Shown here in pieces: positions 1 through 64,000 of a stretch of 64,000 nt of DNA. A program made the translations under genes and the position numbers. Below the pieces are notes generated by a model. It saw only the letters and a program-made list of their open reading frames with translations, searched no databases and was not told the origin of the DNA. The stretch spans positions 1,798,001 through 1,862,000 of the forward strand of contig NZ_CP118615.1 in NCBI RefSeq assembly GCF_028993575.1, read 5' to 3'. This DNA is from Micromonospora cathayae (lineage in GTDB: Bacteria; Actinomycetota; Actinomycetes; Mycobacteriales; Micromonosporaceae). Position 1 is the stretch's first letter. Each line of letters opens with the position of its first letter.

Positions 1-269
1 CCCGGCCGCCTCCGGCGCGGAGCCGGGCTGAGCACAGGTGATCCACGCTGCGCGGGTGGTTGAGCCCGGGCAGCCGGCCGGCTCCGGCGCGGTGCCGGGC
101 CGAGCGCAGGTCCGGCGGTACGGCGGTCCGGTGCAGCGGACCGCCGTGCGTCAGCACCGCCGCCACCGACCGGTCGCGCGGGCCGACGGCCCGCCCCGCA
201 CGGGCAGGGCGTTCGGGCGTCCCGAGGTCGACCCTGGGATGCGGGACGCGTGGCTGTGCGCCGACGCGT
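1..269. other. Non-coding left edge of the window
   Basis: I see no convincing gene between the window edge and the stop of the aldolase-like gene. Open frames here have no start signal and no family resemblance. Two imperfect copies of a roughly 30-base GC-rich block lie near 9-38 and 79-110, about 70 bases apart. A perfect inverted repeat follows at 120-147. Confidence 0.5.
120..147 (-). terminator. Probable intrinsic terminator hairpin
   Basis: A perfect 11-bp inverted repeat (arms 120-130 and 137-147, six-base loop) lies about 120 bases beyond the stop of the minus-strand aldolase-like gene. It has the GC-rich form usual for actinobacterial terminators and no U-tract. Termination is inferred from position and symmetry. 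Confidence 0.4.
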
Positions 270-1478
270 TCAGAGGAAGGCGTGGCCATCGCCCCGGTAG
301 GTGGGGACGGTCGCCACCACGGCGTCCCCGTCCACCAGGTGCAGTTCGTTGACCCGCTCACCGACCTCGCCGGCCTTGGCGTGGCGGAACCAGACCCGGT
401 CGCCCACCCGCAGCAGGTCGGCCGGCGCGCCGGCCAGCGGGGTCTGCACCTCGCCCGCGCCCTCGGTGCCGACCAGCCGCAGCCCGGCCGGCAACCAGGG
501 CCGGGGGAGCCGGCTCGGGTCGGCCGGACCGGAGGCGATCCAGCCGCCGCCGAGCACGGTGGCCAGCCCCGGTGCCGGACGGCGGACCACCGCGCAGGCG
601 AAGAACGCCGCCGGGACGGGCCGCCAGGCCCGGTACGCGTCGAACAACGTCGGCCCGTACAGCCCGGAACCGGCGGTGATCTCGGTGACCGACTGGTCGG
701 CGCTGGTCGCGGCCACGCTGCCGGTGCCGCCGCCGTTGACGAACTCCAGGTCGGCGTGCGCCCGTACGGCGGCCACCGCCGCGCCCCGGCGGGCCAGCAG
801 TTCCCGGTACGACCGGCGCTGCATCGCCCGGATCGCGGTGGCCCGGAGCGTCTGCCCCGGTGGGGCGTCGCCCAGCCCGGCGATCTGCGCCTCGTACGCC
901 ATCACGCCCACCAGCCGGAAGCCGCGCCGGCCGGCGACGGTGGCGGCGAACGCGCCGGCCGCCGTGGCGCTGTGCAGCGGGGACCGGCGCACCCCGACGT
1001 GCAGCCGACCGCGCAGGGGCCGCCAGGAGGCGTCCAGGTCGAGGCAGAGCCGCAGCTCGGGGCGCTGCCCGGGGGCGCGTACCACGTCGATCAGGTCGAG
1101 TTGGGCCGGGGCGTCCACCATCAGGGTCACCGTGTCGGCGAGCGCCGGGTCGGCGGCCAGTTCGGCCAGGGCGGCCCGGTCGGCGGTCGGGTACGCCACC
1201 ACCACGTCGTCGCTGACGCCGGTGCGGACCAGGTGGATCGCCTCGGGCAGGGTGAACGCCAGCACACCCTGCCAGCCGGGCCGGGCGAGGACCCGGCTCA
1301 GCAGGTCACGACTGCGTACCGACTTGCTGGCGACCCGGATCGGCTTGCCGGCGGCGCGGTCGGCGAGCGCGGCGGCGTTGGCGTCGAACGCGGCCAGGTC
1401 CACGGCGACGAACGGCGGGTCGAGGTGGGCGGTCGCCTGGTCCAGGCGGTCGCGGAGCAGGTCGCGTTCGGTGGCCAC
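270..1478 (-). CDS. PLP-dependent amino acid deaminase/aldolase (D-threonine aldolase-like, alanine racemase fold)
   Basis: This 402-aa protein has the fold-type III PLP barrel layout. An N-terminal AVDLAAFDAN strand is followed by VASKSVRS, whose Lys52 is the expected Schiff-base lysine. The C-terminal part matches the D-serine dehydratase/D-threonine aldolase domain, with a FRHAKAGE segment where the metal-binding His lies in that family. The likely reaction is cleavage or deamination of a D- or beta-hydroxy amino acid; the substrate cannot be read from sequence. It starts at GTG 1478 and stands alone, divergent from the MFS-tmk gene. A 6-7-6 palindrome (1507-1525) in the shared upstream region could be an operator. 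The family call is fairly sure, the substrate is not. Confidence 0.8.
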   Translation of the reverse strand: MATERDLLRDRLDQATAHLDPPFVAVDLAAFDANAAALADRAAGKPIRVASKSVRSRDLLSRVLARPGWQGVLAFTLPEAIHLVRTGVSDDVVVAYPTADRAALAELAADPALADTVTLMVDAPAQLDLIDVVRAPGQRPELRLCLDLDASWRPLRGRLHVGVRRSPLHSATAAGAFAATVAGRRGFRLVGVMAYEAQIAGLGDAPPGQTLRATAIRAMQRRSYRELLARRGAAVAAVRAHADLEFVNGGGTGSVAATSADQSVTEITAGSGLYGPTLFDAYRAWRPVPAAFFACAVVRRPAPGLATVLGGGWIASGPADPSRLPRPWLPAGLRLVGTEGAGEVQTPLAGAPADLLRVGDRVWFRHAKAGEVGERVNELHLVDGDAVVATVPTYRGDGHAFL

Positions 1479-1617
1479 GGATGCACGCTAACTGTGAGGA
1501 CGGGTAATGCGAAACACCCTCGCATCCTTCGGGTCTGTGGCGTCGGGCGTCGAACCCCTAGGCTGCCCGAGCAGGAGAATGTCACTGAGCGGGACGACTG
1601 CCCACCGCGACTAGAGT

Positions 1618-3849
1618 GTGACACCGGGGGATGCCCAGAGATGGGCCGGCACTGGAGGTACGGCCATCGAAAGCCAGCAGAACGGCGAGTCGTCCGGCGT
1701 GTCGCCGACGAGCCAGGTCGACCGGACCGGCTACGCCGCACTTCGCTCCGTGCTGCGCATCCGGCCGTTCCGCCGGTTGTGGATCGTGCTCGGCGCGGCC
1801 TCGTACGGTGACTGGCTGGGCCTGCTCGCCACCTCCGTCTTCGCCGCCAGCCAGGTGGAGGGCAGCACCGCCAAGGGTGCCGCGTTCGGCACCCTGATCG
1901 CGATCCGGCTGCTGCCCGCGCTGCTGCTCGGCGCGGTCGCCGGGGTTCTCGCCGACCGGTTCGACCGGCGCTGGACGATGGTCATCTGTGACGTGCTCCG
2001 GTTCCTGCTGTTCGCCAGTATCCCGCTGGTCGCGCTGCTCGGGGCGAGCGGAGCCACGGTGGTCGGCTGGGCGGTGGTGGCGACCATCCTGATCGAGACG
2101 ATCACCCTGCTGTGGATCCCGGCCAAGGAGGCGGCGGTCCCGAACCTCATCCCGCGCGCCCGGCTGGAGACGGCCAACCAGCTCACCCTGATCACCACGT
2201 ACGGCATCACCCCGATCCTGGCCGCGCTGAGCATCGCCGGGCTCGACGGCGCGGTCCGCGCGGCCACCGGCGGCGAGGTGCCGTCCTGGTCCGAGCCGGC
2301 GCAGCTCGCGCTCTGGTTCAACGCGCTGTCCCGGCTGGCGACCGCGCTGGTGGTGGCCTTCGGCATCAAGGAGATCAGCCAGGGCGGGGCCGACCAGCAG
2401 GCCCGTACCGAGCAGAGCATGTTCCGCCAGTTCAAGGAGGGCTGGCGGTTCATCGGCCGGACCCCGCTGGTCCGTGGCCTGGTGCTCGGCATCTTCGGGG
2501 CGTTCGCCGGGGGCGGCATCGTGATCGGCACCGCCCGGTTCTTCGCCGCCTCGCTGGGTGCCGGTGACGCCGCCTTCTACCTCCTCTTCGGGGCGATCTT
2601 CATCGGCCTGGCCATCGGTATCGGGCTCGGCCCGATGATCGTCCGGGAACTGTCCCGGCGGCGCTGGTTCGGGATGAGTATCGTGCTGGCCAGCGCGTCC
2701 GTGCTGGCGCTCGCCTTCGCCATCCACCTGTCCATGGCGATGCTCGGCGCGGTGCTGGTCGGCGCGGGTGCCGGCATGGCCTTCCTCGCCGGCACCACCC
2801 TGCTCGGTGGGGAGATCGCCGACGAGGTACGCGGCCGGGTCTTCGCCGTGGTCCAGATCGGTACCCGGCTGGTACTGATCTTCGCGATCTCGCTGAGCAG
2901 CCTGCTGGTCGGCGTCGGCGGCTCGCGGGAGCTGCGCATCGCCGACCTGGGCATCTCCATCTCCTCGACCCGGTTGCTGCTGCTCGCCGCCGGGCTCGCC
3001 GGGATCTTCGCCGGGATCAGCGCCTTCGGCCAGATGGACGACAAGAAGGGCGTCCCGGTGCTGGCCGACCTGTGGGGCTCGATGCGGGGCCGTCCGCTCA
3101 CCCCGGCCGAGCCGTTCGTCTCCAGCGGTCTGTTCGTGGTCTTCGAGGGCGGTGAGGGGGCCGGCAAGTCCACCCAGGTCACCCGGCTCGCCGAGACCCT
3201 GGGCGGGCAGGGCCGTGAGGTGGTGGTGACCCGGGAGCCGGGTGCCACGGGTGTCGGCGCGCGGATCCGCGCGCTGGTGCTCGGTGCCCCCGGCTCGGAC
3301 ACCCCGTCGCCCCGCGCCGAGGCGCTGCTCTACGCCGCCGACCGGGCGCACCACGTCGCCACCGTGGTCCGGCCGGCGCTCGCCCGGGGCGCGGTGGTGA
3401 TCAGCGACCGGTACGTCGACTCGTCCCTGGCGTACCAGGGGGCCGGCCGGACGCTCCCGGTCGACGAGGTCTCCTGGCTCTCCTCCTGGGCCACCGGCGG
3501 CCTCAAGCCCGACCTGGTGGTGCTGCTGGACGTGGAGCCGCAGACCGGCCTGGGCCGGGTGGCCAGCCGGGGCGAGGCGACCGACCACGTGGAGGCCGAG
3601 TCGTTGGCCTTCCACGAACGGGTCCGGTACGCCTTCCTCGACCTGGCCGCCGCCGACCCCAAGCGGTACCTGGTCCTCGACGCGTCCCGCCCGGTCGACG
3701 AGATCGCCGCCCGGGTGGCCCGCCGGATCGAGGAGATGCTGGTCGACCCGTCCGCGATCGTGCACCCGGCCCCGGCGAAACCGCCGGACACCTCGGTGCA
3801 GCCGGAGTTATCCGACGCGGAGCTGGTGACGATGGAGCAGACCCGCTGA
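1618..3849 (+). CDS. tmk: MFS transporter-thymidylate kinase fusion
   Basis: The frame encodes an N-terminal major facilitator-type membrane region (about residues 40-470, some ten to twelve hydrophobic helices) joined to a complete thymidylate kinase from about residue 504. The kinase has the P-loop FEGGEGAGKST and the DRYVDSSLAYQGAGR segment, so it should phosphorylate dTMP to dTDP. A membrane-tethered Tmk of this kind is known in actinobacteria. The open frame begins at GTG 1618, but the only good ribosome site (GGAGG, 1654-1658) sits seven bases before an in-frame ATC at 1666. The next normal start is GTG 1699. The gene is followed by holB with a stop/start overlap through a mini-ORF. The stop is certain; the start is not. 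Confidence 0.9.
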   Translation: MTPGDAQRWAGTGGTAIESQQNGESSGVSPTSQVDRTGYAALRSVLRIRPFRRLWIVLGAASYGDWLGLLATSVFAASQVEGSTAKGAAFGTLIAIRLLPALLLGAVAGVLADRFDRRWTMVICDVLRFLLFASIPLVALLGASGATVVGWAVVATILIETITLLWIPAKEAAVPNLIPRARLETANQLTLITTYGITPILAALSIAGLDGAVRAATGGEVPSWSEPAQLALWFNALSRLATALVVAFGIKEISQGGADQQARTEQSMFRQFKEGWRFIGRTPLVRGLVLGIFGAFAGGGIVIGTARFFAASLGAGDAAFYLLFGAIFIGLAIGIGLGPMIVRELSRRRWFGMSIVLASASVLALAFAIHLSMAMLGAVLVGAGAGMAFLAGTTLLGGEIADEVRGRVFAVVQIGTRLVLIFAISLSSLLVGVGGSRELRIADLGISISSTRLLLLAAGLAGIFAGISAFGQMDDKKGVPVLADLWGSMRGRPLTPAEPFVSSGLFVVFEGGEGAGKSTQVTRLAETLGGQGREVVVTREPGATGVGARIRALVLGAPGSDTPSPRAEALLYAADRAHHVATVVRPALARGAVVISDRYVDSSLAYQGAGRTLPVDEVSWLSSWATGGLKPDLVVLLDVEPQTGLGRVASRGEATDHVEAESLAFHERVRYAFLDLAAADPKRYLVLDASRPVDEIAARVARRIEEMLVDPSAIVHPAPAKPPDTSVQPELSDAELVTMEQTR

Positions 3850-3869
3850 TGCCGGAGGTCACTGCCTGA
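3849..3869 (+). other. Six-codon mini-ORF coupling tmk to holB
   Basis: The tmk stop overlaps an ATG (TGATG, 3847-3851) that opens a six-codon frame, MPEVTA, whose own stop overlaps the holB ATG in the same way (3867-3871). The mini-ORF begins with the same 12 bases as holB (ATG CCG GAG GTC), so it looks like a short tandem duplication of the holB start. Its GGAGG (3854-3858) is placed to act as ribosome site for holB. Translation of the mini-ORF is inferred. Confidence 0.4.
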
Positions 3870-5134
3870 TGCCGGAGGTCTTCGCCGACCTGGTCGGCCA
3901 GGACGAGGCGGTGGAAACCCTGCGCCGGGCCGCCGCCGCTGCCGCCGCCGTGTTCCGCGCCGCCCACGCCGGACCCGCCCCCGCTGCCGCCGCCGGCGGG
4001 GTGGAGACCGGGAACGGCCCGGGGGAGGCGGGGGCACCGGTGGACCCGGGTGCCGGGATGACCCACGCCTGGATCTTCACCGGACCGCCCGGTTCGGGGC
4101 GCTCGGAGGCCGCCCGCGCGTTCGCCGCCGCCCTCCAGTGCGTCCGGGGCACCGGGTGCGGGGAGTGCGCCGGCTGCCACACCACCCTGGCCGGTACCCA
4201 CGCCGACGTGCGCCTGGTCGTGCCGGAGGGGCTCTCCATCGGCGTCAACGAGATGCGGGCGCTGGTGCTGCGGGCGGCGTCCACCCCGTCCGGGGGCCGG
4301 TGGCAGGTCGTGATCATCTCGGACGCCGACCGGCTCACCGAGGCGGCCGGGAACGCGCTGCTCAAGGCGATCGAGGAACCACCACCCCGGACGGTCTTCC
4401 TGCTCTGCGCCCCGTCCACCCACCCCGACGACATCTCGGTGACCATCCGGTCGCGCTGTCGACTCGTACCGCTGCGGCAGCCGCCGCCCGGCGCGGTGGC
4501 CGAGGTGCTGGTCCGCCGGGACGGCATCGCACCCGACGTGGCCGAGTGGGCGGCGTCGGCCGCGCAGGGGCACGTCGGCCGGGCCCGGCTGCTGGCCGCC
4601 GACCCGGAGGCCCGGGCCCGCCGGGACGCGGTGCTCGCGGTGCCGCGCCGGCTCACCGGGGTGGGCGCGGCCTTCGACGCCGCGTCCGCGCTGATCGAGG
4701 CGGCCGAGGCGGAGGCCGCGGCGGCGGTCGCCGAGACCGACGCCGCCGAGCGGACCGCGTTGCAGACCGCGCTCGGCGCGGGCGGCACCGGCCGGGGTGC
4801 CGCCGGAGCCATCCGGGGTGCCGCCGGCCAGCTCAAGGAGCTGGAGCGGCGGCAGAAGTCGCGGGCCACCCGGGCGCAGCGCGACGCGCTGGACCGGGCC
4901 CTGGTCGACCTGGCCGGCTTCTACCGGGACGCGCTGGTCACCGCGCTACGGGCCCCGGTCGCGCCGGTGCACACCGACACCGTGGCGATGGCCCGCGCCG
5001 GGGCGGAGAAGTGGGACGCCGAGGGCGCGCTGCGGCGGCTGGAGGCGGTACTGGAGTGCCGGGCCGCGCTCGAGGCCAACGTCAAGCCCCGGATCGCCGT
5101 GGAGGCGATGATGCTCGCCCTCTGGAAGGGCTGA
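3869..5134 (+). CDS. holB: DNA polymerase III subunit delta-prime
   Basis: A 421-aa clamp-loader subunit. FTGPPGSGRSEAARAF is the Walker A region with Arg where an active ATPase has Lys, as usual for the delta-prime subunit. Next come four cysteines of the zinc module (within CVRGTGCGECAGCH), an LLKAIEEPP segment and the SRC motif in TIRSRCR. The C-terminal 190 residues are helical and Ala-rich. It serves in loading the sliding clamp with the gamma/tau and delta subunits. The order tmk-holB-ricT resembles the tmk-yaaQ-yaaR-holB-yaaT order of Firmicutes, which supports the call. An Ala-rich insert near residues 30-60 precedes Walker A. Confidence 0.93.
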   Translation: MPEVFADLVGQDEAVETLRRAAAAAAAVFRAAHAGPAPAAAAGGVETGNGPGEAGAPVDPGAGMTHAWIFTGPPGSGRSEAARAFAAALQCVRGTGCGECAGCHTTLAGTHADVRLVVPEGLSIGVNEMRALVLRAASTPSGGRWQVVIISDADRLTEAAGNALLKAIEEPPPRTVFLLCAPSTHPDDISVTIRSRCRLVPLRQPPPGAVAEVLVRRDGIAPDVAEWAASAAQGHVGRARLLAADPEARARRDAVLAVPRRLTGVGAAFDAASALIEAAEAEAAAAVAETDAAERTALQTALGAGGTGRGAAGAIRGAAGQLKELERRQKSRATRAQRDALDRALVDLAGFYRDALVTALRAPVAPVHTDTVAMARAGAEKWDAEGALRRLEAVLECRAALEANVKPRIAVEAMMLALWKG

Positions 5135-5337
5135 GTCGGGTCACGCGGGCGTCCCGGTGTCCGCCCGGGAGCCCCGCCCGGTCACGTCGCGCGCCCACAC
5201 GTCACCTGGTACCGCTGAGCTGACGGATTCCCAGGTCCCGCACGGATCGACAGTGCCGATTGATTGCGGTACGGTCCACGTGCCGTGGTGACGGCGACGG
5301 CACCCTCAGTGACACCGCTTGCGGGAGGAGTCCGCCC

Positions 5338-5667
5338 ATGCCGCGGGGGGAGATCGACGAAGCCTGGATCGAGGAGGCGGTGCGGCGCTACCGCCGGATC
5401 GAGTCCCTTCAGGCCGAGTTCGACGCGGCGGTCGCCACCGTCCAGGTCACCGTACGGTCACCGGACGGGCTGGTCGAGGTGGTGGTCACCGCCGCCGGCA
5501 CGATCACCGACGTCCGGTTCCTCGGCCCACTGCACCACCGCAGTCCACGCGACGTGGCCAACTCGGTGCAGGCGGCGGTCACCGCCGCCGGTGACGCCGC
5601 CCAGTGGGCCCGGGAGAAGCTGCACAACGAGACCTTCACCGCCTACCGGCCGCTGGCGGGAGCCTGA
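5338..5667 (+). CDS. YbaB/EbfC-like small protein, first gene of a WXG-type cassette
   Basis: A 109-aa protein. The ATG at 5338 is set by a strong GGAGGAG site ten bases upstream. An N-terminal helix (IEEAVRRYRRIESLQAEFDAAV) leads into a two-strand segment (VTVRSPDGLVEVVVTAAGTI) and a helix, the layout of YbaB/EbfC nucleoid-associated proteins. In actinobacteria such proteins are often coded with ESX/WXG100-like genes, as here: the next ATG follows one base after its stop. DNA binding or a chaperone-like role for the downstream pair are both possible. The family is moderately sure, the function unknown. Confidence 0.65.
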   Translation: MPRGEIDEAWIEEAVRRYRRIESLQAEFDAAVATVQVTVRSPDGLVEVVVTAAGTITDVRFLGPLHHRSPRDVANSVQAAVTAAGDAAQWAREKLHNETFTAYRPLAGA

Positions 5668-5668
5668 G

Positions 5669-6205
5669 ATGGAGAGCCTGTACGCGCTCGCCGCCCGCCT
5701 GGACGAGGCGAGCGCCACGCTGGCCGCGCTGGCCCGCGCGGTGACCGCCACCGACCCGGCCCAGGCGGCCTTCGGCGCCGACGGGGCGGGCCGCCCCGGC
5801 GAACTCGGCCGCGCCCTGCACCGGCAGTGGGCCACCGCCACCGACAACCGGGCCCGGGAGGCGAGCGCCGCCGCGGCCCGGCTCACCGCCGCCGCGTCCG
5901 CGATCCGCGACGCCGCCGGGCGGTACGCCGACACCGACGACGCGGTCCGGCACCGCCTGCCCCGGCCGGTCGACCCGGGAGCGTCGCCCACCGCCGCGGC
6001 GTCCGGCCGGCCCGACCCGTGGTTCACCGAGGACCCGGCCACCGGCGGCCTCGGTGCCGAGCTGGCCCGGCGCGGTCTGGGCGGGGAGCTGGGCGGGTCC
6101 GGTCCGGGCGGGGAGTTCAGCCGGCCCGGTACGGGCGGGGGGCTGAGCGGCGGTGGCCGGTCCGGGTTCGGGATACCCCGGCCCCGACGCGGCGAGGACC
6201 ACTGA
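5669..6205 (+). CDS. WXG100/ESX-associated-like helical protein
   Basis: A 178-aa protein. The first 100 residues form an Ala-rich helical region (LYALAARLDEASATLAALARAV, then long heptad-like stretches), followed by a Gly/Pro-rich low-complexity tail (GGELGGSGPGGEF type) ending in basic residues. No catalytic motif, signal peptide or membrane segment was seen. The form, with N-terminal helices and a disordered tail, and the position between a YbaB-like gene and a protein with a central WSG motif suggest an ESX-type secretion substrate or accessory protein. Its stop overlaps the next start by one base. The call rests mainly on context. Confidence 0.5.
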   Translation: MESLYALAARLDEASATLAALARAVTATDPAQAAFGADGAGRPGELGRALHRQWATATDNRAREASAAAARLTAAASAIRDAAGRYADTDDAVRHRLPRPVDPGASPTAAASGRPDPWFTEDPATGGLGAELARRGLGGELGGSGPGGEFSRPGTGGGLSGGGRSGFGIPRPRRGEDH

Positions 6206-6957
6206 TGGACCGGCTCGACCGGCTCGCCGAGCCCGGCCTGGACCTGCTCGGCCGGGTCGACACGCTGCTCGGTGCCGGTGTGCCCGAGGGGCACCCGGTC
6301 TGGCCGCTGCTGCGCCGGATGCGGGCCCTGCCCGGTGACGCCGTCCGGACGTTCCTCGACGTGCATCCCGCGCCGCTGGCCGGTGCCGGGCACGGCGTGC
6401 GCCAGCTCGTCCGGGGGTACGACGAGGTGTGCGCCGCCCTGGCCGACCAGCACGCCTGGTCCGGTCCGGCCGCCACCGCGTACGGGGAGGTGCGGGCCAC
6501 CCTGCAACGGCACCTGGACGAGGGGCCGGACAGTCTCGTCGGGCGGCTGGAGTCGACCGCCGGGTACGCTGACGCGCTCGCCGACTGGGTGGACCGTACC
6601 CGTCTGTCGCTGGCCCGCACCCTGGCCGAGGTGCTCGGCTCGGCCGAGGCGGTGACCGTGGTGGTGGCGACGGGTGAACGCGCCGGCCAGGGTACCCGGG
6701 ACGGGCGTTGGGCGACCGGCCCGGCCGGCGGTGGAAGTGCCCGGTTCGACCAGCCGGCCGGCGGGGCGCAGGCCGGCGCGCTCGCCGCCGCCGAGATCGC
6801 GGCCCGGGTGCTCGCCGTCCTCTCCGCCGCGTACGACGGGGCGGAGACCCTGCTAAGGCAGTGGGCGCCCAGCCTCGCCGAGACCCCGTGGCGACCCCGA
6901 CCGGCCGGCGGGTCGGGCGGGCCCGGTGGGTCCGGTACCACCCGGGTCCGCTGGTGA
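6205..6957 (+). CDS. WXG100-like protein, third gene of the cassette
   Basis: A 250-aa protein starting at ATG 6205, which shares one base with the preceding stop. It is largely alpha-helical. A WSGPAATAY segment near residue 90 is a WXG-type turn between helices, as in WXG100/ESX proteins and PPE-like helical hairpins. A second helical block (AAAEIAARVLAVLSAAYDGAETLL) and a Pro/Gly-rich basic end follow. No T7SS ATPase or membrane gene is near, so export is not shown. It is probably co-translated with the two genes before it. Confidence 0.55.
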   Translation: MDRLDRLAEPGLDLLGRVDTLLGAGVPEGHPVWPLLRRMRALPGDAVRTFLDVHPAPLAGAGHGVRQLVRGYDEVCAALADQHAWSGPAATAYGEVRATLQRHLDEGPDSLVGRLESTAGYADALADWVDRTRLSLARTLAEVLGSAEAVTVVVATGERAGQGTRDGRWATGPAGGGSARFDQPAGGAQAGALAAAEIAARVLAVLSAAYDGAETLLRQWAPSLAETPWRPRPAGGSGGPGGSGTTRVRW

Positions 6958-7050
6958 ACGGGCCGGGCCGTCGGTGGATCGCTGCGCCGGGTGACCGGAC
7001 GGCGACGGACGGGGTGGGTGCGGACGGTCACCCCGTCGTAGGGTGAGACC

Positions 7051-7911
7051 ATGGGCATGCTCTGTGCGGTCAGCTTCAACCGGTACGGGCGTCTCTACTA
7101 CCTCGACCCGGGCGAGTTCCGGCCGCAGGTGGGCGACCGGGTGCTGGTCCCCACCGACGACGGGCCCGAGGTGGCCGAGTGCGTCTGGGCGGCGCAGTGG
7201 GTCAGCGAGGACACCGACGGTTTCCCGAAGCTGGCCGGGCTCGCCGACGAGGAGGACCTACGCCGCGACGAGCAGCTCCGCAAGCGCAAGGCCGAGGCGA
7301 AGGTGGCCTCGAAGCGGCTGATCCGTGAGCACGGGCTGCCGATGAAGGTGGTGGCCGTCGACCACGTCCTGGGTGCCGAGTCCGGGGGCAACGGCCGGAC
7401 CACCGTGTACTTCACCGCGCCGCACCGGGTGGACTTCCGGGCCCTGGTCCGGGACCTCGGCGCGACCCTGCACTGCCGGGTCGAGCTGCGGCAGCTGTCG
7501 GCCCGCGATTCGGCCCGGGTGCAGGGCGGCATCGGTTCCTGCGGCCGGGACCTGTGCTGCGCCACCTTCCTCACCGACTTCGAGCCGGTGACCATCCGGA
7601 TGGCGAAGGACCAGGACCTGCCGCTCAACCCGCTGCGGATCTCGGGAGCGTGCGGCCGGCTGATGTGCTGCCTGAAGTACGAACATCCGCTGTACCAGAA
7701 GTTCCACGAGTCGGCCCCGTCGATCGGGTCCCGCGTCTCCACTCCGGAGGGCGACGGCAAGGTGGTGGGCCACAGCGTCCCGAGAGACGCGGTGACCGTC
7801 CGGCTGGACGCCGACGGTTCGCGCTCCATGTGCTCCCGGGCCGACGTCTGCGGCTCCCGGCGCGCCTACGACAGCCGTGACCCGTCGGATCCGGCGGGGG
7901 CGACCCGCTGA
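7051..7911 (+). CDS. ricT: PSP1 domain protein RicT (YaaT-like)
   Basis: A 286-aa protein whose PSP1 C-terminal domain carries two CGRxxCC clusters, CGRDLCC and CGRLMCC. These match the conserved cysteines that in Bacillus RicT (YaaT) help to hold iron-sulfur clusters of the RicAFT complex, which affects RNA processing and development. The N-terminal half has the small beta domain (DRVLVPTDDGPEVAECVW) and a basic helix. No RicA or RicF homologue is visible in the window, so the partner set may differ in actinobacteria. It lies downstream of holB, as yaaT does in Firmicutes. Family sure; role in this organism inferred. Confidence 0.88.
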   Translation: MGMLCAVSFNRYGRLYYLDPGEFRPQVGDRVLVPTDDGPEVAECVWAAQWVSEDTDGFPKLAGLADEEDLRRDEQLRKRKAEAKVASKRLIREHGLPMKVVAVDHVLGAESGGNGRTTVYFTAPHRVDFRALVRDLGATLHCRVELRQLSARDSARVQGGIGSCGRDLCCATFLTDFEPVTIRMAKDQDLPLNPLRISGACGRLMCCLKYEHPLYQKFHESAPSIGSRVSTPEGDGKVVGHSVPRDAVTVRLDADGSRSMCSRADVCGSRRAYDSRDPSDPAGATR

Positions 7912-7944
7912 CGGTGCCCGTCCCCGCCGTTCCGGCAGCGTCGG

Positions 7945-9669
7945 TCATGGGGAGGGCGGCAGGACGATCGGGGGTTCCGCCAGGTGGGGGGTCAGCGGAC
8001 GTTCGGGGACCAGCCAGGAGGCGGTCGGCGACTGGTCCGGGTTGACCCGCCAGCGCCGGGACACCTTCGGTACGGCGATCGGGTAGATCGTCAGCGTGCC
8101 GTCCGGGTCGATGCGCAGCCGGAGGAAGGACTTCGCGTCCTCGATGCCCTGGCCGGCGAACAGCTCGTTCACGTTCACCCCGAAACTCCCCGCCACCAGC
8201 AGGTATCCGGCGGTGAGCTGGCTGGCCAGCACGCCGATCACCGGCCCGTACAGCACGGCGGCGGCGACCACCGGCATCGGCCACGGCCAGTCGTAGAACG
8301 GTAGCCGCAGCCAGACCCAGGTGCCGGCGGCGGCCAGCGCGACGTGCGCGAGCCCGTGCGTCAGGCCGAGGATCCAGTGCCGGGCGTGCCGCCTGCCGTC
8401 CGCGCTGGGCGGCTTGGCGAAGAACCCCGCGCCGAGCAGCGTCACCAGCAGCATCACCACCAGCGGCACGCTGAACAGCCGCTGCTCGGCCCCACCGGTA
8501 CGGTTCGACGACACCGCCGCCATGGCCAGCATCAGCAGGGTGTGCAGGGTGCCCAGCAGCGCGCAGAACCCCGGGTTGCGCAGCGGCAGCCGGGGGAAGA
8601 TGCCCCAGGCGTACCGCCGGGAGCGGGCCGCCGTCGGGTACCGGCCGGCCAGCTCGTACGGCTCGGAGTGGCTGGCCCGGCGGGCCAGGGTGTCGCGCGG
8701 TGGCACCTCGATCCGCTCCGGGAGCTTGTGCGTGGGGTAGAGGTACGCGCCCCCGCCCCCGCAGGTGACCAGCTGCCGGTCCGGGCCGGCGTAGCGGGCG
8801 TAGTGGTGCAGGTCGCCGGTGACGATCAGGCGTACCGTCGCCCCGGTCGGCGTGACGATGGTGCGGATGAAGTAGTCCAGCGAGTCGTACGCGGTGGGGC
8901 TGTCGACGGCGCGCACCCAGGTCGGGGCGGGCACCGCCAGGATCACCCGGGACCGTGGCCCGAGCCGGGCCGCGACCTGGTCGAAGTAGCTGAGCTGCGG
9001 ATCGTCCAGATACGACCCGGACTGGTCGTCCAGGCCCAGCAGCCACCAGTCGGCGGGCAGCTCGACGGCGAAGTACGACCGGGACTGCGCGGTCCGCCAG
9101 CCGCCGAAGAACTGGTCCCGGGAGCGGACGAACAGCCGCAGGAACGCGGTCAGCCCGTCGTACCAGTCGTGGTTGCCGGGCACCGCGAACAGCGTCGGCC
9201 CGCCCGGGGTGGCCAGCGGCAGCGCCGCCTGGTACGGCCCCTTGCACCGGTCCTCGTACGCGCCGTAGCCGGCCGACGGGTACACCTGGTCGCCGCCCAT
9301 CACCAGGGTCCCCGCCCGGGGCAGCCGGTGCCCGTCGACGGTCAGCTCCGGCTGGCCGATCAGGTACGCCACCGAGTACGTGGCGTCGAAGCCGTCGCCC
9401 AGGTCGGCCACGTAGTCCAGCCAGAGCCCGCCGTCCGGGCCGACCTGGCGGAACACGCCGTCGCCGAGGGCGTTCTGCAACTCCCGCTTGTCCAGGTACG
9501 CCCCGAAGAGCATCGCGAGCAGCGTACGGATGCCGGTGCTGATCAGCAGGAACGGCGCGAGCCACGGCACCGCCCGGCGGGGCGTGAACCCCAGCTCGCG
9601 GGGCTCGGTGCTGCGCGGGCGGCGCGGGTCGCGGCTGACAGGCTCGTCGCGTAGGGGCTCGTCGCTCAC
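7945..9669 (-). CDS. Membrane-anchored metallophosphoesterase
   Basis: A 574-aa protein with calcineurin-like phosphoesterase motifs in order: DLGDGFDATYS, MGGDQVYPSAGYGAY, GNHDWYDG and VTGDLHHYARY, which supply the Asp, Asn and His ligands of a di-metal centre. A hydrophobic segment lies near the N-terminus (APFLLISTGIRTLLAMLFGAYL). Several further membrane helices lie in the C-terminal half (about residues 360-500), followed by a short globular end. The substrate is unknown; the active domain probably faces one side of the membrane between the two anchors. It is convergent with ricT, with 33 bases between the stops. Confidence 0.82.
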   Translation of the reverse strand: MSDEPLRDEPVSRDPRRPRSTEPRELGFTPRRAVPWLAPFLLISTGIRTLLAMLFGAYLDKRELQNALGDGVFRQVGPDGGLWLDYVADLGDGFDATYSVAYLIGQPELTVDGHRLPRAGTLVMGGDQVYPSAGYGAYEDRCKGPYQAALPLATPGGPTLFAVPGNHDWYDGLTAFLRLFVRSRDQFFGGWRTAQSRSYFAVELPADWWLLGLDDQSGSYLDDPQLSYFDQVAARLGPRSRVILAVPAPTWVRAVDSPTAYDSLDYFIRTIVTPTGATVRLIVTGDLHHYARYAGPDRQLVTCGGGGAYLYPTHKLPERIEVPPRDTLARRASHSEPYELAGRYPTAARSRRYAWGIFPRLPLRNPGFCALLGTLHTLLMLAMAAVSSNRTGGAEQRLFSVPLVVMLLVTLLGAGFFAKPPSADGRRHARHWILGLTHGLAHVALAAAGTWVWLRLPFYDWPWPMPVVAAAVLYGPVIGVLASQLTAGYLLVAGSFGVNVNELFAGQGIEDAKSFLRLRIDPDGTLTIYPIAVPKVSRRWRVNPDQSPTASWLVPERPLTPHLAEPPIVLPPSP

Positions 9670-9818
9670 GGGCGGAGCCTAGCCCCGACCGCTGACGACC
9701 GCTGTCTGTTGCCGGACGGGTTGTGGCTCGTTGTCCGGTTCGTCGGTCCGGGCAGACCTGGCAGCGGGGGATCCCGCGAGACCGGCTGGGGTGGTGTGCC
9801 GTACACTTGTTGATCGTT

Positions 9819-9892
9819 GCCGCCTTAGCTCAGTCGGCTAGAGCGACGCACTCGTAATGCGTAGGTCGACGGTTCGATTCCGTCAGGCGGCT
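9819..9892 (+). tRNA. tRNA-Thr (anticodon CGT)
   Basis: A 74-base cloverleaf. Acceptor arms GCCGCCT and AGGCGGC pair fully, the anticodon stem is ACGCA/TGCGT (9846-9850, 9858-9862), and the seven-base loop CTCGTAA places CGT at 9853-9855, reading ACG codons. The T-arm carries the usual GGTTCGATTCC. CCA is not encoded. Its 3' half is duplicated at 14182-14218, marking this gene as an integration site. A strong hairpin (9899-9934) follows at once. Confidence 0.96.
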
Positions 9893-9895
9893 CAG
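9859..9895 (+). repeat. att-type direct repeat, copy 1 (inside tRNA-Thr)
   Basis: These 37 bases cover the anticodon 3' stem, T-arm and acceptor end of tRNA-Thr plus three flanking bases. They are identical to 14182-14218. This copy keeps the complete tRNA and is the probable attL-like boundary. Confidence 0.8.
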
Positions 9896-9898
9896 AAG

Positions 9899-9934
9899 GA
9901 TGCCCTGGCCAGCGGAGACGCTGGTCAGGGCATC
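9899..9934 (+). terminator. tRNA-Thr terminator hairpin
   Basis: A 16-bp stem (arms 9899-9914 and 9919-9934, one G-T pair, four-base loop), followed by a T-rich stretch (GTTTGT). It begins seven bases after the mature tRNA end. A related hairpin lies after the second tRNA-end copy at 14224-14255. Confidence 0.85.
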
Positions 9935-10029
9935 GTTTGTATCGATGAGGATTTGAGTCACCCCCCGAAAACCGCAGCTCCGTCCGTACTCCGAGCAGCG
10001 CTGGGTCCGGCGATGTTGCCGGATTCCTC

Positions 10030-10206
10030 GTGCGATTCTCGACCGTGGTGACGCCGATGTCCCCGGGGGACGAGGCGAGCGTGCGGCGGCAGATCCGGCG
10101 GACGTTCGACACTGGGGCGACCGACTTCGTGGCGGTGCTGATGGGTTCGGACGAGGAGCGGGCCCAGGCCGCAATGCCCAGGCCTGACCGAAGATGCCAT
10201 GCCTAG
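10030..10206 (+). pseudogene. Fragment of a luciferase-like (LLM) F420-type oxidoreductase C-terminus
   Basis: The frame from 10030 to the stop at 10206 reads as the end of an LLM-class oxidoreductase: a helix with SPGDEASVRRQIRRTF, then TGATDFVAVLMGSDEERAQA, which matches the usual pattern of helix, GATDxV strand and ERxR helix at the end of that family. The last ten residues are unrelated, and the first 250 or more residues of the family are missing. It appears to be a truncated remnant inside the island with no start signal. The family call from such a short piece is tentative. Confidence 0.4.
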
Positions 10207-10234
10207 ATCAGGTGGCCGGTTTGAACTCCGCTTC

Positions 10235-10879
10235 TCAGCCCTGCAGGTAGGCCAGGACCGCCAGGATCCGGCGGTTGTCGTCCTCGGAGGGCTTGAGACC
10301 GAGCTTGGCGAAGATGCTGTTGCTGTGTTTGCTGACAGTCTTCTCGGTGACGAACATCCGGGCGGCGATCGCAGCGTTCGACCGGCCCTGGGCCATCAGA
10401 GCGAGGACCTCATGCTCGCGTGGGCTCAGGCCCAGGAGCTTAGGGTCGGCGGAGCGGCGGGTGAGCAGTGCACTCACCACGTCGGGGTCCATAACGGTGC
10501 TGCCGGCAGCGACCTGCCGGACACTGGCGACGAATTGGTCGACGTCCGTAACCCTGTCCTTCAACAGGTAGCCCACCGCGCCCGCCCGATCCGACATCAG
10601 CTCTCTGGCGTAGATCTGCTCGACATACTGCGAGAGCACCATGATGGGCAGGCCTGGAATCTGCCGGCGGGCTTCTATGGCGGAACGCAGTCCCTCGTCG
10701 GTGAAGGTCGGCGGCAACCGCACGTCGACGATGGCGACGTCGGGACGGTGCGTCATCAGCGACCGGATCAGCGCGGCCCCGTTGTCAACGGCCTCCACAA
10801 CCTCGAACCCATTGGCCTGCAGAATCCTGATCAGGCCCTCGCGGAGCAGGGCGAGGTCCTCGGCTATCACGATACGCAC
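10235..10879 (-). CDS. LuxR/NarL-family response regulator
   Basis: A 214-aa two-component response regulator. The receiver domain has the acidic ED at residues 7-8, the phospho-acceptor Asp52 in AIVDVRLP and the Lys in GYLLKDR. The C-terminal LuxR helix-turn-helix reads LSPREHEVLALMAQGRSNAA then TEKTVSKHSNSIFAKLGL. The reading frame overlaps the kinase gene by 13 bases (10867-10879), so the two are co-translated. The regulated genes are unknown; the adjacent lipoprotein hydrolase is a candidate by position only. Confidence 0.93.
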   Translation of the reverse strand: MRIVIAEDLALLREGLIRILQANGFEVVEAVDNGAALIRSLMTHRPDVAIVDVRLPPTFTDEGLRSAIEARRQIPGLPIMVLSQYVEQIYARELMSDRAGAVGYLLKDRVTDVDQFVASVRQVAAGSTVMDPDVVSALLTRRSADPKLLGLSPREHEVLALMAQGRSNAAIAARMFVTEKTVSKHSNSIFAKLGLKPSEDDNRRILAVLAYLQG

Positions 10880-12222
10880 GGCAGCGACATCCTCACCTCG
10901 GTAGGTCCGCCCGGCGGACTGTCAACGGCCAGCGTGCCGTCGAAGGCCGCCAGCCGACGCTGGATGCCACGCAGGCCGGTGCCGGAATCGATCGAAGCAC
11001 CCCCACGGCCGTCGTCGGACACCAGCATCGTCAACTCTCCTGCGGCGCCGTCCCGATGGGGTGCGAGCTCCACAGTGATCCGGATCTGCCGGGCCTGGGC
11101 GTGCTTGATCGCGTTCGACAATGCCTCGGCGACGGCGAAGTAGGCCGCGGACTCGATCGGGGCCGGCAGCCGTCCGGGTAGGCGGGTCACCACCGTGGTC
11201 GGGATCGGATTGACCAGGGCCAGGGCCTTGAGGGCGCCCTCCAGGCCACGGTCGGCCAGTACCGGCGGATGGATGCCTCGTACCAGGTCGCGCAGCTCGG
11301 TCAGGGCGCTGGAGGTCGACTCGCGGGCCTCAGCCAGCAGCTGCTGGGCTGCCTGCGGATCCTTGGGCAGTAACTGTTCGGCCAAGCCCAGGCTCATACC
11401 CAGCGACACCAGCCGGGCCTGCGCGCCGTCGTGCAGGTCGCGTTCGATTCGGCGCAGCTCGCCGGCCTGGGTGTCGGCGGTCTCGGCTCGCGAGGTCGCC
11501 AACTGTTGAACGCGTGCCCGCAGGCGCGCCTGCTCGGTGGGGCCGAGCAGAGCGCGGATCACCCGAGCGTTGAGGTTCGCCAGGCGTGCCGCAGTGGTGT
11601 ACCAGAGCAGAAGGAAAACCGGACCGAGCGGTACCAGCGCGAAAGACTGCGCGACGCTGTGCAGCCGGAAGGCCTCCCCCATCGGGGTGCGGAACACCTG
11701 AGGAGGCGTCAGTTGATAGATGAGCGGATAGGTCAGGTAGACGACTCCGAAGGCGAAGAACAGCAGCGACAGTCCGCTACTCAACCATATGGTGATCGAG
11801 TTGACCACCAACCAGATCCAGTCCCGCCACGTCGCCGGGTCGCGCAGGATCGTCCAGAGCCGCGCCAGCCACCCGGCGTCCGGCGTCGGCTGATAGGGGT
11901 GGGCGGGCACCGGTACGCCGAGCCGGTCGGCGGCCCACTGGCGGTGCAGGTCGGCAAGCCAGCGCACCAGTGCGGTGGTGAGCAGAATCAAGGGGATTCC
12001 GACGCCGAGAGCGGCGATTGACACCGAGGTGATCCAGACCGTGGCCAGCACGGCACCCAGGACCGAACCTGTCAGCAGCACCAGCGACCAGCCCAACAGG
12101 CTCATCCGCAAGGCCAGCGCGGAGCGCGGAGTTGGACCGCTGCGTGCGACGGGACCAGGCCCGGAGCGCTCCCGCGAGGGCGAGGAGCCGCCGGGAAGTG
12201 TGGTTCCGCTGAAATCGGTCAT
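10867..12222 (-). CDS. Sensor histidine kinase (HisKA_3 type) partnered with the LuxR regulator
   Basis: A 451-aa kinase. The start at ATG 12222 is supported by GAGGGAG shortly upstream. The N-terminal half has four or so membrane helices and the sensor-type region seen in actinobacterial NarL-class kinases (YPLIYQLTPPQVF and following). The dimerisation segment RRIERDLHDGAQARLVSLG holds the phospho-acceptor His of HisKA_3. The HATPase region has an ALSNAIKHAQA N-box and SDDGRGG and GTGLRGIQRRL G-boxes. It passes its signal to the overlapping regulator downstream. The ligand is unknown. Confidence 0.92.
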   Translation of the reverse strand: MTDFSGTTLPGGSSPSRERSGPGPVARSGPTPRSALALRMSLLGWSLVLLTGSVLGAVLATVWITSVSIAALGVGIPLILLTTALVRWLADLHRQWAADRLGVPVPAHPYQPTPDAGWLARLWTILRDPATWRDWIWLVVNSITIWLSSGLSLLFFAFGVVYLTYPLIYQLTPPQVFRTPMGEAFRLHSVAQSFALVPLGPVFLLLWYTTAARLANLNARVIRALLGPTEQARLRARVQQLATSRAETADTQAGELRRIERDLHDGAQARLVSLGMSLGLAEQLLPKDPQAAQQLLAEARESTSSALTELRDLVRGIHPPVLADRGLEGALKALALVNPIPTTVVTRLPGRLPAPIESAAYFAVAEALSNAIKHAQARQIRITVELAPHRDGAAGELTMLVSDDGRGGASIDSGTGLRGIQRRLAAFDGTLAVDSPPGGPTEVRMSLPCVS

Positions 12223-12480
12223 CTCACTCCCTCGTCGCGCATCGTGCCGAATCGACGGGACTGGCGGTCGGGCCATATCGGCCCCGGGCGATCCGCAATT
12301 TCCGCAGTGGGGTTTCCTTCACTCCCTGCGGGGCCAGCACCCAGGTTGTCCGTTCTCGGCAATGGAAGCCGGCGCACACCTTACCCGCCGCGCAAGCAGT
12401 GTCGGCCCGCCCCCGGAATCTCTGCCGCCACCTCGCCGTCATCGAGATCGGGGCCCCTGCCACCCGCTGGCACGATGCCG

Positions 12481-13410
12481 TTACTTGACGGTGGCGGTCA
12501 TCTGTGCGATTTCGTTGAGCACCAGGACGGGCTTGTCCTGGGGAACGTCGTGCGAGCTGCCCTTGGCGGCGACGAGGGTGCGGTCGGGCCCCGCCTTGAC
12601 GAACGCGGCGGCCGCGTCGCGCCAGGCCTGAGCGTCCTGCGGAGATCCGTCGAAGGGTGTCTTGTCCGACACGACATAGATGACGGGGACGCTGTCGGGC
12701 CAGGAGACCTTGTGGTACGCCTGGTGCGTGGGACCGAAGTTGTCGGCCGTGGCAATGAGCTGGCGGTTCGCCTTCGTCGACGGCGCCTTCTTGAGCTCTT
12801 CGATCTGCGGCGCGGTCAGCGTGACAATTCGTTGGATCTGGGTGTCGGTGAAGAATTGCGGCACGTTGGCATCGATCAGCACCGCCCCGGAGACAACGCC
12901 GGGGTTCGCGAGGACGAAGTAGTGGGCCACCTCCCCTGCCTGCGAGTGGCCCGCGAGGACCACGTTCTGGGTGACGCCGAGTTCACGCAGACCGGCCTGC
13001 AGGTCGGAGGCGGCGGCCTGGGGGTCCCACGGGCCCTGCACCTCCTCGCTGGCGCCCATACCGGCCCGGTCGTAGGTGATGATCTGCGATCCGGTGGCCT
13101 GCGACAGCTGCGGCACCAGGGCATCCCAGTACGAGGAGTCCTCGCCGCCGCCGGCGTCCAGCACGATGGTGGGAGAACCTCCGGGCGTGACGTGGAAGGC
13201 AAGCTGATGCCCGTTGTTGGCGATCATATGCAAGCCCGCTGCGGGCGCCGCGCTTACCGAGGTCGAGGGAACCGCGGCTTCCGGACTGGCCGCGGGCGCG
13301 GCCTGCGGCTCCGTCGAGTCATCACATGCGGCGAGTGCCCCTATCACGGCGACGGGAAGGACGAGGGCCAGGGCAGCCCGATGGAACCGGGAGATTTTCT
13401 GTGTGGTCAT
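12481..13410 (-). CDS. Alpha/beta-hydrolase lipoprotein
   Basis: A 309-aa protein with a lipoprotein signal peptide: a basic start, a hydrophobic run and the lipobox ALAACDD, with Cys near residue 29. It is therefore anchored on the outer face of the membrane. The hydrolase domain has VLDAGGGEDSSYW as oxyanion loop, DRAGMGASE, and the nucleophile elbow GHSQAGE. The catalytic His is probably in the GSSHDVP segment near the end. It may act on an ester, lactone or peptide; the substrate is unknown. It sits in the tRNA-bounded island upstream of the histidine kinase, in the same direction, with 258 bases between that appear empty. Confidence 0.85.
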   Translation of the reverse strand: MTTQKISRFHRAALALVLPVAVIGALAACDDSTEPQAAPAASPEAAVPSTSVSAAPAAGLHMIANNGHQLAFHVTPGGSPTIVLDAGGGEDSSYWDALVPQLSQATGSQIITYDRAGMGASEEVQGPWDPQAAASDLQAGLRELGVTQNVVLAGHSQAGEVAHYFVLANPGVVSGAVLIDANVPQFFTDTQIQRIVTLTAPQIEELKKAPSTKANRQLIATADNFGPTHQAYHKVSWPDSVPVIYVVSDKTPFDGSPQDAQAWRDAAAAFVKAGPDRTLVAAKGSSHDVPQDKPVLVLNEIAQMTATVK

Positions 13411-13693
13411 GGAAATGAGCGTCCACGGTTTCTGGATCTTGTGCGAGCCTGCTAGCCCCCAGTCGGGTTGGGAGTTATCTCTACCCTTCCCGAAGGCGAG
13501 TCAGAACCCGTCAGGTACTGCTGGACGCGCATCTCTCCAGTATCCGTCCGGGTAGCGGGGCGCTCGAGCTGCCGCTCCAGCCACGCCAGGTGCGCCCGCG
13601 AAGGATCTCGGGATCAGCGAGTCCTGCCCGCGCAACTGGCTGGCCAAAGCTGATACTGACGACCCCGGTGGTGGCATGGGCCAGCCGACCAGC
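13411..13693. other. Island segment with no intact gene
   Basis: This stretch after the hydrolase start has short frames on both strands, none with a start signal or recognisable family. It probably holds the hydrolase promoter and decayed mobile DNA leading into the transposase relic. Confidence 0.4.
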
Positions 13694-13900
13694 ACAGAAG
13701 AAGGAGCTGCGCCGCCGTCATCGTCAGCTTGAGGTGGGAACGAGTTCCTCAAGCGGGCGGCTGCGTATTTCTCCCGGAAGAACGTTCTCCCGATGTAGCA
13801 TTCCGGCCGGTTGCAGAACTCGCTGACGACGGCATCGACGTTGCCGGTCTGCTGCCGGGTGTTGAAGCGCAGACAGCACCCGTCACTCTGCTGCACCCAC
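13694..13900 (+). pseudogene. IS3-family transposase relic (OrfA end and OrfB start, frameshifted)
   Basis: Read in shifting frames, the plus strand gives KKELRRRHRQLEV, then after a frameshift NEFLKRAAAYFSRKNVLPM and a stop. This is close to the IS3-type OrfA end, which has the leucine-zipper form LRRENxxLxxENEILKRAAAYFA. Directly after, RPVAELADDGIDV and, in another frame, PVCCRVLKRRQ resemble the OrfB start (VAELAxDGxxVxxxCRVL). No DDE catalytic part, complete ORF or terminal inverted repeat was found. It is a broken insertion sequence in the island. Confidence 0.6.
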
Positions 13901-14048
13901 GCCAGAACTGGGGACGCTGATCCAGCGCTTTCGCTGCAGCCTCGGATCTGCGACGTGCCAGGCACGCCAGGCGTTGGCGAAGTCGCGGGGATGCCCGAGA
14001 GCGCCTGGTAGGGCCCGCGAAGGTCCCGGTAAGGGCCAGCGGCGCCCC

Positions 14049-14063
14049 CGTCACCCCCCGAAA
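14049..14063 (+). repeat. 15-bp direct repeat of a tRNA-flanking segment
   Basis: The 15 bases GTCACCCCCCGAAAA occur here and at 9957-9971, just beyond the tRNA-Thr terminator. This may be a further boundary trace of nested integration, or chance. Confidence 0.35.
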
Positions 14064-14181
14064 ATCCTTGGCGAGGGCCGACTGTCAGTAACGAACGTTG
14101 GCAAGCTGACGATGGTGTCTATACAGGTCAGCAATGGTTTTTGACGATCAATGACAAGTCAGGGAGCTTGACGTTCGGTAG

Positions 14182-14218
14182 GCGTAGGTCGACGGTTCGA
14201 TTCCGTCAGGCGGCTCAG
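14182..14218 (+). repeat. att-type direct repeat, copy 2 (tRNA-Thr 3' end only)
   Basis: An identical 37-base copy of 9859-9895 without the 5' half of the tRNA, so it is not a functional tRNA gene. The preceding hundred bases (about 14080-14181) are noticeably poorer in G+C than the neighbourhood, as is common beside phage-type attachment sites. A second terminator hairpin follows, as in copy 1. Confidence 0.8.
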
Positions 14219-14223
14219 GGAAA

Positions 14224-14255
14224 AGCCCTGGCCAGCATCAGTGCTGGCCAGGGCT
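14224..14255 (+). terminator. Terminator hairpin after the second tRNA-end copy
   Basis: A perfect 14-bp stem with a TCAG loop (arms 14224-14237 and 14242-14255), followed by a T-rich stretch. The sequence and the bases after it resemble the tRNA-Thr terminator at 9899-9934, so the duplication reaches beyond the 37-bp core in diverged form. Confidence 0.75.
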
Positions 14256-14294
14256 CATCTTTGTTGATGGGGATATGAATCGCCCTCCGACTGC

Positions 14295-14765
14295 TCAACC
14301 GTGCTGGCGTTCGAGTTCGTGCCGGCGGGCGAGCAGTGCGCTGCGGTAGGCCCGGGCCCGGGCGAGCAGCACGCTCGCCACGACGGTCAGGGCCACGCCG
14401 AGACCGCCGACGGCGAGGACGCCTGCGGGGCCGGCACGCATGACGGCGACCGTCACCATGCCGACTGTCATCAGGGCGCTGAAGGCGACCGCGAGCCAGG
14501 CGGCGATCACCCGGTCGACAGCGAACAGTGGGCGGCGGGCCAGTGCCCAGCCCGCGAACCCGGCCCACGCCGTCCCGATACCGATCATCGCGAGGAACGC
14601 GATCCTGGTCCGTAGCGGCAACCCGCCGGGTTCGGTGGCCAGCAGGAGGCCGATGGTCACGGCCGCCGCCAGGCCACCGAGCCCAGCCACGAGGAGGCCG
14701 ACGCGTCGTGGCAGCGACAGCCCGCGCACGATGTCGTCAGGGCCGTACGCGGGTCCCTCGGTCAT
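14295..14765 (-). CDS. Four-helix membrane protein linked to the ECF sigma factor
   Basis: A 156-aa protein with four hydrophobic helices (about residues 22-45, 52-72, 86-108 and 115-135) and a short basic Arg-rich end. No enzymatic motif was seen. Its ATG overlaps the sigma-factor stop by four bases (ATGA, 14762-14765), so the two are translationally coupled. Such partners often act as anti-sigma factors or as the controlled output, but no zinc anti-sigma motif is present here. The role is inferred from context only. Confidence 0.6.
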   Translation of the reverse strand: MTEGPAYGPDDIVRGLSLPRRVGLLVAGLGGLAAAVTIGLLLATEPGGLPLRTRIAFLAMIGIGTAWAGFAGWALARRPLFAVDRVIAAWLAVAFSALMTVGMVTVAVMRAGPAGVLAVGGLGVALTVVASVLLARARAYRSALLARRHELERQHG

Positions 14766-15295
14766 CCTGAATATCCCTTCTCGATCATGTGGTCACGCAG
14801 CATCCGGCGCGCGCGGAACAGCCGGGACTTCACCGTCCCCTCCGGGATCGCCAACACCTGCGCACACTCCTCCAACGTCAGGTCGTAGAGATAGAACAAG
14901 ATCAGCACCTCTCGTTCGCAGACCGGCAACCCGGCCAGGCTTTCGATGACCTGCGCCTGGTCCAGCACCGCGGCGACGTCGTCGTCCCCCGCCGGCTCAC
15001 CGTCCAGCGGATCGGCCTGGCGGTACCTGTCCCGCAGGTGATTCATCACCGAACGCCGAGCGATCGTGAACAGCCAGGGCGCGAACCGTTCCGGCTCCTT
15101 GAGGGCCGGCAGCGCCTTCAGCGCCCCGGCCCACACCTCCTGGCTCACATCGTCGGCCAGGTCGGCCCGGTCGAGCATGCGCCGCACGTAGCGCCACACC
15201 GGTTCGTGCCAGTACCCGACCAGTTCGGCCAGCGACCGTCGGTCTCCCAGTTGCGCCCGCACCACCAGCAGCGCGTCGCGTCTGACCCGGTCCAC
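14762..15295 (-). CDS. ECF-family RNA polymerase sigma factor
   Basis: A 177-aa sigma-70 factor holding regions 2 and 4 only. Region 2 shows ADLADDVSQEVWAGALKAL and FAPWLFTIARRSVMNHLRD. Region 4 has LPVCEREVLILFYLYDLT and the helix-turn-helix EECAQVLAIPEGTVKSRLF. It directs RNA polymerase to a small regulon, probably including its own promoter. The downstream overlapping membrane protein is the only obvious partner. It lies just outside the tRNA-bounded island. Confidence 0.92.
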   Translation of the reverse strand: MDRVRRDALLVVRAQLGDRRSLAELVGYWHEPVWRYVRRMLDRADLADDVSQEVWAGALKALPALKEPERFAPWLFTIARRSVMNHLRDRYRQADPLDGEPAGDDDVAAVLDQAQVIESLAGLPVCEREVLILFYLYDLTLEECAQVLAIPEGTVKSRLFRARRMLRDHMIEKGYSG

Positions 15296-15465
15296 ATCGT
15301 CTCCCGCCCGTATCGCCTGTCACGCCCCTACAGTCGCGCGGCAGGCCGCCGAGGTTCACGACGTCCGTTCATCGACGTTGCTCTCGTCAGGCTCGGGTGG
15401 GTCACGCGGTGGGCGGCATGCAGAAGACCAGGTCAGATGGTTTCGGCTTTGCGGTTAGGGTGCGG

Positions 15466-16110
15466 TCAGCCGGGACCGTCGAGCCAGTACCAGCCGTCGC
15501 CGAGGGACCACCGCACCCGGCAGGGGGCGGCGAAGCAGTCGAACGTCGTGCCGATCGCCGCGCCGGTGAGATGGGCGTATCCGGACGCGCCGTCGGGACT
15601 ACCGATCCGTACCGGGAGGAACGGGGCTGTCGGTCCGGCGTCGGCACCGGTGTCGAGCCGGACCGCCCGTCCACCGGCGGACAGGTGTTGCAGGTCGTCG
15701 GGGAGGAGTTGCCCGTAGCGGTCGTCGTACCTGGCGGTGATCTTGTCGTCGAGCGCGGCGGCCGCGGCGAAGTCGGCCCGGTGCAGGCGGTAGAAGTGGT
15801 GCACGTAGAGCGACGTCCAGTCGACGGCCACGATCACCGCCGGGGCCAGCACACCCGGTACGAGCACCAGCGCGGCCCGACGCGGGCCGCCGGCGCGCCA
15901 CGTCAGCAGCACGGCGAGCGCGGTGACGGTGATCGCGGCCAGCCATCCCGCCAGGTGAACGAGCGTCCCGAGCAGCCAGAGGTTGGCGATCCGTAGACCG
16001 AACAGGTGCAGCCCGGCGGCGAGCAGCCACACCGCACCCACGGCCGGCAACCAGAGGACCAGGCTCCGGGAGCGTCGGCGCGGTTGGGGTGGGGAGTCTG
16101 CTGTGACCAT
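15466..16110 (-). CDS. Membrane protein of unknown function
   Basis: A 214-aa protein from ATG 16110, with a Pro/Arg-rich cytoplasmic start. Three hydrophobic helices follow (LVLWLPAVGAVWLLAAGLHL and two more), then a likely fourth. The C-terminal extracytoplasmic domain of about 110 residues contains two Cys in FDCFAAPCRV that could form a disulfide, and a WSLGDGWYWLDG end. The open frame reaches 16188, but the ATG at 16110 fits the membrane topology better. I do not recognise the family. It lies between the sigma factor and a divergent secreted protein. Confidence 0.6.
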   Translation of the reverse strand: MVTADSPPQPRRRSRSLVLWLPAVGAVWLLAAGLHLFGLRIANLWLLGTLVHLAGWLAAITVTALAVLLTWRAGGPRRAALVLVPGVLAPAVIVAVDWTSLYVHHFYRLHRADFAAAAALDDKITARYDDRYGQLLPDDLQHLSAGGRAVRLDTGADAGPTAPFLPVRIGSPDGASGYAHLTGAAIGTTFDCFAAPCRVRWSLGDGWYWLDGPG

Positions 16111-16267
16111 CGGCCCATTCTCGGCAGGCCGGGCAAGCCGGGCCGCCGTCGAGGATGCGTCCGTGCGGCAGACGTGAATCGTCAACATCGAAAAATAGAC
16201 GTACGCAAGTGGATCTGAAACGATTTCGAGAGACAGGAAGGCTCTCGTCGATCAGTTGGAGGAATCG

Positions 16268-16618
16268 GTGCTGCGTCGTGTAATGGCCGTTCTTGCGTTG
16301 GCGTTTCCCCTGATCATCGGTCCCGCCGCAATTCCCGCGAATGCGGATGCGGCGTCGTACGGAAACCGGATCAACGGGGAGTCCGCGCCCGTGGTGCTCA
16401 GCCTCGACGGCACCTGGTCCTGCTCGGTGCCGAGCGGCTACGTCTGGGACTGGGTGCAGAACACCAGCGCCTGCGGGGCGTCGCCGTACCAGTACCGGCT
16501 GCGGACCCCGGTCAACGGCCTGTGGGCCTGCACCATCCCGTTCGGATGGACGTACGACTCGATCAGGTCCACGACCCTGTGCGGATCGAGCCCCTACCAG
16601 TACCGCCTCCTGGGGTGA
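16268..16618 (+). CDS. Small secreted protein of two tandem Cys-containing repeats
   Basis: A 116-aa protein. GTG 16268 follows a strong GGAGGAA site (16258-16264). A signal peptide ends near ANADAAS. The mature part is essentially two copies of a module of about 35 residues. In each copy Gly-x-Trp-x-Cys starts the repeat, an aromatic-rich middle follows, then a Cys before SPYQYRL, which is identical in both copies. Each repeat could hold one disulfide. I do not know the family; the design suggests a small exported binding or surface protein. The upstream region (16176-16240) is unusually A+T-rich and probably holds the promoter. Confidence 0.7.
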   Translation: MLRRVMAVLALAFPLIIGPAAIPANADAASYGNRINGESAPVVLSLDGTWSCSVPSGYVWDWVQNTSACGASPYQYRLRTPVNGLWACTIPFGWTYDSIRSTTLCGSSPYQYRLLG

Positions 16619-16684
16619 ACGGTTCCGACTCCTGACGGGCGCACCGGCAGCACCGTCGGTCGGCCGTGACACCAGGACGAACGG

Positions 16685-16710
16685 AAACCCGGGCCACCCG
16701 GCCCGGGTTT
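16685..16710. terminator. Bidirectional terminator between convergent genes
   Basis: A perfect 11-bp GC-rich stem with an ACCC loop (arms 16685-16695 and 16700-16710), with A-rich bases on one side and T-rich on the other. It lies between the secreted-repeat gene and the aldo/keto reductase gene and can serve both. Confidence 0.8.
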
Positions 16711-16716
16711 CTCCGT

Positions 16717-17652
16717 TCACCGGGGTCCGCCACCGTCGTCTCCGCAGGTGACGCCGAGGTGCGCCGCGTCGAGCCGGGCGAGTTCGTCCGGCGTGAGCTC
16801 CAGTGCGCCGGCGGCGACATTCTCGACCAGGTGGTCGGGGTCGCCGGTGCCCGGGATCACCAGCAGGTGCGGTCCGCGGAGCAGCGCCCAGGCCAGCCGG
16901 ACCTGGGCGACGGTCGCCCGACGGGCCCGCGCGACGGCCCGTACGGCCTCGGGCTCGTCGTCACCGGCGCCCGCCTCCCGTCGTCCACCGGCGATGCTGA
17001 AGAACGGTACGAAGGCGATGCCCTGTGCGCCGCAGGCGCGCACGAACTCGTCCTGCTGCGGTCGGTGACCCAGGCCGTAGGAGTTCTGTACGCACACCAC
17101 GGGGGCGATGGCCTGCGCCTCGACCAGCTGTTGCGGGCGGACGTTGGACAGGCCGAGGTGCCGGATCAGGCCGCCGTCGCGCAGCGCGGCCAGGGCACCG
17201 AAGTGCTCGGCGATCGGGCCGGGCCCGGACACCCGCAGGTTCACCACGTCGAGATGGTCGCGGCCGAGCTGGCGCAGGTTCTCCTCGACGTCGCCCCGCA
17301 ACTGTTCCGGGGTTGCCGGCGGCAGCCACCCGCCGGAGGAGTCCCGGCGCGGCCCGACCTTCGTGGCGATGACCAGGTCGTCCGGGTACGGGGACAACGC
17401 CTGGTTGATCAGCTCGTTTGCCGCGCGCAGCCGCGAGAAGTAGAAGGCCGCCGTGTCGACGTGGTTCACGCCCAGTTCGACCGCCCGACGTAGCACCTCG
17501 ATCGCCTGGTGCCGGTCCCGTGGCGGGGCGTCGGAGGCGAACGCCGGACCCGTCTGGGGCAGCCGCATGCTGCCGAACCCGACCCGGTTGACGGCCAGCC
17601 CTCCGAGCCGCCACGTCCCCGCCGCTGCCGCAGTGATCGCGCCCGAAGTCAT
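16717..17652 (-). CDS. Aldo/keto reductase
   Basis: A 311-aa (alpha/beta)8 oxidoreductase. VNHVDTAAFYF carries the Asp and Tyr of the AKR tetrad and VIATKVG the Lys. The segment that normally has the catalytic His (LxxxH) reads VVNLRVSG, with Arg at that place. LGLSNVRPQQL and the late VIPGTGDPDHLVENV, which binds the NADPH phosphate region, are typical. It likely reduces a carbonyl with NADPH; the changed His may alter the substrate range. It is a single gene, divergent from the MazG-like gene with 52 bases between. Confidence 0.85.
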   Translation of the reverse strand: MTSGAITAAAAGTWRLGGLAVNRVGFGSMRLPQTGPAFASDAPPRDRHQAIEVLRRAVELGVNHVDTAAFYFSRLRAANELINQALSPYPDDLVIATKVGPRRDSSGGWLPPATPEQLRGDVEENLRQLGRDHLDVVNLRVSGPGPIAEHFGALAALRDGGLIRHLGLSNVRPQQLVEAQAIAPVVCVQNSYGLGHRPQQDEFVRACGAQGIAFVPFFSIAGGRREAGAGDDEPEAVRAVARARRATVAQVRLAWALLRGPHLLVIPGTGDPDHLVENVAAGALELTPDELARLDAAHLGVTCGDDGGGPR

Positions 17653-17704
17653 GACGGTGAGTCTGGCACGCGTTCGGGTGCCCTCTCGTCGTTACGCTAA
17701 CCGG

Positions 17705-18034
17705 ATGGATCTGCGCCAGTTGACCGATGAGGTCGAGGCGGTGTCGCGTGCCTACGCCCGGCGGCACGGGATAACCCAGGATGCGACCTGGTTCCTGCTC
17801 AAGCTCCAGGAGGAGGTGGGCGAGCTGACCCAGGCGTACCTGATGCGGACCGGCCAGGCCCGGACCAAGGAACTCACCGCCGGGGAGATCGACGAGGGTT
17901 TCCGGGCCGAACTGGCCGACGTCTTGTGCCAGGTGCTGCTGCTGGCCCGCCACCACGAGGTCGACCTGCCCACCGAGGTCGCACGGAAGTGGCTGCGCTG
18001 GAAACCGGCCGTCGATCGGTGGACCGGGGACTGA
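17705..18034 (+). CDS. MazG-like nucleotide pyrophosphohydrolase
   Basis: A 109-aa protein that starts at ATG 17705. The all-alpha NTP pyrophosphatase signature is present: LKLQEEVGELTQAYL gives the EExxE metal motif and FRAELADVLCQVLLL the second acidic ExxD motif. It should hydrolyse a nucleoside triphosphate to monophosphate and pyrophosphate, a house-cleaning role. The single short domain is a minimal form compared with full-length MazG. The GNAT gene follows with one base between stop and start. The minus strand here is also open as the far end of the methyltransferase frame. Confidence 0.82.
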   Translation: MDLRQLTDEVEAVSRAYARRHGITQDATWFLLKLQEEVGELTQAYLMRTGQARTKELTAGEIDEGFRAELADVLCQVLLLARHHEVDLPTEVARKWLRWKPAVDRWTGD

Positions 18035-19508
18035 CGTGCTCGTCGATCACTGGCCCCTGCTGGGGCTGCGGGTGACCACCGCCCGGCTGGAGCTTCGCCT
18101 GCCCACCGAGGCCGAACTCGCGGCGCTGGCGGACGTGGCGGCCCGGGGCGTACACCCACCGGACCAGCGTCCGTTCCTGGTGCCGTGGACCGAGGGCACC
18201 CCCGCCGAACGGTCCCGCATCCTGATCCAGAAGCACTGGCGGCGTAGGGGTGCGTGGACGCCGCAGTCCTGGGTGCTCGACCTGGTGGTCTTCGTCGACG
18301 GCCGGCCGGTCGGCGTGCAGGAGATGCACGGGCAGGACTTCGCGGTCCGCCGCGAGGTCGGTACCGGTTCCTGGCTGGGCCTGGCGTACCAGGGGCGGGG
18401 GATCGGCACCGAGATGCGGGCCGCCGCGCTGCACCTGGCCTTCGCCGGGCTCGGGGCCGCGCACGCCACCACCGCGTCGTTCGCGGACAACCCCGCGCCG
18501 CTCGCGGTTTCCCGCAGGCTCGGGTACCGACCGGACGGGATCAGCCGGGACGTCCGCGACGGTCAGGTGCTGGTCAGCCAACGACTGCGGCTGACCAGGG
18601 CGGACTGGGAGCGGGTCGGGCGTCCGCTGGTGCCGGTCACGGTGACCGGGTTGGAGCCCTGCCGGGACATGTTCGGGGTCGATGGATTCCGCACTGACAG
18701 TGATGTTCGGCCCGAGTAGCCTGCCGTCGAGCTGTGGGGCGGTGGCGCGGGCGAGCACGATCAGCTCGCCGTCCGCCGCGCCCACGGCCTCCCGCCGCCA
18801 CCCCCCGTACAGGTGCTGAACGGCGAAGCCGTGCGCGGCGAGCGAGGCACGGATGGTGGCCTGGTCCCGGAACCGCAGGGTTTCGGTGTGCCGCAGTTCC
18901 TGGTCGGGCAGCCGGTAGTGGTGGGTGAAGGTGACCAGCTCGCCGGCGACGTCGATGACCTCGGTGACCTCGGTCCAGGCGTCCACCGGGCGGCCGTCCG
19001 GCAGGCGCAGGTTCCGTCGTGAGTCGACCGGGTTCCACCGTTCCCAGCTCCGGGCCGTCGGGTCGCGCGTGTCGAAAACCAGCCGCCCACCCGGTACGAG
19101 CGCCCGGCGCAGGTCGGCGAGGACGGCGTTCCACTCCTGGTCGGTGCGGAAGACCTGGGTCACGTGGCTGGTCAGCACGGCCACCTCGAACGCCTGATCC
19201 GACAGCACCGCCGAGGTGCCCTCGATCCAGGTCACCCGCTCCGCGCCCGGCTTCGCGCGGGCGGCGTCGAGCGCGGCCCGGTCCGGGTCGACCCCGGTCA
19301 CCCGGTGCCCGGCGGCGGCCAGGGCCACCGTCAGCCGGCCCGTCCCGCACCCCAGGTCGAGCACCCGGGCGTCCGGGGTCTCCCCGGCCACCCCGAGGAA
19401 GAACGCGTCGTCCGCTCCCCACCCGTTCTCCGCGTCGTAGAGCGCGACCCGCAGGGCGGATCGTGGTGGGAAAGGGCCCTCAGAGGGGCCAGAAGCCACC
19501 ACGATCAC
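17874..19508 (-). CDS. SAM-dependent methyltransferase with antisense C-terminal read-through
   Basis: The conserved domain lies in the first 270 or so residues: VLDLGCGTGRLTVALAAAG (SAM loop), VDPDRAALDAA, and LVPGGRLVFDTRDP. A normal end would be at GELIVLARAT near 18735. No stop codon occurs there, and the frame runs on for some 280 codons, antisense to the whole GNAT gene and into the MazG-like gene, stopping at 17874. That tail is Pro/Arg/Gly-rich without known domains, so it is either a true extension or the result of a lost stop. Likely starts are GTG 19508, 19502 or 19499, 13-22 bases after the GntR stop, within or beside a strong inverted repeat. Confidence 0.72.
   Translation of the reverse strand: MIVVASGPSEGPFPPRSALRVALYDAENGWGADDAFFLGVAGETPDARVLDLGCGTGRLTVALAAAGHRVTGVDPDRAALDAARAKPGAERVTWIEGTSAVLSDQAFEVAVLTSHVTQVFRTDQEWNAVLADLRRALVPGGRLVFDTRDPTARSWERWNPVDSRRNLRLPDGRPVDAWTEVTEVIDVAGELVTFTHHYRLPDQELRHTETLRFRDQATIRASLAAHGFAVQHLYGGWRREAVGAADGELIVLARATAPQLDGRLLGPNITVSAESIDPEHVPAGLQPGHRDRHQRTPDPLPVRPGQPQSLADQHLTVADVPADPVRSVPEPAGNRERRGVVRERRGGGVRGPEPGEGQVQRGGPHLGADPPPLVRQAQPGTGTDLAADREVLPVHLLHADRPAVDEDHQVEHPGLRRPRTPTPPVLLDQDAGPFGGGALGPRHQERTLVRWVYAPGRHVRQRREFGLGGQAKLQPGGGHPQPQQGPVIDEHVSPRSTDRRPVSSAATSVRPRWAGRPRGGGPAAAPGTRRRPVRPGNPRRSPRR
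18036..18719 (+). CDS. GNAT-family N-acetyltransferase
   Basis: A 227-aa acetyltransferase that starts at GTG 18036. The fold is visible as TARLELRLPTEAELAAL, the strand VVFVDGRPVGVQEM, then the acetyl-CoA loop WLGLAYQGRGIGTEMRAAAL (the QGRGIG turn) and the late ATTASFADNPAPLAVSRRLGY. It is of the RimJ/RimL-like class that acetylates an amine on a protein or small molecule. It is co-transcribed with the MazG-like gene and convergent with a methyltransferase whose open frame lacks a stop and runs through this gene on the other strand. Confidence 0.88.
   Translation: MLVDHWPLLGLRVTTARLELRLPTEAELAALADVAARGVHPPDQRPFLVPWTEGTPAERSRILIQKHWRRRGAWTPQSWVLDLVVFVDGRPVGVQEMHGQDFAVRREVGTGSWLGLAYQGRGIGTEMRAAALHLAFAGLGAAHATTASFADNPAPLAVSRRLGYRPDGISRDVRDGQVLVSQRLRLTRADWERVGRPLVPVTVTGLEPCRDMFGVDGFRTDSDVRPE
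19460..19505. repeat. Perfect inverted repeat at the methyltransferase start
   Basis: Outer arms of 10 bp (19460-19469 and 19496-19505) enclose inner arms GGCCC and GGGCC. The structure sits directly after the mini-GntR stop and covers the methyltransferase start region. In RNA from the minus strand it could hide the start codons or end transcription after gntR; as DNA it could be an operator. Confidence 0.6.
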
Positions 19509-19521
19509 CTCGCCGTCCGGC

Positions 19522-19740
19522 TCACCGTTCGGCGACGAAGACGCCCCGGCCGGGCCGACCGACCAGAACGCCCTGTTCACGCAATTTGGCCACCGCCCTG
19601 TGGATGGTCGAGTGGGACAGGTCGTAGTGGTCGGAGAGTTCGCGGGTGGACGGAATCTGAGAGCCCGGCGAGAACTCCCCGCTCTCGATGCGCTTCACGA
19701 GATCAGCGAGCAACTCGTCCATGGTGGGAGGAATCGGCAC
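19522..19740 (-). CDS. Mini GntR-type regulator (winged helix only), locus A
   Basis: A 72-aa protein from GTG 19740, which has AAGGGG eight bases upstream. It consists of a GntR winged helix-turn-helix: LLADLVKRIESGEFSPGSQI, the turn PSTRELSDHYDLSHSTIHRA and the wing LVGRPGRGVFVAE. It lacks the effector domain that all classical GntR subfamilies have, so the signal must come from elsewhere or it acts as a constitutive repressor. A similar 73-aa protein is at 44686-44907. It is divergent from the DivIVA-like/Cys-His pair and followed by the methyltransferase. Confidence 0.85.
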   Translation of the reverse strand: MPIPPTMDELLADLVKRIESGEFSPGSQIPSTRELSDHYDLSHSTIHRAVAKLREQGVLVGRPGRGVFVAER

Positions 19741-19859
19741 GTGGAGGCCCCTTGCAGTCGGTTGGCGCTCCCAGTATCGATCACCGTTTCGTGACCGGGC
19801 AACGACTGTGGGCAGACGAAGATCAGCACGTGTAGACAGATTAGCTAGGGAAGACAGCG

Positions 19860-19888
19860 TTGACAGAGGTTGTAGCGCTCGGTAGCGT
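19860..19888 (+). promoter_or_regulatory. Predicted sigma-A-type promoter of the DivIVA-like/Cys-His operon
   Basis: TTGACA (19860-19865) and TAGCGT (19883-19888) are 17 bases apart, a near-ideal vegetative promoter on the plus strand. Transcription would start near 19895 and give an untranslated leader of about 270 bases before GTG 20164. Confidence 0.55.
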
Positions 19889-20163
19889 CTTGACTGCGAT
19901 GCGGCACCGGCGGTCGGTTGGCACCTCTCGTACGGACGGCATCGATGCTTCAACACACCTGCCCTGAGGTGGGTGGTCGGCTGCTTCCCCCGGCCGGCTG
20001 CCCGTTCCCCGGTTCCCGGGGCGGCCCTGTCGTCGTCCGCCGGTCGTGGCTGCGCAGGACAGGGCGGGGGTGTCCCGGCCGGACCCGAACCAGCAGGGGC
20101 ACCCCCACATCTAGGAAACACCACTTCGGCGAACATCACCTGACTTCTGGAAGGCGGTCACCC

Positions 20164-20466
20164 GTGCGCGCGCTCCTGCGCCGGCTCTCCTCCCGGGGCC
20201 GGCACCGTCCACGTCCCCCGTCCACCCACGACAACCGGCACCCGCCGCTCTCGCCGGAACGCATCCGGGAACGGCGCTTCACCCTGCGCCGCCGGGGAGC
20301 CGACCCGGCCGAGATCACCTTGTTCCTCGCCCGGGTCGCCGACGAACTGGCCGTCGCCCAGACCGCCCTGACCGCCGTACGTGAGGAGAACGCCCGGATC
20401 AAGCACGCCCTGCGTACCTGGCAGTCCGCTCAGCGGCCGAATCACCGTGAGCTGGCCCGATGGTGA
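20164..20466 (+). CDS. DivIVA-domain-like small coiled-coil protein
   Basis: A 100-aa protein. GTG 20164 follows a GGAAGG site. A basic start of about 40 residues leads to ERIRERRFTLRRRGADPAEI and then LFLARVADELAVAQTALTAV, ending in a coiled-coil-prone REENARIKHALRTWQS. This pattern (RxFxxxxxGxDPxEVxxFLxxVAxE) is that of the DivIVA/Wag31 N-terminal domain, in a very short form. It may bind membrane or partner proteins, but no polar-growth role can be claimed. Its stop overlaps the start of the Cys-His gene by seven bases, so the two are coupled. Confidence 0.68.
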   Translation: MRALLRRLSSRGRHRPRPPSTHDNRHPPLSPERIRERRFTLRRRGADPAEITLFLARVADELAVAQTALTAVREENARIKHALRTWQSAQRPNHRELARW

Positions 20467-20747
20467 CCGCGCCCCGGAACCGGTGGGTCATCCACCTGCC
20501 GGTACTGGTACCCGACCTCAACCGGGCGCGGATCTTCGCCCGCACCGCCGTCCGGGCGCTCGCCCTGGTCACGACCTGTGTGGACGCCGGTGAGGTGACC
20601 GTGTCCGAGGAGGACGCGCAGGGCGTACGGCACCGGGTGTTCTGTGACCGGCTGCTGCCCGCCGGCGGCCGGTGTGCCCTGCCCACCGAGCACAGCGCGC
20701 CCTGCACCGCCCGGCGGCGACGTCCCAACCCCTCCCGGTACCGCTGA
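20460..20747 (+). CDS. Small Cys/His-motif protein, family member A
   Basis: A 95-aa protein of a family present three times in this window (also 44262-44537 and the fragment at 42934-43068). The N-terminal half RWVIHLPVLVPDLNRARIF is nearly identical to the second copy. The C-terminal half carries a C-x9-C-x5-H-x3-C pattern in FCDRLLPAGGRC and ALPTEHSAPC, suited to binding one zinc ion. No known family is recognised. It overlaps the DivIVA-like gene and is divergent from a mini-GntR gene, as is the second copy. Zinc binding and partnership with GntR are inferred. Confidence 0.7.
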   Translation: MVTAPRNRWVIHLPVLVPDLNRARIFARTAVRALALVTTCVDAGEVTVSEEDAQGVRHRVFCDRLLPAGGRCALPTEHSAPCTARRRRPNPSRYR

Positions 20748-20836
20748 AAAGATCCGGGCCGGCGCATCCAGGGCGTCCGGACCGGACGAAGAGGAGGCAG
20801 GACCGTCCCTGGAGCTGTCACAGAGAGGGAACCAGC

Positions 20837-21148
20837 ATGAAGAAGAAGATGATGACCGTCGGTGGCCTCGCCGCCGCTGGCCTCGCCGCGAGCCTCGCCG
20901 TCGCCGCGCCGGCCTCGGCCGCCGGACCCGCCAACCCGGGAGCCGCCTGCGTGCAGGCCGGCCTCGGCACCCTCAAGAGCCTCGGCCTGCTCGAAGCCGC
21001 CGCGCAGAAGCAGGTCGACTACGCCACGCTGGCCGACCCGGTGAACGGGCCGATCTTCGCGGACCTGCCGGCCGGCTCGTACCTCTCCCTCGGTGCGGTC
21101 GTGAAGCTGCACACCACCAACCCCGAGCTGTTCGCCTGGTGCCGGTGA
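20837..21148 (+). CDS. Small secreted protein of unknown function
   Basis: A 103-aa protein from ATG 20837, with a typical Sec signal peptide: a KKK start, an Ala/Gly-rich core and cleavage after APASAAG. The mature part of about 75 residues has two cysteines, one near its start (GAACVQAG) and one next to the C-terminus (FAWCR), which could be joined. No enzyme motif is seen. Small secreted proteins of this form are common in Micromonosporaceae. A strong terminator follows at 21203-21247, so it is probably a single transcription unit. Confidence 0.72.
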   Translation: MKKKMMTVGGLAAAGLAASLAVAAPASAAGPANPGAACVQAGLGTLKSLGLLEAAAQKQVDYATLADPVNGPIFADLPAGSYLSLGAVVKLHTTNPELFAWCR

Positions 21149-21202
21149 CGACCGGCCCGGCCGGTCCCACCTCCGGCCGGCACTGACGGACACTCGGGTG
21201 GA

Positions 21203-21247
21203 CACGGCCCCGGCTCCGACCTCCCGCGCGGTCGGGCCGGGGCCGTG
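21203..21247 (+). terminator. Strong terminator hairpin
   Basis: A long GC-rich stem: 12 paired bases from CACGGCCCCGGC against GCCGGGGCCGTG, plus six or more pairs inside with one offset base. It lies 55 bases after the small secreted protein gene. Confidence 0.75.
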
Positions 21248-21534
21248 CTCCGCGTTCGTGATCTCCATCGTCACGTTGTCCCTCCCCGTGCGTTGACCCG
21301 GATGACAGCGCCCACGCCGGGAAGCCGGTGGGCCGCCCCCACCAGCCCGGGGCGGCGGCCAGGGCGAGGTTCGTGCGCGAGGTGCGCGGGTACCGCCCCA
21401 GGCGGTGCCCGTCGCCGCGTGCCGGTGGTGCGCGCCGCCGCCACGTACCGGCGGGGCCTGTCGCTGCGACCGTGCCCGGTGGGTGTCCCCCGCCGCGTAC
21501 GGTCCGTCCGATCCGACGATCCCGGGAGGCCAAG
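21248..21534. other. Intergenic stretch before the DUF2231 gene
   Basis: No gene is recognisable. The bases just before ATG 21535 include GGGAGG as ribosome site, and the rest presumably holds the promoter of the DUF2231-Hsp20 pair. I saw no clear -10/-35 elements. Confidence 0.35.
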
Positions 21535-22041
21535 ATGGAGAGCCGACTGAAGGTGCTGGGGCACCCCGTACACCCGATGCTGGTGATGTTCCCGTTCGGC
21601 CTGCTGGTGACCGCGGTCTTCTTCGACGTGGTCGACACGCTCGGCGGCCCCGCCGTCCTCGGCGAGGTGGCGTACTGGAACATCAGCGTGGCCCTGGTGA
21701 TGGGGGTGCTGGCCGCCGCCGCGGGGGCCTTCGACCTGCTCGCCATCCCGACCGGTACCCGGGCCAAGCGGGTGGCGCTCACCCACGCCGCCGCCAACCT
21801 GGCGGTGATCCTGCTCTTCGCCGCCGTCTGGGTGGTCCGGTTCAACGCGGACTCGCGGGCGGCCGGAGGCGCGCTCATCGCGATCGAGGTGGTCGCTCTG
21901 GCCCTGCTGGGCATCAGCGGCTGGCTCGGCGGGGAACTCGTCGACCGGCTCGGCGTCGGGGTCGACCGGGAGGCCGACCTGAATGCGCCCAGCTCGCTGC
22001 GCCCCTCGGCGACCGCGCACCGGGTCGGGGAGGCACGGTGA
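21535..22041 (+). CDS. DUF2231 membrane protein
   Basis: A 168-aa protein with the family opening LKVLGHPVHPMLVMFPFGLL, where the HPVHPM histidines lie at the first membrane helix. In all there are four helices (about residues 15-35, 45-70, 80-100 and 110-135) and a hydrophilic end. The HPxHP motif resembles metal- or haem-handling membrane proteins, but the function is unknown. Its stop overlaps the Hsp20-like GTG start (GTGA), so the two are translationally coupled, which hints at a shared stress role. Confidence 0.82.
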   Translation: MESRLKVLGHPVHPMLVMFPFGLLVTAVFFDVVDTLGGPAVLGEVAYWNISVALVMGVLAAAAGAFDLLAIPTGTRAKRVALTHAAANLAVILLFAAVWVVRFNADSRAAGGALIAIEVVALALLGISGWLGGELVDRLGVGVDREADLNAPSSLRPSATAHRVGEAR

Positions 22042-22616
22042 GCGAGCCGCACGGCGACGGCTCGGGCCGGGGCTGGCGCGGCCGGCAGCCGGGGGGCTGG
22101 GACCCGATGGGCGAGTTGCAGTCGCTGCGCGCCGAGCTGAGCCGGCTGGTCGGCGGCCGGTCCGGCCCGCCCGAGGTGGAGCTGACCGAGACCGCCGACG
22201 GGTGGGAGGTCGTCGTCCGGCTGCCCGGGGTGGCCCCGGAGGAGGTGGCCGTCGAACTCGACGACCGGGAACTCTGCGTGCGGGCCCGGTCGGAAGCCGA
22301 GGTCAACGCCGACCACGGCATCCCCGGCGGGCTGGAGACCCGGGGCTTCGAGTACCGGATCGACCTGCCGTCCCGGGTGGAACCGGACGCGATCGACGCG
22401 GTGATGGACCACGGTCTGCTCCGGGTCCGGCTGCCCCGGGCGGCCCGACCCGCGCCGCGCACCATCACCATCGGCCAGCTGCGCTCCACCAACGGCAGCC
22501 GGGGCCACCGGGGCTCCGCCGCGTCGGCCGACCGGGGTACGCCCGGCCTGGTCGACCGGGCCGCCGAGCGGGAGCTGCACCACCCGGACGCCACCGACGA
22601 GATCGACCGGCCGTAG
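22038..22616 (+). CDS. Hsp20/alpha-crystallin family small heat shock protein
   Basis: A 192-aa protein that starts at GTG 22038. The alpha-crystallin domain spans about residues 45-140: PPEVELTETADGWEVVVRLP, VAPEEVAVELDDRELCVRAR, and the family signature DHGLLRVRLPRA in place of the usual GxLxxxxP. It acts as an ATP-independent holdase for unfolded proteins. The C-terminal 45 residues are polar and probably disordered, and the IxI motif that joins oligomers appears as TITI. It is coupled to the DUF2231 gene and followed after five bases by the GT9 gene. Confidence 0.88.
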   Translation: MSEPHGDGSGRGWRGRQPGGWDPMGELQSLRAELSRLVGGRSGPPEVELTETADGWEVVVRLPGVAPEEVAVELDDRELCVRARSEAEVNADHGIPGGLETRGFEYRIDLPSRVEPDAIDAVMDHGLLRVRLPRAARPAPRTITIGQLRSTNGSRGHRGSAASADRGTPGLVDRAAERELHHPDATDEIDRP

Positions 22617-22621
22617 CGGAA

Positions 22622-23731
22622 ATGGTCGCCCCGGCCCTCCTCGAACCGGTCGCCGACCGGGTACCGGACGTCGAGCGGATCGCCGTGCTGCGGGCCAACG
22701 CGCTCGGCGACTTCGTCTTCGTCCTGCCCGCCCTGGACGCGCTGCGGGCCGCGTACCCGGAGGCGGAGCTGGTGCTGCTCGGCGCGCCCTGGCACGCGGA
22801 GCTGTTGCGCGACCGGCCCGGCCCGGTGGACCGGGTGCTGGTGGTGCCCCCGGCCCCGGGCATCCGGGACCCGGTACGGGGCGAGCCGGCGTCGGAGCCG
22901 GCCCGCTTCCTGGCCGCCGCCCGGGCGGAACGCTTCGACCTGGCGCTGCAACTGCACGGCGGGGGCGGCAACTCGAACCCGCTCGTCAACGGGCTCGGGG
23001 CGCGGCTCACCGCCGGGCTGCGGGCCGAGGACGCGCCCCCGCTGGACCGCTGGATCCGGTACGTCTACTACCAGAACGAGGTGCTGCGCTACCTGGAGGT
23101 CGTCGGGCTGGTGGGCGCGCCCGCCACCACCGTCGTACCGCGCTTCCCGGTCACCGACGCCGACCGGGCCGAGGCGCGGCGGGTGCTCGGCGACCCGGAC
23201 CGGCCGAGGGTCGCGCTGCACCCCGGCGCGACCGACACCCGGCGACGCTGGCCGGCCGGCCGGTTCGCCGAGGTGGCCCGGGAACTCGTCGCCGACGGGT
23301 ACGAGGTGCTGGTCACCGGCACCCCCGCCGAACAGGAACTGGTCGACCGGGTGGTCGCCGCCGCCAAGGTGCCGGTACGCCCCCAGGTCGGCACGCTCGA
23401 CCTCGGCGCGCTGGCCGCCTGCTACGCCGGCTGCGCCCTGGTGATCTCCAACGACACCGGCCCGCTGCACCTGGCGGCGGCGGTGGGCGCGGCGACGATC
23501 GGGGTGTACTGGGTCGGCAACCTGATCAACTCGGGGCACCTGCTGCGTGGCCGGCACCGCCCGATCATGTCCTGGACGGTGCACTGCCCGGTCTGCGGCG
23601 TCGACTGCACCCGGGGCGTGTACCCGGCCCGACCCGGCGACGGCGAGTGCCCGCACCGGGACTCCTTCGTCACCGACGTACCCACCGTGGAGGTCGTCGA
23701 GACAGCCCGCGAACTGCTCAGAGCCGGGTGA
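22622..23731 (+). CDS. Glycosyltransferase family 9 (heptosyltransferase-like)
   Basis: A 369-aa GT-B enzyme of the ADP-heptose:LPS heptosyltransferase type. LRANALGDFVFVLPALDAL is the family opening, VALHPGATDTRRRWPAGRF lies in the nucleotide-binding half and ISNDTGPLHLAAAVGA is the donor-site motif. A Cys-rich segment near the end (VHCPVCGVDCTRG) may bind metal. With the HldE-like gene at 24575-26545 it forms a heptose-type pathway, unusual for a Gram-positive that makes no LPS; a cell-surface glycan or glycosylated metabolite is more probable. The stop overlaps the convergent GT2 gene by 14 bases. Confidence 0.86.
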   Translation: MVAPALLEPVADRVPDVERIAVLRANALGDFVFVLPALDALRAAYPEAELVLLGAPWHAELLRDRPGPVDRVLVVPPAPGIRDPVRGEPASEPARFLAAARAERFDLALQLHGGGGNSNPLVNGLGARLTAGLRAEDAPPLDRWIRYVYYQNEVLRYLEVVGLVGAPATTVVPRFPVTDADRAEARRVLGDPDRPRVALHPGATDTRRRWPAGRFAEVARELVADGYEVLVTGTPAEQELVDRVVAAAKVPVRPQVGTLDLGALAACYAGCALVISNDTGPLHLAAAVGAATIGVYWVGNLINSGHLLRGRHRPIMSWTVHCPVCGVDCTRGVYPARPGDGECPHRDSFVTDVPTVEVVETARELLRAG

Positions 23732-24578
23732 CGACCACCTGCCACGCCTCGACGTCCCGTTCGGTCACGGTGGTCGGTGACTCCAGGTGGTACGCCCCGC
23801 TGGGCACGATGCCGGCCCCGCCGTACCGGGCGAGCACGGCGAGCTGGGCGGCCACGTCCTCGCCCTGGTGCCGTTCGTGCAGCAGCCGCCAGAAGTCGAA
23901 GCCGCCCGCCGCGACCAGCGCGGCCCGGTCGTAGAGCACGCAGCCACCGATCCAGGAGACCCGGTACGCCCGCCAGGCCCCCGGCGGCAGGTCCAGCTGC
24001 TCGGTCACGTGCAGCAGGTTCGCCGCGGAGTGGATCGACGCCCGCTGCCACTCGGGGGTGTCGGGGCGTACGGTCTCGGGGACCGGCCGGCCGGTCCACT
24101 CCCGGTAGTGCCGGTGGGTCTCCGGGCGCACGTCGTCGGCGTAGGACAGCCCGTGCACCGCGTTGCCGACGAACCCGCAGCCCAGCTCGCCGATCGCGGT
24201 GACCAGCCGGCGCAGGGTGCCCGGTTCCAGCCAGACGTCGTCGTCGAGGCAGAGCACGTACCGGGCGGTCGAGCGGTCCAGCAGGTACGCCCGGTGCTCG
24301 GCCAGCCCGCGTCTCGGCAGCCGCCGGGTCAGCAGCACCGGACAGCCCCGGTGCCGCAGCGCCCGGACCATGGTGGCGGCGGCCGGATGCCGCCAGCCCG
24401 GCTCGCCGTCGGACTGGTCGCTGACCACCACCCCGAACCCGGGTACGCCCTCCTGGGCGGCCAGCCCGGAGAGGGTGACCGCCAGTTCGGTGGGCCGGTT
24501 GCGGGTGGGGATCAGCACGTCCAGCGTCCGCTCCCGGCGGAACGCGTCCGGCGTACCGGGGTCGAGCGGGCGATTCAC
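23718..24578 (-). CDS. Glycosyltransferase family 2
   Basis: A 286-aa GT-A enzyme. LDVLIPTRNRPTELAVTLSG is the nucleotide-binding start, YVLCLDDDVWLEPGTLRRL supplies the DxD metal motif and GEDVAAQLAVLARYG lies at the acceptor side. No membrane helices, so it is cytoplasmic. The start overlaps the stop of the HldE-like gene by four bases (ATGA), which links it to heptose-type sugar activation. Donor and acceptor cannot be told from sequence. Confidence 0.86.
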   Translation of the reverse strand: MNRPLDPGTPDAFRRERTLDVLIPTRNRPTELAVTLSGLAAQEGVPGFGVVVSDQSDGEPGWRHPAAATMVRALRHRGCPVLLTRRLPRRGLAEHRAYLLDRSTARYVLCLDDDVWLEPGTLRRLVTAIGELGCGFVGNAVHGLSYADDVRPETHRHYREWTGRPVPETVRPDTPEWQRASIHSAANLLHVTEQLDLPPGAWRAYRVSWIGGCVLYDRAALVAAGGFDFWRLLHERHQGEDVAAQLAVLARYGGAGIVPSGAYHLESPTTVTERDVEAWQVVVTRL

Positions 24579-26545
24579 GGTGTCCGGCCGGTCAGCGTGC
24601 CCCGGTCGCCGTTCCCGTTCGGGTAGGGCTCCCGGTCGCCGTTGCCGTTCGGGTAGGGCTCCCGGTCGCCGTTCCCGTTCGGGGCGGGCTCCCCGGTGGA
24701 CACCTGCTGGGCGCGGATCCGCTCGATGATCGCCGAGGTGGACCGGTCGGGGACGTACCCGAGGGTGCGTACCTGCCCGCCGAGGCGACGGACCAGTGGT
24801 GCCTCGGGCACCATCTCGGGCGGGTAGTCGCCGCCCTTGACGTACACGTCCGGGCGGACCGTCTCGATCAGCACGGCCGGGGAGTCCTCCTCGAAGACCA
24901 CCACGTGGTCCACACAGGAGAGCGCGGCGAGCAGCGCGCTGCGGTCCTCGACCGGGTTGACCGGCCGGTCCGGGCCCTTGAGCCGGCGTACGCTGTCGTC
25001 CGAGTTGACCGCGACGATCAGCAGGTCACCCAGTTCGGCGGCCTGTTGCAGGTAGCGCACGTGCCCGGGGTGCAGCACGTCGAAGCAGCCGTTGGTGAAG
25101 ACCACCGAGCGGCCCGCATCGCGGTGTTCCGCCACGATGGCCGCCAGGTCGTCGGGGGTTACCACCACCGTACGCCCGGCCCCGGCGGCGTCGACGCCGA
25201 GCGCGGCGAGCAGGTCCTGCCGGCGGCACACGCAGGTGCCGGTGTCCGAGACGGTGATGGTCGCGGCGAGCTGGGCCAGTTGGGCGGCGGTCGGCAGTGG
25301 CGCTTCGGCGGCCAGCGCCAGGGTCATCGCGGCCAGGTAGGCGTCGCCGGCCCCCACCGCGTGGCTGGCCGGGACCGGGGTGGCGCGGCTGCGCCGGGAC
25401 TCGCCCTCGGCCCCGCCGACGACCGCGCCCTCGGTGTCCAGGGTGACCGCCACCACGTCGGCTCCGGTGTGTTCGCGCAGTTCGGCGAGGCGGGCCTGGG
25501 CGAGCAGGACCCGGTCGGTGCTGGTCTGCTCCGCGTCGTCCGGGGCGGACGGACCGTTCGGGCCGGCGGCCCGGTGGGGTCCGCCGCCGTTGGCGGTCCG
25601 GGGTCCGTCCGTCGCGGCGATGGTCACGCCGGTACCGGTGATGCTGAGGCCGTCCCCGGTCAGCGACATCCGCTCCTCGCCGGGGGTCGGCTCGCCGGTC
25701 GGGCCGGTGGCGGGCGGCACGTCCGCGTGCGTCCGTTCGCCGCCCCGGGCCGTCCGGGCCGCGCCCGGGGCGGTGCCGACGACGAGTTCGGACGGGCCGT
25801 CCGGCGGGTCGGGATGAAGAGCGACGTCCGCCGCACCGGCCGGGTGCGCGGCGGCGGCGTTGGCGCGGGCGAGCAGCCGGGTGGCCTCGGCGAAGCTGGG
25901 GGTCACCACGGTCGGGGCGAGCCCCCGCCAGTCGGCCAGGTCGTGCGCGTCCAGGGCCACGGTGGCGAAGCGGTGCCGGTTCGCGACCAGCCAGGCGCGG
26001 ATCGGCGCGGAGAGCGCCCCGAGGCCGTAGTCGCAGACCACCAGGGTCGGTACGCTCCCGCCGCTGGCGGCCCGCAGTTCCTCGATCGCGCACTCCACCG
26101 CCGTGATCAACCGGGCCACCCCGTCGTCGGTCAGCACGTCGTCGGGCTCGCCGGAGTCCTCGCGCAGCAGGATCTGGTTGCCGGCGAGCATCCGGCGTTT
26201 GACCGGGGTGTGCCGGCCGGGCTGGTTGACCGTCCGGTCCCAGACGCCGGCCCGGTCCAGGCAGTCGTGTAGTTCGTCCCCGGCCACGTCCGCGCCGACC
26301 GGCGCGACCAGCGCGGCCAGGCCACCGAGGGCGGCCAGGTTGACCGCCGTGTTCGCCGCGCCGCCGGCGGCGGAGATGCGCCGTCGGAGGGTGAGCACCG
26401 GGGCGGGCGCCTCCCGGCAGAGCCGGTCGGAGTCGGCGAACCGCCACTCGTCGAGCATGGCGTCACCGATGACCAGGACGGGTCGGGCCCGCCAGCTCTC
26501 CACGACGGTGGCGAGCCTGCGCTGTTCCGCTGCTGCTCCTGCCAT
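24575..26545 (-). CDS. hldE: Bifunctional heptose-7-phosphate kinase / heptose-1-phosphate adenylyltransferase (HldE-like)
   Basis: A 656-aa two-domain protein, longer than the usual 475 or so. The PfkB-type kinase half has VLVIGDAMLDEW, SAAGGAANTAVNLAALGG and the ATP site VGAGDAYLAA. The nucleotidyltransferase half has VVFTNGCFDVLHPGHVRYL with the HxGH motif, VKGGDYPPE and STSAIIERI. A Pro/Gly/Thr-rich stretch of about 100 residues interrupts the kinase half, and the C-terminus ends in three copies of a ten-residue Asn/Gly-rich repeat. It makes nucleotide-activated heptose for the neighbouring glycosyltransferases. I chose ATG 26545 because the domain begins right after it; the open frame reaches 26653. 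Confidence 0.88.
   Translation of the reverse strand: MAGAAAEQRRLATVVESWRARPVLVIGDAMLDEWRFADSDRLCREAPAPVLTLRRRISAAGGAANTAVNLAALGGLAALVAPVGADVAGDELHDCLDRAGVWDRTVNQPGRHTPVKRRMLAGNQILLREDSGEPDDVLTDDGVARLITAVECAIEELRAASGGSVPTLVVCDYGLGALSAPIRAWLVANRHRFATVALDAHDLADWRGLAPTVVTPSFAEATRLLARANAAAAHPAGAADVALHPDPPDGPSELVVGTAPGAARTARGGERTHADVPPATGPTGEPTPGEERMSLTGDGLSITGTGVTIAATDGPRTANGGGPHRAAGPNGPSAPDDAEQTSTDRVLLAQARLAELREHTGADVVAVTLDTEGAVVGGAEGESRRSRATPVPASHAVGAGDAYLAAMTLALAAEAPLPTAAQLAQLAATITVSDTGTCVCRRQDLLAALGVDAAGAGRTVVVTPDDLAAIVAEHRDAGRSVVFTNGCFDVLHPGHVRYLQQAAELGDLLIVAVNSDDSVRRLKGPDRPVNPVEDRSALLAALSCVDHVVVFEEDSPAVLIETVRPDVYVKGGDYPPEMVPEAPLVRRLGGQVRTLGYVPDRSTSAIIERIRAQQVSTGEPAPNGNGDREPYPNGNGDREPYPNGNGDRGTLTGRTP
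24601..24690 (-). repeat. Three 30-bp tandem repeats in the hldE 3' end
   Basis: Units at 24601-24630 and 24631-24660 differ in one base; the third at 24661-24690 differs in a few. They are in frame and encode a ten-residue PNGNGDREPY-type repeat at the protein's C-terminus. Slippage-prone coding repeats of this kind often vary in number between strains. Confidence 0.9.
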
Positions 26546-26706
26546 ACCCTGCGGGATCCCCGCACCTCCCCAGGTCAAACCCGGTCCCCGGTCCGCCGCC
26601 GGCAGTGGCGGACCGCACGCCGTGTTTCGTCCCTTCCGCCCCGGGAACCCCAACCAGGAACAGGAGAAGCGGAGTCACCGAGGACGAGACGGAAGGAGAC
26701 TGGCTG

Positions 26707-27249
26707 ATGGCAGGGCGAGTACTGGAGGGCAAGCGGGTCGCGTTCCTCGCCACCGACGGCGTGGAGGAGGTGGAGTACGTCCAGCCGCGCGAGGCGGTGG
26801 AGAAGGCCGGGGCGCGGACCGAGCTGGTCTCGCTGAAGGCCGGGAAGGTCACGGCGTTCAACCACCTCGACCCGTCGACGTCGTACGACGTGGACGTGCC
26901 GGTCGCGCAGGCGGACGCCGGGGCGTACGACGCGTTGGTGCTGCCCGGTGGGGTGGCGAACCCGGACTTCCTGCGCACCGACCCGGACGCGGTCCGGTTC
27001 GTCCGGAGTTTCCAGGAGCAGGGCAAGCCGATCGGGGTGATCTGCCACGGTCCGTGGACGTTGATCGAGGCGGACGTGGTGCGGGGCCGGCGGATGACGA
27101 GCTGGCCGAGCCTGCGTACCGACCTGACGAACGCCGGGGCGGACTGGGTGGACGAGGAGTGCGTGGTCGACGGCAACCTGGTGAGCAGCCGGAAGCCGGA
27201 CGACCTGCCGGCGTTCTGCGCCGCGATCGTCGAGCGGTTCGCGAGGTAG
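26707..27249 (+). CDS. DJ-1/PfpI family protein
   Basis: A 180-aa protein. GKRVAFLATDGVEEVEYVQP opens the fold with the conserved Glu, and IGVICHGPWTLIEADVVRGR is the nucleophile elbow with Cys113 and the adjacent His. Members are deglycase-, peptidase- or general-stress-type proteins (YhbO/PfpI group). ATG 26707 fits the family start. It is divergent from hldE with 161 bases between and convergent with the MFS gene. Confidence 0.88.
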   Translation: MAGRVLEGKRVAFLATDGVEEVEYVQPREAVEKAGARTELVSLKAGKVTAFNHLDPSTSYDVDVPVAQADAGAYDALVLPGGVANPDFLRTDPDAVRFVRSFQEQGKPIGVICHGPWTLIEADVVRGRRMTSWPSLRTDLTNAGADWVDEECVVDGNLVSSRKPDDLPAFCAAIVERFAR

Positions 27250-27262
27250 TGCTCCCCGTACC

Positions 27263-28609
27263 TCAGGCGGGGGCGCGGTCGGCACCTCCGGTGGGGGCGC
27301 GGTCGGCACCTCCGGTGGGGGCGCGGTCGGCGGCGGAGGCCGCCCAGGCCGCGTCCTCCGCCTGTTTGCGGGCCAGCCCGCTCCGGCCGTCGTACCGGAC
27401 GAAGGCGGGCAGCAGGGCGGCGAGCGCGACGGTGCCGACCACGCAGAGCACCCCGCCGGAGACGATGGAGCCGTTGACGCCGATCCACCGGGCGGCCAAC
27501 CCGGAGCGGAGCTGACCGAGCAGCGGGCCGGTGGAGTAGGACAGCATCTCGATGCCGGCGAGCCGGCCGCGCAGGTGGTCGGGGATGGTCTGGTTCCAGA
27601 TGATCATGCGGAACAGGCCGGAGACCATGTCCGCCGCGCCGGCCAGGGCCAGGAAGAGCAGCACCAGCCACAGCGAGTCGACCAGGCCGACGACGAGGAT
27701 CGCCAGCCCCCAGGCCCCGGCGGCGAGGACGACCATCAGGCCGTGCCGGTGCACCCGGGCGGTCCAGCCGGAGCCGAGCGTGGCGACCATCGAGCCGACC
27801 GCCGGGGCGGCGTAGAGCAGCCCGAGCACCGACGGCCCACCCAGCTTCTCGGCCATGAACGGGTAGAGCGCCTGCGGCATGCCGAAGAACATCGCGTTGA
27901 TGTCCACCAGGTAGGTGCCGAGCAGTTCGGGGCGGCTGCGGGCGTACCGCAGGCCGGTGACCACCGAGCGCAGCGACGGCCGGTCGGCGGCCGGGGGCGG
28001 CGGCACCGCGCGGACCAGGGCCAGGCAGACCAGCGAGACCGCGAAGGTGGCCAGGTCGAAGGCGTACACCCAGGCCAGGTCGACGGTGGCGATCAGGATG
28101 CCGGCCAGGCCGGGACCACCGAGTTGGGCGAGCTGCATGCGCAGCGAGTTCAGCGCGCTGGCCGCCGGGATCTGGTCCGGCGCGACGATGCGCGGGGTCA
28201 GCCCCTCCATGGCCGGTCGTTGCAGCCCGTCCAGGGCGGCGGTCAGCGCGGCCACCAGGTAGAGCAGCCAGAGCTGCGGCTGGTGGCCGAGCGAGTTGAC
28301 CAGCAGTACCCCGCAGAGCACCGTGAAGCCGATCTCGCCGCCGAGGACCAGCAGCCGGCGGTCCAGGTAGTCGGCGAGCGCGCCGCCGACGAACGCCATC
28401 ACCAGCAGCGGTACGAGTTCACAGACGCCGATCAGCCCGACCAGCAGTGGGTCCCCGGTGAGCTGGTACACCTGGTACGGCAGGGTGACGTAGGTGATGA
28501 ACGACCCGAAGCTGGAGATGCCGGCCGCGCTGAAGACCAGCCGGTAGTCCCGGGAGGTGCGTAGCGGCGTCAGGTCGATCGCCGCACGGCGGAGCAGGCT
28601 GATCAGCAC
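27263..28609 (-). CDS. MFS exporter, EntS-like, under predicted iron control
   Basis: A 448-aa transporter with about twelve membrane helices. The opening (SRDYRLVFSAAGISSFGSF then TYVTLPYQVYQLTG) and ADYLDRRLLVLGG resemble EntS-type siderophore exporters of the MFS-3 group. An IdeR/DmdR-type box lies 48-66 bases upstream of the start, which supports an iron-related role. The C-terminal tail is made of an eight-residue repeat (GGADRAPT type) coded by a 24-bp tandem repeat near 27268-27331. No siderophore synthesis gene is in the window, so the exported compound is unknown. Alternative: a drug exporter. Confidence 0.78.
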   Translation of the reverse strand: MLISLLRRAAIDLTPLRTSRDYRLVFSAAGISSFGSFITYVTLPYQVYQLTGDPLLVGLIGVCELVPLLVMAFVGGALADYLDRRLLVLGGEIGFTVLCGVLLVNSLGHQPQLWLLYLVAALTAALDGLQRPAMEGLTPRIVAPDQIPAASALNSLRMQLAQLGGPGLAGILIATVDLAWVYAFDLATFAVSLVCLALVRAVPPPPAADRPSLRSVVTGLRYARSRPELLGTYLVDINAMFFGMPQALYPFMAEKLGGPSVLGLLYAAPAVGSMVATLGSGWTARVHRHGLMVVLAAGAWGLAILVVGLVDSLWLVLLFLALAGAADMVSGLFRMIIWNQTIPDHLRGRLAGIEMLSYSTGPLLGQLRSGLAARWIGVNGSIVSGGVLCVVGTVALAALLPAFVRYDGRSGLARKQAEDAAWAASAADRAPTGGADRAPTGGADRAPA

Positions 28610-28656
28610 GTACCGGAATGCTCGTCGGCCCGGCCGGCGCTGTCCAGGGATTTTCC

Positions 28657-28675
28657 TCAGGTGAGGCTTACCTAA
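28657..28675 (-). promoter_or_regulatory. IdeR/DmdR-type iron box upstream of the EntS-like gene
   Basis: On the minus strand the 19 bases TTAGGTAAGCCTCACCTGA match the consensus TTAGGTTAGGCTAACCTAA at 15 of 19 positions, including the TTAGGT half and the ACCT of the second half. It lies between the Nudix gene and the MFS gene, where a repressor would block MFS transcription when iron is plentiful. Confidence 0.65.
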
Positions 28676-28681
28676 CTCCGA

Positions 28682-29182
28682 CTATTTGAGGATCAGCCGG
28701 TTGGTCTGGTCGAACACCGCCAGGTCGGCGAGGGTCTCGGGGACCGACCCGGAGAGCGGGGCCGGGAACCCGTCCGGGTGGAACCAGCCGGCGTCGGTGG
28801 TCTCGTCGGTGACCCGGGCCAGCTCGCCGTCCCACTCGTCGACCCGGAACGCGGCGGTGAAGACCTGGTACGTGTGGCCGTACATGTTGGTGTGGATCCG
28901 GTCCGGTCCGGTGTAGAGGGCGAACGCGGAGACCCGCAGCGCCCGCAGCCCGGTCTCCTCGCGGACCTCGCGGACGGCACAGTCGGCGATCGACTCGCCC
29001 AGCTCCATCGCGCCGGCCGGCAGCGACCAGTGGCCGTTGTCGGAGCGCTGGATCAGCAGCACCCTACCGGCCTGGTCGGACAGCACGGCCCGTGCGCCGA
29101 CGAACATCAGGGTGCGGTCGCCGGCCAGCGCGCGTAGCTGCCCGACGTACGACTCGGCCCAGGAGACGCTCACCCGGCCCAA
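28682..29182 (-). CDS. Nudix hydrolase
   Basis: A 166-aa protein. The Nudix box is complete: G57-x5-E-x7-REVREETG over residues 57-79 (GAMELGESIADCAV then REVREETGLR), preceded by the strand VLLIQRSDNGHWSLP. It hydrolyses a nucleoside diphosphate linked to another group; the substrate is not readable. It is divergent from the acyl-CoA synthetase gene by 47 bases. Its stop lies only six bases from the iron box. Confidence 0.9.
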   Translation of the reverse strand: MGRVSVSWAESYVGQLRALAGDRTLMFVGARAVLSDQAGRVLLIQRSDNGHWSLPAGAMELGESIADCAVREVREETGLRALRVSAFALYTGPDRIHTNMYGHTYQVFTAAFRVDEWDGELARVTDETTDAGWFHPDGFPAPLSGSVPETLADLAVFDQTNRLILK

Positions 29183-29216
29183 TGTACGGGGGTTCCCAAC
29201 CTGTTATCCGCGACAC

Positions 29217-29222
29217 TAGTTT
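29217..29222 (+). promoter_or_regulatory. -10 element for a leaderless acyl-CoA synthetase transcript
   Basis: TAGTTT ends seven bases before ATG 29230, which has no ribosome site. This spacing gives a transcript that begins at or next to the start codon, a common actinobacterial layout. Confidence 0.45.
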
Positions 29223-29229
29223 GTTACTC

Positions 29230-30873
29230 ATGCGTAGCACGATGATGGATCTTCCGCTCCAGGTCGCTCGCATCCTCGAACACGGGTCCACCGTGCACGG
29301 CACGGCCGAGGTGGTCACCTGGACCGGCGCGGAACCCCGCCGGATGTCGTACGCCGAGGTGGGCCGGGCCGCGGCCCGGCTGGCCCACGCGTTGCGCGAC
29401 GAGTGCGGGGTGACCGGCGACGAACGGGTCGCCACCTTCATGTGGAACAACAACGAGCACCTGGTGGCGTACTTCGCGGTGCCCAGCATGGGCGCGGTAC
29501 TGCACACCCTGAACATCCGGCTCTTCCCGGAGCAGGTCACCTACATCGCCAACCACGCCGAGGACCGGGTGGTGCTGGTCGACGGCACGCTGATCCCGCT
29601 GCTGGCCAGGGTGATCGGGGAGATGACCACGGTCCGGCACGTGGTGGTGGTCGGCGAGGGGGACCCGGCGGCGCTGCTGGCGGCGGCCGGCGACCGGATC
29701 GCCGTACACCACTGGGACGCCCTGCTGGCCGACCGGCCGGACACCTTCGACTGGCCGGAGCTGGACGAACGCGACGCCGCCGCGCTCTGCTACACGTCGG
29801 GGACCACCGGCCACCCGAAGGGTGTCGCCTACTCGCACCGCTCGATCTACCTGCACTCGCTCCAGATCTGCCTGCCGGAGGGCTTCGGGCTCGGCCCGCA
29901 CGACCGGGAGCTGGCCATCGTGCCGATGTTCCACGCGATGTCCTGGGGGCTGCCGTACGCGGCGTTCCTCTCCGGGGCCTCGCTGGTGATGCCGGACCGC
30001 TTCCTCCAGGCCGCGCCGATCGCCGAGATGATCGCCGCCGAGCGGCCGACCCTGGCCGGCGCGGTGCCGACCATCTGGCTCGACCTGCTGGCGTACCTGG
30101 ACACCCACCAGGTGGACGTCTCCTCGCTGCGGGAGGTGATCGTCGGCGGGTCGGCCTGCCCGCCGGTGCTGATGCACGAGTTCGAGCGGTACGGCATCGA
30201 CGTGATCCACGCCTGGGGGATGACCGAGATGTCTCCGCTCGGCTCGGTGGCCCGACCGCCGGCCGGGGCGACCGGCGCGGAAGCCTGGCGCTACCGCTAC
30301 ACCCAGGGGCGGGTGCCGGCCGGGGTGGCCGCCCGGATCGTCGGCCCGGCCGGCGAACCGTTGCCGGCCGACGGCGTTTCGGTGGGCGAGCTGGAGGTAC
30401 GCGGCCCCTGGGTGACTGCCCGTTACGTCGGCGAGACCACCCCTACGGACGAGAAGTTCCGCGACGGATGGCTCCGCACCGGTGACGTCGGTACGCTCTC
30501 CGCGGACGGTTTCATCACCCTCACCGACCGGGCCAAGGACGTGATCAAGTCCGGTGGTGAGTGGATCTCCTCGGTGGAGCTGGAGAACGCGCTGATGGCT
30601 CATCCCGCCGTGACGGAGGCGTGTGTGGTCGGGGTGCCGGACGACCGGTGGGGCGAGCGGCCACTCGCCACGGTGGTGCTCTCGCCGGGGGCCTCGGTCA
30701 CGCCGGAGGAGTTGCGGGAGTTCCTCGCCGGTACGGTGGCGCGCTGGCAACTGCCCGAACGCTGGGCGTTCGTCGACGCGGTACCGAAGACCAGCGTGGG
30801 CAAGCTCGACAAGAAGGTGGTCCGCTCGCGGTACGCCGAGGGCGGGCTCCGGGTGCACGAAGTGGCGGTGTAA
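29230..30873 (+). CDS. Acyl-CoA synthetase (AMP-forming, medium/long-chain)
   Basis: A 547-aa ANL-superfamily enzyme. The phosphate loop [18 protein letters not shown] (A3), [12 protein letters not shown] (A5), [19 protein letters not shown] (A7-A8 hinge) and the catalytic lysine near [10 protein letters not shown] (A10) are all present. It activates a fatty acid as acyl-AMP and forms acyl-CoA, for beta-oxidation or lipid synthesis. ATG 29230 fits the family start (the [15 protein letters not shown] region). It stands alone and ends at a strong terminator (30937-30969). Confidence 0.92.
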
Positions 30874-30936
30874 CAGTCTCGGGCGTCTCGACGCCTGAAG
30901 GGGAGGGGCGATACTCCTAACTCTCCCTCCCCAGGA

Positions 30937-30969
30937 GCGGCCCCGGCGTTCGCACCGCGCCGGGGCCGC
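30937..30969 (+). terminator. Terminator after the acyl-CoA synthetase gene
   Basis: A perfect 12-bp GC stem (arms 30937-30948 and 30958-30969) with a nine-base loop, 64 bases after the stop. Confidence 0.8.
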
Positions 30970-31084
30970 CCGCTCTTGCGGGTCGTGCCCGCACCTGCAT
31001 TGTTGCGAATCTTCCTCACGTTTGCCCGCAGGACGGCGGATCGGTCCCCCGGTCGGCGGAAACCGGGGCGAACCACTGGCCGCC

Positions 31085-31169
31085 GGCCCGGCCGTCAGCT
31101 CTCGCTGGCGGTGAACGGCCCGGCCGTCAGCTCTCGCTGGCGGTGAACGGCCCGGCCGTCAGCTCCCGC
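31085..31169. repeat. 32-bp tandem repeat spanning a stop codon
   Basis: Two full 32-base units (31085-31116, 31117-31148) and a partial third (from 31149) repeat the last codons, TGA stop and trailer of the minus-strand quinone oxidoreductase gene. Each unit carries its own TGA in the same setting. It looks like slippage duplication of the gene end and does not alter the protein. Confidence 0.85.
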
Positions 31170-32172
31170 TGGTGCTGACCAGCACCTTCCCGACCACCGC
31201 GTTCTCCACGGCGGTGTGCGCCGCCGCCGTCGCGGCCAGCGGATGGTGGTGCAGCGGCAGGCCCGCCGCCTCGCCCACCCGTACGTGCCCCTGCGCCACC
31301 GCCGCCGACACGTCCTCGATCGCCCGACCTTTCGCCGGCCACGGCATGGTGTAGACCAGCACGAACTGCCACCGGGCGTTCGGCACCATCAGCGCCCGCA
31401 CCGGCAGCGTCACCTCCTCGCCACCGTCGTCGGCGTACACGGCGACCACCGCGCCCGGCCGCAGCATCCGTACGTCGGCGGCGGCGTTGCGGGCGGCGGA
31501 GACCTCCACCACGGTGTCCACCCCGTCGGGCGAGATCCGCCGGACCTCCTCGACCACGTCCTGCCGCCGGTAGTCGATCACATGGTCGGCGCCGGCCGCC
31601 GCCGCCAACTGCGCCTTCTCCGGGCTGCTGACCGTGGCGACCACCGTCGCGTCGGCCCACCGGGCCAGCTGCACCGCCGCGTTGCCCACCGCACCGGCCC
31701 CGCCCTGCACCAGCACCACCCGGCCGGTGAGCGCCCCGGCGTGCAGGGTGTCCGGCACGGTCTCCCCGACGGTCAGGCAGCGGTGCGCGGTCAGGAACGG
31801 TATGCCCAGGCAGGCTCCCAGGTCGAAGGAGGCGTCGCCGAGCGGCACCGCCTGCCGGGCCGGCACCACCGTGTACTCCGCAGCCGTCCCCCAGGGCCGC
31901 TGCCAGGCCGCCTCCCACACCCAGACCCGCTCGCCGATCAGCCGCCGGTCCAGCCCGGTGCCGACCGCCTCGACCACCCCCGCGCCGTCCTGCCCCGGCG
32001 TCTGCCACCCGGCCGGCAGCGGCCACTGCCGCCGGGCCTTCCAGTCGGTCGGGTTCACCCCGGCGACCGCGAGCCGTACCAGCACCTCACCCGGACCCGG
32101 CTCCGGGACCGGCCGGTCCACCACCGTCAGCACCGAGGGGTCGCCGTTGTGCTCGTACACGATCGCCTTCAT
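31159..32172 (-). CDS. NADPH:quinone oxidoreductase-like MDR enzyme
   Basis: A 337-aa medium-chain dehydrogenase/reductase without the structural or catalytic zinc cysteines, so of the quinone oxidoreductase/zeta-crystallin type. VLVRLAVAGVNPTDWK and GQDGAGVVEAVG are in the catalytic half; VLVQGGAGAVGNAAVQLARW is the NADPH-binding Rossmann motif. A soluble one- or two-electron reductase of quinones or enones. It is followed by a zinc-type alcohol dehydrogenase gene on the same strand, whose stop is ten bases upstream. Confidence 0.88.
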   Translation of the reverse strand: MKAIVYEHNGDPSVLTVVDRPVPEPGPGEVLVRLAVAGVNPTDWKARRQWPLPAGWQTPGQDGAGVVEAVGTGLDRRLIGERVWVWEAAWQRPWGTAAEYTVVPARQAVPLGDASFDLGACLGIPFLTAHRCLTVGETVPDTLHAGALTGRVVLVQGGAGAVGNAAVQLARWADATVVATVSSPEKAQLAAAAGADHVIDYRRQDVVEEVRRISPDGVDTVVEVSAARNAAADVRMLRPGAVVAVYADDGGEEVTLPVRALMVPNARWQFVLVYTMPWPAKGRAIEDVSAAVAQGHVRVGEAAGLPLHHHPLAATAAAHTAVENAVVGKVLVSTSGS

Positions 32173-32181
32173 CGTCTCTCC

Positions 32182-33318
<1,137 letters not shown>

Positions 33319-33359
33319 GACCTCGACCGTAGGCGGGCGGGCCGCCGTGCGCGGCGGGT

Positions 33360-34013
33360 TCAGCCGAGCCGGTCCACCACCTCCGGGGTGAGGTCCCCGA
33401 TCGCCGGCAGCACCACCGCCGCGAGGCGTTCGGCGTCCGGGTCCAGCGGGTACGCGCCGTGCGGCACCGCCACCACCCGCATCCCGGCCGCGGCGGCCGA
33501 GCGTACCCCGTTGGACGAGTCCTCCACCGCCACGCAGCGGGCCGGGTCCACCCCGAGCCGCCCGGCCACCGTCAGGTACACGTCGGGGGCGGGCTTGCCG
33601 TGCGCGGTCTCCTCGGTGGAGAGGGTCGCGCCGAACGCGTCGGTCAGCCCGGTGGCGGCCAGCGCCGCCGCGATCAGCCGGGTCGGCGACGAGCTGGCCA
33701 GCCCGAGCGGCCACCGCCCGGCCAGCCGGCGCACCACGTCCACCGCGCCGTCGATCACCGGCACCCGGTCGGCGTACCGGCGGGCCATCTCGTCGACCAC
33801 CTCGGCGGCGACCTGCCCGGCGGTCCGGTCCACGCCCAGCTCACCGCTGAGGTACCGGGCCCACTCGCCGGTGCTCATCCCCATCAGCCGGCGCTGGGTG
33901 TCCGGTTGCCAGTTGCCGCCGTGCGCCGCCACGTACGCCCGGCGGACCTCCTCCCAGACCGGCTCGGAGTCCACGATCACGCCGTCCAGGTCGAAGATCA
34001 CCGCGTCCGTCAT
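33360..34013 (-). CDS. HAD-superfamily phosphatase (beta-phosphoglucomutase-like)
   Basis: A 217-aa protein. Motif I is AVIFDLDGVIVDSEPVWEE (nucleophile Asp plus Asp+2), motif II GLASSSP, motif III the Lys in HGKPAPDVYL, and motif IV VEDSSNGVRSA. The helical cap lies at residues 18-80. It is of the subgroup that includes sugar-phosphate phosphatases and beta-phosphoglucomutase; the exact substrate is open. It lies three bases from the next gene upstream and is probably co-transcribed with it. Confidence 0.88.
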   Translation of the reverse strand: MTDAVIFDLDGVIVDSEPVWEEVRRAYVAAHGGNWQPDTQRRLMGMSTGEWARYLSGELGVDRTAGQVAAEVVDEMARRYADRVPVIDGAVDVVRRLAGRWPLGLASSSPTRLIAAALAATGLTDAFGATLSTEETAHGKPAPDVYLTVAGRLGVDPARCVAVEDSSNGVRSAAAAGMRVVAVPHGAYPLDPDAERLAAVVLPAIGDLTPEVVDRLG

Positions 34014-34016
34014 GTC

Positions 34017-34886
34017 TCACGCCTCCGTGAGCAGGGTCGGCAGGCCGATCGGGTTGCCCGGCGGGATGACGGTGTGGCAGCGACGGGCCAGCGGGTCCAG
34101 CAGTTCCCGCAGTCGCGCGACGCGTTCCGCGCCGAGGGCCCGCCACGGGTGGGCGGCGGCCGCGTCGGTGGCCTCCTCGACCGCCCGGAACCCGGCCCGG
34201 CCCGCCTCGGACGGCTTCCCCTCCGGGGTCAGCCAGCCCCGCCCGACCAGCCGGTCGCGGGCCGCGTGCCACTGCTCCTCGGTCCAGCCCCGGCCGGTCA
34301 GCATGATCGGGGCCATCCCGTCGGCGATCTTGAACGCCAGCGTCTCCACCGGGTCGAGGCCGGCGGCGACCAGCGCCGCGACGTGCCCGTCACCCCGGTG
34401 CTCGCGCAGCGTGGTGGCGGCCTGCCAGAGCCGGGCCAGCGGGTACTCGGCCAGGGCCAGGGCGGCGTTGGCCGCGCCGAGCACCCGGCCGCCCGGCTCG
34501 ACCGCCCCGGCGGCGGCCTCCAGCAGGTCGGCCGCCTCGACCAGGTGCTCCTCCGGCAGTTCGTAGGTCAGCTCGGCGAGCGCCTGGACCGCGCCGGTGA
34601 GCCGGGCCCGCAGCGCCTCCTCGGGGCTGGCGAGCTGCCAGACGGCCGGGAGGGCCCGCTCGACCATGGCCGGCGCGAAGCTGAAGAACGTGGCGACCAC
34701 CGGGGCGGGACCGGTCGCGCCCAGCGGGGCGGCCCGTCCGGCGAAGTACCCCCGCCAGTAGCCGCGCAGCCCGACCGCCTCGAAGGCGGCCCGGGCCCGG
34801 GGATGGAAGTAGGTGACCACGTGCAGCGGCTCGTAGTAGGTCCACAGCACCCGAGCGGTACGCCCCGCTTCGTCCTGGTTCGTCAC
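34017..34886 (-). CDS. SCO6745-like helical protein
   Basis: A 289-aa alpha-helical protein of the actinobacterial SCO6745 type (RTARVLWTYYEPLHVVTYF, YWRGYFAGRAAPLGA, FFSFAPAMVERALPAVWQLA, ending with the winged-helix-like WHAARDRLVGRGWLTPEG). The function of the family is not established; its last third resembles a MarR/HTH-like fold. GTG 34886 follows a GGAGGGG site. An out-of-frame ATG one base away is followed directly by TGA. It is probably co-transcribed with the HAD gene. Confidence 0.7.
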   Translation of the reverse strand: MTNQDEAGRTARVLWTYYEPLHVVTYFHPRARAAFEAVGLRGYWRGYFAGRAAPLGATGPAPVVATFFSFAPAMVERALPAVWQLASPEEALRARLTGAVQALAELTYELPEEHLVEAADLLEAAAGAVEPGGRVLGAANAALALAEYPLARLWQAATTLREHRGDGHVAALVAAGLDPVETLAFKIADGMAPIMLTGRGWTEEQWHAARDRLVGRGWLTPEGKPSEAGRAGFRAVEEATDAAAAHPWRALGAERVARLRELLDPLARRCHTVIPPGNPIGLPTLLTEA

Positions 34887-34965
34887 ATGCCCCTCCGTGT
34901 CCCGCGCGTCCCTGCCGGTGTCGATCCTGGTGGCGGCCGGCACCCGGCCGCCACCAGGAATTCGG

Positions 34966-35643
34966 TCACTGTGCGGCGAGGACGTCGACCACGAAGCGCA
35001 GCGGGCCGGCCGGACGACCACCGGCGGCGTTCTCGCCGTACGCCAGGTCGGCCGGGAGGTCGAGCTGGACCCGGCTGCCCACGTTCACCCCGACCAGGCC
35101 CTGGTCCCAACCCGGGATCACCTGACCGGCACCCACCTGGAAGGTGAACGGCTGGCCGGTCTTCCAGGAGGCGTCGAACTCCTCCCCGGTCTTGTAGAAC
35201 ACGCCGACGTAGTTGACCGTGATCTGCTGTCCGGCCTTGGTGGCCGGGCCGGTGCCCTTGATCAGCGGGGTGACGGTGAGCTTGGTCAGGTCACCCTCGC
35301 CCTTGGTCACCGTCGGCTTGGTGCCCAGCGCCGGGTCCGCGCCCTCGGGCAGCTGCGGGGCGCCGGGGGCGGGCGCGTCCGGCGCGTCCGGCGCGCCGGA
35401 CGTCGCCCCGGCCGACGGGGCGCTCGCCGTCTCCCCGACCGGCTCGTCGTCGTTGCCCCCGAAGACCAGGAACGCCGCCACGATCACGGCGACCACGGCC
35501 AGACCGGCGAGCGCCCCGAGCATCGACTGCCGGCGACGCTTCGCCTCGGCGGCCTTCTGGGCGGCCAGCTTGGCGGCCAGCCGCCGCTCCGACTTGCTCG
35601 CCGTGCTCTGGCCGGTGGACCGGCTCTCCGCGCGCTCACTCAC
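34966..35643 (-). CDS. Membrane-anchored FKBP-type peptidyl-prolyl isomerase
   Basis: A 225-aa protein. A basic cytoplasmic start (KLAAQKAAEAKRRRQS) and one membrane helix (ALAGLAVVAVIVAAFLVFGG) precede an Ala/Pro-rich linker. The FKBP domain over the last 110 residues shows QITVNYVGVFYKTGEEFDAS, QVIPGWDQGLVGVNVGSR and LDLPADLAYGE. It catalyses cis-trans isomerisation of prolyl bonds in exported proteins outside the membrane. GTG 35643 follows a GGGAG site. Many active-site aromatics are kept (Y, F, D, W), so it is probably active. Confidence 0.9.
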   Translation of the reverse strand: MSERAESRSTGQSTASKSERRLAAKLAAQKAAEAKRRRQSMLGALAGLAVVAVIVAAFLVFGGNDDEPVGETASAPSAGATSGAPDAPDAPAPGAPQLPEGADPALGTKPTVTKGEGDLTKLTVTPLIKGTGPATKAGQQITVNYVGVFYKTGEEFDASWKTGQPFTFQVGAGQVIPGWDQGLVGVNVGSRVQLDLPADLAYGENAAGGRPAGPLRFVVDVLAAQ

Positions 35644-35817
35644 GTCGTGAACTCCCTGTAGCGATGAAGGTGGGTCGGCGCCGGTGCCGGGCCGAGGTCG
35701 ACGCAAACGGTACCCGGATCGATGCCCCGCAGGCAGGGGGCGCGGACGGACGCCGGAGAAGGCGGGGTCCGGGTGCGTCGGGCGGTGGCGGCGGCCGGGG
35801 GCCGGTAGATTTCGGCC

Positions 35818-36210
35818 ATGGCGTTCCTCACCGCAGACGACATTGCCCTCCTGAACGAGCCGCAGCTGGCCCACGTGGCCACCGTCGAAGCCGACGGCAC
35901 CCCGCACGTCACCCCGGTGTGGGTGGACACGGACGGCGAACACATCATCTTCAACACCGCTCAGGGGCGGGTGAAGCACCGCAACATGGAGCGCAACCCG
36001 GTCGTCGGGATCTCGATCTCGGACCGGGCGAACGACTACCGCACCCTCTGGGTCAAGGGCACCGTCGAGATCACCGCCGAGGGTGCCGACGAGCACATCG
36101 ACAAGATGGCGAAGAAGTACCTCAACGAGGACAGCTACCCGTTCCGCAAGCCGAACGAGGTGCGCCTGATCGTCAGGGTCACCCCGACCCAGCGGCTCAA
36201 GCAGGGCTGA
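35818..36210 (+). CDS. PPOX-class F420-dependent oxidoreductase
   Basis: A 130-aa split-barrel flavin-type protein (pyridoxamine 5'-phosphate oxidase-like). The order LAHVATVEADGTPHVTPVWV, GRVKHRNMERNPVVGISI and YRTLWVKGTVEI matches the F420-binding actinobacterial branch, usually annotated TIGR03618/TIGR03666. It would reduce or oxidise a small molecule with deazaflavin F420; the substrate is unknown. It is divergent from the FKBP gene with 174 bases between and convergent with ku. Confidence 0.88.
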   Translation: MAFLTADDIALLNEPQLAHVATVEADGTPHVTPVWVDTDGEHIIFNTAQGRVKHRNMERNPVVGISISDRANDYRTLWVKGTVEITAEGADEHIDKMAKKYLNEDSYPFRKPNEVRLIVRVTPTQRLKQG

Positions 36211-36252
36211 GGCCGGCGGGAAGGCCAGGCCGAGGACGGCGAGAAGCCGGGA

Positions 36253-37293
36253 TCAGGCGGTCTTGCGGGCCGCCTTCTTCGGGGCGGCCTTCCTGGCCCC
36301 GGTCTTCTCCTCGGCGGCCTTCCCGGTGGTCTTCCCCGCCGGCTCGGCCTTCTTCGCGGCGGTCTTCTTCTCCGTGGTCTTCTTCGCGGTGGTCTTCTTG
36401 GCCGGAGCGGCGGCCTTCCCGGCCGCCTTCTTCGCCGGGGCGGCCGGCTTCTCCGCCGGGGTCTTCCGGGCCGACTTCGCCGCCGAGATCGGCGTCGGCT
36501 CGGCGGCCGACTCGCCCCGGGCGGCCTTGGCCCGCTCCACGGACGCCTTGAGCGCCGCCATCAGGTCCACCGCGGCGGCCGGGGCCTCCTCGACCTCCTC
36601 CGGCTGCACCACCTCGCGCCCCTCCACCTTGGCGTCGATGACCTCCTGCAACGCGGCCCGGTAGTCGTCGGTGAAGGCGTCCGGCTCGAACTCGCCGGCC
36701 ATCGAGTCGATCAGCGAACTCGCCATCGCCAGCTCCGGGGGGCGGACGGTGATGTCCTCGCCCAGGAAACCGAAGTCCGGTTTGCGTATCTCGTCCGGCC
36801 AGAGCATGGTGTTGAGCAGCAGCACACCCTCCCGGACCCGTAGCGTCGCCAGCTGCTCCCGCTGGCGCAGCGCGATCTTCACGATCGCCACCCGCTCGGA
36901 GTCGACCAGCGCGTCCCGCAGCAGCACGTACGGCTTGGTGGCGGTGCCCTCCGGCTCCAGGAAGTACGCCTTGTTGTAGAGGATCGGGTCGACCTGCTCG
37001 GCCGGCACGAACTCCAGCACGTCGATCGCGTGCGAGGTGCTCAGCGGCAGGTCGGCGAAGTCGGCGTCGGTGAGCACCACCATCTCGCCGCCGCCGATGT
37101 CGTACCCCTTGGCGATGTCGTCGTAGCTCACCTCCTCGCCACAGACCGAGCAGGTGCGCTTGTACCTGATCCGCCCGCCGTCCTCGCGGTGGACCTGGTG
37201 GAAGCGGATGTCCTTCTCCTCGGTTGCGGAGAAGAGCTTCACCGCGATCGAGACCAGGCCGAACGAGACGGCACCCTTCCAGATCGCCCGCAT
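36253..37293 (-). CDS. ku: NHEJ end-binding protein Ku
   Basis: A 346-aa bacterial Ku. MRAIWKGAVSFGLVSIAVKL is the family opening. A zinc-like CSVCGEE segment, the core LPLSTSHAIDVLEFVPAEQ and KAYFLEPEGTATKPYVLLRD form the ring that binds DNA ends. From about residue 255 the protein is a long Lys/Ala/Pro tail (KKAA repeats), as in mycobacterial and streptomycete Ku, where such tails aid DNA binding. It works with the divergent LigD genes in non-homologous end joining. Confidence 0.95.
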   Translation of the reverse strand: MRAIWKGAVSFGLVSIAVKLFSATEEKDIRFHQVHREDGGRIRYKRTCSVCGEEVSYDDIAKGYDIGGGEMVVLTDADFADLPLSTSHAIDVLEFVPAEQVDPILYNKAYFLEPEGTATKPYVLLRDALVDSERVAIVKIALRQREQLATLRVREGVLLLNTMLWPDEIRKPDFGFLGEDITVRPPELAMASSLIDSMAGEFEPDAFTDDYRAALQEVIDAKVEGREVVQPEEVEEAPAAAVDLMAALKASVERAKAARGESAAEPTPISAAKSARKTPAEKPAAPAKKAAGKAAAPAKKTTAKKTTEKKTAAKKAEPAGKTTGKAAEEKTGARKAAPKKAARKTA

Positions 37294-37367
37294 TGTCGAG
37301 CTCCTCTCCCCGGTTCTGACCAGGATCCCAAATGATCGAAGGTCACGCGAGGTGTTCGATTGCCAAC

Positions 37368-37373
37368 TACAGT
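37368..37373 (+). promoter_or_regulatory. -10 element for leaderless ligD ligase transcript
   Basis: TACAGT ends seven bases before GTG 37381, for which no ribosome site exists. The expected transcript start coincides with the start codon. Confidence 0.5.
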
Positions 37374-37380
37374 CGCAGAT

Positions 37381-38328
37381 GTGCCCGGCGCCCCGCTCAA
37401 GCCGATGCTCGCCACGACCGGGCCGCTACCCGCCGGCCCGGACTGGACGTACGAGTTCAAATGGGACGGAGTGCGCGCGCTGGCGGACATCTCCCGGGGC
37501 CAGCAGCGTCTCTACGCCCGGTCCGGTGTGGAGATCACCGCCGCGTACCCGGAACTGGCGACCCTGCACGACCAGGTCGGCGACGACGTGCTCCTCGACG
37601 GCGAGGTGGTGCTCTACGGCGCGTCCGGTCAGCCGTCGTTCACCGCCCTGGCCGAGCGGATGCACGTCCGGGACCGTAACCGGGCGGCCCGGCTGGCGGC
37701 GGTCGCCCCGGTGACGTACATGATCTTCGACGTGCTGCGGCTGCGCGGCCAGGACCTGACCGGCCGGCCGTACGCGCAGCGGCGGGCCGCCCTGGAGGCG
37801 CTGAACCTCGGCGCGGCCCGGTGGGCGGTGCCGCCGAGCTTCCCGGACGGACCGGCCACCTACGAGGCGGCCGGCGAACACGGCCTGGAAGGGGTGCTCG
37901 CCAAGCGGACCGGCTCGCCGTACCGGCCGGGCGTGCGCTCGCCGGACTGGGTGAAGGTCAAGCTGGAGGTGACCGGCGACTTCCTGGTCGGCGGCTGGCG
38001 ACCCGGGGTACGCAAGCTCGGTGGGCTGCTGGTCGGCGTGCCCCGCCCGGACGGCCGGCTGGCCTTCCGGGGCCGGGTCGGTGGCGGGATCGGCGCGGCC
38101 CTGGAACGGGCGCTGCTGGCCGAACTGGAACCCCTGCGCGCCACCGGCTCCCCGTTCGCCCCCGGCCAGGTGCCCCGGGACGACGCCCGGGGCGCGGTCT
38201 GGGTGACCCCACGGGTGGTGGTCGAGGTGAAGTACAGCCAGCGCACCCCGGACGGTCGGCTGCGCTTCCCGAGGGTACTGCGACTGCGACCGGACAAACC
38301 CCCCGAGGAGGTCGAGGATGCCGGCTGA
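37381..38328 (+). CDS. ligD: ATP-dependent DNA ligase, LigD ligase-domain protein
   Basis: A 315-aa stand-alone ligase domain of the LigD type. EFKWDGVRAL carries the AMP-binding Lys27, followed by LLDGEVV and the EGVLAKRTGSPYRPG and WVKVKLE motifs. The OB-fold half contains VEVKYSQRTPDGRLRFP, typical of LigD. It seals breaks held by Ku. The leaderless GTG 37381 is preferred over the TTG at 37360. The polymerase domain is coded separately in the next, overlapping gene, unlike the fused mycobacterial LigD. Confidence 0.93.
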   Translation: MPGAPLKPMLATTGPLPAGPDWTYEFKWDGVRALADISRGQQRLYARSGVEITAAYPELATLHDQVGDDVLLDGEVVLYGASGQPSFTALAERMHVRDRNRAARLAAVAPVTYMIFDVLRLRGQDLTGRPYAQRRAALEALNLGAARWAVPPSFPDGPATYEAAGEHGLEGVLAKRTGSPYRPGVRSPDWVKVKLEVTGDFLVGGWRPGVRKLGGLLVGVPRPDGRLAFRGRVGGGIGAALERALLAELEPLRATGSPFAPGQVPRDDARGAVWVTPRVVVEVKYSQRTPDGRLRFPRVLRLRPDKPPEEVEDAG

Positions 38329-39229
38329 ACGGCTGCGCGTGGAGGTCGAGGGACACGCCCTGGAGCTGTCGAACCTGGACAAGGTGCTCTATCCGCAGGC
38401 CGGCTTCACCAAGGGCGAGGTGATCGACTACTACACCCGGATCGCCCCGGTGCTCCTGCCGCACCTGCGGGACCGGGCGCTGACCCGGATCCGCTTCCCG
38501 AACGGGGTGGCCGACAAGTCGTTCTTCGAGAAGAACAAGCCGGCCGCCACCCCCGACTGGGTACGGGTGGAGACGCTGCCCGCCCCCGGCTCCACAAAGA
38601 ACCGGGAGACCATCGACTACGTGGTCGCCGACGACCTGCCCACCCTGGTCTGGCTGGCCAACCTCGCCGCGCTGGAACTGCACACTCCACAGTGGAAGAT
38701 CGGCGCGCACCCCGACATGCTCGTCGTCGACCTGGATCCCGGACCGCCCGCCGGGCTGCGCGAGTGCAGCCAGGTGGCGGTGCTGATGCGCGACCGGCTC
38801 GCCGACGACGGCCTGGACAGCTACCCGAAGACCTCCGGCAAGAAGGGCATGCAGCTCTGCTGCCCGGTGGCCGGCACCCAGTCCGCCGAGGTGGTCACCG
38901 ACTACGCGCACCGGATCGCCCGGGAGCTGGAACAGGCCCACCCGAGACTGGTCGTGTCGCGGATGGCGAAGAACCTGCGGCCCCGGAAGGTCTTCATCGA
39001 CTGGAGTCAGAACAACGCGGCGAAGACCACGGTCGCGCCGTACTCGCTGCGGGCGCAACCGGTGCCGTCCGTCTCCGCCCCGCTGACCTGGGAGGAGGTG
39101 GAGGCGGCCGCCGGCGACGGCGACGCCGTGCGTCCGTTCACCGCCGCCGAGGTGCTGGCCCGGGTCGACGAGTACGGCGACCTGCTCGCCCCACTGCTCG
39201 ACGGCGGCCCCGAGGTGCCCGTCCGGTAG
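38318..39229 (+). CDS. ligD: LigD polymerase-domain protein (NHEJ primase/polymerase)
   Basis: A 303-aa archaeo-eukaryotic primase-type polymerase. It has FTKGEVIDYYTRIAPVLLPH, the metal motif MLVVDLDPG, and the TSGKKGMQL and RMAKNLRPRKVFIDWSQNN segments of the LigD Pol domain. It fills gaps at DNA ends before ligation, preferring ribonucleotides in known members. It begins 11 bases before the ligase gene ends, so the two are coupled and replace the fused protein. The nuclease (PE) domain is not present in the window. Confidence 0.93.
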   Translation: MPAERLRVEVEGHALELSNLDKVLYPQAGFTKGEVIDYYTRIAPVLLPHLRDRALTRIRFPNGVADKSFFEKNKPAATPDWVRVETLPAPGSTKNRETIDYVVADDLPTLVWLANLAALELHTPQWKIGAHPDMLVVDLDPGPPAGLRECSQVAVLMRDRLADDGLDSYPKTSGKKGMQLCCPVAGTQSAEVVTDYAHRIARELEQAHPRLVVSRMAKNLRPRKVFIDWSQNNAAKTTVAPYSLRAQPVPSVSAPLTWEEVEAAAGDGDAVRPFTAAEVLARVDEYGDLLAPLLDGGPEVPVR

Positions 39230-39281
39230 GAACGCGGCGGGTGCCTGCTCCCGTCAGGGGGCGCGGCGTTGCCGGCTCCCG

Positions 39282-40331
39282 TCAGGGAGACGGCGGGTGC
39301 CAACGGACGGCCGCTGCGGCGGCGATGTCCCCGGCGTGCGCGAAACCGGCCAGCACCAGCAGGTCACCGGGGTGGGGCCGGCCCTGCCGGAGCGCCTCGG
39401 CCAGGGTGACCGGCACGGCCGCGCCGAAGAGGTTCCCGTACTCGTCGAAGGTGTCCGGGTGCCGGGCCGGGTCCAGCCCCAGCGCGTCCCGCCAGTGGCG
39501 CAGGAAGAGCCGGTTCGGCTGGTTGGTGACCAGCAGGTCGATCGCCGAGGTGGGTACGCCGAGCCGGGCGCAGAGCCGGCCGACCACCTCCGGCACCAGC
39601 GCGTTGCCCCGGTCGATGATGGTCCGGACCTTGTGCGGGGTGAACGCCACGTCGAGCTGACCGTGTCCCGGCTCCCAGTACCGCCGGTCCTCCAGCCGGA
39701 CCCCCATGTCGGCCGCGTACTCGCCGACGTTGCGGACCTCGACGTCCAGGATCGGGGACTCGTCACCGACCCGCAGGTAGCCGACCCCGCAGCCGTCCCC
39801 GGGTACCGAGGCGTGCGAGCGCCGGCGCACCTCGGACTGGGCGAACATCTGCCCGGCGGTGTTCTGCACGCAGCAGATCAGCGCGCTGCGGGCCTCGCCG
39901 GTCCGCAGGATCTGCCGGGCGGTCCGGAGCAGGTGCACGAAGGAGACGCAGCCCCCGTTGTGCAGGTCGAGGACCCAGCCCGGGTCCTGGCCGAGCCGGT
40001 GGGCCACCGCCGCGCCCGCCCCGGTCCACGGCAGGTCGGGCAGTTGGACGTTGGTGAGCAGGACGTCCACCGGCCCGTCCCCGCGGGCCGCCGCCCGTTC
40101 CAGGACCGGCCGGGCCGCCTTCTCGATCATGTCGACGGCGGTCTCGCCGGGGGCCACGTGCCGGCGGTGCCGGGGTGAGCGGAACATGGCGCTCGCCGAG
40201 AGCGCGTCGTCCTCCCCGCCGTAGAAGTCGGCGGTGACCAGTCGCTCCGGCAGGTAGCTGCCGACGTCGACCAGGCTCACCGGCAGGGGCCGGCCCGTCG
40301 GGTCCGGTACCGGTGCGGACAGCTCGCTCAT
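39282..40331 (-). CDS. KAS III-like ketosynthase with Cys-Asn-Asn triad
   Basis: A 349-aa thiolase-fold protein of the 3-oxoacyl-ACP synthase III type. Cys128 in LDLHNGGCVSFVHLL is the nucleophile, and GNLFGAAVPV gives the usual Asn300. The place of the HQAN motif reads TNQPN, with Asn270 instead of the catalytic His. Without the His, decarboxylative condensation should be poor, so acyl transfer, thioester hydrolysis or a ligand-restricted reaction is more likely. ATG 40331 has GGAG upstream. No acyl carrier protein gene is adjacent. Confidence 0.82.
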   Translation of the reverse strand: MSELSAPVPDPTGRPLPVSLVDVGSYLPERLVTADFYGGEDDALSASAMFRSPRHRRHVAPGETAVDMIEKAARPVLERAAARGDGPVDVLLTNVQLPDLPWTGAGAAVAHRLGQDPGWVLDLHNGGCVSFVHLLRTARQILRTGEARSALICCVQNTAGQMFAQSEVRRRSHASVPGDGCGVGYLRVGDESPILDVEVRNVGEYAADMGVRLEDRRYWEPGHGQLDVAFTPHKVRTIIDRGNALVPEVVGRLCARLGVPTSAIDLLVTNQPNRLFLRHWRDALGLDPARHPDTFDEYGNLFGAAVPVTLAEALRQGRPHPGDLLVLAGFAHAGDIAAAAAVRWHPPSP

Positions 40332-40563
40332 GGGGTGCTCCTTCTGCGCTGCCGTCCGGTGTCGACGGGAGTCGACGGGCAAAGCGTCCGTTAATGATCT
40401 TTGTCATGACCCGCCCAGGCAATGGGACGCGAGTATCGCTCGGGACACACCGGGCGTGCGGCCATCGGGTGGTCGTTCGGGTGGGCCGGCCCGGCGCTGC
40501 CGGACCCACGACGAAGGGGACGTCCCGGATGACCGGAACGCCCCCTTGCCGAGGTGGAACGAG

Positions 40564-42861
40564 CTAGCCGAACACCCGCCGCACGCCGCCCAACCGGAGC
40601 AGGACCGTCTCGCCGGTGGCGTCCTGCACGGCGTCGTTGTCGGTGACCGCGAAGACCTGGCCGTCCCCGGTGACCGCCAGACCCTCCAACTTCTCCTGGG
40701 TCCACCCGTTGGTCGCCCGCAGCGCCGGCAGGACGTCCACGGCGAGCGTCTTCGGTAGGACGGTCAGCGGGCCGGGCGTGGCCGGACCGGCCGGCATCGG
40801 CACCGTGTACACGCGCTTGATCCGGGCGGCCGGGCCGTTGAGCTTGTCCCGCTCGATCACCGCCAGCCGGTCGCCGACCACGGTCACCTCGGAGAGCCCG
40901 AGCCAGTCGCCGGGGACGCCCGTGGACTCCAGCCGGTAGCCGAACCAGCTCCACGCCCCGTCGGTCACGTCGTACCGGCCGATCCGGACCACGCCGGCCG
41001 GGTCCGTGGCGACCTCCCGCTGGAGGACCGCCCAGACCACCTCGCGGCCCCGCCGGTCGGTGCTCGCGGTGACCCCCTCGAAGCCCTGCTTGCCCAGACC
41101 GGCGGCCACCTCCGTCGGCAGCGGCACCACCTGCCGGGTGGTCCCGGAGTCGTCCAGCCGGACCAGCTTGTTGTCCGTGCCCTTCGCTCCCTCCACGGCG
41201 AGCCAGAAGCCGCCCTGGGGCCGGGCGAAGACGCCTTCGGCGTCGTATCCGGTGGGCTGGCCGGCGGCGTCCAGGACCGGCAGCGCCCGGGTGACGACGG
41301 CCGGCGTCCGCCGAGTGTCGATGGTGAGGATCCGGGTCTCGGCGTACGCCGCGTCGGTCACGCTGTAGAGCTGGTGTGGCTGGCCGGGTACGGCGGAGAG
41401 AGCACCGAGCGCACCCCAGCCGATCGGGTCACCGGCCTGCTGCGCCGAGACGACGCTCGGGAAGGCCGGCGTACCCCGACCCAGCTCGAACAGGGACACC
41501 GAGGCGCGTACCCCGACCTCGGCGTCGTCGGTCTCACTCGAGACCGCGAGTAGCCCCCGGGACGGGATGGGCAGCAACCCCTCCGGCCCGTTCGTGGTGG
41601 CGAGGACCTGCTTGAACACCGGCCTGGTCGGCCGGCTCACGTCGTACACGGCGACGAAGTTGCTCCGCTCCGAGCCGACGAAGGCGTACCGCACCCCCCG
41701 GTACTCGGCGACCGCCAGGCCCTCCGGTTCGGTGCCCTTGTTCCCGCTGCGGTCGTCGTTGTGCAGCCCGTACGTGACGGCCAGCCGTTCGACGCTGTTG
41801 CCCGCGTCCCAGACCACCTCGCCGGTACGGCTGTCGAAGATCGACCAGCTCCGGGTCCCGCCCCGCCAGTCGCCCTCGTTGGCGGTGGCCAGGTACCGGT
41901 CGTCCAACCAGGACACGGCGTCCGGTTCCCGGGGAACGTCGACGATCGACCCGGACAGGTCGATCCGCTCGTCCTCGACGGTGTCGATGCCGCGCACGGT
42001 GGCCGTGCCGGCGCTGAACGCCTGGGTGACCCGGCCGGTCGGCAGGTCGACCAGGACGATCCCGTTGTTCTCCTGGAGGGTCACCACGAGCTGGTTGCGC
42101 CGGTTGATCGAGACGTACTCGGGTTCCGGGTCGGTCGGCTCGGTGATCCCGGCCGCCAGCAGTGCCGGCAGGGCCGCGCCGTCCCGGGCGAGCAGGGACA
42201 CCTCGCGCAGCTGCCACTGCTTCGGCGCGCCACCGAGGTCGACGACCTGCACGAACCCGGCCGGCTGCTGCGGCAGGTCACCCTCGTCGCCGCCGGGCGG
42301 GGCGGCGTCCTCGTCCCGCTCGTTCTCGATGGCGACGGCCGCGTACCGCTGGTCGGGGCTGACCGCGATCGAGTCGGGCTGGCCGTCGAGGTCGAAACTG
42401 GCCACCCGCTCGCGGGTCCGCAGCTCGATCACGTCCAGCCGCCCGGACGGGTCGGTGTAGCTGGCGCTGGTGTTGACCACGACCAGGACGTACCGGCCGA
42501 CCACCGCGACCGAGGTCGGTTCGTCCTCGGCGTCCCCGAGCTGGGCCAGGGAGAGCGTGCCGAGCCCGCGTGGCCGGTCCGGCCGGGTGAGGTCCAGGAA
42601 CCCGATGCGCTTCGCGGCTGCGTCGGTGTAGACCAGGGTGCGACCGTCCGGGCTGACCGCGGAGATCTCGGCCACCGTCTCGGTGGTCGGGTCCTCGCCG
42701 GGCGGCCGGTTCTGGAAGACGGGGTAGGTGGCGACGCGGTCGAAGGCGAGGGGAGGCTGCGCCGAGGGCTGCCGGCCGGCACTGGCCGTGCCCGCGGCCG
42801 CCAGGGTGGCGGCGGTGACCCCGGCCACCGCGACGAAGGTGAACGATCTTCTGACTGTCAC
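40564..42861 (-). CDS. Secreted phytase/esterase-like beta-propeller protein
   Basis: A 765-aa protein with a Sec signal peptide (VRRSFTFVAVAGVTAATLAA, then AGTASAG). The first 480 residues form repeated WD/YVTN-type beta-propeller blades (ISAVSPDGRTLVYTDAAAKR, VSPDQRYAAVAIENE). The last 270 match the esterase-like domain of phytase-type proteins (YDAEGVFARPQGGFWLAVEG, KLEGLAVTGDGQVFAVTDND). It is exported and may act on phosphate esters, but no catalytic site is certain. A single gene; the 181 bases between its stop and the ketosynthase start appear non-coding. Confidence 0.75.
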   Translation of the reverse strand: MTVRRSFTFVAVAGVTAATLAAAGTASAGRQPSAQPPLAFDRVATYPVFQNRPPGEDPTTETVAEISAVSPDGRTLVYTDAAAKRIGFLDLTRPDRPRGLGTLSLAQLGDAEDEPTSVAVVGRYVLVVVNTSASYTDPSGRLDVIELRTRERVASFDLDGQPDSIAVSPDQRYAAVAIENERDEDAAPPGGDEGDLPQQPAGFVQVVDLGGAPKQWQLREVSLLARDGAALPALLAAGITEPTDPEPEYVSINRRNQLVVTLQENNGIVLVDLPTGRVTQAFSAGTATVRGIDTVEDERIDLSGSIVDVPREPDAVSWLDDRYLATANEGDWRGGTRSWSIFDSRTGEVVWDAGNSVERLAVTYGLHNDDRSGNKGTEPEGLAVAEYRGVRYAFVGSERSNFVAVYDVSRPTRPVFKQVLATTNGPEGLLPIPSRGLLAVSSETDDAEVGVRASVSLFELGRGTPAFPSVVSAQQAGDPIGWGALGALSAVPGQPHQLYSVTDAAYAETRILTIDTRRTPAVVTRALPVLDAAGQPTGYDAEGVFARPQGGFWLAVEGAKGTDNKLVRLDDSGTTRQVVPLPTEVAAGLGKQGFEGVTASTDRRGREVVWAVLQREVATDPAGVVRIGRYDVTDGAWSWFGYRLESTGVPGDWLGLSEVTVVGDRLAVIERDKLNGPAARIKRVYTVPMPAGPATPGPLTVLPKTLAVDVLPALRATNGWTQEKLEGLAVTGDGQVFAVTDNDAVQDATGETVLLRLGGVRRVFG

Positions 42862-42933
42862 ATCGGTCGAGGGTGGCAGCCACGACCGAGCACAACCCGT
42901 CCCCCGGGTGAACGGCAGGAGAAGAACTCCAGC

Positions 42934-43068
42934 TCAACCCGGTGGCTCCGGTGCCCACCGTCGCCGGGTGCGAGCGGACCGGGTGCAGGGCGCGGTGTGC
43001 TCGGTGGGCAGGGCGCACCGGCCCCCGCCGGGCAGTCGCCGGTCACAGAAGACCCGATGCCGTTCGCC
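42934..43068 (-). pseudogene. Truncated third copy of the Cys/His-motif gene
   Basis: On the minus strand this reads GERHRVFCDRRLPGGGRC then ALPTEHTAPCTR, keeping the C-x9-C-x5-H-x3-C pattern, and goes on to a stop at 42934. The N-terminal half (the WVIHLP part and about 45 residues) is missing; the upstream bases are unrelated. Bases 42976-43068 are about 92 percent identical to 44283-44375 without gaps. It is most simply a remnant left by a duplication around the metalloprotease gene. Confidence 0.7.
42976..43068. repeat. 93-bp direct repeat flanking the metalloprotease gene, left copy
   Basis: It pairs with 44283-44375 (offset 1307 bases, same orientation, about seven mismatches, no gaps). 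Both copies lie in the 3' half of the Cys/His gene family. Together they bracket the metalloprotease gene at 43242-44207. Confidence 0.85.
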
Positions 43069-43241
43069 CTGATCGTGCGGCTGCGGCCGGAGCGGGGCGG
43101 AGGGGGTCGGTGGACCGGCCGGACGAGGTCTTTCTTCGGTGCCACCGACGTGGTCTCATACCGGAACGACGACGTCATAGACCTGGTCATGGCAACCCCG
43201 CGTCGATAGGCACCGAACACACCCCATTGAAAGGTGCACCG

Positions 43242-44207
43242 ATGCACAGGAGATCAACCCTTCGACTGGCGGTCCTCACCGCGACCGCCGCGACCTTCCT
43301 GGCGGCCAATGGCGCGTCCGGCGCGGTGGTCGCGGCCGCGCCCGTGACCGTCTCCCCGGCAGCCGTCGAGTGCGAGCCCGACACCCACGGGCACAGCGTC
43401 GCCCGGGTCAAGGAAGGCGCCACCGCGCAGGAGCCGGAGCTGTACTCCAAGAACGAGGCCAACGCCTACGGCGTGCTCAAGGACGCCCCGCGCCTGCCGG
43501 ACGGCAGCGTCACCGTGCCGACGGTCTTCCACATGCTCTCCGACGAGCCGTTCAGCGCGGCCGAGAAGACCCGGTGGCAGACCCTCATCGCCGCCCAGAT
43601 GAAGGTCCTCAACGACTCGTTCTCCGGTGCCACCGCGCCGGACGCGTCCGACACCCCGTTCCGGTTCTCGCTGACCGACACGACCTGGACGGTGAACAGC
43701 GACTGGTACACCGTGGTGCCCGGCAAGAACGAGCGGGACATGAAGAAGGCGCTGTACACCGGCGACGCCCGCACCCTGAACGTGTACGCCGGCAACATCG
43801 GCGGCGGGCTGCTCGGCTGGGCGTACTTCCCGAAGGGCTACAACAACGGCCGTGACTACATCGACGGCGTGGTCATGCTGGACGAGTCGATGCCGGGCGG
43901 CACCGCCGGCAAGTACGCCGAGGGCGACACGCTGACCCACGAGGTCGGGCACTGGCTGATGCTGGAGCACACCTTCGCGCACGGCTGTTCGGCCTCCGGC
44001 GACTTCGTCGCGGACACCCCCCGCGAGGCCGCGCCCAACTTCAACTGCCCGGTCGGCGCGGACAGCTGCACCGCTCCCGGCCTGGACCCGATCCACAACT
44101 TCATGGACTACACGCAGGACTCCTGCATGAACATGTTCACCCCGGGCCAGGCGGACCGGATGAGCGACGCCTGGGTGGCGTTCCGGGCCGGCGGCGGCAA
44201 GCAGTAA
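43242..44207 (+). CDS. Secreted M43-type (pappalysin-like) zinc metalloprotease
   Basis: A 321-aa protein. A signal peptide (LAVLTATAATFLAANGASGA) is followed by a short prodomain. The protease domain carries LTHEVGHWLMLEHTF, the extended zinc motif with Met where most members have Gly, and the Met-turn FMDYTQDSCMNMFT. Four or more cysteines near GCSASGDFVADTP and FNCPVGADSCTAP form the disulfides usual for this family. It cleaves proteins outside the cell. It lies between two direct repeats of the Cys/His gene and ends at a strong terminator (44219-44258), features suggesting later insertion into the locus. Confidence 0.9.
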   Translation: MHRRSTLRLAVLTATAATFLAANGASGAVVAAAPVTVSPAAVECEPDTHGHSVARVKEGATAQEPELYSKNEANAYGVLKDAPRLPDGSVTVPTVFHMLSDEPFSAAEKTRWQTLIAAQMKVLNDSFSGATAPDASDTPFRFSLTDTTWTVNSDWYTVVPGKNERDMKKALYTGDARTLNVYAGNIGGGLLGWAYFPKGYNNGRDYIDGVVMLDESMPGGTAGKYAEGDTLTHEVGHWLMLEHTFAHGCSASGDFVADTPREAAPNFNCPVGADSCTAPGLDPIHNFMDYTQDSCMNMFTPGQADRMSDAWVAFRAGGGKQ

Positions 44208-44218
44208 CCGCACCCTCC

Positions 44219-44258
44219 CGACACGGGCCGACGGACCGCAGCCCGTCGGCCCCTGTCG
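44219..44258 (+). terminator. Terminator between the metalloprotease and Cys/His genes
   Basis: A 16-bp stem with one mismatch (arms 44219-44234 and 44243-44258) and an eight-base loop. It lies between the convergent metalloprotease stop and the Cys/His gene stop and can serve both directions. Confidence 0.8.
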
Positions 44259-44261
44259 CGT

Positions 44262-44537
44262 CTACCGCCGCCGGTTCAGGCCGGACCGGGTGCAGGGCGC
44301 GGTGTGGTCGGTGGGCAGGGCACAGCGGCCCCCGCCGGCCAGCCGCCGGTCACAGAAGACCCGATGTCGTACGCCTTGGGCGTCCTCGGGCGATACGGTC
44401 ACCTCCCCGGCGTCGATCCGGGACGTGAGCAGCGCCAGGGCGCGCGCCGCCGTACGGGCGAAGATCCGGGCCCGGTGCAGATCGGGTACGACCACCGGCA
44501 GGTGGATCACCCACCGTTCCCCGGGCACGTTCACCAT
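44262..44537 (-). CDS. Small Cys/His-motif protein, family member B
   Basis: A 91-aa protein, roughly 75-80 percent identical by eye to the 95-aa protein at 20460-20747. It shares RWVIHLPVVVPDLHRARIF, DAGEVTVSPEDAQGVRHRV and the C-x9-C-x5-H-x3-C motif in FCDRRLAGGGRC and ALPTDHTAPC. There is no signal peptide or membrane segment. It is divergent from a mini-GntR gene, as in locus A, and has a well-formed promoter (44559-44587) overlapped by direct repeats that may bind that regulator. No known function. Confidence 0.75.
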   Translation of the reverse strand: MVNVPGERWVIHLPVVVPDLHRARIFARTAARALALLTSRIDAGEVTVSPEDAQGVRHRVFCDRRLAGGGRCALPTDHTAPCTRSGLNRRR

Positions 44538-44558
44538 CGGCTCGCACCTCGCAGAGTC

Positions 44559-44587
44559 ACGGTAGGGTGCCTTAGCGCTTAAGTCAA
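44559..44587 (-). promoter_or_regulatory. Promoter of the Cys/His gene B
   Basis: On the minus strand TTGACT (44582-44587) and TACCGT (44559-44564) are 17 bases apart, a good vegetative-type promoter about 20 bases upstream of the ATG at 44537. Confidence 0.6.
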
Positions 44588-44600
44588 TGTTCGCTTAAGT
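44576..44600. promoter_or_regulatory. Direct repeat, candidate GntR operator
   Basis: CGCTTAAGT occurs at 44576-44584 and again at 44592-44600, 16 bases apart, with TTAAG as a partly symmetrical core. The pair straddles the -35 element of the Cys/His gene and lies upstream of the mini-GntR gene, a natural place for its operator. Confidence 0.45.
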
Positions 44601-44685
44601 GGTTCTGGTCTTATTCGCTGCACCGACATCTTGCAGTCATAAGTTCACCCGTGCTCTGATGGTCTTGGAGACCGAGGAGTGCCAG

Positions 44686-44907
44686 ATGCCAGCACCTAAG
44701 TGGGAGCAGCTCGCTGACCACATCCGCAACAAGATCAAGTCCGGTGAGCTGAAGCCGGGTGACAAGCTGCCGTCGACCGCTCAGCTCAAGGCTGAGCACA
44801 AGGTGTCCGACTCTGTCATCCGGTACGCCATGCACGCGCTGCGTACCGAGGGGCTGGTCGAGAGCACCCAGGGACTCGGCGTGTTCGTAGCCGAGAAGAA
44901 GGGCTGA
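44686..44907 (+). CDS. Mini GntR-type regulator (winged helix only), locus B
   Basis: A 73-aa protein from ATG 44686 with GGAG upstream. The GntR fold is complete as a DNA-binding unit: QLADHIRNKIKSGELKPGDK, the recognition part LPSTAQLKAEHKVSDSVIRY and the wing LVESTQGLGVFVAEKK. No effector domain is present. It is similar in size and layout to the regulator at 19522-19740, both starting MPxP. The codon choice here is less GC-biased than in surrounding genes. It probably regulates itself and the divergent Cys/His gene. Confidence 0.87.
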   Translation: MPAPKWEQLADHIRNKIKSGELKPGDKLPSTAQLKAEHKVSDSVIRYAMHALRTEGLVESTQGLGVFVAEKKG

Positions 44908-44981
44908 CGCCCACATGCCGCTCCGTGTAACTGGCCTGACTACGCGACGCTACGGTCAGTGCGAGTCCCGGGCGGCGGGGA

Positions 44982-46304
44982 TCACAGGGGGGTGAGCTGG
45001 TTCTCGATCTGATGCTTGATGATCAGCGGGGATACTCCGAAATGGGCTTCACTCGCCTCAAACTCATCCATCCCGATTTCGTACGGGGGGCCATCGATGA
45101 TCTTGGCGATGCCCTCTGCGGGCGCGAGGAGCTCTGCGGCGAAGGCTCGCTCGATTTTCTGCCGGGTGGTCTGTCCCTGCGTGACGAGAAACCGTTTGCG
45201 CGGTCGGAACAGGATGTTCCACAACGCGCGGGCGAGCGTGAACCTCGCGGAACTCTCGCGCTGCTGGCGTCCGAGGACGACCCGTGAACTCAGGTGATCC
45301 CGGCTGCCGCCCGCCGCTTGGAGGCCACGATCCGGTGCCGGCACGACCGCTTCGTCAAGGTATTCGGCAAAGCTGAAGAAGGCCGTGGAATCCAGACCGA
45401 GTGTGCGTCGCAGTGCTTGCGCATCGGCGTAACCACGCCTCCAGAGCGTCGGTGGGCCTGGCTCCGTACGCTTGAGGACCTCAGCACTCAGCGCTTCGAG
45501 GTCTCCCCCACGAGTGCTGGTCATGCGCTCGATCTCGCTTCCGGCTGCCGCGACCCACCGAAGATCCTCCACAATCTTCTCTGGGCTGACGGCGCTCAGA
45601 AAGTCGTTCAGCAGTTCTGCTTCGAGCTCATCGGCTGCTTGCAGGATGCCACTCTCGTACTTTGCCGCCTCGGAGTACGGATCGAGGCCCAAGCGAGCCG
45701 CTGCGAAGCAGTATGCAGCTTCTTCGGGATCGGTCTCCTGAATTGCCGCCCACTCTTCGTGTAGCCGCGTGGACTCGATGCCGAGGTCGGAGAGTCGAGC
45801 GATGACCTCCTCCACCAAACCGCCAAGAACCTGCTGGAGCCCCTTCGAATCCACCACGGTCTCGCCTTGCGTCAGGAACCGGATGGGTCTGTTCTCGACA
45901 TGCCCCCTGTCCGACAGCCAGAGTAGCCGGGTGTTGGAGTCCTCAGGGAGAAGGAACATGTTCGGCCACAAAAAACCGTCGCCGGCTGCACGCAGGCAGT
46001 GTCGCTGCCAGATCCTGTTACTGTCGCCCGACAGGCGGCCGGCCCGCAGCGCGGTGGTGCTGGACGCGGAGCGGATGCCCGACTGGAGGAACCACCAGTT
46101 GTAGGTGATCCACTCTGCGAGCGGGTAGAGCGAACAGGCGATGGCACGCCTGGAACTAGCCGATTGGCGGTCTTCGACGAGCGTCACGCATTCGTCGCCG
46201 ACGAATACCGACAGGCGGGCGAAGGTCGCACGTAGTTCGGGCGACCTGATGGTAGGAGCCGGCTCCCACTCCCATTGGATCCGTAACGCAGGCGTCCCGC
46301 TCAT
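44982..46304 (-). CDS. ImmA/IrrE-like protein without the zinc motif
   Basis: A 440-aa protein. The N-terminal half includes ARLSVFVGDECVTLVEDRQS and YPLAEWITYNWWFLQSGIRS. The C-terminal part follows the order of ImmA/IrrE metallopeptidases, RFTLARALWNILF followed by KIERAFAAELLAPAEGI, but the HExxH metal site is replaced by ARALWN. It is therefore probably a non-catalytic relative. The base composition is lower in G+C than its neighbours, a sign of transfer. ATG 46304 overlaps the stop of the 128-aa gene by four bases, with GGAGGGC upstream. A defence, toxin-antitoxin or mobile-element control role is possible but unproved. Confidence 0.65.
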   Translation of the reverse strand: MSGTPALRIQWEWEPAPTIRSPELRATFARLSVFVGDECVTLVEDRQSASSRRAIACSLYPLAEWITYNWWFLQSGIRSASSTTALRAGRLSGDSNRIWQRHCLRAAGDGFLWPNMFLLPEDSNTRLLWLSDRGHVENRPIRFLTQGETVVDSKGLQQVLGGLVEEVIARLSDLGIESTRLHEEWAAIQETDPEEAAYCFAAARLGLDPYSEAAKYESGILQAADELEAELLNDFLSAVSPEKIVEDLRWVAAAGSEIERMTSTRGGDLEALSAEVLKRTEPGPPTLWRRGYADAQALRRTLGLDSTAFFSFAEYLDEAVVPAPDRGLQAAGGSRDHLSSRVVLGRQQRESSARFTLARALWNILFRPRKRFLVTQGQTTRQKIERAFAAELLAPAEGIAKIIDGPPYEIGMDEFEASEAHFGVSPLIIKHQIENQLTPL

Positions 46305-46687
46305 TTCACGCCCTCCGGCCATTCACTCGGGTCCAGCGGCCACCCCTTGTAGTGGCCGAGTTCCTGGTTGACGAGGCGCCCTTCATACAGGACTTCTCCC
46401 TCCCGGTGCCACACGTAGCGTGGGAAGTCACCCTCCCAGGGTTCACCCACGTGACCAAGCCTGACAGCCGAACGTAACCATCTGGTGAGCTGGGCGGCAT
46501 CTCCCAGTCTGGGGTCGCACTTCGTGGCATCCGCCCGAGGACGGGGGTGGCCAGCGAACGAGGGGTATGTCTTGTGCTCGGGCGAGCCGACATAGAGAAC
46601 CCGCGAGGCGAGGTGCTCCAGATCCGTTCCGACGGGTACCTCGCTGCGGCAACGACGCATGGGGCGACGACGTTTGGGTGCGCGCAT
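46301..46687 (-). CDS. 128-aa partner protein of the ImmA-like gene, unknown family
   Basis: A 128-aa protein with a basic start (MRAPKRRRPMRRCR), then LASRVLYVGSPEHKTYPSF, GHPRPRADATKCDP, a helix with LTRWLRSAVRLGHVG and a Trp/Tyr-rich end (WEGDFPRYVWHREGEVLYEG, GHYKGWPLDP). The His, Asp and Tyr residues look conserved-type, as in a small nuclease or RNA-binding domain, but I do not recognise the family. GATACT (46694-46699) lies six bases before ATG 46687, which indicates a leaderless transcript. It overlaps the ImmA-like gene, so the two act as a unit. Confidence 0.6.
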   Translation of the reverse strand: MRAPKRRRPMRRCRSEVPVGTDLEHLASRVLYVGSPEHKTYPSFAGHPRPRADATKCDPRLGDAAQLTRWLRSAVRLGHVGEPWEGDFPRYVWHREGEVLYEGRLVNQELGHYKGWPLDPSEWPEGVK

Positions 46688-46775
46688 ACGCTGAGTATCG
46701 CCCACCACTTCGGACGGTAGGGTCCGCGACATGCGGCGGTGTACGTCCTGGGCAGGCTCAGACGGACGTCGGGCG

Positions 46776-48455
46776 TCAGTCGACGGTGGGTAGTGGCGGG
46801 CCGAGGACGTCGTCGGCGTCCACGATGGTGTACGCGTACCCCTGCTCGGCGAGGAACCGCTGGCGGTGGGCGGCGTACTCGGTGTCGATGGTGTCCCGGG
46901 AGACCACCGTGTAGAAGTGCGCCTGCCGGCCGTCGGCCTTCGGGCGGAGCACCCGGCCGAGGCGCTGCGCCTCCTCCTGGCGGGACCCGAACGTCCCGGA
47001 CACCTGGATCGCCACCGCCGCCTCGGGCAAATCGATGGAGAAGTTGCCGACCTTCGAGATGACCAGGGTGCGCAGCTCACCGGCCCGGAACGCGTCGAAC
47101 AGCCGTTCCCGCTCCTTGTTCGTGGTGGAGCCCTGCACGATCGGCGCGTCCAGGTACTCGCCGAGCTGGTGGAGCTGGTCGATGTACGCGCCGATCACCA
47201 GCACCTGGTCGTCCGGGTGCCGGTCCACCAGGGCCTTGATCACGGGCAGTTTGGTGCGGGCGGTGGCCGCCATCTTGTACCGCTCCTCGGCCTCGGCGGT
47301 CGCGTACGCCAGCCGCTCGGCGTCGGTCAGGGTGACCCGTACCTCGGTGCACTCTGCCGGGGCGATCCAACCCTGCTGCTCGATGTCCTTCCACGGCGCG
47401 TCGTACCGCTTGGGGCCGATCAGGCTGAACACGTCGCCCTCCCGGCCGTCCTCGCGGACCAGGGTGGCGGTCAGGCCGAGCCGGCGGCGGGCCTGGAGGT
47501 CGGCGGTGAACCGGAAGATCGGCGCGGGCAGCAGGTGCACCTCGTCGTAGATGACCAGACCCCAGTCCCGCGCGCCGAACAGGTCCAGATGGGTGAACGC
47601 GCCGCCGCGTCGGGAGGTGAGCACCTGGTACGTGGCGATGGTGACCGGGCGGATCTCCTTGCGCTCGCCCGAGTACTCGCCGATCTCGTCCTCGGTCAGC
47701 GAGGTCCGGGCGACCAGCTCCCGTTTCCACTGCCGACCGGCCACGGTGTTGGTGACCAGGATCAGCGTGGTGGCCTTCGCCTCGGCCATCGCCGCCGCCC
47801 CGACCAGGGTCTTGCCGGCCCCGCAGGGCAGCACCACCACACCGGACCCGCCGGCCCAGAACGCCTCCACCGCCGCCCGCTGGTACGACCGCAGCGTGAA
47901 CGGCTTCCCGCCGCCCCCGCCGTCCTCGGCCAGCTCGATCGGGTGCGCCTCCCCGTCGACGTACCCGGCCAGGTCCTCGGCCGGCCAGCCCAGCTTGAGC
48001 AGCGCCTGCTTCAGCCGCCCCCGCTCGGACGGGTGCACCGCGATGGTGTCGTCGTCCAGCTTCGCGCCGAGCATCCCGGCCAGCTTCTTGCTCTTGGCGA
48101 CCTCGATCAGCACCATCCGGTCCAGCGCGCGCAGCACCAGGCCGTGCGCCGGGTCGTTGGCGAGCTGGAGCCGGCCGTACCGGTCCATCGTGTCGGCCAC
48201 GTCGACCAGCAGCGCGTGCGGCACCGGGTACCGGGAGTACTTGATCAGGGCGTCGACCACGCCCTCGGCGTCGTGGCCGGCAGCGCGGGCGTTCCACAAC
48301 CCCAGCGGGGTCAGCCGGTACGTGTGCACGTGCTCGGGGGAACGCTCCAGCTCGGCGAAGGGCGCGATGGCCATCCGGCAGGCCTGCGCGTCCGGGTGGT
48401 CGATCTCCAGCAGCAGGGTCTTGTCCGACTGGACGATCAGTGGTCCACCAGTCAC
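46776..48455 (-). CDS. XPB-type DNA repair helicase
   Basis: A 559-aa superfamily 2 helicase. An N-terminal damage-recognition-like part precedes FTLRSYQRAAVEAFWAGGSG, Walker A LPCGAGKTLVGAA, Walker B VIYDEVHLL, motif III GLTATLVREDGRE (which includes the RED motif of XPB) and motif VI EAQRLGRVLRPKADG. It unwinds DNA in nucleotide excision repair or transcription-linked repair. GTG 48455 is chosen because GGGAGGAAA lies just upstream; the frame is open to 48476. The helicase-associated 821-aa protein at 50036-52501 is a likely partner. Confidence 0.93.
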   Translation of the reverse strand: MTGGPLIVQSDKTLLLEIDHPDAQACRMAIAPFAELERSPEHVHTYRLTPLGLWNARAAGHDAEGVVDALIKYSRYPVPHALLVDVADTMDRYGRLQLANDPAHGLVLRALDRMVLIEVAKSKKLAGMLGAKLDDDTIAVHPSERGRLKQALLKLGWPAEDLAGYVDGEAHPIELAEDGGGGGKPFTLRSYQRAAVEAFWAGGSGVVVLPCGAGKTLVGAAAMAEAKATTLILVTNTVAGRQWKRELVARTSLTEDEIGEYSGERKEIRPVTIATYQVLTSRRGGAFTHLDLFGARDWGLVIYDEVHLLPAPIFRFTADLQARRRLGLTATLVREDGREGDVFSLIGPKRYDAPWKDIEQQGWIAPAECTEVRVTLTDAERLAYATAEAEERYKMAATARTKLPVIKALVDRHPDDQVLVIGAYIDQLHQLGEYLDAPIVQGSTTNKERERLFDAFRAGELRTLVISKVGNFSIDLPEAAVAIQVSGTFGSRQEEAQRLGRVLRPKADGRQAHFYTVVSRDTIDTEYAAHRQRFLAEQGYAYTIVDADDVLGPPLPTVD

Positions 48456-48621
48456 GCCGGGTTTCCTCCCTCTCACCAGGTGTTTCGTCTTCCCGGAGCG
48501 GTCCGGACGACCCTCCAGTCTTGCACGCGCCCCGAATTCGCAGAAAAATTCACCATCGAGTGCAACCTTCGCAGCACTCGCATACGTCTAGCGAAGGGAC
48601 GGCCGTCCCCGTGGAGGACAC

Positions 48622-49584
48622 ATGAACAGAGTTCGGTCCACCGTCCGGGTCGCCGCCCTGGCAGTGGTCACGCTGGTCGGAGCGGGTGCGTGTGCGCTCG
48701 ATCCGCAGGCTGACCGGGCCGCCGGGGACGACTCGGCACCGGTCAGCGTCGCGGAACGGAGATCGGGGGCGGGCGGCTCGTCCGGGCCCGACCAGCGGGA
48801 CCAGCCACTCCCGGACACCCCGGCGGTCGACGCCGCGACGGCCGGGCACGCCGCCGACGTGGCGGATGTCGTCGTGCCGGCCGATGTCGTGCCGGCCGTT
48901 CCCGCCGCCGACGCGGCGGTGGCCGTCGCGCCGGCCGTGCAGCGGTCCACTCCGGACGGCGCGGCGGTGCGGACCGTCACCGTCGCCGCGTCCGGTTGCC
49001 CCCAGGGTGAGTACCAGCGGGCCGTCGAGACGTACCTGGCCAAGCTGGGCACGTTCGGCAGGGTGATCGTGGACGGCAAGCAGTCCGCCACCGACTGCGC
49101 GACGATCAAGAGGTTCCAGCAGCGGTACGACATCCGTCCGGTCCAGGGTCGGGCCGGGCCGCTCACGCACGACGTGTCGAAGCGGCTGGCGACCACGAAC
49201 GTGAAGGACTGCCGGGCCGGTTCCGGGGTCACCTTCTGCATCGACCTGACCCGGCAGACCACCTGGGTGATGCGCAACGGCACGGTGGTCGTCCCGCCGA
49301 CGGTCACCCGTACCGGGATGCGCGGCTACGCCACCCCCACCGGGAGTTACAAGATCAATAAGCGGACCGTCAAGGAATGGTCCGACCCGTACGAGGTGTG
49401 GCTGCCGTACTGGCAGCGGTTCGTGGGCGGCATCGGCTTCCACCAGACCACCACCTACCTGCACGACAAGTCCATCGGCTCGCACGGCTGCATCAACCTG
49501 CTCCCGTACGACGCCAAGCGGTTCTGGGACTGGGGCAAGATCGGCTACCGGGTGAAGGTCTTCGGGCACCGGCCCGGCACCTGA
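48622..49584 (+). CDS. L,D-transpeptidase (YkuD domain) lipoprotein
   Basis: A 320-aa protein. A signal sequence ends in the lipobox VGAGACA (Cys near residue 25), followed by an Ala/Asp/Val-rich linker of about 80 residues. A small domain with FGRVIVDGKQSATDCATIKR and FQQRYDI resembles a peptidoglycan-binding helix. The YkuD catalytic site is IGFHQTTTYL, then SIGSHGCINLLPYDAKRFWD with the nucleophile Cys and its His. It forms 3-3 cross-links in the cell wall. GTGGAGG provides the ribosome site. Divergent from the XPB gene. Confidence 0.9.
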   Translation: MNRVRSTVRVAALAVVTLVGAGACALDPQADRAAGDDSAPVSVAERRSGAGGSSGPDQRDQPLPDTPAVDAATAGHAADVADVVVPADVVPAVPAADAAVAVAPAVQRSTPDGAAVRTVTVAASGCPQGEYQRAVETYLAKLGTFGRVIVDGKQSATDCATIKRFQQRYDIRPVQGRAGPLTHDVSKRLATTNVKDCRAGSGVTFCIDLTRQTTWVMRNGTVVVPPTVTRTGMRGYATPTGSYKINKRTVKEWSDPYEVWLPYWQRFVGGIGFHQTTTYLHDKSIGSHGCINLLPYDAKRFWDWGKIGYRVKVFGHRPGT

Positions 49585-49598
49585 CCTGGATCGTCCCC

Positions 49599-49644
49599 GC
49601 GTCCACCCTGTCACTTCCGTCCCTCAGGTGACAGGGTGGGACGC
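49599..49644. terminator. Long inverted repeat, probable terminator
   Basis: Arms of about 16-17 bases (49599-49614 and 49628-49644, one bulged base) flank a 13-base loop directly after the L,D-transpeptidase stop. A terminator is most likely, though the next gene runs in the same direction 23 bases later and might be attenuated by it. Confidence 0.65.
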
Positions 49645-49666
49645 AGGGCGGCAACGGGGAGGGACG

Positions 49667-50020
49667 ATGACGACGGTCGACCGGGACCTGTCCACCGGCG
49701 GGGACCATCTCGGCCCCGGCGTAACGGGCTCCACCGCAGCGGACCGCCTCGACGTCACGACGGCGGGCCGCCCGGACGGCATCGGTGGTGACCGCCGCGA
49801 CGAGGTGGCCGGCCCGGCAGCGCCGCCCGAGGTCGTCTCCACCGCCACCGTGGTCGCGTACGCGCTGGCCGGAGCCGCGATCCTGGGCTGGTTCCTGTTC
49901 GGCTGGCTGGTGCTCCAGCAGGGCTTCATCGACTCGGTCGGCGAGTCGGCCGGCGCGGCGTTCGCCCTGCTGCTGGTCATCTCGATCGTCGGCACGTTCC
50001 GGCGTAACCGCCGCCGCTGA
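49667..50020 (+). CDS. Small two-helix membrane protein
   Basis: A 117-aa protein from ATG 49667, which has GGGGAGGG upstream. The first 60 residues are hydrophilic and Gly/Asp-rich; two membrane helices follow (VVAYALAGAAILGWFLFGWL and AGAAFALLLVISIVGTF), and it ends with RRNRRR, so the C-terminus is cytoplasmic. No family recognised. It is convergent with the helicase-associated gene, 15 bases apart. Confidence 0.6.
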   Translation: MTTVDRDLSTGGDHLGPGVTGSTAADRLDVTTAGRPDGIGGDRRDEVAGPAAPPEVVSTATVVAYALAGAAILGWFLFGWLVLQQGFIDSVGESAGAAFALLLVISIVGTFRRNRRR

Positions 50021-50035
50021 CCGGGTGGCAGGCGG

Positions 50036-52501
50036 TCACTCGTCCAGTACCGCCGCGGTGATCCGGTGCAGGGCGAAGGTGTGCAGCATCTCCGTCCGCT
50101 CGTCCTCGGCCCGCAGGTAGCCCGCGCCGATCGACACCGGACGCACCAACCGGGACGCGGTCGCGCCGTGCGCGTCCACGTACCCCACCCAGACCAGCGC
50201 CCGGTCCCGGACCGCCTGCTGGAGCACGGCCAGCGCGTCCCGGTGACCCGGCACCGGCACCGGGCCGGCCCCGGCCGGCACCTGACCACGCAGCACCGTC
50301 GGCGCCCGGCGGGCCGCCCGCGCCGCCGCCTCACCCCGCCGGATCTGCTCCACGATGCCCAGCAGCCGGGGCGGCGTCAGCCGGGGCGCGGCCAGCGGGT
50401 CGACCGGGCGGGCCCCCACCGGTACCCGGGCCGGGGCCCGGCGGGCCTTCGGCCGGGCCAGCATCGTCGCGCCGGCCGCGTCCTCCGGCACCGGGGCGTA
50501 CCCGGCGTCGCGCAGCGCCCCCAGCAGCCGTCCCACCTGGTACGGGGTGACCAGCACGGTCGGCGCGAGCCGACGCAGCGACAGCCCCTCCAACCGCCGG
50601 TCGGCGACCACCTCGGCCAGCAGCGCCTCGTCGTCGCTGCGCAGGTACGCCCCGGCCGAGCCGGCCCGCAACCCGCCGTGCCGGCGCGCCACGTCGTCCA
50701 CCAGGTACGTCAGGCCCTGCGGGACCGGGGTCCGGGACCGGCGGCGGAACAGCGCGTGCAGGTCCTCGGCGGACCATCCGGCGTCCAACGCCCGGCGTAC
50801 GCTGCCCGTGGTCACCCGGTGCACGCTCGCCCCGCCGGCCGACTCCGGTTCGGCCACCACGTCCAGCTCGGCGGCGAGCGTCGGCTCCGGTGGACCCGGC
50901 ACCACCACCGACAGGTCGGCCTGGACGAGGAAGTGGTCCACCGGCTCGGGCAGCAGCGCGTCCAGCGCCCGCACGGCGGTGGACTGCTCGTCCGGGTCGG
51001 TACGCACCCCCAACGGGTCCTCGACCGACTGCGCCTCGGTGTCGGCCAGCAGCAGCCGCCCGTACGAGGTGAGCGCCCCCAGCCCGGTCACGCCCAGCGT
51101 GGCCGCCTCGGCCAGCACCTCCCGGTGCGCCGCCTCCCGTCCCCGGCTACGGCGCGGGGCCCGCCAGTCGAGCAGCCCCAGCACCTCGTCCGGGGTGGGC
51201 GCGGCGGCCGGCGGCAGGTCGGCGAGGACGGTCAGCACCGCCCGCCGGGCGGCCGGCGCGCCGGCCCGTTCCGCCTCGGCCGAGAACACGCTGATCGGGC
51301 GGTCCCGGTCGTCGCGCTGCCCGACCAGCCCGGCCTGCCGGGGCATGGTCAGCCAGGCACGGGCTAACTGCTCCCAGCGGCGGGCCAGCGACACCGCCCG
51401 CCACACCTCGTACCCGCCGGTGGGCAGGACCTGCTGGTCGGCCCCGTACCGGCTGGTGGCGGCCCCGGGCAGGTCCAGCTCGCCGAGCAGCCCCGCCGCG
51501 TACGCGGTCTCCAGCAGCAGCGCGGTGGTCGGCTCGTCCAGCCCGGTGCCGCGCGCCAGCCGGCGCAGGTCGCGGACCCCGATCCCGCCGGCCCGCAACA
51601 CCGGGGCCGGCTCGGCGGCGAGCGCCTCCAGCAGCGCCTCGGTGTGGCGTACCACCTCCATGGTCTGCCCGGCCCCGGCGTTGTCGACCAGCGTCGGCTC
51701 GCGGGGCGCGGCGGCCACCGTCGGCGGCTCGGTGCGCAGCGGACCGAGCGGGCCGGTCTCCCGGCGCAGCAGCAGCCCGACCTCGCGGGGCAGCTCCACC
51801 GCACCCGCCCCGCCGGACTCCGCCCCGGAGACCGGCACCAGCAGCCGGTGGTCGACCAGCCAGCGCACCGGCGAACCGGTCGGCGGGCCACCGTTGGTCG
51901 GGTCGGTCGGCACCACGTCCGCCACCCCGAGGGCGGGGGCCCGCAGTGCACCGGGGGGCACCGTGCCGACCGGTGGTCCGGCGGCGAGCCGGTCCAGGAT
52001 CGCCCGCGCCGACGGCGGGGCGGCGAGCAGCGTCCGCCGCAGTTTCGCCGGGTCCGCGCAGAGCGACGCCGTGGCCGGGTCCAGCTCCGCCGCCGGCCGG
52101 CCCAGCCCCGCCGGGTACGCGGACACCTCGTCCACGCTCGCCACCACGTGCAGGTCGTGCTCCGGGCCGTACAGCAGGAACAGCTCGCGCAGCCGGGTCA
52201 GGGCGGTGCGGACGGCGGTGGGGGCCGGCGGGCGCGGCCCGGCGGTGGCCATGGCGAGCACCGCCTCGACCGAGGTGCTCCCGTCGTCCGCGCGGGTCAG
52301 CCGGGCGGCGTCGAGGATCTGGAGGGTGAACTGGTCCAGCCCGTCCAGGGCGCGGGCCACCGACACCCGGGACTGGGCCCGGACGGCGAGCGCGCCGAGG
52401 TCGGCGGGGACCGGCACGACGAGGTCCGGCCGCCGCCCGAGCAGCGCGGCGAGCGCGTCGTCCGGCAGGGTCCGCAGGTGGTCGGCGAGTGAGATGGTCA
52501 T
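50036..52501 (-). CDS. Helicase-associated protein (XPB-linked)
   Basis: An 821-aa actinobacterial protein. ISLADHLRTLPDDALAALLG and RRPDLVVPVPADLGALAVRA open it, followed by repeated winged-helix-like segments (LDGLDQFTLQILDAARL, VRDLRRLARGTGLDEPTTA) and a C-terminal beta-rich part with ALVWVGYVDAHGATASRLVR and HTFALHRITAAVLDE, resembling a WYL-type domain. It has no helicase motifs of its own. It is coded near the XPB helicase in many actinobacteria and may help to load or regulate it. It starts at ATG 52501 and is divergent from the HAD gene. Confidence 0.78.
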   Translation of the reverse strand: MTISLADHLRTLPDDALAALLGRRPDLVVPVPADLGALAVRAQSRVSVARALDGLDQFTLQILDAARLTRADDGSTSVEAVLAMATAGPRPPAPTAVRTALTRLRELFLLYGPEHDLHVVASVDEVSAYPAGLGRPAAELDPATASLCADPAKLRRTLLAAPPSARAILDRLAAGPPVGTVPPGALRAPALGVADVVPTDPTNGGPPTGSPVRWLVDHRLLVPVSGAESGGAGAVELPREVGLLLRRETGPLGPLRTEPPTVAAAPREPTLVDNAGAGQTMEVVRHTEALLEALAAEPAPVLRAGGIGVRDLRRLARGTGLDEPTTALLLETAYAAGLLGELDLPGAATSRYGADQQVLPTGGYEVWRAVSLARRWEQLARAWLTMPRQAGLVGQRDDRDRPISVFSAEAERAGAPAARRAVLTVLADLPPAAAPTPDEVLGLLDWRAPRRSRGREAAHREVLAEAATLGVTGLGALTSYGRLLLADTEAQSVEDPLGVRTDPDEQSTAVRALDALLPEPVDHFLVQADLSVVVPGPPEPTLAAELDVVAEPESAGGASVHRVTTGSVRRALDAGWSAEDLHALFRRRSRTPVPQGLTYLVDDVARRHGGLRAGSAGAYLRSDDEALLAEVVADRRLEGLSLRRLAPTVLVTPYQVGRLLGALRDAGYAPVPEDAAGATMLARPKARRAPARVPVGARPVDPLAAPRLTPPRLLGIVEQIRRGEAAARAARRAPTVLRGQVPAGAGPVPVPGHRDALAVLQQAVRDRALVWVGYVDAHGATASRLVRPVSIGAGYLRAEDERTEMLHTFALHRITAAVLDE

Positions 52502-52573
52502 CGTCTTTCCACGCTAGCCGCCCGGTGGGTGGTCGCGCCCCTCGGACGTTCGGCCCGACCCGTGCGGTGGCGG

Positions 52574-52579
52574 TAGGTT
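52574..52579 (+). promoter_or_regulatory. -10 element for the leaderless HAD gene
   Basis: TAGGTT ends seven bases before ATG 52587, which lacks a ribosome site. This indicates a leaderless transcript. Confidence 0.5.
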
Positions 52580-52586
52580 CGCCACC

Positions 52587-53201
52587 ATGCCCTCGCTGAC
52601 GGTCGGTTTCGACCTCGACATGACCCTGGTCGACTCCCGTCCCGGGATCGCCGCCGCCTTCCGGGCCCTGACCGCCGAGACCGGCGTGCACGTCGACGCG
52701 GACCTGGCGGTGTCCCGGCTCGGCCCGCCGCTGCGCACCGAACTGTCCTACTGGTTCCCGCCGGAGGAGGTCGAGTCGGCGGTCGAGGTCTACCGGGCGC
52801 TGTACCCGGCGTACGCGATCACGCCCAGCGTGCCGATGCCCGGCGCGCGGGCCGCCCTCGACGCGGTACGGGCCCACGGCGGGCGGGTGCTGGTGGTCAC
52901 CGCGAAGCTGGGACGGCTGGCCCGGCTGCACCTGGACCACCTGGGGCTGACCGTGGACGAGGTGGCCGGTGACCTGTTCGCCGAGGGGAAGGCGACCGCG
53001 CTGACCGAGCACGGCGCGACCCACTACGTGGGGGACCACACCGCCGACGTGGTGGCCGCCCGGACCGCCGGCATCCCCGGGATCGCGGTGGCGACCGGCC
53101 CGTGTTCGGCCGAGGAGCTGCGCGCGGCCGGAGCGGACGTGATCCTCGATGATCTCACTGGATTCCCGGCGGCGATCGGGCGGTGGATCCGGCTAGCCTG
53201 A
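52587..53201 (+). CDS. HAD-family hydrolase (phosphoglycolate phosphatase-like)
   Basis: A 204-aa phosphatase. Motif I VGFDLDMTLVDSRPGI has the paired Asp, the cap is helical, motif II is VLVVTAKLGRLARLHL, and motif IV HYVGDHTADVVAARTAGI. The motif III Lys is in FAEGKATAL. It likely dephosphorylates a small phosphate ester such as 2-phosphoglycolate or a nucleotide. The cold-shock gene follows after 36 bases on the same strand. Confidence 0.85.
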   Translation: MPSLTVGFDLDMTLVDSRPGIAAAFRALTAETGVHVDADLAVSRLGPPLRTELSYWFPPEEVESAVEVYRALYPAYAITPSVPMPGARAALDAVRAHGGRVLVVTAKLGRLARLHLDHLGLTVDEVAGDLFAEGKATALTEHGATHYVGDHTADVVAARTAGIPGIAVATGPCSAEELRAAGADVILDDLTGFPAAIGRWIRLA

Positions 53202-53237
53202 TGGGAGTAGACGTCTCAACGAAGCAGGGGTTCTCAG

Positions 53238-53624
53238 GTGCCGACGGGTCGAGTGAAGTGGTATGACGCGGCCAAGGGATACGGGTTCGTCACCAGTGAC
53301 GAAGGTGGCGACGTGTTCCTGCCCAAGGGCGCGCTGCCGACAGGGGTCACCGATCTGAAGGGTGGGCAGCGCGTCGACTTCAGCGTGGTGGACAGCCGCC
53401 GGGGCGCGCAGGCGATGGGGGTCAAGGTGCTCGACGCCCCGCCGTCCGTGGCCGAGCTGCGCCGGCGGCCGGCGGAGGAGCTGCACGGCCTGGTCGAGGA
53501 CATGATCAAGGTGCTGGAGGCGAAGGTCCAGCCGGACCTGCGACGGGGTCGCTTCCCGGACCGCAAGACCGCCCAGAAGATCGCTCAGCTCGTCCACGCG
53601 GTGGCCCGCGAGCTGGAGGTCTGA
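53238..53624 (+). CDS. Cold-shock domain protein with C-terminal extension
   Basis: A 128-aa protein. Residues 1-66 are a cold-shock domain with GRVKWYDAAKGYGFVTSD (RNP1) and DVFLPKGAL (RNP2), binding single-stranded RNA or DNA. The extra 60 residues, helical and charged (VAELRRRPAEELHGLVEDMI, DRKTAQKIAQLVHAVARELE), are typical of an actinobacterial subgroup and may serve dimer or partner contact. GTG 53238 matches the family start. Its 3' end overlaps the convergent mqnD end by 40 bases. Confidence 0.93.
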   Translation: MPTGRVKWYDAAKGYGFVTSDEGGDVFLPKGALPTGVTDLKGGQRVDFSVVDSRRGAQAMGVKVLDAPPSVAELRRRPAEELHGLVEDMIKVLEAKVQPDLRRGRFPDRKTAQKIAQLVHAVARELEV

Positions 53625-54496
53625 GGCACCAGCCCGGCGTCGGCGGCCCGGCGCAGCAGCGCGTCCACGGCGGCGAACCCGTCCCGACCCAGGTCGGCGG
53701 TGAACTCGTTGACGTAGAGGTCGATGTGCCGGTCCACCACGTCGGGCTCCATCTCCTGGGCGTGCGTCAGTACGTACGCCCGGCTCGCCGCCGGGTCGGC
53801 CCACGCCCGTTCCACCGAGGCGCGGATCCACCCGGCGGCGGCCGTCGGGTCCACCACGCCCTTGCGGGCCAGGATCGCGCCCAGCGGGATCGGCAGGCCG
53901 GTGTCGGCCTCCCACCACTCGCCCAGGTCGACCAGGGCGGTCAGCCCGTGCCGGTGGTACGTGAACCGGGCCTCGTGGATCACCAGCCCGGCGTCGTACC
54001 GGCCGGCGGCCACCCCCGGCATGATCTCGTGGAACGGGACCACCTCGATCCGGGCCGGCGGCCGGTCCGCCGACCAGAGCCGGAACAGCAGGTACGCGGT
54101 GGTCCGGTCACCGGGGACGGCGACCGTCGCGCCGGTCAGGTCGGCCCGGTCCGCCCGGCGTCCGGTGGCCCCGGTGCCGGTCGTTTCGTCCCGGTGTCCG
54201 GTGTCCCCGGGGTCGGTCGGCTCGCCCCGGGTGAGCAGCAGCGGGCCGCAGCCCCGGCCCAGCGCCCCGCCGCAGGGCAGCAGGTAGTAGTCGTCCAGCA
54301 GCCAGGGCAGCGCCCCGTAGCTCACCTTGACCAGGTCGAACGCACCCTGTTCGGCGGCGGTGTTGGTGACGTCCACGTCGGCGTAGGTGACCTCGACCGG
54401 CGGCGCGCCGGGCACCAGGCCGTGCACCAGCGCGTGGAAGACGAAGGTGTCGTTCGGGCAGGGGCTGATCGCCAGGGAGAGCGCCACGGCCCCCAC
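53585..54496 (-). CDS. mqnD: 1,4-dihydroxy-6-naphthoate synthase (futalosine pathway)
   Basis: A 303-aa periplasmic-binding-protein-fold enzyme. LSLAISPCPNDTFVFHAL is the MqnD signature, VTYADVDVTNTAAEQGAFDL and VSYGALPWLLDDYYLLPCGG line the site, and VIHEARFTYHRHGLTALVDL carries the catalytic His region. It converts cyclic de-hypoxanthine futalosine to 1,4-dihydroxy-6-naphthoate in menaquinone synthesis. A Gly/Thr/Arg-rich insert of about 25 residues follows LTRGEPTD. MqnB is coded at 58984-59649. It overlaps the cold-shock gene end by 40 bases. Confidence 0.92.
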   Translation of the reverse strand: MGAVALSLAISPCPNDTFVFHALVHGLVPGAPPVEVTYADVDVTNTAAEQGAFDLVKVSYGALPWLLDDYYLLPCGGALGRGCGPLLLTRGEPTDPGDTGHRDETTGTGATGRRADRADLTGATVAVPGDRTTAYLLFRLWSADRPPARIEVVPFHEIMPGVAAGRYDAGLVIHEARFTYHRHGLTALVDLGEWWEADTGLPIPLGAILARKGVVDPTAAAGWIRASVERAWADPAASRAYVLTHAQEMEPDVVDRHIDLYVNEFTADLGRDGFAAVDALLRRAADAGLVPQTSSSRATAWTS

Positions 54497-54521
54497 GGTA
54501 ACCCCCGGGTGGGCGGAGGGC

Positions 54522-55874
54522 TCAGCCGGTGGCGCGGGCGGTGGTGTCGAGCCGGTAGCGGCGCTGGAGCAGCAGGGCGGCGATCATGCAGGCCGCCGGG
54601 AGCAGCCCGAAGCCGTACCGGATCGCGGTCAGCGCGGAGTCGGGCTGGTCGACGGTGGTGCCGGTGGCCGAGGCGACGAAGCCGCCGGCGGCCAGGCAGA
54701 GCGCGTAGGCGTACGGGCCGAGGGCGGCCCCGGTGGCCTCGGTGGCCGTCCACACCCCGGTGTACGTACCGGCCGGGCCGCCACCGGCCCGGATCACGTC
54801 GGGCAGCATCGAGAACGGCAGCAGCTGCATGCCGGCGAAGGAGACACCGAGCACGGTGACCGCGGCGAGCAGCACCGGCAGCCCGGCCGGCCGGCCCAGG
54901 GCGAGGACCAGCGAGCCGGCGGCGAAGGCGGCCTGCGCGGCGAGCAGCGCCGGCTGCTTGCCGACCCGGCGGGCCACCACCAGCCACAGCGGGGTGACCA
55001 GCAGGGCGGGCGCGACGAACGCGGCGACCAGCACGGTGGTCAGCTCCGGCCGGCCCAGCTCGTACTCGGCGTAGTAGGGCACGGCGGCCAGCACCAGGTG
55101 GCTGGTGGTGGACATGGCCAGGTAGGCGGCGACCAGCCAGCGGAACTGCCGGTCGCGCAGGGCGGCCAGCAGGGCCGGCCAGCCGTGTCCGCCGGTGGGC
55201 GGGACGGTGGCGGTGCTGCGGCGCAGCCGGCCGATGCCGGCCACCCCGACCAGCATGGTGACCAGCATGCCGACGCCGAGCAGCAGACCCATCCGGAGGT
55301 ACCCGTCCCGGGTGGGGGTGTCACCGCCGGTGAGCAGCGGCGCGGCCAGGCCGGACAGCAGGATGCCGAGGGTCAGCACCACCATCCGGAAGGCCATCAG
55401 CCGGGTCCGCTCGTGGTAGCCGGTGGCCAGGTCGGCGGGGGTGGCCAGGTAGGGCACCTGGTACGCGGCGAAGAGCAGGTTGCCGGCGACGAAGGCGACG
55501 GCCACCCAGGCGGCGGCCGGGGCGCCGGTGAGGCCGCCGGGGACGGCGAACAGGACGGCGAAGGCGACCGGCAGGGCACAGCCGACGAGCAGCAGCCGCC
55601 GCCGGTCGCCGTGGCGGGCGTACCCGAGGTCGCTGCGGTGCCCGATCCAGGGGTGCAGCAGCACGTCGGCGACCTTGGGGACCAGCAGGGCCAACCCGGC
55701 CAGCCAGGGCGGTACGGCGAGCACGTCGGTGAGGAAGTAGAGCAGCAGCAGGCCCGGTACGGTGACCCAGATCCCCATGCCGACGGAGCCGGTGGCGTAC
55801 CCGACCAGCGGGGCGCGGGGCAGCCCGGTGGCCGGGGCGGCGGGTGCGGCGGGCTGCTGCCGTAGGCCGGTCAT
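54522..55874 (-). CDS. GPH/MFS-type transporter
   Basis: A 450-aa protein with about twelve membrane helices. GYATGSVGMGIWVTVPGLLL, KVADVLLHPWIGHRSD (with the conserved Asp/Arg between helices) and YEQV-like AYQVPYLATPADLA are typical of glycoside-pentoside-hexuronide:cation symporters. ATG 55874 has GAGGAG upstream. It is divergent from TetR with a palindrome (55899-55918) between the two starts. The substrate is probably the ligand or product of the linked monooxygenase/reductase pair. Confidence 0.85.
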   Translation of the reverse strand: MTGLRQQPAAPAAPATGLPRAPLVGYATGSVGMGIWVTVPGLLLLYFLTDVLAVPPWLAGLALLVPKVADVLLHPWIGHRSDLGYARHGDRRRLLLVGCALPVAFAVLFAVPGGLTGAPAAAWVAVAFVAGNLLFAAYQVPYLATPADLATGYHERTRLMAFRMVVLTLGILLSGLAAPLLTGGDTPTRDGYLRMGLLLGVGMLVTMLVGVAGIGRLRRSTATVPPTGGHGWPALLAALRDRQFRWLVAAYLAMSTTSHLVLAAVPYYAEYELGRPELTTVLVAAFVAPALLVTPLWLVVARRVGKQPALLAAQAAFAAGSLVLALGRPAGLPVLLAAVTVLGVSFAGMQLLPFSMLPDVIRAGGGPAGTYTGVWTATEATGAALGPYAYALCLAAGGFVASATGTTVDQPDSALTAIRYGFGLLPAACMIAALLLQRRYRLDTTARATG

Positions 55875-55898
55875 CGCCGTCTCCTCGCTGCCGTACCC

Positions 55899-55918
55899 AA
55901 TCCAACGGTGGCTGGATT
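55899..55918. promoter_or_regulatory. TetR operator candidate 1 (transporter/tetR intergenic)
   Basis: A palindrome of AATCCA and TGGATT halves with eight bases between lies midway between the divergent transporter and tetR starts. Its reverse complement agrees with 56627-56646 at 17 of 20 positions. Confidence 0.65.
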
Positions 55919-55929
55919 GTAGGGGCAGA

Positions 55930-56604
55930 ATGGCCGGCATGACCATGCCCCGTCGCAGGCCGGGACGCCCCCGGCGGGACGACCAACGGCAGACCCGCGA
56001 GCTGGTGCTGGCGGTGGCGACCCGGCTCTTCGCCGAGCGGGGCTTCGACGGGGTGGGGCTGCGCGAGGTGGCGGCGGCGGCCGACGTGGACGTGGCCACC
56101 GTGGCCCACCACACCGGGACGAAGGCTCAGCTCTACGACGCCTGCTTCGCCCGGGTGTACGACGCCGAGCGGGAGGTGCTGGAGCGGGCCGCGCGCCGGG
56201 CCCGGGAGGCGGCCGGCGGCTCGGCGGCCGAGGCGCTCGCCGGACTGCACCACCTGGCGGACGTCTTCGTCGACTTCCTGGAGGACCGCCCGGAGACCAC
56301 CCGGCTGTGGCTGCGGCGCTGGTTGGAACCGGGCCGGCACGGCGGGTTCGACCAGCGGTACGCCGTGCCGCTGTACCGGCTGGCCGAGGAGCTGCTCGAC
56401 ACGGCGAGCGCCGCCGGGCGGCTGACCGAGCCGGCGGCGCACGTCGTGGTGCGCAGTCTGGTGTGGGCGGTACACGGGCACGTGGTGGCCCTGGCGGACG
56501 TGGCACCGGACCAGCTCGCCGGGCGGCGGGCCGAGTTCCGGGCGTTCGTGCACCGCTGGCTGGACGCGCTGTACGGCACCCGGGACGTACCACCGCCGGG
56601 TTGA
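55930..56604 (+). CDS. TetR-family regulator
   Basis: A 224-aa regulator. The DNA-binding part is RQTRELVLAVATRLFAERGF with DGVGLREVAAAADVDVATVA and HHTGTKAQLYD; the remaining 150 residues are the helical ligand/dimer domain. ATG 55930 or ATG 55939 can both serve. Two matching palindromes, before the divergent transporter and before the downstream monooxygenase gene, point to control of its own locus. The ligand is unknown. Confidence 0.9.
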   Translation: MAGMTMPRRRPGRPRRDDQRQTRELVLAVATRLFAERGFDGVGLREVAAAADVDVATVAHHTGTKAQLYDACFARVYDAEREVLERAARRAREAAGGSAAEALAGLHHLADVFVDFLEDRPETTRLWLRRWLEPGRHGGFDQRYAVPLYRLAEELLDTASAAGRLTEPAAHVVVRSLVWAVHGHVVALADVAPDQLAGRRAEFRAFVHRWLDALYGTRDVPPPG

Positions 56605-56626
56605 CGCAGGTCATCCGTCCGGCCAT

Positions 56627-56646
56627 TATCCATCCATCGTTGGATT
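56627..56646. promoter_or_regulatory. TetR operator candidate 2 (upstream of the monooxygenase)
   Basis: A TATCCA half, then CCATCGTTGGATT, matching the first operator (reverse strand) at 17 of 20 bases. It ends 17 bases before GTG 56664, where a bound repressor would block transcription. Confidence 0.6.
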
Positions 56647-56663
56647 GATGCCGGGAGGCGACG

Positions 56664-58127
56664 GTGGGCACGAAACCCCGGGTGGCGGTGATCGGAGCGG
56701 GCGCGGCCGGCCTGGCCGCCCTCAAGGCCCTCGCCGACCGCGGCGTCCCCGCCGTCTGCTTCGAGTCGGCCGGGACCGTCGGCGGCCTGTGGGTGTACGG
56801 CCCCACGGACTCCCCGGCGTACCGCACCCTGCACCTGAACACCAGCCGGGGGCGTACCCAGTTCGCCGACCTGCCGATGCCGGCGGACTGGCCGGACTAC
56901 CCCGACCACACCCGGATCGCCGGCTACCTGCGGGAGTACGCCACCCGCTTCGGCCTGACCGACACGATCCGGCTGCGGCACACCGTACGAGAGGTCACCC
57001 GGGAACCGACGGGCCGGTGGCGGGTGCACGTCACCGGACCGGACGGCCCCACCCGGTTGGACGTCGACGCGGTGGTGGTCGCCAACGGGCACAACCGGGA
57101 ACCCCGCTGGCCCGAACCCGGCTACCCCGGCGAGTGCACCGCCGACCAGCTGCACAGCCACGACTACCGGGGACCGGAGCAGCTCGCCGACCGGCGGGTG
57201 CTGGTCGTCGGCGGCGGCAACTCGGCGATGGACATCGCGGTGGACGCCGGCCGGGTCGCCACCCGTACCCTGCTGTCCCTGCGGCGGGGCATCTGGGTGG
57301 TGCCGAAGTACCTGCTGGGCCGCCCGTCGGACACCCTCAACGGCGCGCTGGCCCGGCGGCTGCCGTGGCGGCTACGGCAGCGGATCAGCCAGCGCATGCT
57401 CGCGGTGGCGGTCGGCCCACCCACCCGGTACGGGCTGCCCGCGCCGGAGCACGGCTTCCTGGAGGACCACCCGACGCTCTCCGACGGGCTGTTCTCCGGG
57501 TTGACCCACGGCGCGATCGAGCCGCGCCCCGGCATCGACTCCTTCGACGGTGCCCGGGTGCGGTTCGCCGACGGCCGGGCCGACGAGATCGACCTGATTG
57601 TCTGGTGCACCGGATACCGGGTCGCCATGCCGTTCCTGGAGCCGGCGGTGCTCGGGGCCGAACCGGAGGACCTGCCGCTGTACCGACACGTGTTCCACCT
57701 CGACCAGCCGGGGCTGCTGTTCGTCGGGCACATGCAGTCCACCGGGGCGGCCCTGCCGCTGGTCGAGGCGCAGGCCCGGCTGGTCGCCGGGTACCTGTCC
57801 GGCCGGTACGCGCTGCCCGGGACGGACCGGCAGCGGGCCGACTGCCGGGCGGAACTGCGCGCCGCCACCGCCCGCTGGGGACGGCGTCGCCCGGCGATGC
57901 GGGTGGACTTCGACGCGTACCTGGCGCAACTGGCCCGGGAACTGACCGTCGGCACCCGGCGCGCGGACCGGGGCCGGGGCGTCCGCTGGCCGGACCCACC
58001 CCCGGCCGGGTCCGGCGCTGCCGTGCGCGGAACGGGCGCGCGGTCCGACGGTGCCGTCCCCGGGGCGGGTCCGGAGGCCGGCGGTGACGTCCCCGGGGCG
58101 GGTCCGTCCGCGGCGGCGTCCCGGTGA
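56664..58127 (+). CDS. Flavin-containing monooxygenase
   Basis: A 487-aa class B flavin monooxygenase. AVIGAGAAGLAALKALADRG binds FAD, VLVVGGGNSAMDIAVDAG binds NADPH, and YPGECTADQLHSHDYRG fits the FMO fingerprint FxGxxxHxxxY. LIVWCTGYRVAMPFLEPA is the usual late motif. It inserts one oxygen from O2 into a soft nucleophile or ketone. The C-terminus has a Gly/Ala/Pro repeat tail of about 35 residues. GTG 56664 is the start; its stop overlaps the SDR start by four bases. Confidence 0.9.
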   Translation: MGTKPRVAVIGAGAAGLAALKALADRGVPAVCFESAGTVGGLWVYGPTDSPAYRTLHLNTSRGRTQFADLPMPADWPDYPDHTRIAGYLREYATRFGLTDTIRLRHTVREVTREPTGRWRVHVTGPDGPTRLDVDAVVVANGHNREPRWPEPGYPGECTADQLHSHDYRGPEQLADRRVLVVGGGNSAMDIAVDAGRVATRTLLSLRRGIWVVPKYLLGRPSDTLNGALARRLPWRLRQRISQRMLAVAVGPPTRYGLPAPEHGFLEDHPTLSDGLFSGLTHGAIEPRPGIDSFDGARVRFADGRADEIDLIVWCTGYRVAMPFLEPAVLGAEPEDLPLYRHVFHLDQPGLLFVGHMQSTGAALPLVEAQARLVAGYLSGRYALPGTDRQRADCRAELRAATARWGRRRPAMRVDFDAYLAQLARELTVGTRRADRGRGVRWPDPPPAGSGAAVRGTGARSDGAVPGAGPEAGGDVPGAGPSAAASR

Positions 58128-58972
58128 ACCGGGTCCGGGTCGACCGGCTGGCCGGCCGGCGGGTCCTGGTCACCGGGGCGGCCGGCACCTTCGGCAGGCA
58201 GCTCTGCGCCGACCTGGTCGCCGCCGGGGCCCGGGTGGTCGGCGTGGACCGGCAGCCCGGCACCGGCCCCGACGGGGTGCCGGTGCTCGGGGCCGACCTG
58301 ACCGACCCGGACACGGTCGGGCCGGCGGTCACCGCCGCCGTCGACCGGCTGGGCGGGCTGGACCTGCTGGTCAACAACGCCGGGGTGGGCGGTCCCGCCC
58401 CGGCGGAACTGCCACCGGACGAGACGGTCCGCCAGCAGTTGGAGGTGAACCTGCTCGGGGCGTGGCGGGTCACCGCCGCCGCGCTCCCCGCGCTGGAGGC
58501 CGCCCGGGGACGGGTGGTCTTCGTGGCCAGCCGGATGGCGCTGCTGCCGTTGCCGCTGGCCGCCGCGTACGGGGTCAGCAAACGGGCCCTGGTCGCGTAC
58601 GCCGACGCGCTGCGCCACGAGGTCGGCAGCCACGTCGGGGTGAGCGTGGTCTACCCGAGCATGGTCGCCTCGCCGATCCACGACAGCACCGCCGAGGCGG
58701 GCCTCTCGCTGTCCGGGGTGTCCCGGCTGGAGCCGGTGACCGGCGTGATCCGGGCCATCCTGTACGCCGCCACCGCCCCACGGGCCCCCCGGGACGTCGC
58801 CACCACCGGCCGGGGACGGGTCGAGCTGGCCCTGGCCCGGCACGCCCCGGCACTGGCGGACCGGATCGTCCGGCGCACCGTACGGGCCCGGCTCGCCGCC
58901 GGTGACCTGGACGGGGCACCCCTGGCGGCCGGCATGGTCCGTCGGCACCGGGACCCGTCCACCCGCCCCTGA
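58124..58972 (+). CDS. Short-chain dehydrogenase/reductase
   Basis: A 282-aa SDR. VLVTGAAGTFGRQLCADLVA is the cofactor-binding loop (TGxxGxxG type), DLLVNNAGVGGPAPAEL the NNAG motif, and VFVASRMALLPLPLAAAYGV with SKRALVAYADALRHEV carries Ser, Tyr and Lys of the active site. The helical end may shape substrate entry. GTG 58124 overlaps the monooxygenase stop, so the two enzymes probably act in sequence on one substrate under TetR control. Confidence 0.9.
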   Translation: MNRVRVDRLAGRRVLVTGAAGTFGRQLCADLVAAGARVVGVDRQPGTGPDGVPVLGADLTDPDTVGPAVTAAVDRLGGLDLLVNNAGVGGPAPAELPPDETVRQQLEVNLLGAWRVTAAALPALEAARGRVVFVASRMALLPLPLAAAYGVSKRALVAYADALRHEVGSHVGVSVVYPSMVASPIHDSTAEAGLSLSGVSRLEPVTGVIRAILYAATAPRAPRDVATTGRGRVELALARHAPALADRIVRRTVRARLAAGDLDGAPLAAGMVRRHRDPSTRP

Positions 58973-58983
58973 CCAGCCGGCCG

Positions 58984-59649
58984 TCAGCCGGTCGGTACCC
59001 GCGCCAGGGCCGTCGCCGCCGGGCCGAGCGCGGTGAGGGCCTCCCGCAGCCGCCACGAACCCCGGTCCCGGGGACCGATCGGGTTGGAGACGGTCCGCAG
59101 CTCGACGAAGGGCAGCCCGGCCTGGGCGGCGGCCACCGCCACGCCGTACCCCTCCATCGCCTCGGCCACCGCGTCCGGGTGCCGGGCGGCGAGCGCCCGG
59201 GTGCTGGTGGCGGTACCGGTCACCGTGCTGACCGTCAGCACCGCGCCGACGACCGCGTCGGGCAGCGCCGCCCGCAGGGCGGCGAGCAGCGCCGGATCCG
59301 CCTCGACGGCGCTGGCGACCCCGAGCTGTTCGGGGGTCATGCCCAGCTCGTCGACCGGGATGAATCCTTCCGGTGACTCCGCCCCCAGGTCGGCCGCGAC
59401 GCTGCGGGTGGCCAGCACCGTCCCGCCGACCGGTACCCGGTGCGCGAAGCCGCCGGCCACCCCGGCGCTGACCACCCCGGCGTACGGCCGGCCGGCGGCC
59501 TCGGCGAGCGCCAGCAGCCGGGCGGTGGCGGCAGCTGCGACCGCTGGACCCACCCCGACCGGCACGACCGTGGCGTCCACCCCGGTCAGGCCGACCCGTA
59601 CCGCCTCCGCCTCGGCCGCTACCGCGGTCACCACCAGCAGTCCGGTCAC
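58984..59649 (-). CDS. mqnB: Futalosine hydrolase
   Basis: A 221-aa nucleoside phosphorylase-fold protein. LLVVTAVAAEAEAVRVGL is the family start, VVSAGVAGGFAHRVPVGGTV the base-binding region, and EAMEGYGVAVAAAQAGLPFV with VELRTVSNPIGPRDRGSW the catalytic and ribose-binding end. It releases hypoxanthine from futalosine in menaquinone synthesis. It overlaps the upstream MFS gene stop/start by four bases. MqnD is five kilobases away. Confidence 0.9.
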   Translation of the reverse strand: MTGLLVVTAVAAEAEAVRVGLTGVDATVVPVGVGPAVAAAATARLLALAEAAGRPYAGVVSAGVAGGFAHRVPVGGTVLATRSVAADLGAESPEGFIPVDELGMTPEQLGVASAVEADPALLAALRAALPDAVVGAVLTVSTVTGTATSTRALAARHPDAVAEAMEGYGVAVAAAQAGLPFVELRTVSNPIGPRDRGSWRLREALTALGPAATALARVPTG

Positions 59650-61472
59650 GTGAGCGGTCCCCGGGCCTCCGGCCGGGTCCCCTCGTCGTGCTGGTCGAGC
59701 GCCGAGGATGGCCGGTAGATGTGGTACCCCGGTGGGGCCAGCCGGTCGTCCGTGGCCGCGGAGGGAACGGGCGGTGCCGGGGTCGACGTCGGTGCAGCCG
59801 TACCCATGGCGGACGCGCCCGGGGTGTGGGCCGGCCGGGAGGCCCCTGGTGCCGGGGCCTGGGCGGGCCCGGTGGTGCCGGGTGTCCCGGCGTGGGCGGT
59901 GGAGCCGGCAGGGACCGGTGCGAACGGTCCGTCGTCGGCCGGGGCCGGGTCAGGCGGTGCGCCGTCGGTCGGCTGCGGCGGCGTTCCGGCCGGGCCCTGG
60001 CCGGTCGGCGGGCCCCCGGCCGAGTCCCGGTCCGAGTGGGGATCTGCCCCCGGCGGGGGCGGGTCGGTGGTGGGACCGTCGTCGCCGAGCGGCCGGCCGG
60101 CCAGCCGTTCCCCCCGCAGCCGGCGGGTGACCAGCATGCCCCGGACGGCGGCGAGCACGCCCACCCCGGCGGCCACCCCGATGCCGACCCGGCCGTCGAA
60201 CGGGACGAGACCGAGCCCGCCGCCGGCCACGAAGGCGAGCATCAGCACCGTCTCGGAATGGGCGAAGGAACTGGCCCGGAGCCGCTCCGGGATGCGCTCC
60301 TGGATCGAGGCGTCCACGGCGAGCTTGGCGATGCCGCTGATCAGCGCGGCGACCAGGCACAACGCCGCCACCATCAGGAGCGAGAACCGGACGGTGGCGA
60401 GTACCGCCACCCCGGCCACGATGACCATGCCGCTGGACTGGATCAGCGCCGGATGGTGGATGCGCAGCCGGGTGCCCACCGCGGTGGCCAGGAAGGTGCC
60501 CACCGCCAGCGCCCCGCCGACCAGGCCGAGCGCCGCCTCGTGGCCCAGCTCCCGGCCGAAAAGATCGGTGGTGAGGTCACCGGCCTTGATCGCGAAGGCG
60601 AGGAAGAGCAGCAGGAACCCGTAGATCGCGCGGAGCGTGGCCGCACCGAGCAGGGTGGCCAGCACCAGCCGGCCGGCCGGTCGGCCCCGGCCCAGCGGAC
60701 GTTCGCCGTCCCGGCCGAACGCCCGGCGCAGCGGACGCGGCACCCGCTCCGGCGGCTCCGAATCGGCCCGGGGTGGCAGCCGTAGGGCGATCACCATGCC
60801 GACCAGGAAGATCATCGACGCGACCCGGAGCGGCCACTGCGGGCCGAACCAGAACGCGGCCAGCCCGATCGGGGCGAGCAGCGCGCCGGCCACCGTGCCG
60901 TAGACGCTGGCCCGCGCGCCGACCTGGGACAGGCCGAGCCCCGCCGGCAGCAGCCTCGGCACGGCGGCGGAGCGTGCCACCCCGTACGCGCGGGACAGGG
61001 CGAGCACCCCGAACGCGGCCGGGTAGAGGCCGAAACCGTGGATGTAGTCGGAGATCAGCCAGGCCAGGAAGGCGCGACCGAGCATGGTGGCGGCCAGCGC
61101 GTACCGCCGGCCGTGCCGGAAGTGGTCCAGCAGCGGCCCGACCACCGGGGCCAGCATCGCGAACGGCACCATCGTGACCAGCAGGTAGAGCGCCACCTTG
61201 CTGCGCGCCTCGCCGAGCGGGACGTTGAAGAAGATCGTCCCGGCCAGCCCGATCGCGATCAGGGTGTCGCCGGCGCAGGAGACGGCGTGCAGGTCGAACA
61301 GGCGGACCATGCCGGCCTCGCCGCCGGCGCTGCGGGTCCGGGCCCGTCCGATCCGTCGACCCAGCCACCGGCCGCCGTTGACCGACCCCCGGAACATCCG
61401 TCGGGTGGCGCGGACGCCCGTGCCGACGGTCGTCCCCAGGACGGACCGGCCGGAGCGGGAGGACGACGACAT
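59646..61472 (-). CDS. MFS transporter with long Pro/Thr-rich tail
   Basis: A 608-aa protein. A basic N-terminus of about 50 residues precedes some ten to twelve membrane helices (LFDLHAVSCAGDTLIAIGLA to FVAGGGLGLVPFDGRVG). The last 150 residues (from about GRPLGDDGPTTDPPPPGAD) are a Pro/Ala/Thr/Gly-rich disordered tail. ATG 61472 has GGAG seven bases upstream; the frame is open to 61511. The overlap with mqnB suggests co-expression, but a link to menaquinone is not shown. Substrate unknown. Confidence 0.8.
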   Translation of the reverse strand: MSSSSRSGRSVLGTTVGTGVRATRRMFRGSVNGGRWLGRRIGRARTRSAGGEAGMVRLFDLHAVSCAGDTLIAIGLAGTIFFNVPLGEARSKVALYLLVTMVPFAMLAPVVGPLLDHFRHGRRYALAATMLGRAFLAWLISDYIHGFGLYPAAFGVLALSRAYGVARSAAVPRLLPAGLGLSQVGARASVYGTVAGALLAPIGLAAFWFGPQWPLRVASMIFLVGMVIALRLPPRADSEPPERVPRPLRRAFGRDGERPLGRGRPAGRLVLATLLGAATLRAIYGFLLLFLAFAIKAGDLTTDLFGRELGHEAALGLVGGALAVGTFLATAVGTRLRIHHPALIQSSGMVIVAGVAVLATVRFSLLMVAALCLVAALISGIAKLAVDASIQERIPERLRASSFAHSETVLMLAFVAGGGLGLVPFDGRVGIGVAAGVGVLAAVRGMLVTRRLRGERLAGRPLGDDGPTTDPPPPGADPHSDRDSAGGPPTGQGPAGTPPQPTDGAPPDPAPADDGPFAPVPAGSTAHAGTPGTTGPAQAPAPGASRPAHTPGASAMGTAAPTSTPAPPVPSAATDDRLAPPGYHIYRPSSALDQHDEGTRPEARGPLT

Positions 61473-61561
61473 GTGCTCCATCCTCGCCCATCGGCCCGCC
61501 CGTCGCCGCATCTGGCTGGGATTGCGGTCCGCCGGGGAGCCCCTGTCGGTCGCCCGTACCG

Positions 61562-62446
61562 ATGGGGAACAATGGACCGGTGACCAGGCCCGCCTCCGCC
61601 CGTGCCGCCCGTCTCGACCAGGTCTGCGCCGCCGCCGTCGAGGTGGCCCGCGCCGGCATCACCGAGGTGGAGTCCTCCGCCATCGGTGATCATCTTCAGG
61701 CCGTTGCCGAGGGGGACCGGCTGGTCACCCACTACTTCGCCTGCCTGCTGCCGGGTTACCGGGGCTGGCGCTGGGCGGTGACCGTCACCCGCATCCCGCG
61801 CAGCCGCAACGTCACGATCTGCGAGACGGTCCTGCTGCCCGGTCCGGACGCCCTGCTGGCACCGGGCTGGCTGCCCTGGCAGGAACGCCTCCAGCCGGGT
61901 GACCTCGGCCCCGGCGACCTGCTGCCCACCCCGGCGGACGACGAGCGGCTCGCCCCGGGGTACCTCCTCTCCGACGACCCGGCGGTGGAGGAGACCGCCT
62001 GGGAGTTGGGGCTGGGTCGTCCCCGGGTCTTCTCCCGCGAGGGCCGGATGGACACCGCCCAGCGGTGGTACGACGGCGACCACGGGCCGGGTGCCCCCAT
62101 CTCGACCGCCGCTCCGGCCGCCGCCCGCTGCGGCACCTGCGGCTTCTACCTCCCGCTGGCCGGTGCGCTGCGGCAGTCCTTCGGGGCCTGCGGCAACTTC
62201 TACGCCCCGGACGACGGCCGGGTGGTGAGCGCCGACCACGGCTGCGGGGCGCACTCGGAGGCGCTGACCGAGACCCCCGAGACCCCGATCGACGAGCTGC
62301 CCACGGTCTACGACGACAGCGCGGTCGAAGAGTTGCCGGTCGACCGGGCAGCCGACGCGGTGGAGTCGCCCGACGCGGTGGAGTCGCCCGGGTCGTCGGA
62401 CTCGGCCGGGTCGGTCGAGTCGCCGGAGGCATCCGCCCAGTCCTGA
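61562..62446 (+). CDS. DUF3027 domain protein
   Basis: A 294-aa actinobacterial protein of the DUF3027 family. GDHLQAVAEGDRLVTHYFAC, YRGWRWAVTVTRIPRSRNVT, LPWQERLQPGDLGPGDLLPT and DERLAPGYLLSDDP form the conserved core. A Cys cluster (ARCGTCGFYLPLAG with FGACGNFYAPDDG, and HGCGAHSEA) looks like a zinc site. The C-terminal 45 residues are acidic with Ser/Pro/Glu repeats. No known function. The start may be ATG 61562 or GTG 61580. Confidence 0.85.
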   Translation: MGNNGPVTRPASARAARLDQVCAAAVEVARAGITEVESSAIGDHLQAVAEGDRLVTHYFACLLPGYRGWRWAVTVTRIPRSRNVTICETVLLPGPDALLAPGWLPWQERLQPGDLGPGDLLPTPADDERLAPGYLLSDDPAVEETAWELGLGRPRVFSREGRMDTAQRWYDGDHGPGAPISTAAPAAARCGTCGFYLPLAGALRQSFGACGNFYAPDDGRVVSADHGCGAHSEALTETPETPIDELPTVYDDSAVEELPVDRAADAVESPDAVESPGSSDSAGSVESPEASAQS

Positions 62447-62546
62447 GCCGCTCAGCCCCGCTGCCGGCCGGTCCTGAGCCGGCCAGCCCGGTGGCGGTGG
62501 CGGCCACCCGGTGGCGGGCCGCCCGACGGCGGTACCGGTGGTGGCG

Positions 62547-62795
62547 TCAGCGGCCGGCGCGGCGTCGGCGGCGGTTCGCGTCGTGCCGCATCATCACCGC
62601 CAGACCGGGAAAGCCCCACAGGAAGCCGGCCAGGCAGGTCCAGAGCCAGTCCTGACGGCCGGTCGTGGTGAGCCAGTCACGGAAGAAGAGCAGCAGCACC
62701 AGCCCGACGACCGCCCAGATCACGATCCCGGCGACGGCGAAGGGCACCATCGGTGGATCGAGCGGCTCGGGCCGCGGCGGCTGCTGTCTGGGCAC
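62547..62795 (-). CDS. DUF2530 small membrane protein
   Basis: An 82-aa protein with two membrane helices (VPFAVAGIVIWAVVGLVLLL and LWTCLAGFLWGFPGLAVMM) and a basic Arg-rich end. The Pro-rich start PLDPPMVPFAVAG and WGFPGL are typical of the actinobacterial DUF2530 family. No known function. Convergent with DUF3027 and divergent from the NCS2 permease. Confidence 0.82.
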   Translation of the reverse strand: MPRQQPPRPEPLDPPMVPFAVAGIVIWAVVGLVLLLFFRDWLTTTGRQDWLWTCLAGFLWGFPGLAVMMRHDANRRRRRAGR

Positions 62796-62884
62796 GTTGG
62801 GAAGCGTATCGCGATCGACTTTCCCCAGTAACTGTGATCTGCGACGATGCGCCCGACAAACGGAAGATCAGTAGCGAGGATCCG

Positions 62885-64000
62885 ATGGACACAGCGCCGC
62901 CCGGCACCGGCACACCGCCCGAACCCGCCCCACCCCGTAACGGTTTCGACCGTTTCTTCGAGATCTCCGCCCGGGGCTCGACGGTGGGCCGTGAGGTACG
63001 TGGCGGTCTGGCGACCTTCTTCACGATGGCCTACATCGTGGTGCTCAACCCGCTGATCATCGGCGGGGCCGTCGACGGGGACAACAAGCGGCTGGCGATC
63101 CCCGCCCTGGCGGCGGCCACCGCGCTGGTCGCCGGCCTGATGACCATCCTGATGGGCGTGGTGGGCCGCTTCCCGCTGGCGCTGGCCGCCGGTCTCGGGG
63201 TGAACGCGCTGGTCGCGTACGAGATCGCCCCGCAGATGACCTGGGCGGACGCGATGGGGCTGGTGGTGATCGAGGGTGTGATCATCGCGGTGCTGGTCCT
63301 CACCGGCCTGCGTACCGCGGTGTTCCGATCGGTGCCCACCCAGATGAAGACGGCGATCGGCGTCGGTATCGGCCTCTTCCTGACCATCATCGGTCTGGTC
63401 GACGCCGGGTTCGTCCGGCGGGTGCCGGACGCGGCGAACAGCACCGTCCCGGTCGGGCTGGGCATCGGCGGGAAGCTGGTGAGCTGGCCGATGCTGGTCT
63501 TCGTCCTCGGGTTGCTGCTGACCCTGGTGCTGGTGATCCGCAAGGTCCGGGGCGCGATCCTGATCGGCATCCTGGCCTCGACGGTGCTGGCGATCGTCGT
63601 GGAGGCGGTCGCCAACGTAGGCCCGTCGTTCGTCAACGGTCAGCCCAACCCGAAGGGCTGGGCGTTGAACGTGCCGGAGCTGCCGAAGACGGTGGTGGAC
63701 GTGCCGGACCTCTCCCTGCTCGGCAACTTCAACGTGCTCGACTCGTGGGGCCGCGCCGGCTGGCTGGTCGTGCTGATGTTCATCTTCACCCTGCTGATCA
63801 CGGACTTCTTCGACACCATGGGGACGATGGTCGCGGTCGGCCAGGAGGGCGGCATGCTCGACGAGCAGGGCACCCCGCCCCGGGCCAAGGAGATCCTGCT
63901 GGTCGACTCGATCGCGGCGGCGGCCGGTGGTGCGGCGAGCACGTCGAGCAACACCTCGTACATCGAGAGTGCCGCCGGTGTCGCGGAGGGCGCCCGGACC
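62885..64000 (+). CDS. NCS2/AzgA-type purine permease (cut at window end)
   Basis: 372 codons are visible with no stop before base 64000. FFEISARGSTVGREVRGGLA and TFFTMAYIVVLNPLIIGGAV open a family of xanthine/uracil or adenine/guanine/hypoxanthine permeases. VGRFPLALAAGLGVNALVAY is helix 3, ITDFFDTMGTMVAVGQEGGM carries the functional motif, and STSSNTSYIESAAGVAEGAR is the AzgA-type signature near helix 10. It imports purine bases with protons. ATG 62885 follows AGCGAGGA. Confidence 0.92.
   Translation, partial: MDTAPPGTGTPPEPAPPRNGFDRFFEISARGSTVGREVRGGLATFFTMAYIVVLNPLIIGGAVDGDNKRLAIPALAAATALVAGLMTILMGVVGRFPLALAAGLGVNALVAYEIAPQMTWADAMGLVVIEGVIIAVLVLTGLRTAVFRSVPTQMKTAIGVGIGLFLTIIGLVDAGFVRRVPDAANSTVPVGLGIGGKLVSWPMLVFVLGLLLTLVLVIRKVRGAILIGILASTVLAIVVEAVANVGPSFVNGQPNPKGWALNVPELPKTVVDVPDLSLLGNFNVLDSWGRAGWLVVLMFIFTLLITDFFDTMGTMVAVGQEGGMLDEQGTPPRAKEILLVDSIAAAAGGAASTSSNTSYIESAAGVAEGART

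Follow-up and report, generated by a model that had tools for sequence, protein, structure and literature searches.

Why should regulators that consist of a winged helix only stand back to back with small cysteine/histidine proteins, more than once in a single stretch of DNA, and which partner is under the control of which? The question arises in a 64,000-nt stretch of the Micromonospora cathayae genome, referred to as the window, in which an initial annotation had described the gene of a 72-aa GntR-domain protein (mini-GntR) running divergently from a DivIVA-like gene (DIV), the latter overlapping a gene for a 95-aa Cys/His protein (CH). This layout, locus A, is present as described and comprises the following features:

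19522-19740, minus strand: mini-GntR A, a winged-helix-only protein of 72 aa with a GTG start
19771-19802, minus strand: promoter-like element of mini-GntR A, TTGCCC-N13-TGATCGATACTGG, with the start codon 30 nt downstream
20164-20466, plus strand: DIV, a DivIVA/GpsB/Wag31-like small protein of 100 aa, gene 1 of the divergent operon
20460-20747, plus strand: CH A, the Cys/His protein, 95 aa, overlapping DIV by 7 nt

Locus B, where a second CH family member of 91 aa had been reported divergent from a 73-aa winged-helix-only GntR protein, is likewise found:

42957-43083, minus strand: truncated CH copy, C-terminal part only, with 120 nt of DNA matching the 3' end of CH B at 87% identity
44262-44537, minus strand: CH B, 91 aa, 79% identical to CH A
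44576-44600: probable operator (predicted), CGCTTAAGT twice (44576-44584 and 44592-44600), 16 nt start to start
44631-44662, plus strand: possible promoter of mini-GntR B, TTGCAG ... CGTGCTCTGATGG, a degenerate form of the shared element, aligned by eye with close relatives
44686-44907, plus strand: mini-GntR B, 73 aa, divergent from CH B

Both regulators match the Pfam GntR family far above its curated cut-off of 27 bits. Mini-GntR A, queried as a 70-aa form with a shortened start, scores 55.3 bits (E 5e-15), and its assigned start is supported by relatives that begin likewise with VPIPPT..MDELL, also from a GTG codon; mini-GntR B scores 64.8 bits (E 5.5e-18). Both proteins end directly after the wing, without a C-terminal effector or oligomerisation domain. 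GntR regulators with effector domains, such as those of the HutC, FadR and YtrA types, have the winged helix in common with the mini-GntRs, but the latter stop after the wing and for the most part measure 66-90 aa. No DIV was detected at locus B. The third, truncated CH copy exists, although the matching DNA lies at 42957-43083 and not quite at the 42934-43068 given in the initial annotation. A secreted-metalloprotease-like gene (43242-44207, with an HEVGH motif read by eye) lies between the direct repeats 42957-43076 and 44264-44383, which correspond to the CH fragment and the final part of CH B, as if it had been inserted or duplicated along with the CH repeat. Mini-GntR B is adjoined by the gene of a 446-aa protein (44982-46322, minus strand) that matches no Pfam family at E<=1 and no NCBIfam family convincingly.

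CH is a multicopy family of narrow distribution. The M. cathayae genome (7.2 Mb) encodes 12 copies, one of them frameshifted, and one fragment. The frameshifted copy (L016:4821-5213, minus strand) breaks after the first cysteine, near its end, in a G-rich run, and is either a pseudogene or a sequence error. In a family sample covering the Micromonosporaceae evenly, CH (E<=1e-5) was detected in 31 of 121 genomes and in 11 of 44 genera, and a class-wide sample contained it in three of 296 genomes, all three from the genus Micromonospora. The spacing C-x9-C-x5-H-x3-C that had been read in the 95-aa and 91-aa proteins is confirmed in both and is exact in 152 of 179 collected members, and a relaxed form (C-x7..12-C-x4..6-H-x2..4-C) is matched by 167 of them. 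CH may bind zinc through this Cys3His motif. The family has no Pfam or NCBIfam assignment (CH B alone has one sub-threshold Pfam match, E 0.12) and no sequence relative in the PDB at E<0.1. The structure predicted for it (pLDDT 84) contains a single long helix besides several short strands and matches no PDB fold at E<=0.001. Homologues numbered 637 among 8000 scored candidates, and those of the best 120 that are named are called hypothetical or uncharacterized, except for two UniRef labels 'Glyoxalase-like domain'. At four loci (L128, L229, L230 and L232), CH-like proteins without the Cys/His motif still follow DIV, and several of these are followed by small Cys-rich genes.

The pairing recurs well beyond the window. 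A GntR-domain gene is divergent from CH within 1.6 kb in 44 of 108 placements of the family sample, at 38 of 78 loci of a named set (Micromonospora with one Salinispora and one Plantactinospora record) and at five of 12 in the M. cathayae genome. By chance, a GntR gene is expected in ~0.3% of such 1.6-kb divergent stretches, or 0.3 of 108, a rate derived from 822 GntR-domain matches (E<=1e-8) in the 31 CH-bearing genomes (~233 Mb). Short GntR genes are common neighbours of CH in other Micromonosporaceae genomes, and the chance pairing that the initial annotation had allowed for is not upheld; the cassette is real, recurrent, restricted to the family and beyond chance. Where its length was measurable, the neighbouring GntR protein has at most 100 residues in four of five M. 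cathayae, 33 of 39 family-sample and 18 of 33 named-set cases, and CH-linked GntR proteins above 100 aa are mostly about 125-140 aa long with a short extra C-terminus. Genes were called with a simple codon-usage caller. The family sample had 148 CH matches, 134 of them outside the M. cathayae genome, and 108 placements were tallied, with two partial ones dropped and most of the weakest left out. The named set comprises 80 loci and 78 placements (three loci without upstream room, one partial dropped). In the M. cathayae set one partial match was dropped and a distant match at 7083399 (E 1.7e-6) excluded, and the count is five instead of six of 12 because the GntR gene of L020 is 1.8 kb off and falls outside the tally.

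At other CH loci the divergent position is occupied instead by a WhiJ-type XRE gene (20 of 108 placements in the family sample, 33 of 78 named loci and one of 12 in M. cathayae), accompanied by a DUF397 partner at 15 family-sample and 31 named CH loci. One such XRE protein is HTH_31 plus DUF5753 by Pfam, and its partner is DUF397. The models detected no divergent regulator for 44 of the 108 family-sample CH genes, one of which is preceded by a GntR gene on the same strand. When 40 unclassified loci were read by eye, several showed other XRE-like genes and one a LysR-like gene. In a synteny group of 11 CH loci, DIV is missing throughout and ten loci yielded no regulator. Regulators may be undercounted at L102-L130, where coverage extends only ~1.5 kb upstream.

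On the opposite side of the intergenic region, CH is commonly preceded by DIV, which was detected upstream of CH in 50 of 108 placements in the family sample, at 56 of 78 named loci and at nine of 12 in M. cathayae. The two genes overlap by 4 nt in 71 of 103 pairs and by 1 nt in 22, and because 93 of 103 pairs have one of these overlaps, CH belongs to the divergent operon. CH need not always have DIV, since the latter is undetected upstream of 58 of the 108 family-sample genes and at locus B. The DIV family profile matches the structures of GpsB (E 5e-7) and Wag31 (E 8e-7), and of 13 family members, 12 have a Pfam DivIVA match (E<=0.1); the DIV protein of the window by itself falls below the Pfam and NCBIfam curated cut-offs. 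DIV has the N-terminal domain in common with the scaffold proteins DivIVA, GpsB and Wag31 but differs from them in being ~100 aa long, multicopy and linked to transcription regulators. The M. cathayae genome has nine DIV matches by single sequence and 12 by profile (E<=1e-8), some in longer frames, and DIV start codons are often uncertain. TACCGC words enriched upstream of DIV were rejected as a motif; they look like coding sequence brought in by late start calls.

A Cys-rich protein of ~670 aa with repeated CxxC motifs, for which the two members tested have no Pfam match, is encoded by the next same-strand gene at most 400 nt past CH at one of 12 M. cathayae, 23 of 107 family-sample and 15 of 77 named loci. 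Examples are L051:4249-6267 and L014:5243-7243, which have two sets of CxxC repeats; such genes often follow CH or DIV. A 400-aa XRE family lies between DIV and CH at one M. cathayae locus (L020:5243-6454, minus strand) and faces a mini-GntR elsewhere (L218:2764-3969, plus strand).

Mini-GntRs are not confined to CH loci. We searched with a profile built from CH-linked mini-GntRs, so that the reverse count and the CH-distant loci are biased toward such relatives: 36 of the 101 top matches lie within 1.9 kb of CH and 65 away from it, and 39 of the 40 CH-distant loci described here were drawn from those 65. In the divergent direction from these 40 mini-GntR genes we found DIV at 18, the Cys-rich protein at 14 and four other families at five, four, two and one, three of these four with closely spaced cysteines. 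At least one of the six families is present at 29 loci, unclassified genes only at eight, and no divergent gene at three. The same kind of partner is faced by the mini-GntRs of four M. cathayae loci (L215, L216, L220 and L223). Operons of small proteins, often rich in cysteine, are thus a common partner of mini-GntR genes. The other families carry the motifs CxxCxxxWPC, CLGCGRPGPC, RAGDL..FDGW and CSCGxxYPC (L215:2614-2892, L244:1094-2062, L223:2791-3051 and L264, respectively), and the proteins with the first three have no Pfam match. Two or three mini-GntR genes are clustered at one locus in several cases (L012:5880-6413, L023, L113, L251 and L211). Regulators from loci with and without CH are closely similar, with 58-67 of 71-73 residues identical (82-93%) in three subgroups, and the CH-less members mostly face DIV or the Cys-rich protein; mini-GntR B has 62 of 72 residues in common with a regulator facing DIV and the Cys-rich protein. 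Within a single genus, the genomes G034, G079 and G105 have one, two and one CH matches, beside 26, 36 and 43 GntR and 10, 17 and 14 DIV matches. Among family genomes without a CH match, 14 of 18 have GntR matches to the CH-linked profile at E<=1e-18, part of them in long frames.

Many mini-GntR genes have an unusual promoter-like element upstream. Among 57 distinct mini-GntR upstreams, 20 contain TTG-N16..19-TGATCRA and 37 do not; among 501 others (19 long GntR, 26 XRE, 64 DIV, 26 Cys-rich and 366 other genes), none does. Since the motif was itself derived from these 57 sequences, genome searches test it better. In the M. cathayae genome, TTGW-N16..18-TGATCRAAT has three matches against none for the control, each just upstream of a mini-GntR, and the TTGC form of this strict element has no match there. 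The TTGD form has 68 matches in the 31 genomes against none for the control; in 30 of these that were read, a GntR start lies 18-28 nt downstream in 21 and no GntR in nine. The usual -10 form is TANNNT. The -10-like part of this element does not have it, which may reflect another sigma factor or an overlapping operator.

The predicted operator at locus B, the paired CGCTTAAGT site, lies 38 nt from the CH B start codon. Repeats are specific to regulator subgroups: relatives of mini-GntR B carry CTTAAGCGAA..TTCGCTTAAG, with GTTCGCTTAAG as related half-sites. The pattern CGCTTAAG-N2..20-GCTTAAG occurs once in the M. cathayae genome, at locus B, and once in 30 other genomes, against four occurrences of the reversed control in all 31. 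The paired site is rare, but what speaks for it as an operator is its position and the related sites in relatives, not its count. These control counts and the origin of the promoter motif weaken the operator evidence, and for this reason we slightly lowered our confidence in the switch model given below, which we still hold to be the probable one.

Loci that spread by copying could keep GntR and CH together through linkage only, without any functional connection. Many CH loci are indeed orthologous: clustering by shared flanks reduced the 179 CH genes to 50 groups, the largest with 29 members. Cassette genes were masked for this purpose, since otherwise 60 loci were joined, probably by the Cys-rich gene; a mixed group of 29 is left even after masking, and the CH loci are not independent of one another. 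The 50 groups are nevertheless divided into 22 with GntR, 14 with XRE, two with both and 12 with neither. On a CH tree, from which four loci and proteins under 65 aa were excluded, the GntR/XRE label switches at least 11 times, compared with 34-48 times in 200 label shuffles; regulator type is therefore mostly inherited with CH yet repeatedly exchanged. Inheritance of this kind favours linkage; exchange with the divergent position kept and a promoter-like element specific to mini-GntRs speak against it, and we regard adjacency without function as improbable. A toxin-antitoxin-like module, in which the divergent regulator would repress and also neutralise a growth-inhibiting CH or DIV-CH product, would account for the small proteins, the many paralogues and the decayed copies (the 42957-43083 fragment and the frameshift in L016). 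XRE-DUF397 pairs were once proposed as such systems, but 14 overexpressed DUF397 proteins had no clear toxicity in Streptomyces coelicolor (PMC10364602). Also against this reading, CH genes without a found regulator are conserved in a synteny group, and neither CH nor DIV has a PADLOC match, the latter being weak evidence. Antitoxin and toxin genes usually lie on the same strand, whereas the cassette is divergent. A module of this type is improbable in our view.

The initial annotation had offered two roles for CH, that of the missing sensor or co-regulator and that of the controlled product, and had assigned none to DIV. A dedicated co-regulator or zinc-responsive sensor would bind the mini-GntR and supply the effector domain that it lacks, and CH, being small, carrying a conserved Cys3His motif and standing beside an effector-less regulator, has some of the properties expected of one. 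The BldB/DUF397 proteins, small partners that do not bind DNA, are a precedent (PMC10294661). Against this role, the regulator next to CH may equally be an XRE protein with a DUF397 partner of its own, genomes with only one or two CH matches keep dozens of GntR matches, and CH is joined to DIV wherever DIV is present. Because closely similar mini-GntRs occur with and without CH, the latter is probably not a private sensor of the GntR protein. Mini-GntRs of CH-less loci may use CH supplied from elsewhere in the genome, and we consider the sensor role unlikely. The second role fits better: CH is most likely part of the controlled output, often as a partner of DIV.

The likeness to the paired regulator/small-protein loci of Streptomyces, also drawn in the initial annotation, is apt, as other CH loci have XRE-DUF397 pairs in just this divergent position. 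In Streptomyces venezuelae, bldB paralogues adjoin whiJ and abaA paralogues, and WhiJ9 binds direct repeats between whiJ9 and iosA and is required for iosA activation in a bldB mutant; AbaA has a HATPase_c domain, and the 15-kDa IosA resembles no solved structure (PMC10294661). The whiJ-bldB-abaA and iosA-whiJ9-bldB9 loci resemble the cassette in their many paralogues and in having the genes of a regulator and of a small protein on either side of one intergenic region, in the BldB-type DUF397 partner where the regulator of a CH locus is an XRE protein, and in intergenic repeated sites (locus B). They differ in the output slot, where AbaA or IosA is replaced at CH loci by DIV-CH, sometimes with the Cys-rich protein. 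The CH-locus regulator is often a single-domain GntR protein without a DUF397 partner, and CH was found in the Micromonosporaceae alone among the samples searched. Pairs of the Scr1/Scr2 type (a DUF5753 XRE protein with DUF397) are present at a subset of CH loci but were not detected at GntR-type loci, loci A and B included. Neither XRE nor DUF397 was detected at loci A and B of the window, which therefore are not members of the whiJ type by content, and it is by analogy that we infer that they may work like whiJ loci. No description of the cassette was found in the titles and abstract openings of the open-access literature searched.

Taken together, the cassette is probably a family-specific variant of a divergent regulator/small-effector switch, with an exchangeable regulator and a small-protein output that is often linked to a DivIVA-like protein. 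The window would contain two copies of a paralogous, two-sided switch. In each, a short regulator (mini-GntR here, WhiJ-type XRE with DUF397 elsewhere) would bind repeated half-sites in the intergenic region and thereby control, by repression or activation, the divergent operon and probably also itself. The output would consist of the small effectors DIV, with its DivIVA/GpsB/Wag31 N-terminal domain, and CH, sometimes with the large Cys-rich protein next. Where DIV is present, CH would be made together with it through the overlapping stop and start codons, and the two may form a complex. If it resembles AbaA6 and IosA of Streptomyces, this output may restrain growth or development, with DIV perhaps joining or disturbing the polar DivIVA scaffold.

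A bolder extension, which we think has little chance of being correct, is that some Micromonosporaceae possess a genome-wide mini-GntR network. Many of its members would be fired from the TTG-N17/18-TGATCRAAT promoter type, perhaps requiring a sigma factor or activator of its own, and each would face an operon of small DivIVA-like and Cys-rich proteins that assemble on the polar scaffold; the state of the scaffold would then cue the effector-less regulators, making polar growth itself the signal.

The cassette gives context to several protein families without a Pfam match. The whiJ/bldB/abaA network of Streptomyces is a long-standing puzzle, with many copies and small proteins of obscure action, and a regulator of 72 aa without an effector domain offers a simpler system for studying how such a switch is thrown. 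That a comparable layout recurs in another family, where the regulator is of a different class and the output of DivIVA type, suggests that cassettes of this kind may act on the polar growth scaffold.
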